Part shown: positions 1 to 46,548 of the stretch, piece by piece
Numbering within the stretch: position 1 is the first letter of the stretch
Layout of the letters: the number at the start of each line of letters is the position of its first letter
Assembly (NCBI GenBank): GCA_027624045.1
Contig: JAQBUE010000017.1
Location: forward strand, 1 to 46,548
Origin: Acidobacteriota bacterium
GTDB lineage: Bacteria > Acidobacteriota > Terriglobia > Bryobacterales > UBA6623
Direction: 5' to 3'
DNA length: 46,548 bases
Notes under the pieces: model-generated
What the model was told of the DNA's origin: nothing
The model's database searches: none
Seen by the model: only the letters and a program-made list of their open reading frames with translations
Position numbers and translations under genes: made by a program

Positions 1-229
1 CCACCCTGCTCACGGGAGGCTTAGGATGCCTGCATCCATCCTTGACAGATACCTATCATGGATGTCCCCCTCGGTCCGTCCCCCTCGGCCCGCCGAAACG
101 ATCTTCGAAAACTAACCTGCCCGTGGTGCCCTTAATGGATGTGGACTTCGCGGTCATTGGCCCGCTCGTCCGGCACTGTATGCCTCGTATCCGGTAAATC
201 CCCAAGCTGTAGAACATGCTCGGCACACC
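1..229. other. Left edge, no gene recognised
   Basis: No open reading frame here looks like a gene and no RNA gene was recognised. The stretch holds a short direct duplication (TCCCCCTCGG followed by TCCG or CCCG) around 65-93. The segment next to it on the right is the terminator of the minus-strand gene at 316-651. Confidence 0.5.
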
Positions 230-265
230 AAAAAAGGGCGGTCTCTTCAGCGCGAGAGACCGCCC
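230..265 (-). terminator. Rho-independent terminator of the gene at 316-651
   Basis: An 11-bp perfect inverted repeat (GGGCGGTCTCT at 236-246, AGAGACCGCCC at 255-265) encloses an 8-nt loop. On the minus strand it is followed directly by six T residues (A tract at 230-235 on plus). It lies about 50 nt beyond the stop codon of the minus-strand gene, which is the expected place and orientation. Confidence 0.88.
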
Positions 266-315
266 CTACGGAGCCACCTCGCCTATGTTGGTGAGGGGTT
301 TGGCTGGCGCCCGCG

Positions 316-651
316 TTAGTCCTTGACGCGGACGTCGATACGTTCGGCTTGCAAGCGGCCCTTGATGTCGAAAGTGCCGAGGCAGATGACTCGCCGACCT
401 ACCTGAACTTCGGCGATGGCTGCGGGCTCGTTGCGGTAGGTGTAGGCGGTTTTGCCGCCGAAGAACACGTACCGTGGAACGTCGTTCCCGGTGCGCAGAC
501 TGATTTTCTTGAGGTCCGTGTCAATCATCTCAACCCAGCCATCCAGCCGGTCGAATTTTGGTTCGTCGCCGGCAGTCGCTACGGGAAGCGCAACGGCCAG
601 GGTGATTGCGAATACCAAAGCTGTGACAAGGAAAGTACGTTTCGATCTCAT
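316..651 (-). CDS. Small exported protein, DUF5666-like
   Basis: This 111-residue protein begins MRSKRTFLVTALVF, a basic N-terminus followed by a hydrophobic segment ending in AVALPVATAG, so it is probably exported by Sec. An in-frame ATG four codons upstream (663) is less likely, because GGAGG sits inside that extension about 5 nt before the ATG at 651. The mature part contains alternating beta-type segments (DGWVEMIDTDLKKISLR, then a segment ending GRRVICLGTF and GRLQAERIDVRV). That pattern resembles small OB-like periplasmic proteins such as DUF5666, but I have no firm family match. It stands alone and has its own strong terminator at 230-265. Function unknown. Confidence 0.7.
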   Translation of the reverse strand: MRSKRTFLVTALVFAITLAVALPVATAGDEPKFDRLDGWVEMIDTDLKKISLRTGNDVPRYVFFGGKTAYTYRNEPAAIAEVQVGRRVICLGTFDIKGRLQAERIDVRVKD

Positions 652-841
652 GATCTCCTCCATGCGTTTCGGTTCGATTGAGCTTGTTTGCTCACTCGTC
701 TCTAGGGCACGAATCAGGCCGAATAAGGGGCCTTGGAGTCAACGCATTGAGCAAACTGCACTTACGTGAATCCACCGCTACCGACCACCAAGAACGCGTG
801 TCAACAGCCGTTGGCACGGACCCAGGCAAAGTTGCCGCAGG

Positions 842-868
842 TTGACAGCCAAGAGAATCCGGTAGAAT
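842..868 (+). promoter_or_regulatory. Candidate sigma-70-type promoter for the activator gene
   Basis: TTGACA (842-847) and TAGAAT (863-868) are separated by 15 nt, which is short of the preferred 17. They lie 60 nt before the TTG start at 928. A perfect TGGCACG, like a sigma-54 -24 element, occurs at 812-818, but the next GC dinucleotide is one base too far away, so I do not call a sigma-54 promoter. Confidence 0.35.
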
Positions 869-927
869 CGGAACGCGACGGGGCTGTGGAGCCCCAATAC
901 CAGTGCGCTGCGTTGGGAGACTGAACT

Positions 928-2538
928 TTGTCAGGCCGCAACAGATGGGAGGACTCAGAGAACGTTCTCGAACAGGAGAACGCACGTCTGCGGCGCGCTC
1001 TGGACGAGCTCGACGTGCTGGAGGAGATTGCCGCCGCGACAGTGGCGGATCGGCCGATGGATTCGATCCTTGAGCTGATCGTTGAGAAATGCACGGCCTG
1101 TTTGGACGCCGAACAGGGTTCGGTCCATCTAGTAGAAGACGACGGCGCTAAGGGCCAGCCTCTGCGCACGCTCTTGCGGCATGTGGAAACCAATGTCCGC
1201 TCGACCCCCTACCGGCTAGCCGACCAACTCGCCGGTTGGATGCTGACCCATAGAGCGCCCCTAAGGATTAATGATCCCGGAGCGGACAAACGAATTCGAG
1301 TGCCGTCGTTCGCGGCGGAGACGCTGAAGTCGCTTCTCAGTGTGCCGCTGCTGTCGAAGGGTGAGTTGCTGGGCGTACTAACGGTATTCAACAAGACGGA
1401 CGGGCAGGGCTTTAATGACGCCGACGAGCGAGTGCTGTCGATCATCGCGGCGCTTTCGGCTCAAGTGTTGCGCGCTGCGGCGTTGATTGGAGGCCTCAAG
1501 CAGGATCGCGACGTCCTGGCGAGTGAAAACTCCCAACTTTGGCGTCAAGTGAAGAAGCAATTCTCCACCGAGAGCGTCATCGGAAGCAGCGCGAAGCTCC
1601 GCGAAGTTCTGAAGACGATCGAGCAGATCCGGGATACCTCGGTGGACGTTCTGATCACCGGAGAAAGCGGCACAGGGAAAGACCTGATCGCCAAGACGAT
1701 TCACTTCACGAGCCCGCGGGCGCGCAAGCCGTTCGTGGCTCTGAACTGCGCGGCACTGCCTGAGACCCTGCTCGAAAGCGAACTGTTCGGCATCGAGAAA
1801 GGTGTTGCGACCGGAGTCGAGAAGCGGCTGGGTCAGTTCGAAGCGGCCCACGAAGGCACGCTGTTCCTCGATGAGATCGGTGACCTGAGCCTGACGGCGC
1901 AGGCGAAGATTCTGCGGGTCCTGCAGGAGCGCATTGTTCAGCGCGTCGGCGGACGTGAGCAGATCCCGATCGATGTGCGCATCCTGGCGGCAACAAACAA
2001 AGACCTGCGGACGGCGGTCAAGGAGCAGCGATTCCGCGAGGACCTTTACTTTCGGTTGAACGTCATTCATATCCGGACGCCTTCCTTGCGGGAAATTCGT
2101 GATGACATCGCTGAACTTGCCCATTTCTTCCTGGGCCGGTATTGCGAAGAGTTCAAAAAACCCGTCATGACGTTTGCGCCGGAGGCCTTGGCGATGCTTA
2201 CGGCGGCGCCCTGGCCGGGCAATGTCCGGCAGATGCAGAACGAAGTGAAACGTCTCGTGATCTGCGCTGCGGGCACAGTGATCTCAGTGACTGACTTGCG
2301 CGAAGAGATGCGGGGCGTAGCCGACGAAATCGGCCCGGAAGAGTCGGGTGATCGCTCCACGATCGATCGCGCCATGGATCTACACGAGAAACGGATCCTG
2401 ATCCATGCCCTCAAGAACCACAACGGCAATCAGGTGCAGACCGCGAAGACGCTCGGTTTGAGCCGGCAGGGGCTGATCAAGAAGATGAAGCGCCTGGGGA
2501 TTCAAGCTTCCAAGATGCGTGAATCGAGCGTGCCTTGA
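928..2538 (+). CDS. GAF domain sigma-54-type transcriptional activator (AAA+, Fis HTH)
   Basis: A 536-residue bacterial enhancer-binding protein without a receiver domain. An N-terminal coiled segment (residues 8-27) leads into a GAF sensor domain (about 28-185). The AAA+ domain (about 214-445) has Walker A GESGTGKD (245-252), Walker B TLFLDEIGD (311-319) and the arginine-finger segment FREDLYFRL (369-377). A Fis-type helix-turn-helix lies at 498-524. The loop that normally reads GAFTGA and contacts sigma-54 reads GVATGV (292-297), so the key phenylalanine is alanine. The gene may therefore be a sigma-54 activator with an altered contact or an activator of another type. The start is TTG, with GGGAGA about 7 nt upstream, and translation there gives a full GAF domain. 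No kinase or obvious target promoter is adjacent. Confidence 0.9.
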   Translation: MSGRNRWEDSENVLEQENARLRRALDELDVLEEIAAATVADRPMDSILELIVEKCTACLDAEQGSVHLVEDDGAKGQPLRTLLRHVETNVRSTPYRLADQLAGWMLTHRAPLRINDPGADKRIRVPSFAAETLKSLLSVPLLSKGELLGVLTVFNKTDGQGFNDADERVLSIIAALSAQVLRAAALIGGLKQDRDVLASENSQLWRQVKKQFSTESVIGSSAKLREVLKTIEQIRDTSVDVLITGESGTGKDLIAKTIHFTSPRARKPFVALNCAALPETLLESELFGIEKGVATGVEKRLGQFEAAHEGTLFLDEIGDLSLTAQAKILRVLQERIVQRVGGREQIPIDVRILAATNKDLRTAVKEQRFREDLYFRLNVIHIRTPSLREIRDDIAELAHFFLGRYCEEFKKPVMTFAPEALAMLTAAPWPGNVRQMQNEVKRLVICAAGTVISVTDLREEMRGVADEIGPEESGDRSTIDRAMDLHEKRILIHALKNHNGNQVQTAKTLGLSRQGLIKKMKRLGIQASKMRESSVP

Positions 2539-2651
2539 ACCGCTGATCGACTGAATCCTGGCCGGGAACTTCAATTCTCAGGCCTAAATCCGCCGCGGCG
2601 AGTTCGGCGTGCTAAGGAACACTCAAGCAATCGATCGTTGAGCGCGGTGAG

Positions 2652-3128
2652 TTACTTAACCTCGGCAGGCCCCACAGGCGCTTGGGAGGGGCATATGCTC
2701 TTCATAATCACGGCGTCATCCGGGGGGTTGTCGTAGTAGTTTTTTCTGCTCCCGACGGCGACGAACCCAGCGTGCCGATACAGCGCTTGGGCTGCTTCGT
2801 TGGCGGCCCGCACTTCCAGGAAGATGTCTCCGGCGACTTTCTGACGCAACGCGCTCAATAGCAACTTCGCCGCGCCGAGGCGCCGATGGGCCGGATCGAC
2901 CGCCAGATTCGTCACTTCCGTGTCAGCGGCGACTGCCGACAGATAGGTCAGGAAACCAATTACCGAATCGTCTGCCTCAATCACGAGCCCGCCGGCGCTG
3001 CTATCGTCGGCCACCGTCGACGCATACTGCCGCGTGGTCCACTGAGCAGCCTCCCGCGAGCTCTGCTGAATCAGCAACAGAGTGGGAATATCGGCCTCGT
3101 CGAGACGACGAACATGGAAGGCAGGCAT
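2652..3128 (-). CDS. RimI-like GNAT N-acetyltransferase
   Basis: This 158-residue GNAT protein most resembles RimI, which acetylates the N-terminal alanine of ribosomal protein S18 using acetyl-CoA. Visible features are the beta-4/beta-5 region (TEVTNLAVDPAHRRLGAAK, residues 70-88), where the acetyl-CoA pyrophosphate loop is RRLGAA rather than the usual RRxGxG, then FLEVRAANEAAQALYRHAGF (about 103-122) with the Glu and Tyr expected at the active site, and a RimI-like ending (SRKNYYDNPPDDAVIM). It is divergent from msrP, with 89 nt between the starts. No tsaB or tsaD lies next to it, so the S18 role rests on sequence pattern only. A generic GNAT is the alternative. Confidence 0.8.
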   Translation of the reverse strand: MPAFHVRRLDEADIPTLLLIQQSSREAAQWTTRQYASTVADDSSAGGLVIEADDSVIGFLTYLSAVAADTEVTNLAVDPAHRRLGAAKLLLSALRQKVAGDIFLEVRAANEAAQALYRHAGFVAVGSRKNYYDNPPDDAVIMKSICPSQAPVGPAEVK

Positions 3129-3217
3129 GGTTCTACCCGAACCGAAACGCCAACGGACAGCCGGCCAGATACGGCTATGATATGCTGGCCGTGAGAATCG
3201 GTCACGGAACGATCATT

Positions 3218-4153
3218 ATGCTCATTCGAGTACCTAGAGCGTGGGAAATTCCAGAACGCGAGACGACGGCGGAATCAGTCTACCGGTCGCGCCGCGAACT
3301 CCTGACAGGCGCCGGTTTTGCGGGGCTGAGCGCCCTGCTGGGGAATGGGCTGCAGGCCGCGGGCGAATCACCCTATCCGGCCAAACGAAACACGAAGTAC
3401 ATCCTGGACCGGGAACTCACACCGGAAGCGGTCGCCACGGGTTTCAATAACTTCTACGAATTCACGCTCGACAAACAGCGCGTCAAGGACATGGTCGATG
3501 GTTTTAAGATCGACCCCTGGACAGTGGAAGTCAAAGGCCTTGTCAACAATCCCAAAAAATACGATTTCGATGACTTGATCAAGCGGTTTCCGATCGAGGA
3601 ACGTCTCTACCGTTTTCGCTGTGTGGAAGCATGGTCGATGGCGGTTCCCTGGACAGGATTCCCCATTTCGGCGCTGATCAAGGAAGTCGACCCGAAACCA
3701 AACGCAAAATTCATGCGCCTGGTCACAGTGAACCGGCCCGAGCAGATGCCGGGCATTCGCAGCCAGTCACACTATCCGTGGCCCTATTTCGAAGCCTTGC
3801 GGCTAGATGAGGCGATGAATGAACTAGCGCTATTTGTGACGGGAATCTATGGAAAACCGCTTCCCAAGCAGAACGGCGCTCCGATCCGGTTGATCACGCC
3901 GTGGAAGTACGGCCTGAAGTCGATCAAGTCGATTGTGAAGATCGAGTTCACCGCCAAGCGGCCTCCGACCCTGTGGAACGAGGTTGGGGCGAGTGAGTAT
4001 GGCTGGTATTCGAACGTGAATCCGAACCGGCCCCATCCGAGATGGTCTCAGGCACAGGAGAAAGTGCTTCCGGACATGAAGATACGCCCCACGCTGCTCT
4101 ACAATGGCTACGAAGAATACGTAGCGAGCCTCTACACGGGAAAAGAGTTCTAG
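3218..4153 (+). CDS. Periplasmic methionine sulfoxide reductase catalytic subunit MsrP (YedY)
   Basis: A molybdopterin enzyme of the sulfite-oxidase fold that reduces methionine sulfoxide in exported proteins; 311 residues. The N-terminus carries a twin-arginine signal (SRRELLTGAGFAG, about residues 24-36), so it is exported folded by Tat. The molybdenum-ligand cysteine is in YRFRCVEAW (Cys135). The start at 3218 is preferred to an in-frame TTG at 3182 because it gives the usual MsrP beginning (MLIR...TTAESVY). No msrQ heme-membrane partner follows. Downstream there is only a GC-rich hairpin (GGGGC-CGC-GCCCC, 4168-4180) without a T tract, then the next gene. A molybdate permease (modB, modC) lies 15 kb away. 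Confidence 0.93.
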   Translation: MLIRVPRAWEIPERETTAESVYRSRRELLTGAGFAGLSALLGNGLQAAGESPYPAKRNTKYILDRELTPEAVATGFNNFYEFTLDKQRVKDMVDGFKIDPWTVEVKGLVNNPKKYDFDDLIKRFPIEERLYRFRCVEAWSMAVPWTGFPISALIKEVDPKPNAKFMRLVTVNRPEQMPGIRSQSHYPWPYFEALRLDEAMNELALFVTGIYGKPLPKQNGAPIRLITPWKYGLKSIKSIVKIEFTAKRPPTLWNEVGASEYGWYSNVNPNRPHPRWSQAQEKVLPDMKIRPTLLYNGYEEYVASLYTGKEF

Positions 4154-4343
4154 CCTGCGTTCTGGGCGGGGCCGCGCCCCGATCGGGCGGGCTCTGCGCC
4201 TGTGTGCCCAAGCACCAATGCTAGAATCGAGGAGGAAAAGGAAATTCCTCGACGGGAAAATACTCAGTCGCCGCTAGCTTCTTGGCACCCGGCGGCTCAG
4301 GCGTTCTTTTGCGCCCTCCTAACAGACTTAGAATGAGAAACAT

Positions 4344-5540
4344 ATGACGCCGCGAGTCATACTCATCGCTCCCGACGCACAGTTGGCGGAGAGACTGCGC
4401 GAAGCCCTCGGTTCGGGCGGCGCGGGCGCGGATACTGCTCTTGTCACAGAGTATCCCAGCGACGCTCAGCTTAAGCAACTTGTCGACTCGAAACCAGAAC
4501 CCGTCACAGCGTTCATCGTGAGCTTGGCGGATCAGGCACTGGCTCTCTCGCTCATTCGGAGCCTGAGATCCTCATACCCTGATTCACTGGCGGTGGCAGC
4601 GGCTGTCTCTTCTTCGGCCGATACCATCTTGGCCGCCATGCGAGCAGGCGCTTCCGAGTTCCTGGTGCCCCCGTTTGAGGTCACGCATCTCAAGAATACG
4701 CTTGAGAAGCAGAGGAAATCGGTTAGCGTCGCCAGCGCCGGTCCCGTCGTCAACGGCCGCCTAATGTGCTTTCTGCCCGCCCAAGGGGGCAACGGCGCCT
4801 CAACCCTGGCGACTCACTTAGCGTCCGCTATGGCCGGAGTCATCCGCAAGAAAGTTTTGTTGATCGACTATGATTTTCATTGCGGAACCGTGGCGTTTCG
4901 GCTGCGCCTAAAGCCCGATTTCAGTTTCGCGGATGCCGTTGAGCGAATTGGGGACATCGACGAATTGTGGGAGCGCCTTACGAGCACGAGCGGCGGCGTG
5001 GATGTTCTGTCGGCTCCTCCTCCAGGTATGGTCATCCCTGGGGAAGCTCTTCGCCGCGTCGCGGCTATCTTCACGTCCGCGCGGCGTACATACCCATTCA
5101 CCGTTGTTGACTTCCCTGCCGCGCTGCATGCATCGTGCCGTGACGTCCTGGGTCTCGCTAACTCGGTCTATTTGATCTCGACGCCGGAAGTTGTCTCGCT
5201 GCACTTAGCGCGCAGGCGTGTCAATGAACTGGTCAATCTGGGCCTCAGCAACAACGATATACACCTCATTCTCAATCGCGTTGGCAGCAAGAAAACACTC
5301 AACGTCGAGGATGTAGCTGAAGTTGTCGGGATACCCGTGTTCAGCAGTTTGCCAAATGACTACGCAGCCGTGAGTGATGCTTCCCTCAAAGGAGGGCTGA
5401 TTCCAAATGACACGAGGCTGGGGCGTGAAATAACCAACTTAGCGGTGCGGATCGTCGGCGCCGACGCGCCGGCGGAAGCGCAGGGGAAACAGGAAAAGAG
5501 CGGTAAGGGGTGGAAGGGGTTTCTGAACCTCTCTTCCTAG
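4344..5540 (+). CDS. CpaE-like pilus assembly/localisation ATPase (MinD/ParA family)
   Basis: A 398-residue protein with a receiver-like N-terminal domain (about 1-120) that lacks the full phosphorylation pocket, followed by a MinD/ParA-type domain. The P-loop is QGGNGAST (about 147-154), in which both the signature lysine and the second lysine of KGGxGK are replaced. CpaE proteins of tight-adherence (Tad/Flp) pili commonly show such a loop. VLLIDYDFHCGTVAFRL (171-187) is the following switch region, and VYLISTPEVVSLHLARR fits a later strand. No other tad or cpa gene is adjacent; a Flp pilin lies at 38262-38453. The stop overlaps the stop of the convergent gene, the two sharing CTAG at 5537-5540. 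Confidence 0.78.
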   Translation: MTPRVILIAPDAQLAERLREALGSGGAGADTALVTEYPSDAQLKQLVDSKPEPVTAFIVSLADQALALSLIRSLRSSYPDSLAVAAAVSSSADTILAAMRAGASEFLVPPFEVTHLKNTLEKQRKSVSVASAGPVVNGRLMCFLPAQGGNGASTLATHLASAMAGVIRKKVLLIDYDFHCGTVAFRLRLKPDFSFADAVERIGDIDELWERLTSTSGGVDVLSAPPPGMVIPGEALRRVAAIFTSARRTYPFTVVDFPAALHASCRDVLGLANSVYLISTPEVVSLHLARRRVNELVNLGLSNNDIHLILNRVGSKKTLNVEDVAEVVGIPVFSSLPNDYAAVSDASLKGGLIPNDTRLGREITNLAVRIVGADAPAEAQGKQEKSGKGWKGFLNLSS

Positions 5541-7027
5541 CCCCGCACCCAGAATGGGCTTGACCAAGCTTGGTGACCGTTGGCCTGCGTTGCCCGAACG
5601 TAGTAGTAGTCGGTCCGCCCCGCGCGACCGTAGTCGGTGTGTTTAAATCGGGCGCTCGAAAGGTCCGGTGTGACCAGCCGGTGGATGAGCACTGACTCGG
5701 CAGTGAACGGACCGGTGAACTCCACCTCACTGTTCTCGGCCAGTTCACCGAGAGTCCGCTGGAAGCGCAGCGGAGCGGGCCGGGTGACGTCGAGTTGGAG
5801 TACAGCGTCTTTACCGCCGGTTATTTCAAGCAGCACGGATTTGGTCGGTTTTTCTTCGTAGGCTTGGCTGCGCGACGTGAACAGCTGCACCCGGCAGGAC
5901 GATTCGGTGCGGTCGAGGATGCGGTCGCGGCGGTCTTCGTCGAAGGGTCCTGATTGGAAGCACGGCGTTACGGATTCGATCTTGCCGTTGGCAACGCTGA
6001 TATTTGCGTCCCAATCGGCGATGCGAGCCATGTTGAGGTCGCCCCACGGCCCCCAGCCGAATTCGAGTTTTGAAAGGGCGCGGCCTGGCCAGGGTGCGTC
6101 GTCGCGAACGTAGTCCTCGGGAAAATAACGATAGACGACGCGGTTGTTTTTGAGGATCTCGATCTTCTCGATTTCGTCTTTGCCCTGGACTGAGATTTCG
6201 AACTCGCGTTCGCGCGCGAAAGGAAGCTCCGCGCCCAGCAGTTGATCGTTGAGCGTTGCCAACAGGCGGATGCGATCGCCGCTGGCTGCGATGGTGTGGC
6301 GCTTCCAGAGGGCGTCGAGGATAGCCTCGCGGGAAAGTTCCTTGGCCCAGATGCCGGCGAGTCCTTCGCCGTAGGCGCCGGGGTAGCCGAGGTGGTCATC
6401 GGAGCTTGCGATGACACCGGGACGTAAACCCCGCTCGAGCGCGGCCTGCAGGGTGTTACGGGTCCAACGGCCACCCATGCTGTGGCGGATGTAGCGGAAG
6501 CCGGCGCGGTCGTGTTCGGAGAGCCCGTGCTCGGACATGATTTCCATGACCGGGCTCACTGAAGGGTCGAGATAGTCCCAGTTCGCGCCGCGCCAGCCCT
6601 GCTTGTAGGCCAAGTGGTGTGGCACGATCATCGCCCCGGTCCCCTTGACGTACTTCTGCAAGTCGCGGACATGTGTGTGGTACTTGAGGGGCAGATGATC
6701 GCCGGGATAGTAGAGGCAGTAGTCGCCGAAGAAGCTCGAGTGCCATTCATAGGCGAGGATCGAAACGAACTTGCCTGTACGGTTTGACTCAGCGGCGAGC
6801 CGTTGGACTTTCGGCCAGTTGTCCTCAAGGACTTTGAAACCGTTGACCCACTTCATGTGAGCGTCGTTCGGCATCTCGGGCATGTCGTGCCACTGCGAGT
6901 GCGGCGTGAAGGCCAGGAAGTCGAGATGCTCCTGGGCGATGTCGTAGGTGCGCTCGATCGAGCCGCGGGCGTATCCGACGGCGTTATGGTTGTGGAGATC
7001 GCCCCAAAAGAGTTGGTAGTCGCTCAT
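5537..7027 (-). CDS. PHP/DUF3604-type metal-dependent hydrolase
   Basis: About 496 residues. The N-terminus has a PHP-like metal site: GDLHNHN (His12, His14), FTPHSQWH (His43), YEWHSS (Glu94, His96), VPHHLAY (His137/138), MEIMSEH (Glu162) and ASSDDHLG (Asp210, His212). Beyond the TIM-barrel-like part is a segment of the kind seen in DUF3604 proteins (KRHTIAASGDRIRLLATLND, about 243-262), then a beta-rich C-terminus. Substrate unknown; related proteins are predicted phosphoesterases. Translation may begin at GTG 7033 or at ATG 7027. I chose ATG because it directly precedes the conserved start SDYQLFWGDLH; no strong ribosome-binding site decides it. It is convergent with, and overlaps by 4 nt, the CpaE-like gene. 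Confidence 0.75.
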   Translation of the reverse strand: MSDYQLFWGDLHNHNAVGYARGSIERTYDIAQEHLDFLAFTPHSQWHDMPEMPNDAHMKWVNGFKVLEDNWPKVQRLAAESNRTGKFVSILAYEWHSSFFGDYCLYYPGDHLPLKYHTHVRDLQKYVKGTGAMIVPHHLAYKQGWRGANWDYLDPSVSPVMEIMSEHGLSEHDRAGFRYIRHSMGGRWTRNTLQAALERGLRPGVIASSDDHLGYPGAYGEGLAGIWAKELSREAILDALWKRHTIAASGDRIRLLATLNDQLLGAELPFAREREFEISVQGKDEIEKIEILKNNRVVYRYFPEDYVRDDAPWPGRALSKLEFGWGPWGDLNMARIADWDANISVANGKIESVTPCFQSGPFDEDRRDRILDRTESSCRVQLFTSRSQAYEEKPTKSVLLEITGGKDAVLQLDVTRPAPLRFQRTLGELAENSEVEFTGPFTAESVLIHRLVTPDLSSARFKHTDYGRAGRTDYYYVRATQANGHQAWSSPFWVRG

Positions 7028-7189
7028 CGCCACTAGCGTAGTCGAACGTTGCGCCGATGGCTAGGGGGAGTTCGTTTGGCAAGAAAGATGTTGGCCGAGG
7101 CCGTTGCGGCGGGCAGCCGTGTGGCGCGGGGTGTTGCGTTCGTGACGGTGTGACGCGAGCCCACCGCAAACTCGCTCCGGCAATGAAAG

Positions 7190-8446
7190 TTAGCGCGCGC
7201 GGCGGATTTTGGCGCCGACGCCGCGGAGCTTTTCTTCGATGCGTTCGTAGCCACGGTCGATGTGGTAGACGCGGTCGATGACGGTTTCTCCCTGCGCGGT
7301 CAGAGCGGCGATGACGAGGCTGGCGCTGGCGCGCAGGTCGGACGCCATGACCCTGGCGCCGCTGAGTTGGGTCTTGCCGCGCACCGTGGCGCGGTTGCCG
7401 TCGAGCGTGATGTCGGCGCCCATGCGGAGGAGTTCAGAGACGTGCATGAAGCGGTTCTCGAAGATTGTCTCGATGATCTGGGATTCGCCTTGCGCCTGCG
7501 TCATCATGGCCAGGAATTGCGCCTGCATGTCGGTGGCGAAACCAGGATACTCCTTGGTGGCCAGATCGACCGCCCGCAGCGTGCCCGCGGCCCGAACTTC
7601 GATGCGGTCGTCGGCGGGGAACGAAAACTCAACACCGGCCTGCCGCATCTTATCGATGAGTGCGCTGACGTGGTTGGGATTGACACCGCATACGGTGAGC
7701 GGATCTCCGGCGAGTGCTCCGGCGATCAGGAACGTTCCGGCCTCAATGCGGTCGGGGATGATGGCGTGCGTGGCGCCGTGAAGTTCCGAGACGCCCTGGA
7801 TGCGGATGGTCGAGGTTCCGGCGCCTTCGATGCGGGCGCCCATCTTGGTGAGCAGATCGGCCAGATCGGCAACTTCGGGTTCGAGCGCGGCATTCTCGAT
7901 GGTCGTCTCGCCCTCGGCCAGCACGGCGGCCATCATGAGGTCTTCGGTGCCGGTGACGGTGATACGGTCGAAGTGGATGACGCCGCCCTTGAGTCCGTGC
8001 GGCGCATGCGCGCGGATGTAGCCGTGCTCCTGCGTAATCTTCGCGCCGAGTTTTTCGAGGCCGGCCAAATGCAAGTTGATGGGCCGTGCGCCGATGGCGC
8101 AGCCGCCGGGCATCGAAACGCGCGCTTCGCCGCAGCGGGCTACGAGAGGCCCCAGAACGAGGCTCGACGCGCGCATCGTCTTGACGAGTTCATAAGGCGC
8201 TTCCGGCGAAGTGACTTCCGCGGCACGAATACGATACCCGCCGTCATTCGGCGTCACCTCGGCGCCGACGCTCTCGATCAGGTTCGCCATTGTGCGGATG
8301 TCGCGGACCTTTGGGATGCGCTCCAGGCTGACCTCGTCACGTGTTAGAAGAGTCGCCGCCAGAACGGGCAGCGCGGCATTCTTCGCGCCACTGACCGGGA
8401 TCTCTCCCGAGACAGGGTGGCCACCTTCGATGATGAACGTATCCAT
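7190..8446 (-). CDS. UDP-N-acetylglucosamine 1-carboxyvinyltransferase MurA
   Basis: The first committed enzyme of peptidoglycan synthesis: it transfers enolpyruvate from phosphoenolpyruvate to UDP-GlcNAc in the cytoplasm. The 418-residue length is normal for the family. The N-terminal [16 protein letters not shown] contains the conserved lysine (Lys22). The catalytic loop [11 protein letters not shown] carries Cys116, so the enzyme should be sensitive to fosfomycin, unlike Asp-type Mur[11 protein letters not shown] and the C-terminal [17 protein letters not shown] are also family hallmarks. It is the last gene of the minus-strand sialidase-murQ-nagA-murA group, 111 nt after nagA, so it may also have its own promoter. 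Confidence 0.97.
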
Positions 8447-8557
8447 GGATTACAAGGTTTTGCGGGGAAGATTCAACGGGCCGCGGGTACGGCATACCGT
8501 GCCCCTACATTTTCCTTCCTGGGTGATGCCGCGGGTAGTGGCCGGACTTTCCGCAGG

Positions 8558-9718
8558 CTACACAACGGGCAGTCCTCGCGTGTAGACCTGTTGGACGTTG
8601 AGACCGGAGTCGAGCACCACGAGGTCGGCGTCGGCTCCTTCGGTAAGCTGCCCCTTGCGACCGGCGATGCCCATCAGAATCGCCGTGTTGAGCGTCGCCA
8701 TGCGAATCGCCTCGGCCGGTGATGCGCCGACGAACTTCGTCATGTTGCGCACGGCGCGATCGAGAGTGACGATACTGCCGGCAAGATGGCCTTCAAAGCT
8801 GCAGGCGCCGTCTTTGACCTGGACCCGCAAGCCGACCACGTTGTACTCGCCGTCGGGCATGCCGACCGCTGAGATGCCGTCGGAAATAAGAATAATGCCG
8901 TCGGCCCCCTTGGCGCGATACAGCAGCTCGATGGCCTTGGGGTCGACATGAACTCCGTCGGCGATGAGTTCGGCCTTGACGCGGGGGTCGGTCAGGACCT
9001 TGCCGATCACGCCGGGGTCGCGGTGCCCGAACGGCCGCATGGCGTTGAACATGTGAGTCGCCTGACGCACTCCGAGAGTCACGGCGCGGTCGGCTTCCTC
9101 GAACGTGGCGTCGGTGTGACCCATCGAAGGCCGCACGCCGGCGCGCAGCATCTCTTCGATCAGCTCGGGCGCATGCGTCAGCTCGGGCGCGATGGTCATG
9201 ATGCTCAGTTTTCCGCGCGCGGCCTCGGCGAAGTGACGGTAGGCTTCGAGCGTGGGGTCGACAAGCAGATCGATCGGATGAACGCCACGGCGCTTCGGAT
9301 TCAGGTACGGCCCCTCCATGTGAATCCCGAGTGGATGGCAGCCCACGTCCGGCGAGGAAGCGTGCTCGACGGCGTCGGCAAGAAACTCGACGGCGCGGCG
9401 GATGTCAGCAGTGGTGGCCGTGCCGGTCGTGGGGTAGAAAGAGGTCGTGCCGAAGCGGGCGAGAGTGCGGCGGATGGTGTCGAATGATTCGGCGGTGGCC
9501 TCCATCACATCAGCTCCGCCGGCGCCGTGATTGTGAATGTCGATGTAGCCGGGCGCGATCGATTGGCCTTCGAGGCGCACCTCGCGCGTCCCCGCCGGCA
9601 GCTCAATGCTCTGGCGCGAACCGGCTTTCAGGATGCGGTCGTCTTCGACGAGGACGACGCCGTTCTCAATCGCGTCGGGAGTGTAGATGGTGTCGGCGAT
9701 AAAAGCTGTTGTGGACAT
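8558..9718 (-). CDS. N-acetylglucosamine-6-phosphate deacetylase NagA
   Basis: This 386-residue amidohydrolase removes acetate from GlcNAc-6-phosphate to give glucosamine-6-phosphate, a step of amino-sugar use and peptidoglycan recycling. Metal and catalytic residues are all visible: YIDIHNHGAGG (His62, His64), HMEGPYLNP (Glu135), SMGHTDATF (His201), ATHMFNAMRP (His222) and ISDGISAVG (Asp280). Length and start (ATG 9718) are normal. It lies 28 nt after murQ on the same strand, so the two are probably co-transcribed. MurQ makes GlcNAc-6-phosphate, which is the substrate of this enzyme. Confidence 0.96.
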   Translation of the reverse strand: MSTTAFIADTIYTPDAIENGVVLVEDDRILKAGSRQSIELPAGTREVRLEGQSIAPGYIDIHNHGAGGADVMEATAESFDTIRRTLARFGTTSFYPTTGTATTADIRRAVEFLADAVEHASSPDVGCHPLGIHMEGPYLNPKRRGVHPIDLLVDPTLEAYRHFAEAARGKLSIMTIAPELTHAPELIEEMLRAGVRPSMGHTDATFEEADRAVTLGVRQATHMFNAMRPFGHRDPGVIGKVLTDPRVKAELIADGVHVDPKAIELLYRAKGADGIILISDGISAVGMPDGEYNVVGLRVQVKDGACSFEGHLAGSIVTLDRAVRNMTKFVGASPAEAIRMATLNTAILMGIAGRKGQLTEGADADLVVLDSGLNVQQVYTRGLPVV

Positions 9719-9746
9719 ACGGTTCGGCGAATCCGGCAGGCCCGAC

Positions 9747-10640
9747 TTAGGGGGGCGACTCCAGGGCCTTCCACAGATTGTCGCCCGCCGAGGCGAGGTG
9801 GCGCTCGGCGGCCTCGGGCCCGAGGCGGTGTTTCACGATGAGGATCGCGATGCGAACATCGTTCGCGGCTGCCTGAAGCGCTTCGGCCGCCCGCTCGATC
9901 GAGCAACCGCTGGCATCGGACACGATGCCGCGGCCGCGCTCGATGAGTTTTGAGTTCTTGAGCTGCACCTTCACCATGAGATTGCCAAGAACGTATCCCA
10001 TCCGGATCATGACGGCGGTCGAGATCATGTTCAGCACGAGTTTCTGAGCGGTTCCGGCCTTCATGCGGGTGGAGCCGGTGATGATTTCAGGTCCCGTCGC
10101 GGGGACGATCGCGATGTCGGCCGCGGCGGTGAGGGCCGAGCCGGGATTCGAGGTCAGGCTGACGGTGAGAGCGCCCAACGATCGGGCGTAGTCGAGCGCG
10201 CCGAGCACATAGGGTGTTCGGCCGCTTGCCGAAATGCCGACAACCGTGTCAAGCGGCGCGCAGGCGCGCTCCCGCAGGTCACGCTCGCCCGCTTCACGAT
10301 CGTCTTCAGCGCCTTCAACCGATTCGAAAACAGCTTGGGTCCCTCCGGCGAGAACGCCCTGCACCCTTCCGGCGGGAACGCCAAACGTCGGGGGACATTC
10401 GGCGGCATCAAGAACGCCCAACCGCCCGCTCGTGCCGCTGCCGACGTAGAACAGTCTGCCGCCTCGCTGAAAGCGTTCGACGATTGCATCGACCGCTTTC
10501 GTGATCTCGGGTAGCGCCCCTTCGACGGCCCGCGGAACGGTTTGGTCTTGGCGATTCATGAGCGCCAAAAGGCTCGCTGTGGGGAGCCTGTCGATGTGTT
10601 CAGACTCCGGATTCCGCCGTTCCGTGATAGCGTCAGGCAT
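9747..10640 (-). CDS. N-acetylmuramic acid 6-phosphate etherase MurQ
   Basis: This 297-residue SIS-domain enzyme splits D-lactate from MurNAc-6-phosphate, giving GlcNAc-6-phosphate for NagA. The family beginning (TERRNPESEHIDRLP) is present, as are the phosphosugar-binding GRLFYVGSGTSGRLG (61-75), the catalytic-site DAAECPPTFG with Glu81, and a second conserved acid in VEGAEDD (Glu112). VVGISASGRTPY and ITGSTRMKAGTAQK complete the signature. It starts at ATG 10640 and precedes nagA by 28 nt. No anmK or murP transporter is seen nearby, so the MurNAc-6-phosphate source must be encoded elsewhere. Confidence 0.97.
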   Translation of the reverse strand: MPDAITERRNPESEHIDRLPTASLLALMNRQDQTVPRAVEGALPEITKAVDAIVERFQRGGRLFYVGSGTSGRLGVLDAAECPPTFGVPAGRVQGVLAGGTQAVFESVEGAEDDREAGERDLRERACAPLDTVVGISASGRTPYVLGALDYARSLGALTVSLTSNPGSALTAAADIAIVPATGPEIITGSTRMKAGTAQKLVLNMISTAVMIRMGYVLGNLMVKVQLKNSKLIERGRGIVSDASGCSIERAAEALQAAANDVRIAILIVKHRLGPEAAERHLASAGDNLWKALESPP

Positions 10641-10682
10641 TCAGAGTTCCGCAGTATATCAACAGACGGTTCGCCGCCTCGA

Positions 10683-10853
10683 TCAAGCTGCTTTAGCTGC
10701 TCTAGGCTCGCTGTGAACGCATAAGATCAGTCGCCGAATAGCCAGAGCATGCAAGGCCGGCGCCGCGGCGAACGTGTGAAACCTGAGCAAAAAAGGAATA
10801 GGAATTTGATGGACCATTGAGAGCGGAAACCAGAACGACACCAAGATGAACAT
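10683..10853 (-). CDS. Possible small membrane peptide or relic in the sialidase-murQ gap
   Basis: The 287-nt gap between the sialidase and murQ contains a 56-codon frame rich in hydrophobic residues (MFILVSFWFPLSM..., then IPFLLRFHTFAAAPALHALAIRRLI). GGCGGA lies about 9 nt before the ATG. The same frame stays open upstream into the sialidase gene and is hydrophobic there too, so it could be the tail of a decayed membrane protein rather than a gene. I recognise no family. Confidence 0.22.
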   Translation of the reverse strand: MFILVSFWFPLSMVHQIPIPFLLRFHTFAAAPALHALAIRRLILCVHSEPRAAKAA

Positions 10854-10927
10854 TGACAGAATCCGCCAGCTTGGTCCGGCGCGGCCCTCCGACCAGATCC
10901 AGCCCGCAAAGGGGGCAAAGATGAAAG

Positions 10928-12106
10928 CTACTGTACGGCGGCGGGAAAGGTGTCTTGGCCGTCCGTCAGCCAATCCAAAGTGTAGCGGGCCAAAGTAAGC
11001 GTCTCGTAGGCGCTGTCGTCACCACGCTCGTAGAGGCAGGCCATAGCGCCGCCGGGAAGCACGGCGAGGGATGAGTAGGCGGAGGGTCCGGCGTGCAGTG
11101 ACTTGGCGACTGGCCACGACTGGCCTTCGTCGTAACTGAGGCGGACGGTCATGTTGACGCGATCGGTGGTGCTGGCGGGGCCGGAGTAGAGCAGGCGGTT
11201 CTTAGCGTGTTCCTCAGCCAGCGTGTAGCGCAGAAAGCTTGCCTGACAGACGGGTTCGATGAGAGTTTCGTCGAAGGTTACGTCACTCCAGGTCGCGCCG
11301 TCGTCTTCGCTCCAGGCGAGGGCGCGCTTGCCGGCGCGGTCGGCTTGTTTGGCGACTTTTCCCCAGTAGCTCCGCATGTTGAGAAGCAAGCGTCCGTCGG
11401 CAAGCTCGACGACTTGCGATTCGTCGGTGTGTTCGGGGAGCAGGCCGCCGAGCTGCCAGTTTTCACCGTGGTCGTCGCTGTAGAAGACGTGGGAGTGCTG
11501 GATGCGCTGGTCCCCGGTCATTACGCCGTGGTCGGAGGGGACGACGAGGCGGCCTTTGTGGGGGCCCTGCTGAAGCTGGATGCTGACGCCGGGGCCGGTT
11601 GCTACCCACGCCCAATGTCCGTGCGTGACGCTAGCGGTGATGTTGACGGGCTCCGACCAGCTGAGGCCGTCGTCTTCGCTCTTGGTGATGAGCACTTCCT
11701 TGTTATCGCGGCAGAAGGGCATCCAGATCGTGCCGGTGTCTTGGTCGACGACCGGCGCGGGGTTGCCAATAGTGAGTGCGGAGTCGCCGCCTTCTTCGTA
11801 GACGATCTGATGCGGCGACCAGGTTTGGCCGCCATCGGTGCTGCGTTTGACGAGCAAGTCGATGTTGCCATGGTCGCCGCGGTTGTCTTTGCGGCCTTCA
11901 CAGAAGGCGAGCACGCTGCCCTCTTTCGTCGTAAGCAGCGCTGGGATGCGGTAGGTGTGGTAGCCGTCCTGGCCGGAGGTCCAAAGGGGGATTTGGGTAA
12001 GGCCGGATTCACCTTCTGCGCCACGGTCAGCTCCGCAACAAAGCAGGAACAGCAGGGCTGGCAGCCAAGCAAATCGGGCGTAGTGTCGCGGTTTTGGATC
12101 GTTCAT
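10928..12106 (-). CDS. Exported exo-alpha-sialidase (neuraminidase)
   Basis: A 392-residue six-bladed sialidase that should release terminal sialic acids from glycans outside the cytoplasm. The YRIP motif carrying the first catalytic arginine is at residues 52-55. Asp boxes are repeated: STDGGQTW, SEDDGLSW, SDDHGENW, SEDDGATW and a weaker SYDEGQSW. The later arginine/tyrosine elements LLNMRSYWG, LLYSGPAS and GPSAYSSLAVL are also present. The N-terminus from the ATG at 12106 has basic residues and a hydrophobic stretch ending LLFLLCCGAD, a signal peptide and perhaps a lipoprotein box. I chose it over an ATG 26 codons upstream for that reason. No sialic-acid lyase (nanA) or transporter is nearby, so use of the released sugar is not shown. 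Confidence 0.9.
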   Translation of the reverse strand: MNDPKPRHYARFAWLPALLFLLCCGADRGAEGESGLTQIPLWTSGQDGYHTYRIPALLTTKEGSVLAFCEGRKDNRGDHGNIDLLVKRSTDGGQTWSPHQIVYEEGGDSALTIGNPAPVVDQDTGTIWMPFCRDNKEVLITKSEDDGLSWSEPVNITASVTHGHWAWVATGPGVSIQLQQGPHKGRLVVPSDHGVMTGDQRIQHSHVFYSDDHGENWQLGGLLPEHTDESQVVELADGRLLLNMRSYWGKVAKQADRAGKRALAWSEDDGATWSDVTFDETLIEPVCQASFLRYTLAEEHAKNRLLYSGPASTTDRVNMTVRLSYDEGQSWPVAKSLHAGPSAYSSLAVLPGGAMACLYERGDDSAYETLTLARYTLDWLTDGQDTFPAAVQ

Positions 12107-12348
12107 GCCGGTTGCCTCATGTTTGTGGCGCTGTTGTCGGGAGCGCCTACAGGTAGCTCCGCGGGTAGCCTCCGCAGGTAGCAAGGTACAGGGCGGTGAG
12201 AGGCGGCGTCAACCCAGGGAGCATGCTGTGAGATCGCCGCGGTGCTTCGCGCACTCGCTGTATCCGGTTCCGCCGCACATCTTCCGGGCGCTGAGTGACG
12301 CCGTGCAAGGCGTGGTTCGGCGGCGTTTACAATAGCTATAGAATCCAG

Positions 12349-12579
12349 ATGAGCCTGCGCGACCTGATCGAACAACGAAACAAGCAATGGGCCGCCTTCC
12401 ACAAATGGGAAGCCGCCCAGCCGCTCGAGTGGCGGGACCCGTCCGACATCCTGGCGGACGTTTCGGCCATATGGGACTGGCTGCCGCGCGAAGTTCGCGA
12501 GAAAGACCCGGACCCGGAGAAAAAGGGCGTTCGGGCCATGCACGCCGCGCTCTCGCATCTAAAAACGGCGCGTACGTGA
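12349..12579 (+). CDS. Conserved-looking small cytoplasmic protein, function unknown
   Basis: A 76-residue charged protein starting MSLRDLIEQRNKQWAAF, with many Trp residues (WAAFHKWEAAQPLEWRD, IWDWLPREVR) and no signal or membrane segment. TACAAT at 12330-12335 is a plausible -10 box just upstream. The pattern looks like a genuine helical protein rather than a shadow frame, but I do not recognise the family. It faces the DUF488 gene tail to tail with a 17-nt gap. Confidence 0.6.
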   Translation: MSLRDLIEQRNKQWAAFHKWEAAQPLEWRDPSDILADVSAIWDWLPREVREKDPDPEKKGVRAMHAALSHLKTART

Positions 12580-12596
12580 TCTAAGAACAAGGCTGG

Positions 12597-12941
12597 TCAC
12601 CGCATCGCCAAATACTCAGACAAACAAACCGCGTTGTTGTAATCCTGGTCCCGTGCCGCGTACAACAGCGTCACATCTTCGCTCCCCAGCCGCGACCGCA
12701 ACTGCTCCACCGCCTCCGCGTTCGCGTCCAACTCATCGAAGTAGCGCCGCTTGAACTCGCTCCAAAGCCCCTGGTCGTGTCGGAACCACTTCCGCAACTC
12801 CGCGCTGGGGGCAATCTGCTTGAGCCATAAATCGACACGGGCTTTGTCATGCGACAACCCGCGCGGCCACAACCCATCCACCAAGACGCGAAACCCGTCG
12901 TGCCCGTCAGGGGACTCGTACACTCGTTTTGTTCGGATCAT
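12597..12941 (-). CDS. DUF488 (YeaO-like) family protein
   Basis: A 114-residue protein with the complete DUF488/YeaO pattern: KRVYESPDGHDGFRVLVDGL then WPRGLSHDKA, DLWLKQIAPSAELRKWF, a Trp/Phe-rich middle (WSEFKRRYFDEL) and the ending VTLLYAARDQDYNNA. The biochemical role of this family is not established. The gene is divergent from thioredoxin, with 93 nt between the starts. Confidence 0.88.
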   Translation of the reverse strand: MIRTKRVYESPDGHDGFRVLVDGLWPRGLSHDKARVDLWLKQIAPSAELRKWFRHDQGLWSEFKRRYFDELDANAEAVEQLRSRLGSEDVTLLYAARDQDYNNAVCLSEYLAMR

Positions 12942-13034
12942 CGAACCAAGATCATAGCGGGATTCACGTCGCCATGCGCGGACAAGATGAATCCTCGGGG
13001 CGCCTTCCGCATCTAAGAGGCAAGGAGCTAGAAC

Positions 13035-13376
13035 ATGGCGGAAAACAAGAGCTACATCACACTAACGGACGCAAACTTCGAACAGGAAGTCCTTCAAAGC
13101 ACCACACCGGTCGTGGTGGACTTCTGGGCGCCCTGGTGCGGACCTTGTCGCGCCGTTGGTCCGGTGATCGAAGAGCTGGCGGAGGAGTTCAAGGGGCAGG
13201 TGAAGGTCGGCAAGCTGAACGTCGACGACAGTCCCCAAACAGCTCAGATGTTCGCCGTTCGGTCGATTCCGACCATTCTCTTCTTCAGTGACGGTAAAGT
13301 CGTCGACGGTGTCGTAGGCGCCTTGCCCAAAACGGCTCTCGCTGAAAAGATGACGGCCCTTACGCCGGTCGTCTAA
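13035..13376 (+). CDS. Thioredoxin
   Basis: A 113-residue cytoplasmic dithiol oxidoreductase. The active site is WCGPC (Cys35, Cys38), preceded by VVVDFWAP, and the cis-proline loop is VRSIPT (about residue 77). [16 protein letters not shown] is the usual C-terminal strand and helix. AAGGAG lies 8-13 nt before the ATG at 13035. It stands alone, and its reductase is not in the window. It may supply electrons to reductases such as the Msr system, but nothing in the sequence links them directly. Confidence 0.96.
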
Positions 13377-13393
13377 GCGGTAACTCAAGTCAA

Positions 13394-13424
13394 GGGCGGG
13401 CATGCACGCCCGCTCTTGCTGAAG
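13394..13424 (+). terminator. Weak candidate terminator after thioredoxin
   Basis: GCGGGC (13396-13401) and GCCCGC (13408-13413) form a 6-bp stem with a 6-nt loop 20 nt after the stop codon. Only a short, interrupted T run follows, so this is a weak terminator candidate. Confidence 0.35.
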
Positions 13425-13490
13425 TTTTGCGGGGGTTCTCTCTTTCTGGAGCCGAGAATGCAATGATTGGGGTTCGGAGGAGCCGAGCCT

Positions 13491-15194
13491 GTGTCGCAGC
13501 AAAGCATTGCCCCCAAAGTGTCATCAACAGCCCGTTTCACAAGGCGATCCCTGCTCGGGGCCACTGCCCTAAGCGCTACCGCGGCAGCGGCCCCAGCGAT
13601 CCCATCGGAAATCGTCCGCGCCAACGACGAAGGAGTCGAAGGCGTTCTGCAAAGTCAGAACACCGACCCCGCCAGCCGTTGGCGGGGCGCGCTCCCCGAC
13701 GCGACGGGCCTTCACAACCCCGGCTCGGCCAGCGGCGTGCTTGAGCGTTTGACGGCATCTTTCCTTCACCCGGAATCGAAATTCCACAACGACCCGGTTC
13801 TGTTTGAGCGGATGAAGCTCGCCGCCGGCCACCTTGACCGCACGCAAACTCCCGACGGCAATGTCGACCTGCTCATCACCAACTTCAACTCGCCGCCCGA
13901 CACCGCCTTCGTGACTCTCAACGTAGCGACGGCAGCCTTTCTCGCACGCAAACACAATGCAGCGGAACTGTTCGGTCTGATGAAGGGCTTTCTCACCAGA
14001 GCCGGCCGCGCCATGGCCAACGGCGGTGTTCACACGCCGAACCATCGCTGGATCATGTGCGCCGCTCTCGCGCAGATCAACGAAATCCTCCCCGACCCCT
14101 CGCTCGTGCGCCGCATCGAAGCGTGGCTGGCCGAAGGAATCGACATTGACGAAGAAGGCCAATACAGCGAGCGCAGCACCACGGTTTACAACGCCCACGT
14201 CGACCGCGCGCTGACGATCGTCGCCCACAAGCTCAACAAGCCCGAGCTTCTCGAAGCGGTGCGCAAGAACCTCGACACCATGATGTACCTGCTGCACCCA
14301 GGCTACGAGGTCGTTACCGAAATTTCACGACGTCAGGACCGCAACACCCGCGCCACGGTGGGCTCGTACTGGTTCCCGCTGCGCTATCTCGCCATGAAGG
14401 ACGGCAATGGCCGGTACGCTACGTTGGCGAAGCACTTCGAGCCACGCCACGCGCGCCTCTCCGCGCTGATGGAATACCCCGCGCTGAATGAGGCCTGGCC
14501 CGCGGAGCAGCCCCCCCCCGAGGATTACGAGAAACAGTTCCCGGTCACCGGTATCGCCCGTATTCGCCGCGGCTTCACCAGCGCCACGCTGATCCTCGGT
14601 GGCAGCAGCCAATTCTTTTCCGTCCGGCGGGGCGATGCCGTTGTGAACGCGGTCCGCTTCGCTGCGGCTTTCTTCGGCAAGGGACAGTTCGTTCCCGATG
14701 AAGCCGAGAAGCGCGACGGGGCTTATCACTTGCGGCAATCGCTCGATGCCGGCTACTACCAGCCCTTCGACCCTCCTCGCAAGGCCGACTGGGGTGTCGA
14801 CAATTGGTACGAGGTAAGAGAAGGGCGGCGGCGCAGTGAGATCTGCCGCATCAACTACTCAGCCGAGGTCCGCGAACAAAGCAATGGATTCTCGATCCGC
14901 ATGAAAGCCGACGGCACCGATCATGTTCCCTTGGCGGTGGAAGTGAACCTGCGCGAAGGAGGGCGGCTGTCAGGCGTTTCGCCCGCTCTCGGCGTACCGG
15001 AAGCCTACATACTGGCGCACGGCTACGCCCATTACGAACTCGGCTCCGACGCGCTTCGCTTCGGCCCCGGCCTCAAAGAGAACGACTACACACAGGTCCG
15101 CGGTGCGCAGCCGAAACTCTCCGGCCCCAGCGTCTACCTCACCGGATTCACGCCCTTCGATCACACCCTGAATTTCGAATGGACGCAGGGCTAG
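13491..15194 (+). CDS. Large Tat-exported protein, possible polysaccharide lyase-like toroid
   Basis: A 567-residue protein. GTG at 13491 is chosen over TTG at 13467 because GGAGGAG (13476-13482) lies 8 nt before it. The N-terminus has a twin-arginine signal (FTRRSLLGATALSATAAAAP, residues 16-35). The mature N-terminal half is helical (RLTASFLHPE; FLTRAGRAMANGGVHTPNHR; VDRALTIVAHKLNKPELLEA), as in an alpha/alpha toroid. The C-terminal part is beta-rich (GFSIRMKADGTDHVPLAVEV; PSVYLTGFTPFDHTLNFEW). Such a toroid-plus-sandwich layout is typical of heparinase-like lyases and some glycoside hydrolases, but I cannot place it in a named family or point to catalytic residues. It stands alone. Confidence 0.7.
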   Translation: MSQQSIAPKVSSTARFTRRSLLGATALSATAAAAPAIPSEIVRANDEGVEGVLQSQNTDPASRWRGALPDATGLHNPGSASGVLERLTASFLHPESKFHNDPVLFERMKLAAGHLDRTQTPDGNVDLLITNFNSPPDTAFVTLNVATAAFLARKHNAAELFGLMKGFLTRAGRAMANGGVHTPNHRWIMCAALAQINEILPDPSLVRRIEAWLAEGIDIDEEGQYSERSTTVYNAHVDRALTIVAHKLNKPELLEAVRKNLDTMMYLLHPGYEVVTEISRRQDRNTRATVGSYWFPLRYLAMKDGNGRYATLAKHFEPRHARLSALMEYPALNEAWPAEQPPPEDYEKQFPVTGIARIRRGFTSATLILGGSSQFFSVRRGDAVVNAVRFAAAFFGKGQFVPDEAEKRDGAYHLRQSLDAGYYQPFDPPRKADWGVDNWYEVREGRRRSEICRINYSAEVREQSNGFSIRMKADGTDHVPLAVEVNLREGGRLSGVSPALGVPEAYILAHGYAHYELGSDALRFGPGLKENDYTQVRGAQPKLSGPSVYLTGFTPFDHTLNFEWTQG

Positions 15195-15415
15195 CCTGCA
15201 TGTTCGTAGGCTTACCTTGCGGACTTGCTGGCAGGTCGGACCGCTTTCTGAGGGGTTGTGAAGAAGCCGGGGAACTGTGCCCAAGCGCGGTGATCGCAAT
15301 GTTTTAGATTGCGGACCGTCTCCGATTGTTTTCAGAGCCCCTGGCGTGCGCGCCTTCGACTAGAAAATAGGCGCTGGGTGGGGCAGGATTTATGCCGGGG
15401 GATTGAAGTGTCTGG

Positions 15416-15856
15416 CTAGTTCTCGCCCCGCGCTTTGCGGGTCTTGGGAGCCTTGGGGGGCGGTGCAGCGGCTTTTTCCTTCGACGGCATCGGACGCGCC
15501 GTCGGAACGAGCGAATTCGAGAAACTTGGCGGCGGCTTCTCGGGCAGGCTGCCGAGATGCTCGGTCACATAGGCCACGAACTCCTGCATCTGCTGCTGCA
15601 TGCCTTCCATCTTCTCGCGCATGTTGAGGATGATCTCGACACCCGCCAGGTTTACACCCAGATCGCGCGTAAAGGAAAGAATCACCTCCAGCCGTTCCAT
15701 ATCCGCTTCGGTGTAGAGGCGGGTATTCCCATCCGTGCGAGAGGGCGACAGCAAGCCTTCTCGTTCATACAAACGCAACGTCTGCGGATGGATGTCGAAA
15801 CGGTCGGCAACGACCGATATCGTGTAAGCTCCGAGAGTTTTTTTTCTACGTGCCAT
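15416..15856 (-). CDS. MerR-family heat-shock repressor HspR
   Basis: This 146-residue protein begins with a MerR winged helix-turn-helix (YTISVVADRFDIHPQTLRLY, then YEREGLLSPSRTDGNTRLYT), which is the HspR form. A coiled helix follows (GVEIILNMREKMEGMQQQMQ), then a Pro/Lys/Ala-rich tail. HspR represses dnaK operons by binding HAIR sites, with DnaK as corepressor. It is the third gene after dnaK and dnaJ, 9 nt downstream of dnaJ. A HAIR-like site lies on the dnaK promoter at 19238-19258, so autoregulation is likely. Confidence 0.92.
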   Translation of the reverse strand: MARRKKTLGAYTISVVADRFDIHPQTLRLYEREGLLSPSRTDGNTRLYTEADMERLEVILSFTRDLGVNLAGVEIILNMREKMEGMQQQMQEFVAYVTEHLGSLPEKPPPSFSNSLVPTARPMPSKEKAAAPPPKAPKTRKARGEN

Positions 15857-15865
15857 CGGAGAGTG

Positions 15866-17020
15866 TCATTCAAACAACCCGGCGCGGGGATCTTCGGGGT
15901 TTAGGTTAGCAAACTCGCTCATCATGGCCTTCGAGGCCTCGTCCGGCACCTCGGGCACGACGATCTTGACCTCGACGAACTGATCGCCACGGTGGTTCGT
16001 ACGGCGGTTGAGGACACCCTTTTCCCGCAGCCGGAAACGCTTTCCGGAACTGGTGGCGGGCGGAATTTTCAGCCGCGCCTTGCCGTCGATCGTCGGAACT
16101 TCGATTGCCGCCCCCAGAATCGCTTCCGGCACCGTGATGGGGATCTGCATGTGGATGTCGTCGCCTTTGCGCTCGAAAACAGGGTGCGATCCGACCCGCG
16201 TCACGATGTAGAGATCGCCCGCCGGCCCGCCTCTCTGGCCGGCATTGCCCTTGCCGGCAACGCGCAATCGCGATCCGCTCTGTGCGCCCGGCGGAATGCG
16301 GACTTCAACCGTCTCATTACGGTAGATACGGCCTTCCCCGGCGCACTGGCCGCACACGTCTCGCAATTGCCCCGACCCCTGGCAGCGTGGGCAGGTCAGA
16401 TTGAAACGCATGGCGCCCACGGACTGCGAAACTTGGCCGGATGCGTTGCATTCGGCGCAGGCGACGCTGCCTCTGCCGATGTTGCCGCCGCCCCGGCACT
16501 GCGGGCAGGGTTCATGCCGCGCCACGTTGAGCCGCAGGGTCGTGCCCTTGATGGCGTCCCAGAACTCGATGTCGACGTTGTACTCGAGATCCTCGCCCGG
16601 CTGTGCCTGGCGGGGCGCTTGCTGCTGATCTTGGCGGAAGAACTGCGAGAACAAGTCGGAGAAACCGCCTTCCTGATGTCCTTGCTTTCCTCCGGCCCCC
16701 CCGCCCTGGGCACCGGAAAAGTCGAAGCCGGAAAAATCAAAACCTCCCGGCCCGCGTCCTGCTGCCCCACCGCCGGGGTAGGCGCCAGCCTCGGAATAGA
16801 AGCCGAACTGGTCGTACATGTCGCGCTTCTTTTGATCTTTGAGAATGTCGTAGGCCTGTTGGATCGTTTTGAACTTATCTTCGGCCGCTTTATCGCCGGG
16901 ATTCACGTCGGGGTGATGCTTGCGCGCAAGACGGCGGTAGGCCTTGCGGATGTCATCGGCCGAAGCGCTCTTCTTGACGCCGAGGGCCTTGTAGTAATCT
17001 TTTTGGTCCGTTCCCGTCAC
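15866..17020 (-). CDS. Chaperone DnaJ
   Basis: A 384-residue type I Hsp40 that stimulates the ATPase of DnaK and delivers unfolded substrate. Parts in order: the J domain (about 8-74, with KHHPDVNPG carrying the HPD motif), a Gly/Phe-rich linker, four zinc-binding CxxCxGxG-type repeats ([32 protein letters not shown]), and the C-terminal substrate-binding domains. The start is GTG at 17020, with GGGGGAGAAGC just before it. It lies between dnaK (185-nt gap) and hspR (9-nt gap). No grpE is present in this operon, unlike the common dnaK-grpE-dnaJ-hspR order. Confidence 0.97.
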
Positions 17021-17105
17021 GCTTCTCCCCCGGAGCCCGGGCTCCTAATGAATTCAGATGATTCGGACGCGGCGTCTGCTCACGAAGCCGCTAGCCGCGG
17101 CAGCC

Positions 17106-17141
17106 CCTCCTGGAAAGCCTCCTGGAAAGCCTCCAGGAAAG
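17106..17141. repeat. Three tandem 12-bp units in the dnaK-dnaJ gap
   Basis: Units at 17106-17117, 17118-17129 and 17130-17141 read CCTCCTGGAAAG twice and CCTCCAGGAAAG once. On the minus strand one frame reads as GFPG repeats, a composition like the Gly/Phe-rich linkers of chaperones. That frame is a different one from the end of dnaK and has no start signal. Confidence 0.75.
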
Positions 17142-17205
17142 CCGCCGCGACGGACCGGCTCCCGGAGTGGTTCGCGTTGCGCTTTGGCGGCGATCCGCGT
17201 CGTGT

Positions 17206-19137
17206 TTAGGAGTCCTTAGGCTTATCCTCCACGTCCACGAATTCAGCGTCGACCACATCCTCTTTCTTGTCGTCTCCGGTCTCTCCGCCGGACGCGCCGT
17301 CGGACGATGTGGCTCCCCCGGCGGCTCCATCACCCGACCCGCTTGCGGATTTATACATCGCTTCGGCAAGCTTGTGGCTGGCTTGAGTCAGGTTCTCAAC
17401 CGTGCGATTGATCTCAGCGGGATCGCCCGCCTGCACGGCCTTCTTGGTTTCCTCGATAGCCTCTTCAATCTTCTTCGCGTCGTCTTCGCCGATCTTCGAG
17501 CGGTGCTCCTTGAGCGTGTTTTCGGTGCTATAGATCATGGCGTCCGCACGGTTGCGGGCCTCGACCTGATCGCGCCTCTGCTGATCCTCGGCTGCGTGGC
17601 TCTCGGCGTCGCCGGCCATTTTATCGATTTCCTCCTTCGAGAGCCCCGACGAACTGGTGATGGTGATCTTCTGTTCCTTGGCCGTCGCTTTGTCCTTCGC
17701 CGAGACGTTCAGGATGCCGTTGGCGTCGATGTCGAATGTGACTTCGACTTGCGGCACGCCTCGCGGCGCCGGCGGAATACCGACCAGCTGAAAGACGCCG
17801 AGCAGACGGTTGTCGGCCGCCATCGCCCGCTCACCCTGGTAGGTCTTGATCTCTACCGATGTCTGGCTCTCGGCCGCGGTCGAGAAGACTTCGCTCTTGC
17901 GCGTGGGAATGGTGGTGTTGCGCTCGATCAGCTTCGTGAACACACCGCCGAGCGTCTCGATGCCGAGCGACAAGGGTGTTACGTCGAGCAGTAAGACGTC
18001 CTTCACTTCACCGCCGAGCACGCCGCCCTGCACGGCGGCGCCGATGGCGACGACTTCGTCGGGGTTCACGCCCTTGTGGGGCTCTTTACCGAACAGTTCT
18101 TTAACAAGCTGCTGCACCTTCGGAATACGCGTCGAACCGCCGACAAGTACGACTTCATCAATCTGGCTCGGCGTAATCGCGGCATCGGCAAGCGCCTTCT
18201 TGCAAGGCTCGAGGGTGCGCCGCAAAAGCGGTTCCATCATTTGCTCGAGGTGGGCGCGCGTTAGCTTCAATTGCAGGTGCTTGGGTCCGCTGGCGTCAGC
18301 TGTGATGAAGGGCAGATTGATCTCGGTCTCAAGCAATGTCGACAGATCCATCTTCGCCTTCTCGCCGGCTTCCTTGAGCCGTTGCAAGGCCATCTTGTCA
18401 GCGGATATGTCAATGCCTTGTTCCTTCTTGAACTCCCCGATAATCCACTCGATCAGCAACTGGTCAATGTTGTCGCCGCCCAGGTGCGTATCGCCATTGG
18501 TGGCCTTGACTTCGACCACGCCTTCGCCCACTTCGAGGATCGAAATGTCAAACGTGCCGCCGCCAAAGTCGTAAACGGCAATCGTCTCGTTCGTCTTCTT
18601 GTCGAGACCGTAGGCAAGAGCGGCCGCTGTCGGCTCGTTGATGATGCGCTGCACCTCGAGGCCGGCGATCTTGCCGGCATCCTTGGTCGCCTGCCGCTGC
18701 GAGTCGTTGAAATAGGCGGGGACGGTGATGACCGCCTGCGTCACCTTCTCGCCCAGAAAAGCCTCCGCCGCCTCTTTGAGTTTGGCCAGCGTCATCGCCG
18801 AGATTTCCGGCGGTGAGTATTCCTTGCCGGCGGCCATGATCTTCACCATGTCGCTACCGGGCGCAAGTTCGTAGGGTACGAGGCGCATTTCCTGCTGCAC
18901 TTCGCTCGACCGGCGGCCCATGAACCGCTTGATTGAGAAAATCGTGTTTTCCGGGTTTGTAACGGCTTGGCGTTTGGCCGCCTGTCCGACGAGTCGTTCG
19001 CCCGTCTTCGTAAACGCGACGACCGACGGCGTTGTACGGCCACCTTCCTGGTTGGGAATAACGTTGGGTTGGCCGGCCTGCATTACGGCTACGACCGAGT
19101 TGGTCGTCCCCAAATCGATTCCGATGATCTTGCCCAT
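17206..19137 (-). CDS. Chaperone DnaK (Hsp70)
   Basis: A full-length 643-residue Hsp70. It has the N-terminal ATPase signature [48 protein letters not shown] and [16 protein letters not shown]. The substrate-binding domain begins after [19 protein letters not shown], and the Gly/Ser/Asp-rich lid tail ends [17 protein letters not shown] lies 7 nt before the ATG at 19137. It is the first gene of the dnaK-dnaJ-hspR operon and is divergent from the molybdate permease. Its promoter (19229-19257) overlaps a HAIR-like repressor site. Confidence 0.98.
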
Positions 19138-19228
19138 GATGTTGCTCCTTCTCGTCGGCCCTTCAGCCTTGTTGTGCGTCTCAACCGGTACAGATCAGCT
19201 GCTCCGGTTGATTTCTTAGCTTATAGTT

Positions 19229-19257
19229 ATTATTAAACTTTAGTGTGTTGTTGTCAA
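19229..19257 (-). promoter_or_regulatory. dnaK promoter
   Basis: On the minus strand TTGACA (19252-19257, a perfect -35) is followed after 17 nt by AATAAT (19229-19234, five of six bases of the -10 consensus). It lies 92 nt upstream of the dnaK ATG, in the most AT-rich stretch of this intergenic region. Confidence 0.75.
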
Positions 19258-19258
19258 G
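19238..19258 (-). promoter_or_regulatory. HAIR-like HspR operator on the dnaK promoter
   Basis: The minus strand reads CTTGACA, seven bases, ACTAAAG. The HAIR consensus is CTTGAGT-N7-ACTCAAG, so 11 of 14 half-site bases match with the right spacing. The site covers the -35 box and most of the spacer, where a repressor would block RNA polymerase. hspR is the third gene of the operon it would control. Confidence 0.72.
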
Positions 19259-19463
19259 CTATTACTGTTCTGTCGTGTCGCTTATTCTATCAAGTGTCTA
19301 TTTATCAATGCTTTAAACATGACATGGGGCAACTGGACACCTGTTCTCTCGAAACCATATATAGTGAAGACCGTTTTGAAGTTCTACCCAGCATACGAGC
19401 CTCGCATCTCCTTTGCTGTGAACAGCGCCATGGAGTGCCACCAGCCCGATAGGCGAACGACGC

Positions 19464-19469
19464 TATAAT
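19464..19469 (+). promoter_or_regulatory. -10 box for modB
   Basis: A perfect TATAAT lies only 13 nt before the modB ATG, so a transcript starting 6-7 nt further on would have almost no leader. I see no good -35 at 16-18 nt upstream. Confidence 0.45.
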
Positions 19470-19482
19470 CTGGACCGTTACG

Positions 19483-20163
19483 ATGCTGAGCGATTTTTCC
19501 GCGATTGACTGGTTTCCACTGTGGCTGAGCCTGCGTGTGGCTTGTCTGGCGACGGCGATTTCACTGGCTGTCGGGCTGACTCTGGCGTACGTTCTGGCGA
19601 ACCGCCGTTTTCGAGGAAGGAATCTGGTTGAGGCCGCTGTCACGTTGCCGATCGTACTGCCGCCCACGGTTCTGGGTTTCTACCTGCTTATCGTCCTGGG
19701 CCGAAACAGTCCGCTGGGTGGCGCCTATGAAACGCTTTTTGGCGTGCCTCTCGTCTTCACCTGGCAGGCGGCGGTGGTGGCGGCCTGTCTGCATTCCATA
19801 CCGCTGCTCATCCGGGCCGCTCGGGCGGCTTTCGAATCGGTGGATCACACCTTCGAGAACGCCGCTCGCAGTCTGGGGGCGACGGAATGGCGGGTCTTCT
19901 GGAAGGTTAGCTTGCCGCTGGCGCGCCGCTCGATCGTGGCGGCGGGTGTTTTCGCCTTCGCGCGCGCGCTGGGGGACTTCGGCGTGACAATGATGATCGC
20001 CGGAAATATTCCGGGCAGCACACAGACGATGGCCGTGGCGATATACGACGCCGTGCAGTCGGGCCAAACGCGGGTCGCCAACGTGCTGGTGATCGTGATG
20101 TCGGCGCTGGCGTTGACGATCTTGTGGGTCATGAATCAGGCCGGAGAGAGGCAGGCGCGTTGA
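19483..20163 (+). CDS. Molybdate ABC transporter permease ModB
   Basis: A 226-residue inner-membrane permease with about five membrane segments, for example LRVACLATAISLAVGLTLAY, VLPPTVLGFYLLIVLG and a C-terminal VLVIVMSALALTILWV. The cytoplasmic EAA loop that docks on the ATPase is ARSLGATEWRVFWKVSLPLA. ALPPTVLGFYLL-type and GDFGVTMMIAGNIPG segments are typical of ModB. It overlaps modC by one base (TGATG). A ModA binding protein is not encoded next to it. A near-perfect TATAAT lies just upstream, with little leader. Confidence 0.93.
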   Translation: MLSDFSAIDWFPLWLSLRVACLATAISLAVGLTLAYVLANRRFRGRNLVEAAVTLPIVLPPTVLGFYLLIVLGRNSPLGGAYETLFGVPLVFTWQAAVVAACLHSIPLLIRAARAAFESVDHTFENAARSLGATEWRVFWKVSLPLARRSIVAAGVFAFARALGDFGVTMMIAGNIPGSTQTMAVAIYDAVQSGQTRVANVLVIVMSALALTILWVMNQAGERQAR

Positions 20164-21290
20164 TGCCGAGGCTGCTCGTAGAGATTCGCAAGAGCTATCC
20201 GGCCGCGCTCGACTCGGCTGCCTTCGACCTTGATGTACGCTTCGAGGCCGGTGACGACGTAACGGTTCTTTTCGGACCGAGCGGCGCCGGCAAGACGCTG
20301 ACCCTGGAGTCGATCGCGGGCTTCATCCGCCCCGATCAGGGCCGCATCGAACTTGGGGATGATGTGTTGTTTCACTCCGGCGCTGGAGTGTGCCGCGCGG
20401 CCCGTCGCCGAGGCTGCGGCTATGTCTTTCAGAAGGACGCGTTATTTCCGCACATGAGCCTGCGGCAAAATCTCGAGTTCGCCGCCATGACTCTTCCAGC
20501 CCACGAGCGCGGACGGCGGGTTCAGGAGGTGCTCGAACAGTTTCGCCTGCAAGGCCTAGCCGCCCGCCGGCCCCATGAGGTTTCAGGCGGCGAACGTCAA
20601 CGGGGCGCCATCGCGCGGGCACTGATTGGGCGTCCGCGCCTGCTGCTGCTCGACGAGCCGGCCCGAGGCCTTGATGTCGGATTACGCCGCGAACTCTATG
20701 CAACGCTGCGTCAGGTGCGGGCCGACTACCGCCTCGGCATGGTGCTCGTAACCCACGACCGTGAGGAGGCGTTCGAACTTGGCGATCGCATGTTGGTTTG
20801 CCGCCAGGGACGTATCGTTCAAAGCGGACCACCGCGCGAAATCTACCGCCATCCCTCTTCCCCCGAAGTCGCCCGTCTGCTCGGGCGCATCAACGTCTTT
20901 GAAGGAAAAGTGATTGACTCGGACGAATCCCGCGATCAGACGCGCCTTTCCACCGGCGAACTCGATATCGCAACCGCACACCTGCCCAACGCTCCCAATG
21001 GCGCTCGCATCGCCTTCGCGGTGGATGCCGAACGGGTTCTCGCCCGGCCCTGCGACCCCTCAACGCGGAACGGGTCAGACGGAGCTTTGCGATTGATTCG
21101 GGCCGTCTCGCTTCACGATCACGTGCGCCTGGACTTCCCGGGCTCGCTGAGCGTCATGGTTCCCGAGGACCTGTTCGAGCAAAGCGCCGGCGCGAACGAA
21201 TGGTCAGTCGAGTTTCCCGCCGAGTCTATTTGGGTTTTCCCTGGCGCCCCCGACACGACGGTCGCCGCGGGCGACGAAACACGCGGCTAA
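20163..21290 (+). CDS. Molybdate ABC transporter ATP-binding protein ModC
   Basis: A 375-residue ATPase driving molybdate import through ModB. It has Walker A GPSGAGKT, Q-loop GYVFQKDALFPHMSL, signature VSGGERQRGAIARAL, Walker B LLLLDEPARGLD and switch histidine VLVTHDREEAF. The C-terminal region after about residue 235 has the length of a Mop/TOBE-type regulatory domain. The ATG at 20163 overlaps the modB stop, and the product begins MPRLLVEIRKSYPAA, the usual ModC beginning. Without a neighbouring modA the substrate (molybdate, possibly tungstate) is inferred from the family. Confidence 0.93.
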   Translation: MPRLLVEIRKSYPAALDSAAFDLDVRFEAGDDVTVLFGPSGAGKTLTLESIAGFIRPDQGRIELGDDVLFHSGAGVCRAARRRGCGYVFQKDALFPHMSLRQNLEFAAMTLPAHERGRRVQEVLEQFRLQGLAARRPHEVSGGERQRGAIARALIGRPRLLLLDEPARGLDVGLRRELYATLRQVRADYRLGMVLVTHDREEAFELGDRMLVCRQGRIVQSGPPREIYRHPSSPEVARLLGRINVFEGKVIDSDESRDQTRLSTGELDIATAHLPNAPNGARIAFAVDAERVLARPCDPSTRNGSDGALRLIRAVSLHDHVRLDFPGSLSVMVPEDLFEQSAGANEWSVEFPAESIWVFPGAPDTTVAAGDETRG

Positions 21291-21299
21291 CGGCTTGCT

Positions 21300-21923
21300 T
21301 TGATCCTCTACTACATCACCGACCGCAAACAGTGCAACGGCGACCTCGCCGACACGATCGAAAGCGTGGCTGCCGCGGGAGTGGACTGGATTCAGATCCG
21401 CGAGAAAGACCTTCCGGACCGGGAGCTTTACGCCCTTGTTCAGGCCGCCCTGGCGCGAACGCGAAAAACCACTGCCCGCATCCTGGTCAACGGACGCACC
21501 GACGTGGCGCTTGCCGCCGGCGCGCACGGTGTCCATCTGCCGGCCGATAGCCTTTCCGCCGCTGCCGTTCGCGCGATCGTACCAGCCGGTTTTCTGGTCG
21601 GCGCCTCATGCCACAGCGTCGGCGAGGCCGGGCAGGCCGAGAGCGAAGGCGCGGACTTCGTGGTGTTCGGACCGGTTTTCGATACGCCCTCCAAACGCGG
21701 GTACGGGTCGCCGGCCGGCATCGCTGAACTCGAACGCGTCGGCCAGGCAGTGCGCATTCCCGTCTTGGCGCTCGGGGGTGTCAGTGTCTCAAACGCATCA
21801 CAGTGCTTGCGCACCGCGGCGGCGGGGATCGCGGGTATCTCCATTTTTCAGGGTGCGGATTCAGCGCGGCAACGGATCGCTGAGCTGCGCAGCCTATCCC
21901 GCGACCCGACTTCGGGCCAGTAG
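21300..21923 (+). CDS. Thiamine-phosphate synthase ThiE
   Basis: A 207-residue TIM-barrel enzyme that joins HMP-pyrophosphate and thiazole phosphate to thiamine phosphate. Family signatures are WIQIREKDLPDREL, ILVNGRTDVALAAGAHGVHL (with LPADSLS), GASCHSVGEA, FVVFGPVFDTPSKRGYG and the phosphate-binding VLALGGVSVSNA. The start is TTG at 21300, only 9 nt after modC; no ATG gives the full N-terminal strand ILYYITDRKQC. Probably co-transcribed with modBC, although no functional link to molybdate is known to me. Confidence 0.93.
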   Translation: MILYYITDRKQCNGDLADTIESVAAAGVDWIQIREKDLPDRELYALVQAALARTRKTTARILVNGRTDVALAAGAHGVHLPADSLSAAAVRAIVPAGFLVGASCHSVGEAGQAESEGADFVVFGPVFDTPSKRGYGSPAGIAELERVGQAVRIPVLALGGVSVSNASQCLRTAAAGIAGISIFQGADSARQRIAELRSLSRDPTSGQ

Positions 21924-21961
21924 TTCAGGGAAACCCGCGGCTGTGGGAAAATAGTCACCCT

Positions 21962-23023
21962 ATGCCAGAGTTATCGATTGCCATCATTCCCGGTGACGGC
22001 GTCGGCCTGGAGGTCATGCCCGAAGCACTGAAAGTGCTCGACCTGATCGCCGACCGCTACGACGTTCGCTTCAACTACAGCGAGTTCGAGTGGGGCACGA
22101 ACTACTACTTCGAGCACGGCGAGATGATGCCCGCGGGGGGTATCGACGAGTTGCGCCCATTGGACGCCATTCTGCTCGGAGCCGTCGGCCACCCGGGCGT
22201 GCCCGACAACGTCACTTTGAACGGCCTGCTACTGCCGATTCGGCGAGCGTTTGATCAATACGCCTGCGAGCGGCCGGCGAAACTTTACGCCGGTGTCGCG
22301 TCGCCGCTCGCCAACCCAGGCGCGATCGACATGGTGATCGTGCGCGAGAACACCGAAGGGGAATACGCGCAGGCGGGCGGATTCGTGCATCAGAATCACC
22401 CGGCGGAGGTTGCGATCCAGACTTCGGTCTTCACGCGACACGGTGTTGAACGCATCATCCGCTATGCGTTCGAGTTGGCGCGCCGCCGCAATCGCAAGAA
22501 GCGCGTCACCTCGATCACGAAGTCGAACGCCCAAGGCTACAGCATGGTGCTGTGGGACCGTGTCTTCACCGAAGTGGCGGCCGACTACCCGAACATCGAA
22601 ACGGAGTCGCTGTTGGTCGACGCGGCGGCCATGAATTTTGTGCGCCGGCCGGCAAGCTTCGATGTCGTTGTGGGCTCGAATCTGTTTGGCGACATCTTGA
22701 GCGATCTCTCGGCCATCCTCACCGGCAGCATGGGCTTGGCGCCCAGCTCGAACCTCAATCCGTCGCGCGAGTTTCCTTCGATGTTCGAGCCGGTGCATGG
22801 CTCGGCGCCCGACATCGCCGGACAGGGAATCGTGAACCCGATCGCGATGATCTTGAGCGCGGCTATGATGCTTGACTTTCTCAGCTTGTCCGACGCCGCC
22901 CGTGTTGTGGAAAACGCCGTGGCAGCGGTCCTAGCCGACGGGAAAACGTTGCCGCGCGACTTGGGCGGGAGCGCTTCGACGAGCCAAGTCACGTCCGCGA
23001 TTCTCGATAAGCTGCGCCAGTAG
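21962..23023 (+). CDS. Tartrate dehydrogenase/decarboxylase-type beta-decarboxylating dehydrogenase
   Basis: This 353-residue protein belongs to the isocitrate/isopropylmalate dehydrogenase fold. The segment FEWGTNYYFEHGEMMP and the following DAILLGAVGHPGVPDN are typical of the TtuC/DmlA branch, which acts on tartrate or D-malate with NAD and a divalent metal. Other elements are IAIIPGDGVGLEVMPEAL (N-terminus), VIVRENTEGEYAQAGG, the catalytic TSITKSNAQGYSMVLWD and the metal-binding GSNLFGDILSDLSA. EPVHGSAPDIAGQGIVNPIA ends the active site. Which of tartrate, D-malate or another hydroxyacid is the true substrate cannot be told from sequence. It follows thiE by 38 nt. Confidence 0.9.
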   Translation: MPELSIAIIPGDGVGLEVMPEALKVLDLIADRYDVRFNYSEFEWGTNYYFEHGEMMPAGGIDELRPLDAILLGAVGHPGVPDNVTLNGLLLPIRRAFDQYACERPAKLYAGVASPLANPGAIDMVIVRENTEGEYAQAGGFVHQNHPAEVAIQTSVFTRHGVERIIRYAFELARRRNRKKRVTSITKSNAQGYSMVLWDRVFTEVAADYPNIETESLLVDAAAMNFVRRPASFDVVVGSNLFGDILSDLSAILTGSMGLAPSSNLNPSREFPSMFEPVHGSAPDIAGQGIVNPIAMILSAAMMLDFLSLSDAARVVENAVAAVLADGKTLPRDLGGSASTSQVTSAILDKLRQ

Positions 23024-23149
23024 CTGAGTACCGGTTTCAAGGTGAGGCAGCAATCTTACTGCGGCGGCAGCGCCTTTCCAGAAACAATCGCCGGAAAGCG
23101 GTGTCTATGAAGCAGGAGTACTTCGAAGGATGCAACTTCACAGCGCGCA

Positions 23150-23608
23150 ATGAGGACGCTCCTTAGTTACTGGCGGCAGCCTCTTGGGATCGGATTGGCT
23201 GCGGCCCATGCGATTACCCTCGCTTTCGTAATTGCCGCGAAGGAACCGCTCCCGCCGCCGAGATCAGACGACGAAGCATGTCTGCCTGAGGTGGTTTGCT
23301 TTGACACGTGGAACTTCGCCGGCCAGATAGTGGTTGCGCACCGACCCTTTCATTTTCACTACGAAACGTTGCTCACGAAGACCTTGATGCTGGGTGATCT
23401 GCCCTCACTGCTGGTAGTGGACATCACGCTTGGGGTAGCAGCCGCAATCTTTGAACTGACATGGAGGGTGTCTGAACCTCCACTGGACGCAGTGATTGTC
23501 CGCCAAGCCAGCTCATACTTGCTCGCGTTCTGTTGGTTTGTCTTCGGCTCTCTACAGTGGTGGATCGTCGGCATGTATGTCTGGGCGAAGGGTGGAGTGA
23601 AGAAATAG
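23150..23608 (+). CDS. Small integral membrane protein, unknown
   Basis: A 152-residue protein with an N-terminal membrane segment (LGIGLAAAHAITLAFVIAA), a soluble stretch with two cysteines (CLPEVVCFDTWNF), a middle hydrophobic segment (LPSLLVVDITLGVAAAIFEL) and a C-terminal one (LLAFCWFVFGSLQWWIVGMY). It starts at ATG 23150 with no strong ribosome-binding site. I do not recognise the family; the topology suggests two or three membrane spans. It stands alone between a dehydrogenase and a convergent isomerase-like gene. Confidence 0.62.
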   Translation: MRTLLSYWRQPLGIGLAAAHAITLAFVIAAKEPLPPPRSDDEACLPEVVCFDTWNFAGQIVVAHRPFHFHYETLLTKTLMLGDLPSLLVVDITLGVAAAIFELTWRVSEPPLDAVIVRQASSYLLAFCWFVFGSLQWWIVGMYVWAKGGVKK

Positions 23609-23756
23609 TCGGGCTCACGCACGCGACACGACTTATCCAGCATTTGCATTGAGACCGGGATCAGCGACCGGTGTGAACGTGCCGGTAAATGTAATGCTAT
23701 GTCCCGTGTTCGATCGGTGAAAGCAGAGCGAGGAAGTTCGCTGTGAGACCGCGCGG

Positions 23757-24626
23757 CTACGCCGCTTCCGAAACCAGCCGCTGCAGACTCCGGGCGCAAA
23801 TCGAACTGCCCTTAAACTTGTCGCCGCCTGGACCACCCCAGTGAGTTTCGAGGCTAACCACGCCGCTGTAGCCGTCGCGCACCATGGCCGATAGCTGGCC
23901 GGTCCAATCGACATCGCCCGCGCCCAGGTCGCCCCAGTTCATACGGTCGCTCCCTGGAGGCAGCACGCCGTCTTTGGCATGAACATGCAGAATGCGATTC
24001 GCGGGCAGCAGGTTGTAGCCGTCCGGATAAGGTACTTCGCCGGCGATGTAGCAGTTCGCCGGGTCCCACACCAGCCCCAGGTTCGGATGGTCGATGGCAT
24101 TGAGCACGGTCGCCGACTCCGAAGCCGTGGCGATGTTGCAGGCATGCTCGTTCTCGAGCCCGATCTTTACGCCGGCGGCGGCGCCCTGTTCGGCGGCCCC
24201 TCGCAGCGCTTCCACAATGCGCGCGGTGATCCGGGCGGGCTCGACAGTCCGCCAGAAGCTAAATACACGAACGATGGGAGCCTCGAAAATGTTGGCGATT
24301 TCGAGCGCGCGCGCCAGGATGCGCGGCTGATCTTCGTAGGTGTGGGCGGAATGAAAAGCGTCCTGCTCGAAACGTTGGTCGATATCGCCCCCATCCGGGA
24401 GCGTGCACTTGAAAACGGGCGAGGCGATCGAGACAATCTTGAGCTTGAACTCACTCGCGAGTTGGTCGACTTGACGGAGTTCTTCGTCGTTCATATCGAC
24501 GATGTTCTTGTCCCAAACCGTCCGCAGTTCGAGAGCCGGTATGTGCATGTCGACAGCGGTGCGGCAGATCCGTTCAAAATCCTGAGTGAACTCATCGGTG
24601 ATAATAGCCACGGGGAAGTTCGCCAT
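23757..24626 (-). CDS. Sugar phosphate isomerase/epimerase-family TIM-barrel protein
   Basis: A 289-residue xylose-isomerase-like TIM barrel (AP_endonuc_2 fold). Predicted metal ligands are in KIGLENEHACN (Glu), LVWDPANCYIAG (Asp), RILHVHAKDG (His) and VVSLETHWGG (Glu). The N-terminus FPVAIITDEFTQDFERICRT is typical of the family. Members include inosose dehydratases, tagatose and psicose epimerases and hydroxypyruvate isomerases, and sequence alone does not choose among them. It is divergent from the glycosyltransferase at 24713, with 86 nt between the starts. Confidence 0.85.
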   Translation of the reverse strand: MANFPVAIITDEFTQDFERICRTAVDMHIPALELRTVWDKNIVDMNDEELRQVDQLASEFKLKIVSIASPVFKCTLPDGGDIDQRFEQDAFHSAHTYEDQPRILARALEIANIFEAPIVRVFSFWRTVEPARITARIVEALRGAAEQGAAAGVKIGLENEHACNIATASESATVLNAIDHPNLGLVWDPANCYIAGEVPYPDGYNLLPANRILHVHAKDGVLPPGSDRMNWGDLGAGDVDWTGQLSAMVRDGYSGVVSLETHWGGPGGDKFKGSSICARSLQRLVSEAA

Positions 24627-24712
24627 AGGGGATTAGTTTACCCCAACGGCCGGCCGGTCTTACGGGCGCGTCCCGCGGCTGCGAATCCTGATCGAAAGCT
24701 CGGCAATTAACG

Positions 24713-26401
24713 GTGAAACAGAGCCTCGCTACTATCATTGTTCTGACGCTGCTCGGCGCGCTGGCGGCGGCCCGCATCGTCGACACCTACGACGAGTTCA
24801 ACGCGACGTTCGACGAGGGTTATCAGGTCGCGGCGGGGTTGCAGGCCTATCAGCAGGGTCGATTTGACGCCGGAGCCGAGCAGCCGCCTCTGGTGCGATG
24901 GGCGCTTGCTCTGCTGCCGCACCTTGCCGGAATCGAATACCGCTCGACCGGGCCATGGGCCGCGCAACCCAGCGATCATATTCCGCTGATGGCCCAGACG
25001 GTCTTCGAGCAGCAAGGTGATTACTGGCACACCTTGAAGCTCGCTCGCATGGGCAACCTTCTCTTCCTTCCTTTTCTCTTGCTTTACACGCACCGCTGGG
25101 CGGCGGCGCTGTATGGCCGTTACTGCGGCTGGGCGGCCTGCGCGATCGTTACGCTGTCTCCGAATATCTTGGCGTCCGCCGCGCTGGCGACCGTTGATTT
25201 CGGTTTCACGGTGTGCCTGCTTGCGGCTAGCTATTACCTTTGGCGTTGGCTGGCCGAGCCGGACCCGCGTCGCAGCCTCATGCTGGGTTTGGCTTTGGGC
25301 TTCGCGATTGGGCTGGCTGTCGCGGCGAAGTATTCGGCGATTCTGTTCCTGCCCGCGGTGCTGCTCGGATTGCTCGCTGCTAGGCAGGGCGGGTCTTTGT
25401 GGCGGCCGCGCTCATGGCGAACCGGGCAGATACGAATTGCGAAGATGCGTCAAGCCGCCCGCTCGCTCGTTCCGGCGGCATTGCTGGCCTTACTAACCAT
25501 CTGGGGCGCCTACGCTTTCGAAATGCGCCCGTTGCGGGACCCGGCTCGCCGGCCCTACGACACCGTCGAGTCGCGGCTGCCGGAGTCTTCAAGCCTCAAA
25601 ACGGCCGTCTATTGGGCGATCGAAAGCGTTCCACTGCCTTTGCAAGACATGGTCACCGGCATCGAATACGTCCGGGAACACGCCGCGGGTGGTCATCCCG
25701 CCTTCCTGCTACGAGAAGTCCGGCAACACGGCTGGTGGCACTACTTTCTGGTTGTGCTGGGAGTCAAGACTAGCTTGCCCTTTCTGGCGCTTATTGCGTT
25801 GGCGGGACTGCTCGTATTCCGCCGAGGCGGGATTGACGGTGATGCTCTAGGGCCGCTCGCCGCGGCGTTGGGCATCCTGTTGGCCGTAATGCCGAGCCCG
25901 CTGAATGTCGGTGTGCGGCACATTTTGCCGATCTACGCGCTGCTCGCGATCTGGGCGTCGTCATGCGTGGCCGAGGCGGGCCGGCGCCGCTCGAAAGCTT
26001 GGGGAGCCGCCGTCCTGCTACTGCTTTGCTGGCATGGCGTCGAGTCGCTTCGGGCGCACCCGGATTACCTGCCCTATTTCAACCAGATCGCACGTGGTAG
26101 GGAGCACAAAGTACTCGGCGATAGCAACCTTGACTGGGGACAGGATCTCCATCGGCTGGCGCGTTATGTGGAGGAGAATGGGATCGAGGATCTCGCCCTG
26201 AACTACTTCGGCACCACATCTCCCGAGGCGGTTGGACTTGAAGACTCCCGCCGGTTCGGTCCCGGCGATCGCCCCCGGGGCTGGGTCGCGCTGAGTGTCA
26301 CGAACCTCCAAGGCATCTACCAGCCGCGGCCTGCCTGGCTCGATGCGCACGAGCCGCGCGCCCGCGTGGGCAAGTCGATTTATTTGTATTTCATCGAATA
26401 A
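24713..26401 (+). CDS. Membrane-bound dolichyl/undecaprenyl-phosphate-dependent glycosyltransferase (GT39/ArnT-like)
   Basis: A 562-residue polytopic membrane protein. After the first membrane helix comes NATFDEGYQVAAG, with the acidic pair (Asp34-Glu35) expected at the catalytic site of PMT/ArnT-type enzymes, then EQPPLVRW, matching the HPPL-type motif. Several hydrophobic helices follow (for example LGLALGFAIGLAVAAKYSAI and ILPIYALLAIWASSCV). The C-terminal soluble part carries VLGDSNLDWGQDLHRL, a feature of this subfamily. It should transfer a sugar from a polyprenyl-phosphate donor on the periplasmic side; donor and acceptor are unknown. The start is GTG at 24713. Confidence 0.85.
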   Translation: MKQSLATIIVLTLLGALAAARIVDTYDEFNATFDEGYQVAAGLQAYQQGRFDAGAEQPPLVRWALALLPHLAGIEYRSTGPWAAQPSDHIPLMAQTVFEQQGDYWHTLKLARMGNLLFLPFLLLYTHRWAAALYGRYCGWAACAIVTLSPNILASAALATVDFGFTVCLLAASYYLWRWLAEPDPRRSLMLGLALGFAIGLAVAAKYSAILFLPAVLLGLLAARQGGSLWRPRSWRTGQIRIAKMRQAARSLVPAALLALLTIWGAYAFEMRPLRDPARRPYDTVESRLPESSSLKTAVYWAIESVPLPLQDMVTGIEYVREHAAGGHPAFLLREVRQHGWWHYFLVVLGVKTSLPFLALIALAGLLVFRRGGIDGDALGPLAAALGILLAVMPSPLNVGVRHILPIYALLAIWASSCVAEAGRRRSKAWGAAVLLLLCWHGVESLRAHPDYLPYFNQIARGREHKVLGDSNLDWGQDLHRLARYVEENGIEDLALNYFGTTSPEAVGLEDSRRFGPGDRPRGWVALSVTNLQGIYQPRPAWLDAHEPRARVGKSIYLYFIE

Positions 26402-26450
26402 TTCACGCCCGGGGGCGATGGCATACGGCGCCTGCGTCATGCGCTGTCTC

Positions 26451-26480
26451 TTGCGCTTGGGGAACGGCGAGCCCTACAAT
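26451..26480 (+). promoter_or_regulatory. Candidate promoter of the rimP-nusA-infB operon
   Basis: TTGCGC (26451-26456) and TACAAT (26475-26480) are separated by 18 nt. A start near 26487 would give a leader of about 77 nt containing the terminator-like hairpin at 26515-26540. Confidence 0.5.
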
Positions 26481-26514
26481 GAATTCTTTGGGCTTACGAG
26501 GGGCGCGTTTCCGG

Positions 26515-26540
26515 AGTGGGCATTTGCCCACTTTTTTATT
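26515..26540 (+). terminator. Intrinsic terminator/attenuator in the rimP leader
   Basis: AGTGGGCA (26515-26522) and TGCCCACT (26525-26532) form a perfect 8-bp stem, followed at once by TTTTTT (26532-26537) and ATT. It lies 24 nt upstream of the rimP ATG and downstream of the candidate promoter, so it is within the leader rather than at the end of a gene. A conserved terminator before rimP has been described as the rimP leader in other bacteria. This fits control of the nusA operon by premature termination. Confidence 0.78.
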
Positions 26541-26563
26541 GCGCAATTGAAAACGGCGGATCG

Positions 26564-27031
26564 ATGGGTCTGGCACGAGAACAGGTGCAACAACAGATCC
26601 GCGAGATCGCGGAACGAGTCGCCTCATCGGAAGGATTAGAGGTGGTTGACGTAGAACTGCGTGGTGGCACGCACAACGGATTGGTCCGAATCTTTATCGA
26701 CCGCTCCGAGGGTGTTTCCCTGTCCGATTGCGAGATGATGTCCAGGCAAATGGGTCCGATGCTCGATGTCGAGGATCTGATGCCGGGGCCGTATCGGTTG
26801 GAGGTATCTTCGCCCGGGCTGGACCGGAAACTGGTGAAGCTGTCGGACTATGAAAGATTCAAGGGGAAGAAGGCGCGGATCAAACTACGGGCGCCCCAGC
26901 AGGGAAGGAAGCAGTTCACGGGAAGGCTTGAAGGCTACGGCGACGGCGCGGTGGCACTTGAGAGCGACGGCGCCGTCATGCGGTTTCGTCTGGAAGACAT
27001 AGAGCTGGCGCGGCTGGTCGCGGAGTTCTAG
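26564..27031 (+). CDS. Ribosome maturation factor RimP
   Basis: A 155-residue protein needed for 30S subunit maturation. It has the two-domain pattern of RimP: an N-terminal alpha/beta part (GLEVVDVELRGGTHNGLVRI, then FIDRSEGVSLSDCEMMSRQM) and the signature YRLEVSSPGLDRKL, followed by an SH3-like C-terminus (FTGRLEGYGDGAVALESDG). I chose the ATG at 26564; an upstream in-frame start would run through the terminator hairpin. It is the first gene of the operon, 22 nt before nusA. Confidence 0.95.
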   Translation: MGLAREQVQQQIREIAERVASSEGLEVVDVELRGGTHNGLVRIFIDRSEGVSLSDCEMMSRQMGPMLDVEDLMPGPYRLEVSSPGLDRKLVKLSDYERFKGKKARIKLRAPQQGRKQFTGRLEGYGDGAVALESDGAVMRFRLEDIELARLVAEF

Positions 27032-27053
27032 GACCGAATGTACTGAGGGCTAC

Positions 27054-28670
27054 ATGGAGAACCTTTTTGGTCAGATCGAGGACTTGAGCCGAGCCAAGGG
27101 CATTGAACCTCAAGTCGTCATCGATGCTCTAAAAGACGCCATTGTCGTGGCCGCCCGCAAGTACTATAAGACGGGCGAAGAGCTGGTTGGGGACTACAAC
27201 TCCGGCAGCGGCCAAGTCGAGGTGTTTGCCGTCAAGATCGTTTCCGATCTGGTGGCGAACCCGGCCCGTGAAATCAGCCTCTCCGAGGCCCAGAGCGTCA
27301 AGCCGGAGGCCCAAGTCGGGGACGAAATTCGCTTCCAGAAGAATACCGAGGGATTAGGCCGTATCTCCGCTCAACTTGCGAAGCAGGTCATCTTTCAGAA
27401 GATTCGCGAGGCCGAAAGAGAGACCATTTTCAACGAGTTCTCCGATCGCATCGGTGAGATCGTCCCCTGTACCGTCAAGCGCATCGAGGGCCCCGACCTG
27501 ATCGTTGACATCGGCCGGACCGAAGCGCGTCTGCCGCGCCGTGAGCAGTCACGGCTCGAAAGTTTTTCGCCCGGTGACCGCGTTCGGGTCGTCATCAAGA
27601 ATATCGAGAAGGCGGGCCGCGGGCCGGCGGTCATCGTCTCCCGCGCGTCCGAGGAATTGGTCAAGGCCCTCTTCGAACAGGAAGTCCCGGAAATCTACGA
27701 CGGAACAGTCAAGATCATGGCCTGCGGACGCGAGGCCGGCGAGCGGACCAAAATCGCGGTCCAATCAAGCGACCGCGACGTGGACGCCGTCGGTGCTTGC
27801 GTAGGCATGAAGGGTATGCGGGTGCAGTCGATTATTCGCGAATTGCGAGGCGAGAAAATCGACATCATCCAATACTCCGAAGAAGCGATCGACATGGCGA
27901 GCCGCGCCTTGAGTCCCGCCAACATCAGCCGTGTCACGATTATCGATCCCTTGGCGAGACACCTCGAAGTAATCGTCGAGGAAACGCAGCTTTCTCTCGC
28001 GATCGGCAAGAAGGGGCAAAACGTCCGCTTGGCTGCCAAGCTGATGGGCTGGCGCATCGACATTAAGAGCGAAGACGAGAAGCGCCAGGAAGTCGAGACA
28101 GCCATCGCCGCGATGGGCGGCGCCGGGACCCCCGTCAGCGTGCTCCTCGAACATAATTTAACTGAAAGCCTCGTCGACAAACTGCTCGACGCGGGCTCAT
28201 CCACCATCGAAAGCCTGGCCGACATGACCCCCGAGCAGCTCGAGGAGATCCCCGGTATCGGCCCGAAAATGGTCGAGAAAATTACACAGGCTGTCAGCGA
28301 CTACTTCGGGCAGTTCGAAACCGCCGACCTTGCCACCGAGCCTTTGGATCTGGATGACGAAACCGCCGCCGAGCTCGATGCCGAAGCGGCCGCTCCCGCC
28401 CCGAAGGCCCCCGCGGTGGTGCCCGGATTGCCGGTGGAAGGCGCGGATGTCGACGACGAGTTCGATGACGAGGACGTCGATTTTGATACCATGGACGAGG
28501 GTTCTTCCTTTTCTCTGGACGAAGATCAGGACGAGGAAGATGACAGTGTCGACCCGGACGCGGCGCGTTCCAACGCACAACCTCAGGCCGCCCCCGTCGT
28601 CGACGCATCAGCACCGGCCGAGGATGACGTTCATGACAACCTGACGGCGAAGGAGTCCGAGCAGTCTTGA
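27054..28670 (+). CDS. Transcription termination/antitermination factor NusA
   Basis: A 538-residue RNA polymerase-associated factor. Order of parts: N-terminal polymerase-binding domain (1-125), S1 domain (about 134-200), KH1 (about 225-300), KH2 with IGKKGQNVRLAAKL (317-330), then a helix-hairpin-helix element (LEEIPGIGPKMVEKI, 396-410). Beyond about residue 420 is a 115-residue tail rich in Asp, Glu, Ala and Pro, which is longer and more acidic than in many NusA proteins and replaces the usual acidic repeats. infB begins at TTG overlapping the last 4 nt (TTGA). The ylxR and L7Ae-like genes often found between nusA and infB are absent. Confidence 0.96.
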   Translation: MENLFGQIEDLSRAKGIEPQVVIDALKDAIVVAARKYYKTGEELVGDYNSGSGQVEVFAVKIVSDLVANPAREISLSEAQSVKPEAQVGDEIRFQKNTEGLGRISAQLAKQVIFQKIREAERETIFNEFSDRIGEIVPCTVKRIEGPDLIVDIGRTEARLPRREQSRLESFSPGDRVRVVIKNIEKAGRGPAVIVSRASEELVKALFEQEVPEIYDGTVKIMACGREAGERTKIAVQSSDRDVDAVGACVGMKGMRVQSIIRELRGEKIDIIQYSEEAIDMASRALSPANISRVTIIDPLARHLEVIVEETQLSLAIGKKGQNVRLAAKLMGWRIDIKSEDEKRQEVETAIAAMGGAGTPVSVLLEHNLTESLVDKLLDAGSSTIESLADMTPEQLEEIPGIGPKMVEKITQAVSDYFGQFETADLATEPLDLDDETAAELDAEAAAPAPKAPAVVPGLPVEGADVDDEFDDEDVDFDTMDEGSSFSLDEDQDEEDDSVDPDAARSNAQPQAAPVVDASAPAEDDVHDNLTAKESEQS

Positions 28671-31477
28671 GTAACACGAAGAAACTGCGGATCAACGAGC
28701 TCGCAAGAGAACTCGAGGTCAAGGCGCAAACAATTCTCGAGGCTTTGGCGAAGGCTGGTATCCAGGGGAAGAAGACCCATTCCAGTTCTCTCGATGACGA
28801 CGCAGCCGAGAAGGTTCGTGAGTTGCTTCGCCGACAGGATGAAGACGTCGCGGAGCCAGAAAAGCCGTCCGAGGCCGAGACCGTTCAGCAAGCACCGCCC
28901 GAGCCTGTTCAGGTTGCTACTCCCAAGCGGGCGGCCCCGCGCCGAAAGGCGACTCCGGCAATAGCAGGACTGCCTGTTCCCTTACGTCCCCCCGTGCAGG
29001 CCCTGCGTCCACCCCTGAAGACTGAGCCCCCCGCCGCGCGCTCGGCCGCCGCCGCTACCCCGAGCCCGGCGAAAAAGACAGCTCCAGTTGTTCCGCCGCC
29101 GCGCGCCGCGGCCGCACCAGCCCCGCCCGCCGCACCCGCGATGCCGATTGCGCCGAGTGAGCCGGCCTTGCCGGCTGCGCCCGGGCGGCCAGAGAGACCA
29201 CAGCCCCGCCCTGTGAAGCAGATTCCGTTGCAGCCGTCCGCGGGCGCCGCACAAGGACCGCGCACGCCGATGCAGGCGCAACCCAGAAAAGCGGCCTTGC
29301 CCGGGGTGCCGATACGGCCTCCGGTCGCCGGTGCCGCTCCCGGCGCGCCACGCGCGAGAGTCATCCCTGGACAACACAAGGCGCAGCCGGCGGCCCACCC
29401 CAGGGTAAGGCTGCCCCAGGCGCCTGCCGCCCCCCAGAAACCCATTCCGGGTAAGCCGATTTACGAACGCGCCCGTAGGCCCGCCGTACCCGGGATGCCG
29501 TCGGCGCCACCGAATCCGCGCTTTGCCGGTCCGCGAACAGCGCACCCCGCCGGCCGCGGAGCACCGCCCCCGGCTCAGCCCAACCGGCCCAATAGCCGCA
29601 GACCACCGCAGCGGCCGTCTCGGCCGCGGACGATGCGTGACCGCGAGGCCGAACGCGAGGCGAAACTGCTACGCCGCCAGACCGGTCCCCGAGTATCGGC
29701 GGCCCCTACCAGGGCAGTCAATACGGAAGTCACGGTCAGTCCCGGTACCACGCTCAAGGAACTGGCTGAGAAGTTAGGCATTAAAGCGAACCTGATCATC
29801 AAGACGCTGGTCGATCGCGGATTGTTCGCGACCATCAACCAAACCCTCGACATCGAGATGATTCAGGATCTCTGCAAACACTTTGGCGCCACCGCCACCG
29901 AGCTGAGTTACGAAGAAGAGACGATGCTCGAGCTGGAAGAGTCGCAAGAGGCCGCGGACCTTGAGGAACGCTCCCCCGTGGTCACGGTCATGGGCCATGT
30001 CGACCATGGGAAGACTTCGCTTCTCGACGCCATCCGTCAGACCAACGTCGCCGAGCGCGAGGCGGGGGGCATCACGCAGGCAATTGGCGCGTCCCACGTC
30101 GAGTATCAAGGCCGGCGCGTCGTTTTCGTCGATACGCCGGGCCACGAGGCGTTCACGCGCATGCGGGCTCGCGGCGCGCAGAGCACCGATATCGTCATCC
30201 TTGTCGTGAGCGCCGATGACGGCGTGATGCCGCAAACAGTTGAGGCCATCGACCACGCCAAGGCCGCCAACGTTCCGATCGTGGTCGCCATCAACAAGAT
30301 TGATATTCCCGGTTCCAACCCCGACCGCGTCAAGCAGCAGCTCGCCGATCGTGGGCTGCTGTCGGAAGATTGGGGTGGCGATGTGGTCATGGTTCCCGTC
30401 TCGGCCACGAAGAAGCAAAACCTGGACCAACTCCTCGAGATGGTCTTGCTCGTCGCCGATCTCAAGGAGCTGAAAGCCAACCCGAATCAGCCCGCCGTCG
30501 GAACTGTTCTCGAAGCCAAGCTCGACCGCGGCCAGGGTCCCGTCGCTACCGTACTCATTCAGAATGGAACGCTACGTAACGGCGACTATTTCCTGGTAGG
30601 CTCCGTCTTCGGTAAGGTCCGTGCGATGCTGGACGAGCGCGGCAATAAGGTCAAAGAGGCCCCGCCATCAACGGCCGTCGTCGTACTCGGGCTGGAAGGG
30701 CTTCCCGATCCCGGCGATACGCTGCAAGTCGCGACCGATACAGATAGGGCCAAGAAGATTGCCGGGTACCGCGAGGACAAAGTCCGCGAACAGGCTCTCG
30801 CGAAGTCCTCCCGCTTGTCGCTCGAACAGTTCCAGGAACAGTTGCGCGCCGGCGATATCAAAGAGCTGCCTCTCGTTCTCAAGACCGACGTGCAAGGCTC
30901 CATGGAAGTCTTGACGGACGCATTCAACAAGCTTTCCAACGAGAAAGTTAAGGTCAAGTTCATTCACAGCGGGGTCGGCGCTGTCTCTGAATCCGACGTA
31001 CTGCTCGCCACCACGGCCAACGCCATCATCATCGGATTCAACGTGCGTCCCGAGAGAAGCGCGGCCACCCTGGCCGAACGCGAAGGTATCGACGTCCGCC
31101 TGCATACGATCATCTATGAGTTGATCGATCAGATCAAGGCGGCCATGACCGGCCTTCTCGATCCGATCACAAAGGAAACCTTCCTGGGGCGCGCCGACGT
31201 GCTCGAAGCGTTCCGCGTCTCGAAGGTCGGTATCATCGCCGGTTGCAAGGTGGAAGAGGGCCGCATTACCAACAAAGCCGAGCTTCGCCTGCTACGGGAC
31301 AATATCGTGGTCTACACCGGCAAAGTCAGTTCCCTGCGCCGCTTCAAGGACGAAGTCTCTGAAGTCCGCATCGGACAAGAGTGTGGTGTCGGCATCCAGA
31401 ACTTCAACGACGTCAAGAAGGGCGACGTGATCGAAGCCTTTACGAGCGAAAAGGTGGCCCAGCAAGTCTTCGTTTGA
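28667..31477 (+). CDS. Translation initiation factor IF-2
   Basis: A 936-residue GTPase that places initiator tRNA on the 30S subunit. It begins with an IF2_N domain (LRINELARELEVKAQTILEA), followed by a long Pro/Ala/Arg-rich low-complexity linker (about 70-335), a second IF2_N segment (GTTLKELAEKLGIKANLIIK), and the GTPase domain with GHVDHGKT (443-450), VDTPGHEAF and NKID. Domains II-IV complete the protein, which ends SEKVAQQVFV. The start is TTG, overlapping the nusA stop, with GGAG 11 nt upstream. The stop shares a base with the next start (TGATG). Confidence 0.97.
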   Translation: MSNTKKLRINELARELEVKAQTILEALAKAGIQGKKTHSSSLDDDAAEKVRELLRRQDEDVAEPEKPSEAETVQQAPPEPVQVATPKRAAPRRKATPAIAGLPVPLRPPVQALRPPLKTEPPAARSAAAATPSPAKKTAPVVPPPRAAAAPAPPAAPAMPIAPSEPALPAAPGRPERPQPRPVKQIPLQPSAGAAQGPRTPMQAQPRKAALPGVPIRPPVAGAAPGAPRARVIPGQHKAQPAAHPRVRLPQAPAAPQKPIPGKPIYERARRPAVPGMPSAPPNPRFAGPRTAHPAGRGAPPPAQPNRPNSRRPPQRPSRPRTMRDREAEREAKLLRRQTGPRVSAAPTRAVNTEVTVSPGTTLKELAEKLGIKANLIIKTLVDRGLFATINQTLDIEMIQDLCKHFGATATELSYEEETMLELEESQEAADLEERSPVVTVMGHVDHGKTSLLDAIRQTNVAEREAGGITQAIGASHVEYQGRRVVFVDTPGHEAFTRMRARGAQSTDIVILVVSADDGVMPQTVEAIDHAKAANVPIVVAINKIDIPGSNPDRVKQQLADRGLLSEDWGGDVVMVPVSATKKQNLDQLLEMVLLVADLKELKANPNQPAVGTVLEAKLDRGQGPVATVLIQNGTLRNGDYFLVGSVFGKVRAMLDERGNKVKEAPPSTAVVVLGLEGLPDPGDTLQVATDTDRAKKIAGYREDKVREQALAKSSRLSLEQFQEQLRAGDIKELPLVLKTDVQGSMEVLTDAFNKLSNEKVKVKFIHSGVGAVSESDVLLATTANAIIIGFNVRPERSAATLAEREGIDVRLHTIIYELIDQIKAAMTGLLDPITKETFLGRADVLEAFRVSKVGIIAGCKVEEGRITNKAELRLLRDNIVVYTGKVSSLRRFKDEVSEVRIGQECGVGIQNFNDVKKGDVIEAFTSEKVAQQVFV

Positions 31478-31761
31478 TGCTCACGATCGGGTTGCTCACG
31501 CTCCACTTACAAATCGAGGCGGCCCATTCCCTCAAGGAAAAACGTCAGGTTGTACGCGGTCTCAAAGACCGCCTACGGAATCGTTTCAACGTTTCGGTAG
31601 CTGAAGTCGACGGACAGGACACCTGGCAGCGCTCCGTGATTGCCGTTGTCACCGTGTCGGGCGACCGGCCACGTGTTGAAGAGCAACTCGCGAAGATCGA
31701 AGCCGATGCCGCCCGTTTGCTCGGAGGCGACCTCGTGTCGAGCGAAGTGGAGTTTCTATGA
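31477..31761 (+). CDS. DUF503 (YlxP-like) family protein
   Basis: A 94-residue alpha/beta protein starting at the ATG that overlaps the infB stop. The family pattern is clear: LTIGLLTLHLQIEAAHSLKE, KEKRQVVRGLKDRLRNRFNV and SVAEVDGQDTWQRSVIAVVT. DUF503 proteins often sit directly after infB and before rbfA, as YlxP does in Firmicutes; their role is unclear but probably tied to ribosome biogenesis. Here it overlaps the following apbE by 4 nt (ATGA). Confidence 0.9.
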   Translation: MLTIGLLTLHLQIEAAHSLKEKRQVVRGLKDRLRNRFNVSVAEVDGQDTWQRSVIAVVTVSGDRPRVEEQLAKIEADAARLLGGDLVSSEVEFL

Positions 31762-32753
31762 GCGGGCGGTCGTTGCTGCTCGTCTGCCTTGCCGCCGCGG
31801 GTGCATCCCTGCTTGGCGCGCAAGACAACAAGCCTCCTGCACTTGAGCGCTACGAGGCCGGCGCCTCGATCATGGGCTCGACCTATACGATCGCCGCTTT
31901 CGGCGAACAGCGATCTCAACTCGCTTCGGCCGTACGAGCCGCTTTCGACGAAGCCCGCCGCATCGACGCCTTCCTCAGTAATTACAAGGACGACAGCGAA
32001 CTCAGCCGCGTCAACCGCAAAGCGGCGGACGGCCCGGTTCCCGTCTCGAAGGAACTCGCCGATCTGCTCGCGCGCTGCCTCGACTACAGCAAGGCAAGCG
32101 ATGGGGCCTTCGACATCACGGTTGGCGCGTTGATGAAAGTCTGGGGCTTCTACAAGGGTTCCGGTGAGTTGCCGTACGCTTGGCGGATAGCGGGAGCCCG
32201 GCGCAAAGTGGGCTACCAGTACATTGACCTCGACCGCGAACACTCAACCGTCCGTTTCGAGCGCGAAGGCCTTGAACTCGACCCGGGCGGCATTGGCAAA
32301 GGTTATGCGGTCGATCGCATGGCCGCGCTTCTGCGCCAGGCAGGAATCAGGTCCGCCTTCATCAGCGCCGCCGGCAGCAGCCTCTACGGCATCGGCGCGC
32401 CACCTGATGAGCCGCGGGGCTGGCCGGTTCAGATCCGAGATCCCAACAACGCCCGCCAAACAGCCGCGCAATTGCATCTCAAAGATCAGTCTCTTTCCAC
32501 TTCCGGCAGCTACGAAAAGTTCTTCGAGGCCGACGGCAAGATCTACAGCCACATCATGGACCCCCGCAGCGGTATGCCGTCTCAAGGCGTCGTCTCCGTT
32601 TCCGTTCTCGCTCCTTTGACCCTCGACAGCGAAGCCTGGACGAAGGCCTTCTTCGTGAACGGCTGGCAGTGGTCGCTGAAGACCAAGCCTGAACCGTTTC
32701 GCGCATTCCTATGCCGCGCCGATGGCCCCTGCGCCTGGGTCGGCGAGCAGTAG
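31758..32753 (+). CDS. FAD:protein FMN transferase ApbE
   Basis: A 331-residue exported protein (signal LLLVCLAAAGASLLGAQ, residues 6-22) that attaches FMN covalently to periplasmic or membrane flavoproteins using FAD and magnesium. Family features: GSTYTIAAFG, EARRIDAFLSNYKDDSELSR, SDGAFDITVGALMKVWGFY, LDPGGIGKGYAVDRM and the magnesium-site end DSEAWTKAFFVNG. It overlaps the DUF503 gene by 4 nt, so it is translationally coupled to the infB operon. That place is usually held by rbfA or truB. No obvious acceptor flavoprotein is seen in the window. Confidence 0.94.
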   Translation: MSGRSLLLVCLAAAGASLLGAQDNKPPALERYEAGASIMGSTYTIAAFGEQRSQLASAVRAAFDEARRIDAFLSNYKDDSELSRVNRKAADGPVPVSKELADLLARCLDYSKASDGAFDITVGALMKVWGFYKGSGELPYAWRIAGARRKVGYQYIDLDREHSTVRFEREGLELDPGGIGKGYAVDRMAALLRQAGIRSAFISAAGSSLYGIGAPPDEPRGWPVQIRDPNNARQTAAQLHLKDQSLSTSGSYEKFFEADGKIYSHIMDPRSGMPSQGVVSVSVLAPLTLDSEAWTKAFFVNGWQWSLKTKPEPFRAFLCRADGPCAWVGEQ

Positions 32754-32766
32754 CCGGCTAGCTTGA

Positions 32767-33477
32767 CTACGCGGCGAGTTCCGCGACGGCCCGTTGTACT
32801 TTCTGCATCAGTTCCGCTGCGTCGCGGCTCGTCAGACCCTCGGTCGGAAGCGGCTCTCCGATCCGCAATTCCGCCCGGCCCGGATGCAGATGCGCCGAGC
32901 TGGGAGGCAGAATTTTGCGCGTGCCAATGATCGCCATCGGCACAATCGGGCAGCCGGCTTCAATCGCGATTCGTGCCGCCCCTGACTTGAAGCGCCGCAT
33001 CGTCGTCTCCCGCGTTCTACCGCCCTCGGGAAAAATCAGCAGCGAGAAACCTTCGTGGATCTTTGCCGCCGCTTGTATCAAACTGCGAGCCGCCGCTGAC
33101 GGGCTTTCACGTTCCACCGGCACATGCCCCGACCGCCTCAGATGCCAACCTAGGAAAGGAATACGCCATAAGTTGTGCCGCGCCAGGATACGGAATTCCC
33201 ACGGCATCGATCCAAACATCAATGGCGTATCGACCAAGCTAAAGTGGTTCGAGACGAAAACGTAGACCTGCCCCGGTTGCAGCTTCTCCGCGCCAACCAC
33301 GTCCACCCGGACCATGCAGATCCGCAGCAGCATCCTCGCCCACGCCACCGCCACTTTGTGTTGCCGCCGCGTGGTCGGGTCGAAGAATGATACACACAAC
33401 GAAACCGTGCCCATCACCACCGTCGCCACTGCGATCAGCGGACACATCCAAAGCACCGAACGCAGATAGCTAAACAT
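32767..33477 (-). CDS. 1-acyl-sn-glycerol-3-phosphate acyltransferase PlsC
   Basis: A 236-residue membrane-bound acyltransferase of phospholipid synthesis that makes phosphatidic acid from lysophosphatidic acid. An N-terminal membrane segment (VLWMCPLIAVATVVMGTVSL) precedes the catalytic NHFSLVD (HX4D). The substrate-binding FPEGGRTRETTMRRFKSGA and the late block AGCPIVPMAIIGT follow. It is the last gene of accD-folC-plsC, 15 nt after folC. Confidence 0.92.
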   Translation of the reverse strand: MFSYLRSVLWMCPLIAVATVVMGTVSLCVSFFDPTTRRQHKVAVAWARMLLRICMVRVDVVGAEKLQPGQVYVFVSNHFSLVDTPLMFGSMPWEFRILARHNLWRIPFLGWHLRRSGHVPVERESPSAAARSLIQAAAKIHEGFSLLIFPEGGRTRETTMRRFKSGAARIAIEAGCPIVPMAIIGTRKILPPSSAHLHPGRAELRIGEPLPTEGLTSRDAAELMQKVQRAVAELAA

Positions 33478-33492
33478 GGGTATCTCGGCTGC

Positions 33493-34848
33493 TTACTGTC
33501 CCACCGAAATGGCCGTCAGTTGGGACAAGACGGCCTTCGCTTCGCCGACGAGAAAAATCGAGCCCGCCACTACGGTCAAGTCTTGGGGGGGCAAGTCTTG
33601 AGGCGTCAAATCTCGTGGCTTGGCCTCCCTCCCGACTCGCTCCATGGCTGCTTCGGTCGAAGAAGCCGTAGCAACATCGGGATGCAAATGGCCGACCCGC
33701 CGCAGCAATTCCTCCGGCCCGATCGACCGAGTCACGCGCGATGCCGTTACGGTCACTCGCCGCACGCAAGGAAATAGTATGCCCGCAATTTCCTCCACTG
33801 GCTTGTCGCTCGACGAACCATAGATCAAGTGAATTGTGCGGTCGGCGCAATGCTCACTCAAAAACTGCGCCAGCACCCGCGCGCCGGCCGGATTATGCGC
33901 GGCATCGAGCAAAAACTCCGGCGGGCCGGCGACCCGCTCCAGCCGTCCCGGCCAATTCACGCCGGCCAGCCCTTCTTGGATCGCCCGCGTCTCGACGCCC
34001 AGCCGGTCCAGTGCCGCGATTGCCGTCAACGCATTGCCCACCTGATGTCTCCCCGCCAACCCCAGCGTTACCGGGAAACCGTCCCTCGACCCCGCGGCGC
34101 CGTCGACCCGCACGGCGAGAAATCGATAGTGGCCCGTCGTGTGCGCGGTTTCATCCGCCCTCCAAGCCGAAGGTATCTGAATCACCTGAATCTCCAGTTC
34201 CGCGGCTCTGGCTCGAATTTCCTCCAGCGCCTCCGCGGACTGCTCGGAAACCACCACCGGGCATCCCGCCTTGAGAATCCCCGCCTTCTCGCGCGCGATC
34301 GAGCGCTCCCCAACTCCCAGAAAGCGTTCATGGTCGCGGCCGATCGGCGTGATTACCGTCAGCTCGGGCGACACCACATTCGTTGCATCGAGCCGGCCGC
34401 CGAGTCCGACTTCAACCACGCCCCATTCCATTGTTGCTCGCCGGAACCCACAAAACGCCGCGGCAGTCATCATTTCGAACAGCGTCGGGCGCATCGATCG
34501 TCCGTCGCTCGCCACAACGGCCTCCGCGGCGGCTCGTACCTCGCTCACATCGGTTGCAAAATCAGCGTCTTCGATCTCCTTGCCGTCGAGGCGCACTCTC
34601 TCGTTGAAACGAATCAGATGCGGTGAACTAGAAAGCCCCGTCCGACGGCCCGCCGATTCAAGTGCCGCCGCGATCATCGCGGCCGTTGAGCCCTTGCCAT
34701 TCGTACCAGCGATGTGGATCGGGCGAAACGAGCGATCCGGGCGGCCGAGCTGCTCCATCAGCCGCTCCATGCGGTGAAGACCGAAGTTCGAGCGCTCGAT
34801 GCTTCCGATCAGCGAGAGCAGATACTCGACGGATTCGGCGTAGGTCAT
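33493..34848 (-). CDS. Bifunctional dihydrofolate/folylpolyglutamate synthase FolC
   Basis: A 451-residue Mur-ligase-type enzyme that adds glutamate to dihydropteroate and folates with ATP. The P-loop is IHIAGTNGKGSTAAMIAAAL (45-64), SSSPHLIRFNERVRLDG forms the folate region, and DRERFLG/IAREKAGILK-type elements follow (here DHERFLGVGERSIAREKAGI). FLLDAAHNPAGARVL marks the C-terminal domain. Its ATG overlaps the accD stop (ATGA, 34845-34848), and the accD-folC order is common in bacteria. Confidence 0.95.
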   Translation of the reverse strand: MTYAESVEYLLSLIGSIERSNFGLHRMERLMEQLGRPDRSFRPIHIAGTNGKGSTAAMIAAALESAGRRTGLSSSPHLIRFNERVRLDGKEIEDADFATDVSEVRAAAEAVVASDGRSMRPTLFEMMTAAAFCGFRRATMEWGVVEVGLGGRLDATNVVSPELTVITPIGRDHERFLGVGERSIAREKAGILKAGCPVVVSEQSAEALEEIRARAAELEIQVIQIPSAWRADETAHTTGHYRFLAVRVDGAAGSRDGFPVTLGLAGRHQVGNALTAIAALDRLGVETRAIQEGLAGVNWPGRLERVAGPPEFLLDAAHNPAGARVLAQFLSEHCADRTIHLIYGSSSDKPVEEIAGILFPCVRRVTVTASRVTRSIGPEELLRRVGHLHPDVATASSTEAAMERVGREAKPRDLTPQDLPPQDLTVVAGSIFLVGEAKAVLSQLTAISVGQ

Positions 34849-35702
34849 TCCACCGGATCGCAGAAGAAATCGAGCGCCCGGCTCACGAACTGTTTCATCT
34901 CGCCGCGCGGGATAACAGCATCGAGCATGCCGTGATCGAGCAGAAACTCCGAACGCTGAAACCCCTTCGGCAGCTTCTGCCGGATCGTTTGCTCGATCAC
35001 TCGCGGACCCGCGAAGCCGATCAGGGCTTGCGGCTCGCCGATGTTCAGGTCGCCTAGCATCGCGAAGCTCGCCGTGACGCCGCCTGTCGTCGGGTCGCTG
35101 AGGATGCTGATGTAAGGCAGCTTGGCCTCGCCTAGCTTCGTCAGCGCGGACGAGATTTTCGCCATCTGCATCAGGCTCAGCGCCCCCTCCATCATGCGCG
35201 CGCCGCCGGAGGCCGAGACGATGATCACAGGGACCTTTTCCTTGATGGCTCGTTCAATCGAGCGCGTAATCTTCTCACCCACGACCACGCCCATGCTGCC
35301 GCCGATGAAGCGGTATTCCATCACGCAAGCCATCACGCGCCGCCCGTTCAGCTTGAGACTGCCGCAGATGACGGCGTCTTTCAGACCGGTGACGCGCTCG
35401 GCCTTCTCAAGGCGTTCCTGATACGAGCGCTCGTCGACAAACCGCAGCGCGTCTGTTGAGCGTAGTCCCGTGTCGAAGGTCTCCCAGCGGCCATCGTCGG
35501 CCAGCATCCCCATCCTGGTCAGCGCATCCACTCTGAAGTGGAAGCCGCAGTCGGTGCAAACCATCAGGTTCGCCTCAAGGTCTTTCTTCCAGATCGTGGC
35601 GCGGCAGGAATCGCATTTGATCCACAGACCTTCGGTCCTCACCCGCTTCGGTTCCGGTGATTCCTCAATCTTCTTGGGTTCGCTGAGCCAAGCCATCAAC
35701 AT
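34845..35702 (-). CDS. Acetyl-CoA carboxylase carboxyltransferase subunit beta AccD
   Basis: A 285-residue subunit of the enzyme that makes malonyl-CoA for fatty-acid synthesis. The N-terminal zinc ribbon is CDSCRATIWKKDLEANLMVC with TDCGF following (two CxxC pairs). The crotonase-like core has FIGGSMGVVVGEKI, VSASGGARMMEGALSLMQM, ISILSDPTTGGVTASFAMLG and IGFAGPRVIEQTI. I chose ATG 35702 (product MLMAWLSEP), with AGGTG 6 nt upstream; ATG 35696 is an alternative, and an upstream extension to 35768 has no family features. It is the first gene of accD-folC-plsC. Confidence 0.95.
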   Translation of the reverse strand: MLMAWLSEPKKIEESPEPKRVRTEGLWIKCDSCRATIWKKDLEANLMVCTDCGFHFRVDALTRMGMLADDGRWETFDTGLRSTDALRFVDERSYQERLEKAERVTGLKDAVICGSLKLNGRRVMACVMEYRFIGGSMGVVVGEKITRSIERAIKEKVPVIIVSASGGARMMEGALSLMQMAKISSALTKLGEAKLPYISILSDPTTGGVTASFAMLGDLNIGEPQALIGFAGPRVIEQTIRQKLPKGFQRSEFLLDHGMLDAVIPRGEMKQFVSRALDFFCDPVE

Positions 35703-35759
35703 CGGTGCACCTGTTGCTCGATCATAACAAAGGCTCACAGCCCCGAAGCGCACAGTAGT

Positions 35760-35779
35760 GACCGGCACTCATGCCGGTC
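35760..35779. repeat. Perfect extragenic palindrome between divergent genes
   Basis: GACCGGCA, CTCA, TGCCGGTC: a perfect 8-bp stem with a 4-nt loop, between the divergent starts of accD and the gene at 35833. No T tract follows on either strand and neither neighbour ends here, so it is not a terminator. It resembles the hairpins near the right edge in build (stem, short loop with CA, stem). Confidence 0.7.
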
Positions 35780-35832
35780 CATGTACACCCCACCCCTCCG
35801 CAACCCCATTCTCCCGCGTGCATAATAAAACC

Positions 35833-36264
35833 ATGCTCGTGAACTGGATTCGATTTTTCTTGTTCATGGCTATTCTGGCCGTGCTCGCCGTGGCGGTCTT
35901 GCTGAATTGGGATCGCAGCGACAAAGACATCGTCAAGGCGCTCGAGAAGGGCGCTGAGCATGCCCGCCGCGACGCGCTCGCTCTCGGACGCGGCACGAGT
36001 GAAACCCTGGCCCAGACGGCCGAAACCATCAACGAGCGGAGCCGCCAGATCCGCGCCGAGACCGAGCAATCACGGCAGCAGATCAAAGACACGGGCCGTG
36101 AGCAACAGCAGGAGCTGGCCGAGCAGAAGGATGCTGTTCAGGAGCATGTCCAGCAGCTCGAAACCGACGCGCTCACCTGGAAGGACAAACTGCTCGCTCG
36201 AATCCAGGCCGCCGCGACTCGACTCCGTGTCTGGTTGAAGGGGCAAACCGCCGGCGATTCGTGA
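35833..36264 (+). CDS. Membrane-anchored coiled-coil protein, unknown
   Basis: A 143-residue protein. The ATG at 35833 is followed by one membrane helix (WIRFFLFMAILAVLAVAVLL), then a long charged helix with heptad-like spacing (ETLAQTAETINERSRQIRAE and the Gln/Glu-rich stretch after it), ending near a short basic tail. It is probably anchored in the inner membrane with the coiled coil facing out. I do not recognise the family. It is divergent from accD and convergent with the reductase at 36276. Confidence 0.65.
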   Translation: MLVNWIRFFLFMAILAVLAVAVLLNWDRSDKDIVKALEKGAEHARRDALALGRGTSETLAQTAETINERSRQIRAETEQSRQQIKDTGREQQQELAEQKDAVQEHVQQLETDALTWKDKLLARIQAAATRLRVWLKGQTAGDS

Positions 36265-36275
36265 GCACAGCGCCC

Positions 36276-37235
36276 TCAGTCGGCGGGCGCCTTGAGCTGA
36301 CCGCGCGCCAGTAGCTCGCTCGGCAGCAACGCGGCGTAAATGGCCGACTGCACCGGAGTGGGCGTCCCTGCCTCGCGGCCGTACCGTACAACGGTACCGA
36401 CCTGGAACTCGAACTCCGACGGCAGGCCCGCCGCGATATCCCGGTGCATCGACGCAGTCGCGCCGGCGGGCAGGTCGTCCACACGCCGCATCGCCTTCCC
36501 GGGCAAGTTCGCATCCAGCCGCACGCCCCGTTTCAGCCCCACAGCCACGACTTCTTCCATCGCCGACAACAGCATTTGGCGCGTCTCGGGGACGGCCCGC
36601 ACAATCCCGGCCGGCTGCCGCGCCACCGCACCCACCGCGCCCAACGCCTCGACTTGCATCAGCTTCATCCACATCGCGGCTTCGATGTCATCCGGCACAA
36701 CCGTCGACATGCCCGTGGCTGCCGCGAACGCCGCGCGCACCCGCTCAACTCGCTCCGTTTTCTCGCCCCTGAGTTCCCCATGCAGCTCGCCGAACTCGAT
36801 CACCGGCTCCAGGCCGATGTGTTCGATCGCCGCCGGGCCGGTCTTGGACGCGAAAATCTTACACAGCCCACCCAATACGACCTCCGTCCCGAGCACGGCG
36901 CCCAGCAAGCCCGGCGCTTCCAGACCGTTCTGCAAGGGGACCACCACCGTTTGCGGCCCGATCAGCGGCGCAAGCGATGGAGCGATCGCGCTCACCTGCC
37001 AAGCTTTCACCGCCGTCAGCACCACATCCACCGGCCCGATCTCACCCGGATCGGCCGCCAAATTCGGCCGCCGGATCTCGAAGTCACCGGCAATGCTCTT
37101 CACCCGCAACCCCCCGCTCCGCAAAGCCTCAAGGGTCCCGCCGCGCGCCACGAAGAAAACATCGTGACCCGCCTGCGCCAACCGACCCCCAAAATAACCG
37201 CCGACCGCCCCCACACCAATAACCGCGACACGCAT
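36276..37235 (-). CDS. 2-dehydropantoate 2-reductase family protein
   Basis: A 319-residue NADPH-dependent oxidoreductase of the PanE/ApbA fold. The N-terminal nucleotide loop is VIGVGAVGGYFGGRLAQ, and the family block VVVPLQNGLEAP follows. The C-terminal domain has AAMWMKLMQVEALGAVGAVA. In PanE of E. coli the catalytic lysine is followed four residues later by a conserved Asn; here that position is Val and the next is Glu. The gene may be a paralogue with another substrate rather than the pantothenate enzyme. The start is ATG 37235; an ATG three codons upstream is the alternative. Confidence 0.82.
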   Translation of the reverse strand: MRVAVIGVGAVGGYFGGRLAQAGHDVFFVARGGTLEALRSGGLRVKSIAGDFEIRRPNLAADPGEIGPVDVVLTAVKAWQVSAIAPSLAPLIGPQTVVVPLQNGLEAPGLLGAVLGTEVVLGGLCKIFASKTGPAAIEHIGLEPVIEFGELHGELRGEKTERVERVRAAFAAATGMSTVVPDDIEAAMWMKLMQVEALGAVGAVARQPAGIVRAVPETRQMLLSAMEEVVAVGLKRGVRLDANLPGKAMRRVDDLPAGATASMHRDIAAGLPSEFEFQVGTVVRYGREAGTPTPVQSAIYAALLPSELLARGQLKAPAD

Positions 37236-37395
37236 GGAATCCATTGTCGCCTACCGACGCGCTCCGGACGATACACTGAGCGGCCGCGGCGCGTCTCAGT
37301 CCGTGGAGCATCTTGCTCTATTCGCTGTTCTTTATTCCCTTCGAGAGGCCGCAAGCACAGGCCCCAACAGGCGGCGGTTCAGCCGCGCGTTCGAG

Positions 37396-38007
37396 CTAGT
37401 CTTGGGCGGCGTCTGGCGGGTATTCGCCCAGGTTCTTCAGGACCCTTCCCGCCACGCGGTCCGGATAGCCGAATTCATCGCCAAGCACGCCGCGTAGCGC
37501 CGCGGCCAGCGGACGCGCGTCTTCGCCCAGCGCTTCGAGTGCATGAGCGGCGTGAAGCCTCGCGCCGCCGTTCGTATCGGAGAGCGCCGCGGCCAATACC
37601 GGCAGGCCTTCTTCGGTCTTGCCGAGGCGGCACAGTCCGTACCCGGCCCAGATGCGAACGTCGGCGATGTCGTCACTCAGTCTCTCTCGCAGGTCGCCTT
37701 CGAAATCCGCCGCCGTCTCTCCGAGCGTGTTGACCGAGCGCACCGCCCAATGGCGCACGGCTCGGTCGTCATGTCTGAGAGCGGCACGAAGGCTGCGCAC
37801 GGCCGCCGCGTCGTCCGCGTGCCGCCGTGCCAGCTCGCCGACCGCGCGAACAGCGGATAGGCGGTCTTGCCGCTCGGCGCTGTCGAGTTGCCGGGTCCAC
37901 TCCGCAAGCGGCTTACCCGCCAGCTCCAGATTCGGGCCGTGGCAGCCGCACAGAAAGAGAGCGGTTACTATCGCGGTTCCGACCTGGAAAGCGTCAGTGC
38001 GTCGCAT
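37396..38007 (-). CDS. HEAT-repeat lipoprotein
   Basis: A 203-residue protein with a lipoprotein signal (TAIVTALFLCGCHG, the lipobox cysteine at residue 22). The rest consists of about four HEAT-like helical pairs, seen in RQDRLSAVRAVGELARRHAD, DDRAVRHWAVRSVNTLGETA, DIADVRIWAGYGLCRLGKTE and GGARLHAAHALEALGEDARP. It probably acts as a protein-binding scaffold on a membrane facing the periplasm. No partner is apparent from the neighbours. Confidence 0.82.
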   Translation of the reverse strand: MRRTDAFQVGTAIVTALFLCGCHGPNLELAGKPLAEWTRQLDSAERQDRLSAVRAVGELARRHADDAAAVRSLRAALRHDDRAVRHWAVRSVNTLGETAADFEGDLRERLSDDIADVRIWAGYGLCRLGKTEEGLPVLAAALSDTNGGARLHAAHALEALGEDARPLAAALRGVLGDEFGYPDRVAGRVLKNLGEYPPDAAQD

Positions 38008-38261
38008 GATGATCTCTACCTTAACAGGCTATTCAGCGGTCGCCCCCCGGTTGGGACGCTTACCGTGTCGGCGTACCGAAGAGCATCGCCGATCCAAACT
38101 GAGTCTCTACGTTTCTCGGGACGCCCGCGGTTTGGTTGGCCCGCAGCGGATTTGAAATTACGAGCGCGACTCGACGCTATCTTTCCGCATCTTTCCGCGC
38201 ACAAGCACAGCGATGCTACTGGGTGTTCGCGGGCTCACGCTCGACGGAGGACGCCTTTACG

Positions 38262-38453
38262 TTAAGCGGCTGACCACTTATCCAGCAGGCTGGTCACGCG
38301 ACTGAAGATGACGCTGACACTCTCTGTGATGTCCGGGATGAACGCACCTCCCGCCACGGCGATGAAGCCGGCCAAGAGGGAATACTCAACTAAGTCCTGT
38401 GCGCGATCGTCCGTTGCGAGGACGCTGATACGCGCATAGAGTCTCATCATCAT
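38262..38453 (-). CDS. Orphan Flp-type pilin
   Basis: A 63-residue type IVb (Flp/Tad) prepilin. A short charged leader (MMMRLYARISVLATDDRA) precedes QDLVEYSLLAGFIAVAGGAF, with the Glu-Tyr pair conserved in Flp pilins and a hydrophobic helix, then a short C-terminal tail. The residue before the mature Gln is Ala (RAQDLVEY), whereas prepilin peptidases normally cleave after Gly. AGGAG lies 8 nt before the first of three consecutive ATG codons (38453). No secretion ATPase or TadV peptidase is nearby; a CpaE-like ATPase lies 33 kb away. Confidence 0.82.
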   Translation of the reverse strand: MMMRLYARISVLATDDRAQDLVEYSLLAGFIAVAGGAFIPDITESVSVIFSRVTSLLDKWSAA

Positions 38454-38998
38454 TATCTCTGCTCCTAATTTCCGTTCGTCAGCCCGTAACTCGTCGTTGC
38501 GGGCGCCAGCCCTGAGTGACGCCCCATTCGGAGCAGTTCCCGGAGGTAAGGAACCCACTGCAGGAACCACGGAATACCCTTCAACAAGACATCTGACAAG
38601 GTTCATTTTCGTACCAGAGGATTTCCAAAACTTGCGGTACTCAGCCCCAGTACTTTCCGGCTGCCGTGTAGGCCGTATTGGCGACAAAGCCTCTGGCTAA
38701 GCCCCTTGTCGCCGATATTGACGCTCTGCCACGAGCTTCGCAGCAGGATGCGAGGCGGGCGGCTCGATTGCGCCCGCGCGGAGACGAGACTGTCGACCCA
38801 ACGAAAGCCGGCCGCGATGGTTGGATTGTAGCGTTGCCGGGCCAACGAATGTACGCCCGCTCGCGCCTGGAAGGGCGCTATGTGTATTGTTCTGTGAAAC
38901 TTAACCCTTCTCGATACTACGGCACCACAAGTTATACTGAGCGGGACCGATGGCAACTCACGTAACCTCGCGGGACCTGTCATCGAACTAGGGTATTG
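38454..38998. other. Long region without a convincing gene, with one stem-loop
   Basis: Frames here are poor in protein-like features. At 38680-38713 there is a compound stem-loop: GGCGACAA and TTGTCGCC pair over 8 bp and enclose a small AGCC-TCT-GGCT hairpin. A second small hairpin (GTACT, 7 nt, AGTAC) lies at about 38643-38659. These are upstream of the pilin on the minus strand and could belong to its leader. A 95-codon TTG frame at 38678-38965 on plus is not convincing. Confidence 0.45.
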
Positions 38999-39463
38999 AT
39001 GGCTTCTCTGCATCCAGCGCTTCGATGGTTTCTGGTTTCGTGGATCTGCGCTGGTCTGTTGCCTCTGGGCTCGATGGCTCACTTAGCCATGGGCGCTGAA
39101 GCCGACTGTGCCGTCCATGGAAACGCCTGTCGCTGCCCTGTAGCGTGCCGCCGTGGCGCTCACGGGCACGATGATATCGCAGCCGCGCCCGCCTGTCACC
39201 GCGCAGCCAACGTCAAGGCCCCGGCCCGCGATCACCACGAAGATGCTTCCGAGCGCAGCCCCAAGTGGTCGTCTTGCGGCCCGCGGCCGTCTGAGCTTGC
39301 TTGGTCAGATCTGCAGCGCAGCCTTCCCCCGTTAGTAACCACTCTGAGATACCACACCGCACCGGGTGGTTTGATCGGTCCGATCCACACGCCTGCGATC
39401 GACGACGAACGATCCACGCCTCATCGCCCTCCGAGATTTTCGCTTTTCTCCTCAGCCATCTGA
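38999..39463 (+). CDS. Cys/His-rich exported protein upstream of the TonB receptor
   Basis: A 154-residue protein with a hydrophobic N-terminal segment (RWFLVSWICAGLLPLGSMAH) likely to act as a signal peptide. After it come clustered cysteines and histidines (CAVHGNACRCPVACRRGAHG, then HDDIAAAPACHRAANV and a DHHEDAS motif), which suggests metal binding. The remainder is Pro/Arg-rich and unstructured in look. ATG 38999 is preferred to TTG 38996. It precedes the receptor gene by 113 nt on the same strand, an arrangement that fits a metal-uptake pair, but I do not recognise the family. Confidence 0.55.
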   Translation: MASLHPALRWFLVSWICAGLLPLGSMAHLAMGAEADCAVHGNACRCPVACRRGAHGHDDIAAAPACHRAANVKAPARDHHEDASERSPKWSSCGPRPSELAWSDLQRSLPPLVTTLRYHTAPGGLIGPIHTPAIDDERSTPHRPPRFSLFSSAI

Positions 39464-39576
39464 ACTCCGAGCGCGGCCACGCGAGCCGCTACTCTCGGGA
39501 CCGTCGTAGGTCTCGACGTCTCGCCGTGCCGTGCGGACGGCGTGCCGGCCTAACCCGTTTTGACAGGAGAAGAGTA

Positions 39577-42097
39577 ATGCCACCGCCACTTTACAGAGCA
39601 GGAAAAGGAAGACGCGCCGCCGTCTGGATGACTGTCCTCATCTTGGCCGGGTGTGGGGCGCTGTCAGCGCAGCAGTCCATCATGGGAGAAGTGAAAGATG
39701 CATCGACCGGGGTGGCCCTCGCCGAGGCGGAGGTCCATATCGTTGACAATGCCACCCGCACCGATCACGTTACGGCCTCCGGCGAATCGGGGCGGTTCTC
39801 AGTGCTCGACCTGCCACCAGGGGCCTTCGAGGTCACGATTCGCAAGGACGGTTTTCTCAGTGAAAGGTCGCAGGTCTCGCTCACGCCGCGCCGCGTACTG
39901 ACCCTTGAAGTCGCCCTGCAGCCCGCCACCGCCGACAGCGAAACCGTTGTGGTCGATGGGCAGGTCGATCTGTTTGACACGCAGCGAGCCCAGACTTCCG
40001 TCGTGATGAGCCGCGTTGACTTGGAGCAGATCCCCGGCTTCCAGCAGACCGACATCCCGAAGCTCGTGAGTCGAACCGTGCCCGGAGCCATTCAGGGGCA
40101 CGACAACTTCATCCACCTCAAAGGCAATGAGCTGTCGTTGCACCAGTTCGTCGACGGCGTCGCCTTCCTCGACAACCCTCACTCGCACTTCACGCCAGGC
40201 CTGACACCGCGGATCATCGAGTCGGTGAACGTCATCACCGGCGGCATGCCCGCCGAGTTCGGCAGTCGAGCCGGAGGGATTCTTGACATCGTGACGAAGT
40301 CGGGCCGCAACGTCGGCGGAGGAAGTGTCACCTTGGGAGCAGGAACGATTGTTGGGCGCGATGCCGCTTTCGAGTACGGCATCGGACGCGACAAGTGGGA
40401 CGCATATTTTCTCGGCAGCGGTTTTAGTGACGGGCGATTCCTGAATCCGCCGCAACAGCGTGAGATCCACGATCTCGGATACGGTTCGCGCTCGGTGTTA
40501 AAGCTCGGCTTCAGGCCCGGCGACAACGACCGGCTGAGTCTGCTCGTTTCCGGGGGCGGTATCAACTTCCAGCTGCCAAACACGACGGAGGAACTTCTGC
40601 TGGGCCGCGACCCGCTCCGGCGGACGCGGGAAACCTCGGCTGTGCTTCGCTGGCAACGGGCGCTGTCGGCCGATGCTCTTCTGACGACCTCGGCCTACAA
40701 CCGCTATGTGTCCGATCGCCTCGTCGGGACCAGTGATCCGGTGACTCCTTTTGGCCAGGGCTTTCGACGAACCGCGACGACGGGAGCGAAAGTCGACCTG
40801 CTCTACTACGCCGCGGGGCACACGCTGAAGGCAGGTCTGGACGCCTCGGTCATCAGCCTCAACGAAGACCTGATCTTCGACCCCAGGGAAGAAGCGCACG
40901 AGGAAGCTGAAGAGGCGGCACACGAGAATGGCCTTTCGGCGGCGCCGGCCTTCGTTTGGCCGAAGGCTCTGCTTCCAGGACCCTTCGCGCGCGTTCAGCG
41001 AAGCGGCCCTGCCGCCAATCCAGTTCCGCGGCCGGCGACGGGGTGGTCAGGGTAGCTTCTACATCCAAGACCGTTTCTCGCCCTTTAAAAATTTTACGGT
41101 GCAGGCGGGCGTTCGCTATGACCGTTACAGCGTCGTCCTCACCGAAGACTTGATCAGTCCTCGCATCGGATTGAGCTACCACATCCCGACCGGTACGGTG
41201 ATCCGTGCCGCCTACAACCGATTCTTCGTGCCACCACCGTTGGAGTATGTCCAGCTCGGGTCGGCGCTCGGATCGGGTGCGTTCGAGCCGCACCAAGATG
41301 AGCACGCCGAGCAGGCGGAACAGGAGGTCTTCCCTGGTGCGATTCGTGCGCTCAGCCAGCATTACTTCGAGTTCGGCGTGCAGCAGAAGCTTCATTCGAA
41401 GATTGTGCTCGACGTTTCGGGATTCCACCACCAGGGCCGCCACGCCTTCGAGAACGTCGAGTTGTCGAACACCCGGCTGTTCGTGCCCACCAACTTCAAC
41501 CGCGAGCGAACTTGGGGCGCGGACTTCTCACTGCGGCTCAGGCCTCTCGGCAAGCTGGGAGTCTTTGGCCTCTTGAACTATAACCACACCATTACGAACT
41601 TCTTTGGGCCCGTGTCCGGCGGTCAGCCGAGTGCGGAGGGTGAAGGCGGAGCGAAGATCACGCCGGCGTTCGACCAGCGCCATACGGCCACTTCGACGAT
41701 CGGCTACCGCCACGACCGAAGCGGCTTCGTCCTGGGCCTTGCCACTGCCTTCGGTAGCGGTACGCCCGCCGAGTTGGCGTTCAACGATGACGGCGAGCCA
41801 GTGGGCGTTGATCCAGCGGCGGTGCTGCGTAAGAGTTCATTCCTGCCCGTCCCATTCTTCTCAGGCGGCGCGGAGGAAGCGGGGGAGGAGCGGCTGGTTC
41901 GACTCCCCTCCCACTGGACCTTTGACTTCTGGACGGGCCTCACGGTCTGGAAGGTCGAGTCGAAATCGGCGGACTTGCGTTTCAGCTTCGAGAACATCGG
42001 CGATCGGACCTTCGCCATCGCTAAAGAAAGCGAAACCAGTCCGATACAATTCGGGGCGCGCCGCCGCATTTCCGGGCAGTTGCGCTTCCGGTTTTGA
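39577..42097 (+). pseudogene. TonB-dependent receptor (Oar-like) interrupted by a frameshift
   Basis: The ATG at 39577 has AGGAG 7 nt upstream and starts a signal peptide (VWMTVLILAGCGALSAQQ). A carboxypeptidase-regulatory-like beta-sandwich follows (VKDASTGVALAEAEVHIVDN), then the plug domain (HDNFIHLKGNELSLHQFVDG; VITGGMPAEFGSRAGGI). This frame ends at TAG 41053-41055 in sequence that no longer looks like a barrel. The barrel continues in the +1-shifted frame (GGQGSFYIQDRFSPFKNFTV onwards) to a terminal strand RISGQLRFRF with the C-terminal Phe of outer-membrane proteins. The shift lies within about 40940-41045. Loops are rich in Glu and His (EEAHEEAEEAAHEN), which would fit metal transport. 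It may be a real pseudogene or a sequencing error; together the two parts match a full-length receptor of about 840 residues. Confidence 0.85.
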
Positions 42098-42131
42098 CCG
42101 CCAGCGGCCCAGCGGATCCGTCCATTGTGGC

Positions 42132-42169
42132 GCAAGGCTCCCGCCTTGCCGGGTCGCGAGTCCTCGCGA
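42132..42169. repeat. Pair of hairpins after the receptor gene
   Basis: GCAAGGC, TCCC, GCCTTGC (42132-42149 region, 7-bp stem) is followed by TCGCGAG, TC, CTCGCGA (42154-42169, 7-bp stem). There is no T tract. They resemble dispersed extragenic palindromes more than a terminator, although they do lie 35 nt after the receptor stop. Confidence 0.65.
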
Positions 42170-42277
42170 TCCAGGACCGCTTGTCAGCAAAACAGCCCGC
42201 CGACCGAGGATGAGCTGGCACGCTCCAAGCATTTGCAGACCGTGTAACTACCGGGACAGTTTGAAACGAAGAGTTCG

Positions 42278-42526
42278 ATGATGCAGGCGCTGGGCCAAAT
42301 GATCAGCTTTGGGCTTCCCGAGGATTACTACGAAACTTACACCGCGAAACTGGCGGCGTTACGGACGGCGCTAGTTGACACGATTGCTGCGGGGCTCGAA
42401 GATGCCCCAGGGCCAGCCCCCTTGCAACTTGTCACATTGACAGCGGTCGCCACCGGGTCCGAGCATGGAAAGGGGAGACCAGTACGTTCATGCCGGTTCA
42501 ATCACCTAGGAAGGAACGCCCACTAA
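42278..42526 (+). CDS. Small ORF of uncertain status before the unknown 277-residue protein
   Basis: An 82-codon frame beginning with two ATG codons. Its first 50 residues look protein-like and helical (LPEDYYETYTAKLAALRTAL, then VDTIAAGLEDA), while the last 20 are Arg-rich and overlap the next gene in another frame. It could be a short partner protein, or the N-terminal remnant of a larger protein. GAAGAG lies 6 nt before the ATG. No family recognised. Confidence 0.35.
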   Translation: MMQALGQMISFGLPEDYYETYTAKLAALRTALVDTIAAGLEDAPGPAPLQLVTLTAVATGSEHGKGRPVRSCRFNHLGRNAH

Positions 42527-43323
42527 TTGAACTTTTCTTGACTGCGTACGACGATGGTACGTTCAAAGGGTGCTCGATTGAGTGGCTTGAAGACGAGCTG
42601 GATGGTGCCGTGGAGGGACGCGCGACCAACACTTCCGGGCGAACCGTTGCAATTGAGCATACGCTGATCCAGCCCTTCGAGGACGAGAAGAGCGACTCGC
42701 ATCGCTTCCTAAGGGCCTTCCGACGAATCGAGCAGGACCCGTCACTTGTGATGCCTCAATACCAGATTGATCTGACGTTCCCAGTTGGTGCCCTACCTAC
42801 CGGATACGATTGGGATGTCGTTGGGGAAGAAGTGCGTACTTGGCTCGCGACGAATAGAGGCGACTTCGTTGTAGGCACGTCGAATTACGCCTGCACGGTC
42901 GGGGCTGCTTCGGGCAAAGAACCCTTCGAATTGAGTTTCACTCTGACCGTTGAGGACATGGAAGGAAAACTGCCTGGCTGCTGGCGGATTGGCCGGACGG
43001 GTGTCCCACGGACACTTGATGCCGTTGTCGATAAGGCGCTACGAACAAAGCTGCCCAAACTGGTGAACACGCCCGCCGATCAACACATCCTACTTTTGGA
43101 ACTCGACCAACCCATCTCGGGCCCGCAAGCGATTTATGACACTATTGCGAAAAAGGCGCGTCAGTATCCCGATATCCGCCGTGTTGAGATCTGGTTCGTG
43201 GACACGGTTGCAAGGTACACCGAAGATTACGTCACGTTCGAACTAAGGGATTCGGACGGCTTCGCCCAAAGCATATCGTTTGAGGGAGATAAGGCTCCAC
43301 GGTGCCGGGACGACCGTAAATGA
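42490..43323 (+). CDS. Unrecognised protein, possibly nuclease-like
   Basis: A 277-residue soluble protein with clear alternation of predicted strands and helices. The N-terminal part has FLTAYDDGTFKGCSIEWLED and then GRTVAIEHTLIQPFEDEKSD. An acidic residue in an early strand followed by a strand ending I-E-H-T recalls some restriction-endonuclease-like proteins, but the catalytic lysine of PD-(D/E)XK is not evident. The C-terminal part (ADQHILLLELDQPISGPQAI; VEIWFVDTVARYTEDYVTFE) looks like a complete last domain. GGGGAG lies about 14 nt before the ATG, which is rather far. It overlaps the preceding small ORF by 37 nt. Function unknown; the nuclease idea is inference only. Confidence 0.6.
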   Translation: MPVQSPRKERPLIELFLTAYDDGTFKGCSIEWLEDELDGAVEGRATNTSGRTVAIEHTLIQPFEDEKSDSHRFLRAFRRIEQDPSLVMPQYQIDLTFPVGALPTGYDWDVVGEEVRTWLATNRGDFVVGTSNYACTVGAASGKEPFELSFTLTVEDMEGKLPGCWRIGRTGVPRTLDAVVDKALRTKLPKLVNTPADQHILLLELDQPISGPQAIYDTIAKKARQYPDIRRVEIWFVDTVARYTEDYVTFELRDSDGFAQSISFEGDKAPRCRDDRK

Positions 43324-43516
43324 TCCAGGGTGCTTTCCTATGTTCCAGGAAGCACCCGCGTCAACCGTTCTCACGCGCGCAGCGCCGTTCCTGGCCACCC
43401 CGCCACTAATAGCACCTGACAGTGGGCAAAATCGACCCCAAAACCGCAGCGCTGTGGCTATCTGGCTTGCCTCCAAGCATAGGCCGGTACCGTTGCGCCC
43501 ATCCATAAACAAGGGT

Positions 43517-44233
43517 ATGATTGCGTTCGGGATGCGAACTCTGCTTCATCGCTACGTCTTGGTGACGCTGCTGGCGATTGGTGCTGCCGGGCTTCTCGCC
43601 GGGCAAACGGATGTTGAGGCGCTACGAGCTAGGGCCGAGCAGGGGAACGCCGATACTCAGCACAACCTCGGCCTCATGTACTACAACGGCGAAGGCGTTC
43701 CCCAGGACTACGCCCAAGCCGTTAAGTGGTATCGGATGGCTGCTGCGCAGGGGGACGCCGATGCGCAGCTATACCTCGGCTTCATGTACATCAAGGGCCA
43801 AGGCGTTCCCCAGGACTACGCCGAAGCCGCAAAGTGGTATCGGATGGCTGCTGAGCAAGGAGACGCCAGCGCCCAGTACAGCCTCGGCGTCATGTACTAC
43901 AACGGGCGAGCCATTCCCCAGGACTACGCCCAAGCCGTTAAGTGGTATCGGATGGCTGCTGCGCAGGGGAACGCCGATACTCAGCGAAACCTCGGCCTCA
44001 TGTACTACAACGGGCGAGGCGTCCCGCAGGACTACGTGCGCGCACACATGTGGGTGAACCTAGCGGCGTCTCGCTCCCAAGGCGAAGAGCTTGAGCGGTT
44101 TAGCAAAGTACGAGAAACACTCGCTAAAGGAATGACTCCTGACCAGATAGCCGAAGCCCAACGGCTAGCCCGCGAGTGGAAGCCGAAGACGTGGGATGAG
44201 TTGAAGAAGGGCTTGGAGACGGAGAGCCGCTAA
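43517..44233 (+). CDS. Exported SEL1-repeat protein
   Basis: A 238-residue protein with an N-terminal signal (LLHRYVLVTLLAIGAAGLLAG) and four SEL1 (TPR-like) repeats of 36 residues, each with the pattern LGxMYYNGxGVPQDYAQAVK and KWYRMAA. A helical tail follows (GMTPDQIAEAQRLAREWKPK). SEL1 proteins serve as binding scaffolds in signalling and envelope processes. At DNA level the repeats are 108 bp long and nearly identical, so they duplicated recently. ATG 43517 or ATG 43532 may be the start; a TTG at 43280 would add residues overlapping the previous gene and lacks support. Confidence 0.8.
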   Translation: MIAFGMRTLLHRYVLVTLLAIGAAGLLAGQTDVEALRARAEQGNADTQHNLGLMYYNGEGVPQDYAQAVKWYRMAAAQGDADAQLYLGFMYIKGQGVPQDYAEAAKWYRMAAEQGDASAQYSLGVMYYNGRAIPQDYAQAVKWYRMAAAQGNADTQRNLGLMYYNGRGVPQDYVRAHMWVNLAASRSQGEELERFSKVRETLAKGMTPDQIAEAQRLAREWKPKTWDELKKGLETESR

Positions 44234-44405
44234 CGTGGACACGACCCTTGCCTCTGCGGGTCCTGATTTGTCGATTCGTGCGGGCGGGCTTTGAGGGTCG
44301 TCCGATCGACAGATGGGCGCGCAAACAATTCGCTCTCGCTCCATCGCTGAAGAAGCTTATTCAGATCAGCCCAAGCCAGAGTTAGGTCGGGAGGGCCCAC
44401 CCATA

Positions 44406-45479
44406 ATGAATGACTGCGATATACGCGCGATTGCTACGGAACTAAACGCCCTCTCCGGCGATTATGAGATTGGCGGACTTTAAGAACTCCGTAGGGTCCT
44501 CAAGAACCGCTCGCAACGATCCGCCAAGCACATCTTCAGCGCCCATAGAAAGTTCGGCGATTATGCGTATCATTACGGCGGTCGTTCTGAGCTTCAATTC
44601 AATATTGGCAAAGACGGTCCTGGCGATTCGATGCTTCGACACGGCATTGCATTTTCCTTCGAGACCAGCCAATCGATGCCCACGATTGAAGAATTGGAAC
44701 TCAAAGTGCCTTTCTTCAATGAATTCTTGCGTCTCTATCCTGACAAATACGCCGACATGCGTATGTGGCACAAGCATAAGAAAGTTTGGAGCGACGAATA
44801 CATGCCCAGTTCCATTCCGCCAGGGCGCGTGGAAAAGGGTGTGTTTCTTTTCCTCGGCAAATGTGTTCCGATCGATCAATTGGACTGCCGACGAATACTT
44901 GCTGATTTCGACAGGTTGTTGCCGCTGTACCGCTATGTCCAAAGCGCCGGATCTTGGCAGCCAACCTTCGACTCCGACGATATTGCACTTGAAGCTCGAA
45001 TTCCAGTCGAGGACGTAACGCGCCAACGTACGGGACAAAGCACGATCACTGTAGATCTGAAGGCGCTGGAGAACAAGAAGATCGACTCAACAACAAAGGA
45101 TGCTCTTGTGCATGCGCGTGTCGGACAGGGCGCATTTCGAGAACAGGTACTTCAGCTTTGGCGCAATTGCTGTTCGGTAACAGGTTCGATGACGCTTGAT
45201 GCCATTAGGGCATCGCACATCAAACCGTGGCGGCTCGCCACTGACGAAGAGCGCTTGGACCCCAACAACGGCCTACCATTGGTTGCCAGCTTGGACGCGT
45301 TGTTCGACGCTGGACTGATCTCTTTCGAGGCCTCGGGCGCGCTGGTCGTGTCGTCCCTATTGGCAGAATCGGAACAGCAGATATTCGGGCTCATGCCTTC
45401 ACGGTCTCTGGCAGAGACTCCCGGCGCTGAGACAGCGCAATACTTGGCGTATCATCGTCAAGTCGTCTTTCAGAAGTGA
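44406..45479 (+). pseudogene. HNH endonuclease with an in-frame TAA at codon 26
   Basis: The ATG at 44406 opens a frame that reads 25 codons (MNDCDIRAIATELNALSGDY, EIGGL), meets TAA at 44481-44483, then continues in the same frame without another stop to 45479. The part after the TAA is coherent protein (ELRRVLKNRSQRSAKHIF; FGDYAYHYGGRSELQFNIG; RHGIAFSFETSQSMPTIEEL), so a Gln, Lys or Glu codon probably became TAA. The C-terminal HNH nuclease domain is intact (CCSVTGSMTLDAIRASHIKP; LDPNNGLPLVASLDALFDAG). ATG 44631 could produce a shortened 282-residue protein with the HNH domain. Such nucleases often serve in restriction or mobile-element defence. Confidence 0.82.
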
Positions 45480-45563
45480 GAGTGGTGCAAGCTACCCAGT
45501 CGAGTGCCGTTTATCATCAGTTTCTCGGCCCCTTGGTGGCGTTCTCGGCCACTGAGGGGACCG

Positions 45564-45580
45564 AGGGGACATCCCCTTTT
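45564..45580 (+). terminator. Weak terminator-like hairpin after the HNH gene
   Basis: AGGGGA, CA, TCCCCT (45564-45577) followed by TTTT, 85 nt after the HNH stop. The loop of 2 nt and short T run make it weak. The GAGGGGAC motif also occurs just upstream (45554-45561). Confidence 0.3.
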
Positions 45581-45589
45581 CGTTCCTGA

Positions 45590-45938
<349 letters not shown>

Positions 45939-45945
<7 letters not shown>

Positions 45946-46028
45946 TGCAGGTTCATCGATTTCTCTCTGTCCACGGCCCGATTCAGAACCAGTTCCGCGT
46001 CGCACGTCATCATCTCAAGGCGGTCCAT
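45939..46028 (-). CDS. Very short ORF upstream of the GNAT relic
   Basis: The ATG at 46028 has GGAGGAG 6 nt upstream and reads 29 codons (MDRLEMMTCDAELVLNRAVD, REKSMNLQA). It ends in the 14-bp tandem repeat, so it may be the N-terminal remnant of a longer protein, perhaps the partner of the GNAT relic that follows on the same strand. I recognise no family. Confidence 0.3.
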
Positions 46029-46134
46029 CGTCGCCTCCTCCGGCAGCAGGCTTTCACTGGTTCAAAGGGCCCAAAAGGGGACGGCCAAGCCCGAAAGCGG
46101 CCCCGCCTGGGGTGATCCCGTCCCACTAGCCTTC

Positions 46135-46236
46135 AGCCGTGTTCACACGGCTTCCCCCGCCAAAGGCGGGTCGTAGCCCGGTCATTCATGGCCGGGTAAC
46201 CAAACCCCAGAACCGGCCAGCCCGTTTCAACGGGCT
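46135..46236. repeat. Array of four consecutive hairpins
   Basis: Four adjacent inverted repeats: AGCCGTG-TTCA-CACGGCT (46135-46152), CCCGCC-AAA-GGCGGG (46156-46170), CCCGGTCAT-TC-ATGGCCGGG (46177-46196, one T-G pair) and AGCCCGTT-TC-AACGGGCT (46219-46236). Stems are 6-9 bp and loops 2-4 nt; the four differ in sequence but share a build. No gene is read through them and no T tract follows, so they look like a structured extragenic or mobile element rather than a terminator. Confidence 0.82.
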
Positions 46237-46548
46237 TACCCAAAACGGCTTAAGCCACACAACGCCAAATCCATCAACAAACCAAAACCCCAGTCACAAG
46301 CCCAAAAAACTTTTCCACGCTCATTCCAAACCACTTAGTCCAACCCCACCCCGCTAGCCCACCACCCCACCCGCATACTAGACCCGGGAGCCATTTCCAA
46401 AAATCCTCCCCACCCGAGCCGAAGGTTCTTCGCCAACGCCACAAAGGAGGCGCTGACGCAAATCCGCGCGCCCGCCCCTGCAAGGCGCGCAACAGGCCGC
46501 AAGCGACACCGCCGCCTCGGGTCATTCAATCACGACGGAGGAAATCAC
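46237..46548. other. Right edge: G-poor, C/A-rich tract without a gene
   Basis: From about 46240 to 46425 the plus strand is built almost only of A, C and T, with very few G. It then returns to ordinary GC-rich sequence. Frames open on the minus strand are Gly/Trp-rich artefacts of this skew (many GGG and TGG codons) and are not called genes. No RNA gene was recognised. Confidence 0.5.

Follow-up and report, generated by a model that had tools for sequence, protein, structure and literature searches.

The segment at 19258-19238 on the minus strand, upstream of dnaK in the 46,548 nucleotide stretch analysed here (the window), is very probably an HspR operator merged into the sigma-70 promoter of an autoregulated dnaK-dnaJ-hspR operon. 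This prediction draws on the sequence and position of the segment, its conservation, its association with the presence of HspR and the genes found behind its copies; from these we infer HspR binding, repression, autoregulation and cooperativity. The putative operator reads CTTGACA-N7-ACTAAAG, with ACAACAC between the half-sites, and agrees with the HAIR consensus CTTGAGT-N7-ACTCAAG at 11 of 14 half-site bases. It forms part of a promoter stretch, CTTGACA-ACAACAC-ACTAAAG-TTTAATAAT-AACTATAA-GCTAAGA on the same strand, located 77 to 121 bases 5' of the dnaK start (19137). The -35 hexamer TTGACA (19257-19252) is a 6/6 match and is followed, after a 17 bp spacer, by the -10 element AATAAT (5/6), which gives 11/12 agreement with sigma-70 and the best promoter-like site across 18000-26000. 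The -35 together with 14 of the 17 spacer bases falls within the HAIR-like operator. A preliminary description of this DNA had proposed both the 11/14 HAIR match and its overlap with the -35 and most of the spacer of a strong promoter, and it was right on sequence, coordinates and overlap.

Table 1 Features of the dnaK-dnaJ-hspR locus and its predicted operator-promoter.
Feature	Position	Strand	Evidence
dnaK (643 aa)	17206..19137	-	NF001413, 1011 bits (cut-off 648)
dnaJ (384 aa)	15866..17020	-	TIGR02349, 375.4 bits (cut-off 377.2); NF008035, 354.8 bits (cut-off 338)
hspR (146 aa, MerR-type repressor, HspR-like)	15416..15856	-	Last in operon; NF047375, 101 bits, E 2.7e-29 (cut-off 105)
Left HAIR half-site CTTGACA (predicted)	19252..19258	-	Contains the -35 TTGACA as its final six bases; constant spacing of TTGA[CT]A to the right half in relatives
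Right HAIR half-site ACTAAAG (predicted)	19238..19244	-	Inside 17 bp spacer; RCTMA at spacing 7 in relatives
-10 element AATAAT	19229..19234	-	Promoter scoring; conserved block TTTNATAAT
Candidate third HspR half-site GCTAAGA	19214..19220	-	24 bp after right half, near inferred start site

The gene order dnaK-dnaJ-hspR makes hspR the last gene of the operon, as the preliminary description held. The region 15200-17300 contains no promoter-like site and a single terminator-like site, fewer than in shuffled sequence. The three genes occur together in 94 of 97 tabulated loci, the window included (dnaK is missing from L066, L132 and L137), and in most of the family's loci a gap of 12-15 bp separates dnaJ from hspR. 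The hspR product contains a MerR-type helix-turn-helix domain (MerR_1 PF13411, 64 bits, cut-off 21.6), and the next family after two HspR models scores 48.4 bits. As the protein is 4 bits short of the NCBIfam NF047375 equivalog cut-off, it is to be read as HspR-like by best match and context, and not as a curated member of that family. It is nonetheless the sole strong HspR match in the 5.5 Mb genome, the runner-up scoring 33.5 bits. Among actinobacterial plasmid HspR loci, 31 records with MerR-type matches were retrieved, none of which covers 80% of the query. Downstream of hspR lies a convergent 575 aa open reading frame (13467-15194, plus strand) without a Pfam match at E 0.001.

If at most three mismatches are allowed, HAIR is matched four times in the window against 1.25 expected, a count reached by 4 of 100 shuffles, and a looser HAIR pattern is not enriched genome-wide (67 matches versus 72 for the reversed control). 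The sequence alone therefore proves little and the test has to be comparative; it is through position and conservation that the HAIR match becomes significant.

We determined the distribution of the element in Bryobacterales, the order of Acidobacteriota to which the window can be assigned from its relatives. A strong HspR match (E < 1e-36) is present in 99 of the 100 genomes searched there. The exception (G083, best match E 3.7e-4) has no close dnaK either, the best being 50% identical. Three of the 100 relatives fall outside the locus table (G016, G020 and G083, the last being the one without HspR). Of the 97 dnaK-hspR loci tabulated, again with the window, 88 hold the dnaK start; the other nine (L066, L132, L137, L147, L153, L104, L116, L122, L128) were left out. 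Of these 88 loci, 83 have TTGA[CT]A-N7-[AG]CT[AC]A in the 300 bases before dnaK, compared to a mean of 0.04 in 50 dinucleotide shuffles and 0 for the reversed pattern. Other spacings from 0 to 20 gave nine loci at spacing 10, five at spacing 20 and 0 or 1 elsewhere. All five misses (L124, L127, L144, L146, L152) belong to one genus. A strict 29-base pattern that includes the -10 is found in 79 of 100 relatives, and its reversed control in none of the 100. Thirty such loci were examined; 29 of them precede dnaK and the other precedes hsp20. In two genomes (G022, G071) hspR is not beside dnaK, and the operator stays with dnaK. The commonest right arm in the order is ACTAAAG, and none of the 83 sites reaches 12/14 or more to HAIR. 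One genus (g6; L064, L065, L067-L069, L072, L073) seemingly has TATACT, further downstream, as its dnaK -10, and most of its loci have another repeat, GTTGACTAAGGTTAAGTCATG in L073, that overlaps the first and lies 10 bases beyond it; the operator and its promoter seem to be shifted relative to each other in this genus.

Beyond the order, 249 of the 297 genomes sampled from the phylum have an HspR match of E 1e-20 or better. A motif-blind sample of 40 HspR loci was drawn from the HspR positions listed for these genomes; a single family of the same class supplied 20 and other families the remaining 20. Five of the 40 were dropped for lack of a usable dnaK start. TTGAYA-N7-RCTMA lies upstream of dnaK in 33 of the remaining 35, with shuffles giving 0.02, the reversed pattern 0, and other spacings 0 except for spacing 3 (six loci) and spacing 19 (one). 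The two misses (L454, L461) have GTTGACT or ATTGATT as left arm. The preliminary description had named absence of the pattern upstream of dnaK in HspR-bearing relatives as its refutation, and neither the order nor the phylum sample refutes it. In these motif-blind sites the exact HAIR arm ACTCAAG is the commonest right arm (17/33), and 8/33 match HAIR at 12/14 or better. A set of 58 named loci with a dnaK start, overlapping the other locus set, contains two (L349 and L377) in which the best site, as read from the list of sites, departs from RCTMA. The strict pattern with its -10 occurs in only 45 of 297 phylum genomes, versus HspR in 249; many of the phylum dnaK promoters inspected have the operator with a different -10. 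Thirty strict-pattern loci examined across the phylum lie before dnaK (21), hsp20 (4), clpB (2), groESL (1) and dnaJ-hspR (1), with nothing recognised behind the last (L263).

The sample contains 48 genomes without HspR, of which 20 were taken and 16 had a usable dnaK start (G178, G173, G117 and G151 were dropped). Only two of the 16 carry TTGAYA-N7-RCTMA upstream of dnaK, against 33/35 with HspR (Fisher p 1e-8, uncorrected for relatedness). One of the two, G130, in which no HspR was found, is a 77% complete genome. The other, G106 (L472), is given as 100% complete and has a best HspR match of E 6.5e-7, yet its dnaK is preceded by GTTGACA-N7-ACTCAAT; a genus mate (G270) has HspR, and either a recent HspR loss or an assembly gap would account for the site. 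The other 14 promoters are of two kinds. Nine (L473, L474, L475, L478, L481, L482, L484, L485, L487) read CTTGAC-N15-TCTTA, which we take to resemble RpoH-type promoters and which is also found in 2 of the 35 HspR-bearing loci, on top of a HAIR-like site. The other five (L476, L477, L479, L480, L483; families f19 and f37) have a sigma-54-type TGGCA-N6-TTGC 51-56 bases before dnaK. The gene next to dnaK in L477 is divergent and encodes a response regulator whose sigma-54 activator domain matches PF00158 at 253.5 bits. A similar regulator in L479 (24.9 bits) and a response-regulator domain in L476 are each cut by the end of the locus. These neighbours suggest that dnaK in the HspR-less f19 and f37 loci is under two-component, sigma-54 control.

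The left arm CTTGACA can be derived from HAIR CTTGAGT by two changes (GT to CA), which yield a perfect -35. Over 116 counted sites the left arm reads TTGACA in 112 and TTGATA in 4. HAIR-type copies located 26 bp upstream, where they have no -35 role, instead read TGAG(T/C). Such copies are present in L077, L115 and L161 (13/14 to HAIR) and in four of the five loci of the genus missed above, which have CCTGAGT-N7-GCTAAAA 26 bases upstream of their TTGA(C/T)A. The upstream copies are few and partly related, and all point the same way. Together with the TTGACA count they back the double role of the left half-site as -35 that had been suggested from the window.

These comparisons also bear on the main alternative, namely that the conserved blocks are merely promoter elements, belonging to a strong sigma-70 promoter or to a heat-shock sigma factor that reads RCTMA in the spacer and RCTAA near the start as well. 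TTGACA-N17-AATAAT is indeed a complete promoter, and an alignment of the 88 promoters, weighted by genus, has four conserved blocks (columns 1-8, 14-19, 22-30 and 36-43), the first and third of which correspond to the -35 and -10. A promoter does not explain, however, why the spacer contains RCTMA at precisely the distance expected for HAIR, why the commonest right arm in the phylum sample is the full HAIR arm, or why HAIR-type copies recur 26 bp upstream without a promoter role. Furthermore, the element is missing from 14 of 16 HspR-less loci, nine of which keep CTTGAC. We consider a pure promoter origin improbable, and favour the HspR operator.

The first three blocks of the alignment are inflated because they were used for anchoring; block 36-43 was not. 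The latter repeats the right arm at +24: of 87 dnaK promoters from Bryobacterales, 65 have RCTMA at column 39, and strict-pattern sites outside the order have it at +24 in 24 of 37 cases (the 30 strict-search phylum loci plus seven stretches, some from the same genomes), compared to about 0.3% or less at other columns. None of 25 Bryobacterales hsp20 promoters has this third half-site. As RYTMA is present there in only 7 of the 33 motif-blind phylum loci, we rejected the third half-site as a phylum-wide feature; it is limited to Bryobacterales and part of the other lineages. In some lineages it reads GCTCAAG or GTTCAAG, nearer to HAIR. We read it as a candidate flanking HspR half-site over the transcription start, although it may instead be an initial-transcript signal.

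The same promoter type appears to drive hsp20 genes. In the window's own genome, the composite pattern with up to two mismatches occurs at four places (reversed control two): before dnaK (0 mismatches), before two hsp20 genes (C187:974-1002, 1 mismatch) and at two others (2 mismatches each). A second pattern, suited to hsp20 promoters, occurs in 20 of the 100 relatives, and its control in none of them; 19 of the 20 places precede hsp20, and nothing was recognised behind the other (L406). The preliminary description had suggested looking for the pattern upstream of dnaK and clpB, and for clpB the connection is indirect. In a genome of the same genus (G001) two hsp20 genes are followed by clpB, and clpB is probably driven through this hsp20-clpB arrangement. 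In the own genome clpB lies on a separate contig that ends about 114 bases before the gene, so that the link to clpB is by synteny; no site was found directly before clpB in the 331 bases still on the contig. Separately, two phylum loci, L428 (G163) and L265 (G231), have the composite promoter before groES-groEL, and HspR may thus control GroE in some Acidobacteriota.

In the proposed mechanism, an HspR dimer would bind the half-sites 19258-19252 and 19244-19238. Since the -35 hexamer is itself part of the left half-site, HspR on its operator would keep RNA polymerase out, and bound polymerase would keep HspR out. In lineages with the third arm, another dimer would probably sit on this additional right-type half-site (19220-19214 in the window) and cover the -10 and start. 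Heat would free HspR, by titrating DnaK if the analogy with Streptomyces, where DnaK is the HspR co-repressor, holds, and the operon would be transcribed until newly made HspR switches it off again. A different role for HspR, as a MerR-type activator untwisting an over-long spacer, would fit its MerR helix-turn-helix and the placement of the dyad between -35 and -10. MerR target spacers are 19-20 bp, however, and the spacer here is the optimal 17 bp. Furthermore, the known HspR proteins are described as repressors in the available parts of the literature (PMC6102357, PMC7464140, PMC6888292). Activation is thus very unlikely. Another repressor at the site, for example HrcA on CIRCE, under which dnaK operons often stand, is scarcely credible despite the similarity of RCTAA to a CIRCE end, since CIRCE (TTAGCACTC-N9-GAGTGCTAA, up to three mismatches) has no match in the window, the best CIRCE score in the 300 bases upstream of dnaK is 9/18, and presence of the site follows HspR.

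The predicted HspR operator can be compared with known systems. In Streptomyces, hspR lies within the dnaK operon. According to the accessible portions of two papers, Streptomyces HspR controls that operon through the 21 bp HAIR CTTGAGT-N7-ACTCAAG, with several sites per promoter (PMC6102357, PMC7464140). The operon analysed here resembles this system, which also includes clpB, in its hspR gene, a predicted HAIR-type inverted repeat and several putative sites. It differs in lacking grpE between dnaK and dnaJ, in a left arm CTTGACA that is a perfect -35, in the right arm ACTAAAG of the own genome, and in the register of its additional sites, which lie 24 bp downstream and, in certain relatives, also 26 bp upstream. 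In Helicobacter pylori and Campylobacter jejuni, too, some operons have a HAIR-like site that overlaps the core promoter or lies close to it, and the same portions describe autoregulation in H. pylori and flanking, cooperative HspR binding (PMC6102357, PMC7464140). In H. pylori, HAIR over the promoter is proposed there to nucleate dimers on both sides via unknown determinants, and in C. jejuni a high-affinity HAIR is flanked by low-affinity HAIR-like sites (PMC6102357, PMC7464140). In contrast to H. pylori, for which these portions give no recognisable flanking motif, most dnaK promoters of the order studied here have a candidate flanking half-site of conserved sequence at a conserved distance. 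Deinococcus radiodurans, in the part of the report available, has HspR with HAIR sites outside Actinobacteria (PMC6888292), and is likened here on HspR and HAIR. A promoter alignment of five Corynebacterium species contains conserved HAIR boxes, as far as the section available describes it (PMC3917453).

Heat-shock control by HspR and HAIR outside Actinobacteria, a further point of the preliminary description, is thus supported here and is not new, being in print for Helicobacter, Campylobacter and Deinococcus. What is new is the phylum, the fused -35 arm and the fixed half-site array. Literature searches on HspR and heat shock in Acidobacteria or Acidobacteriota, on Solibacter and on RegPrecise, judged by title and covering few subscription papers, found nothing on this system. 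The fusion of -35 and operator may not be unique to Acidobacteriota. We see an even chance that, in Acidobacteriota, the HspR operator and dnaK core promoter form one composite, in many lineages with three half-sites in fixed register (the -35 arm, a spacer arm 14 bp on and a start-site arm 24 bp further), so that the cooperative flanking determinants would be readable from sequence, and that on loss of HspR the element is replaced by an RpoH-like promoter or by a sigma-54 promoter with an NtrC-type activator next door.

To our knowledge, Acidobacteriota are common in soil and hardly studied genetically. The composite element gives them a predicted heat-shock regulon comprising dnaK-dnaJ-hspR, hsp20, clpB and, in places, groESL. 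It would also be a clean case of one sequence serving as both polymerase and repressor contact, for which the copies without -35 role, with their canonical arm, act as an internal control. The register of its half-sites also makes cooperative HspR binding open to testing, a question not settled by the work on Helicobacter.
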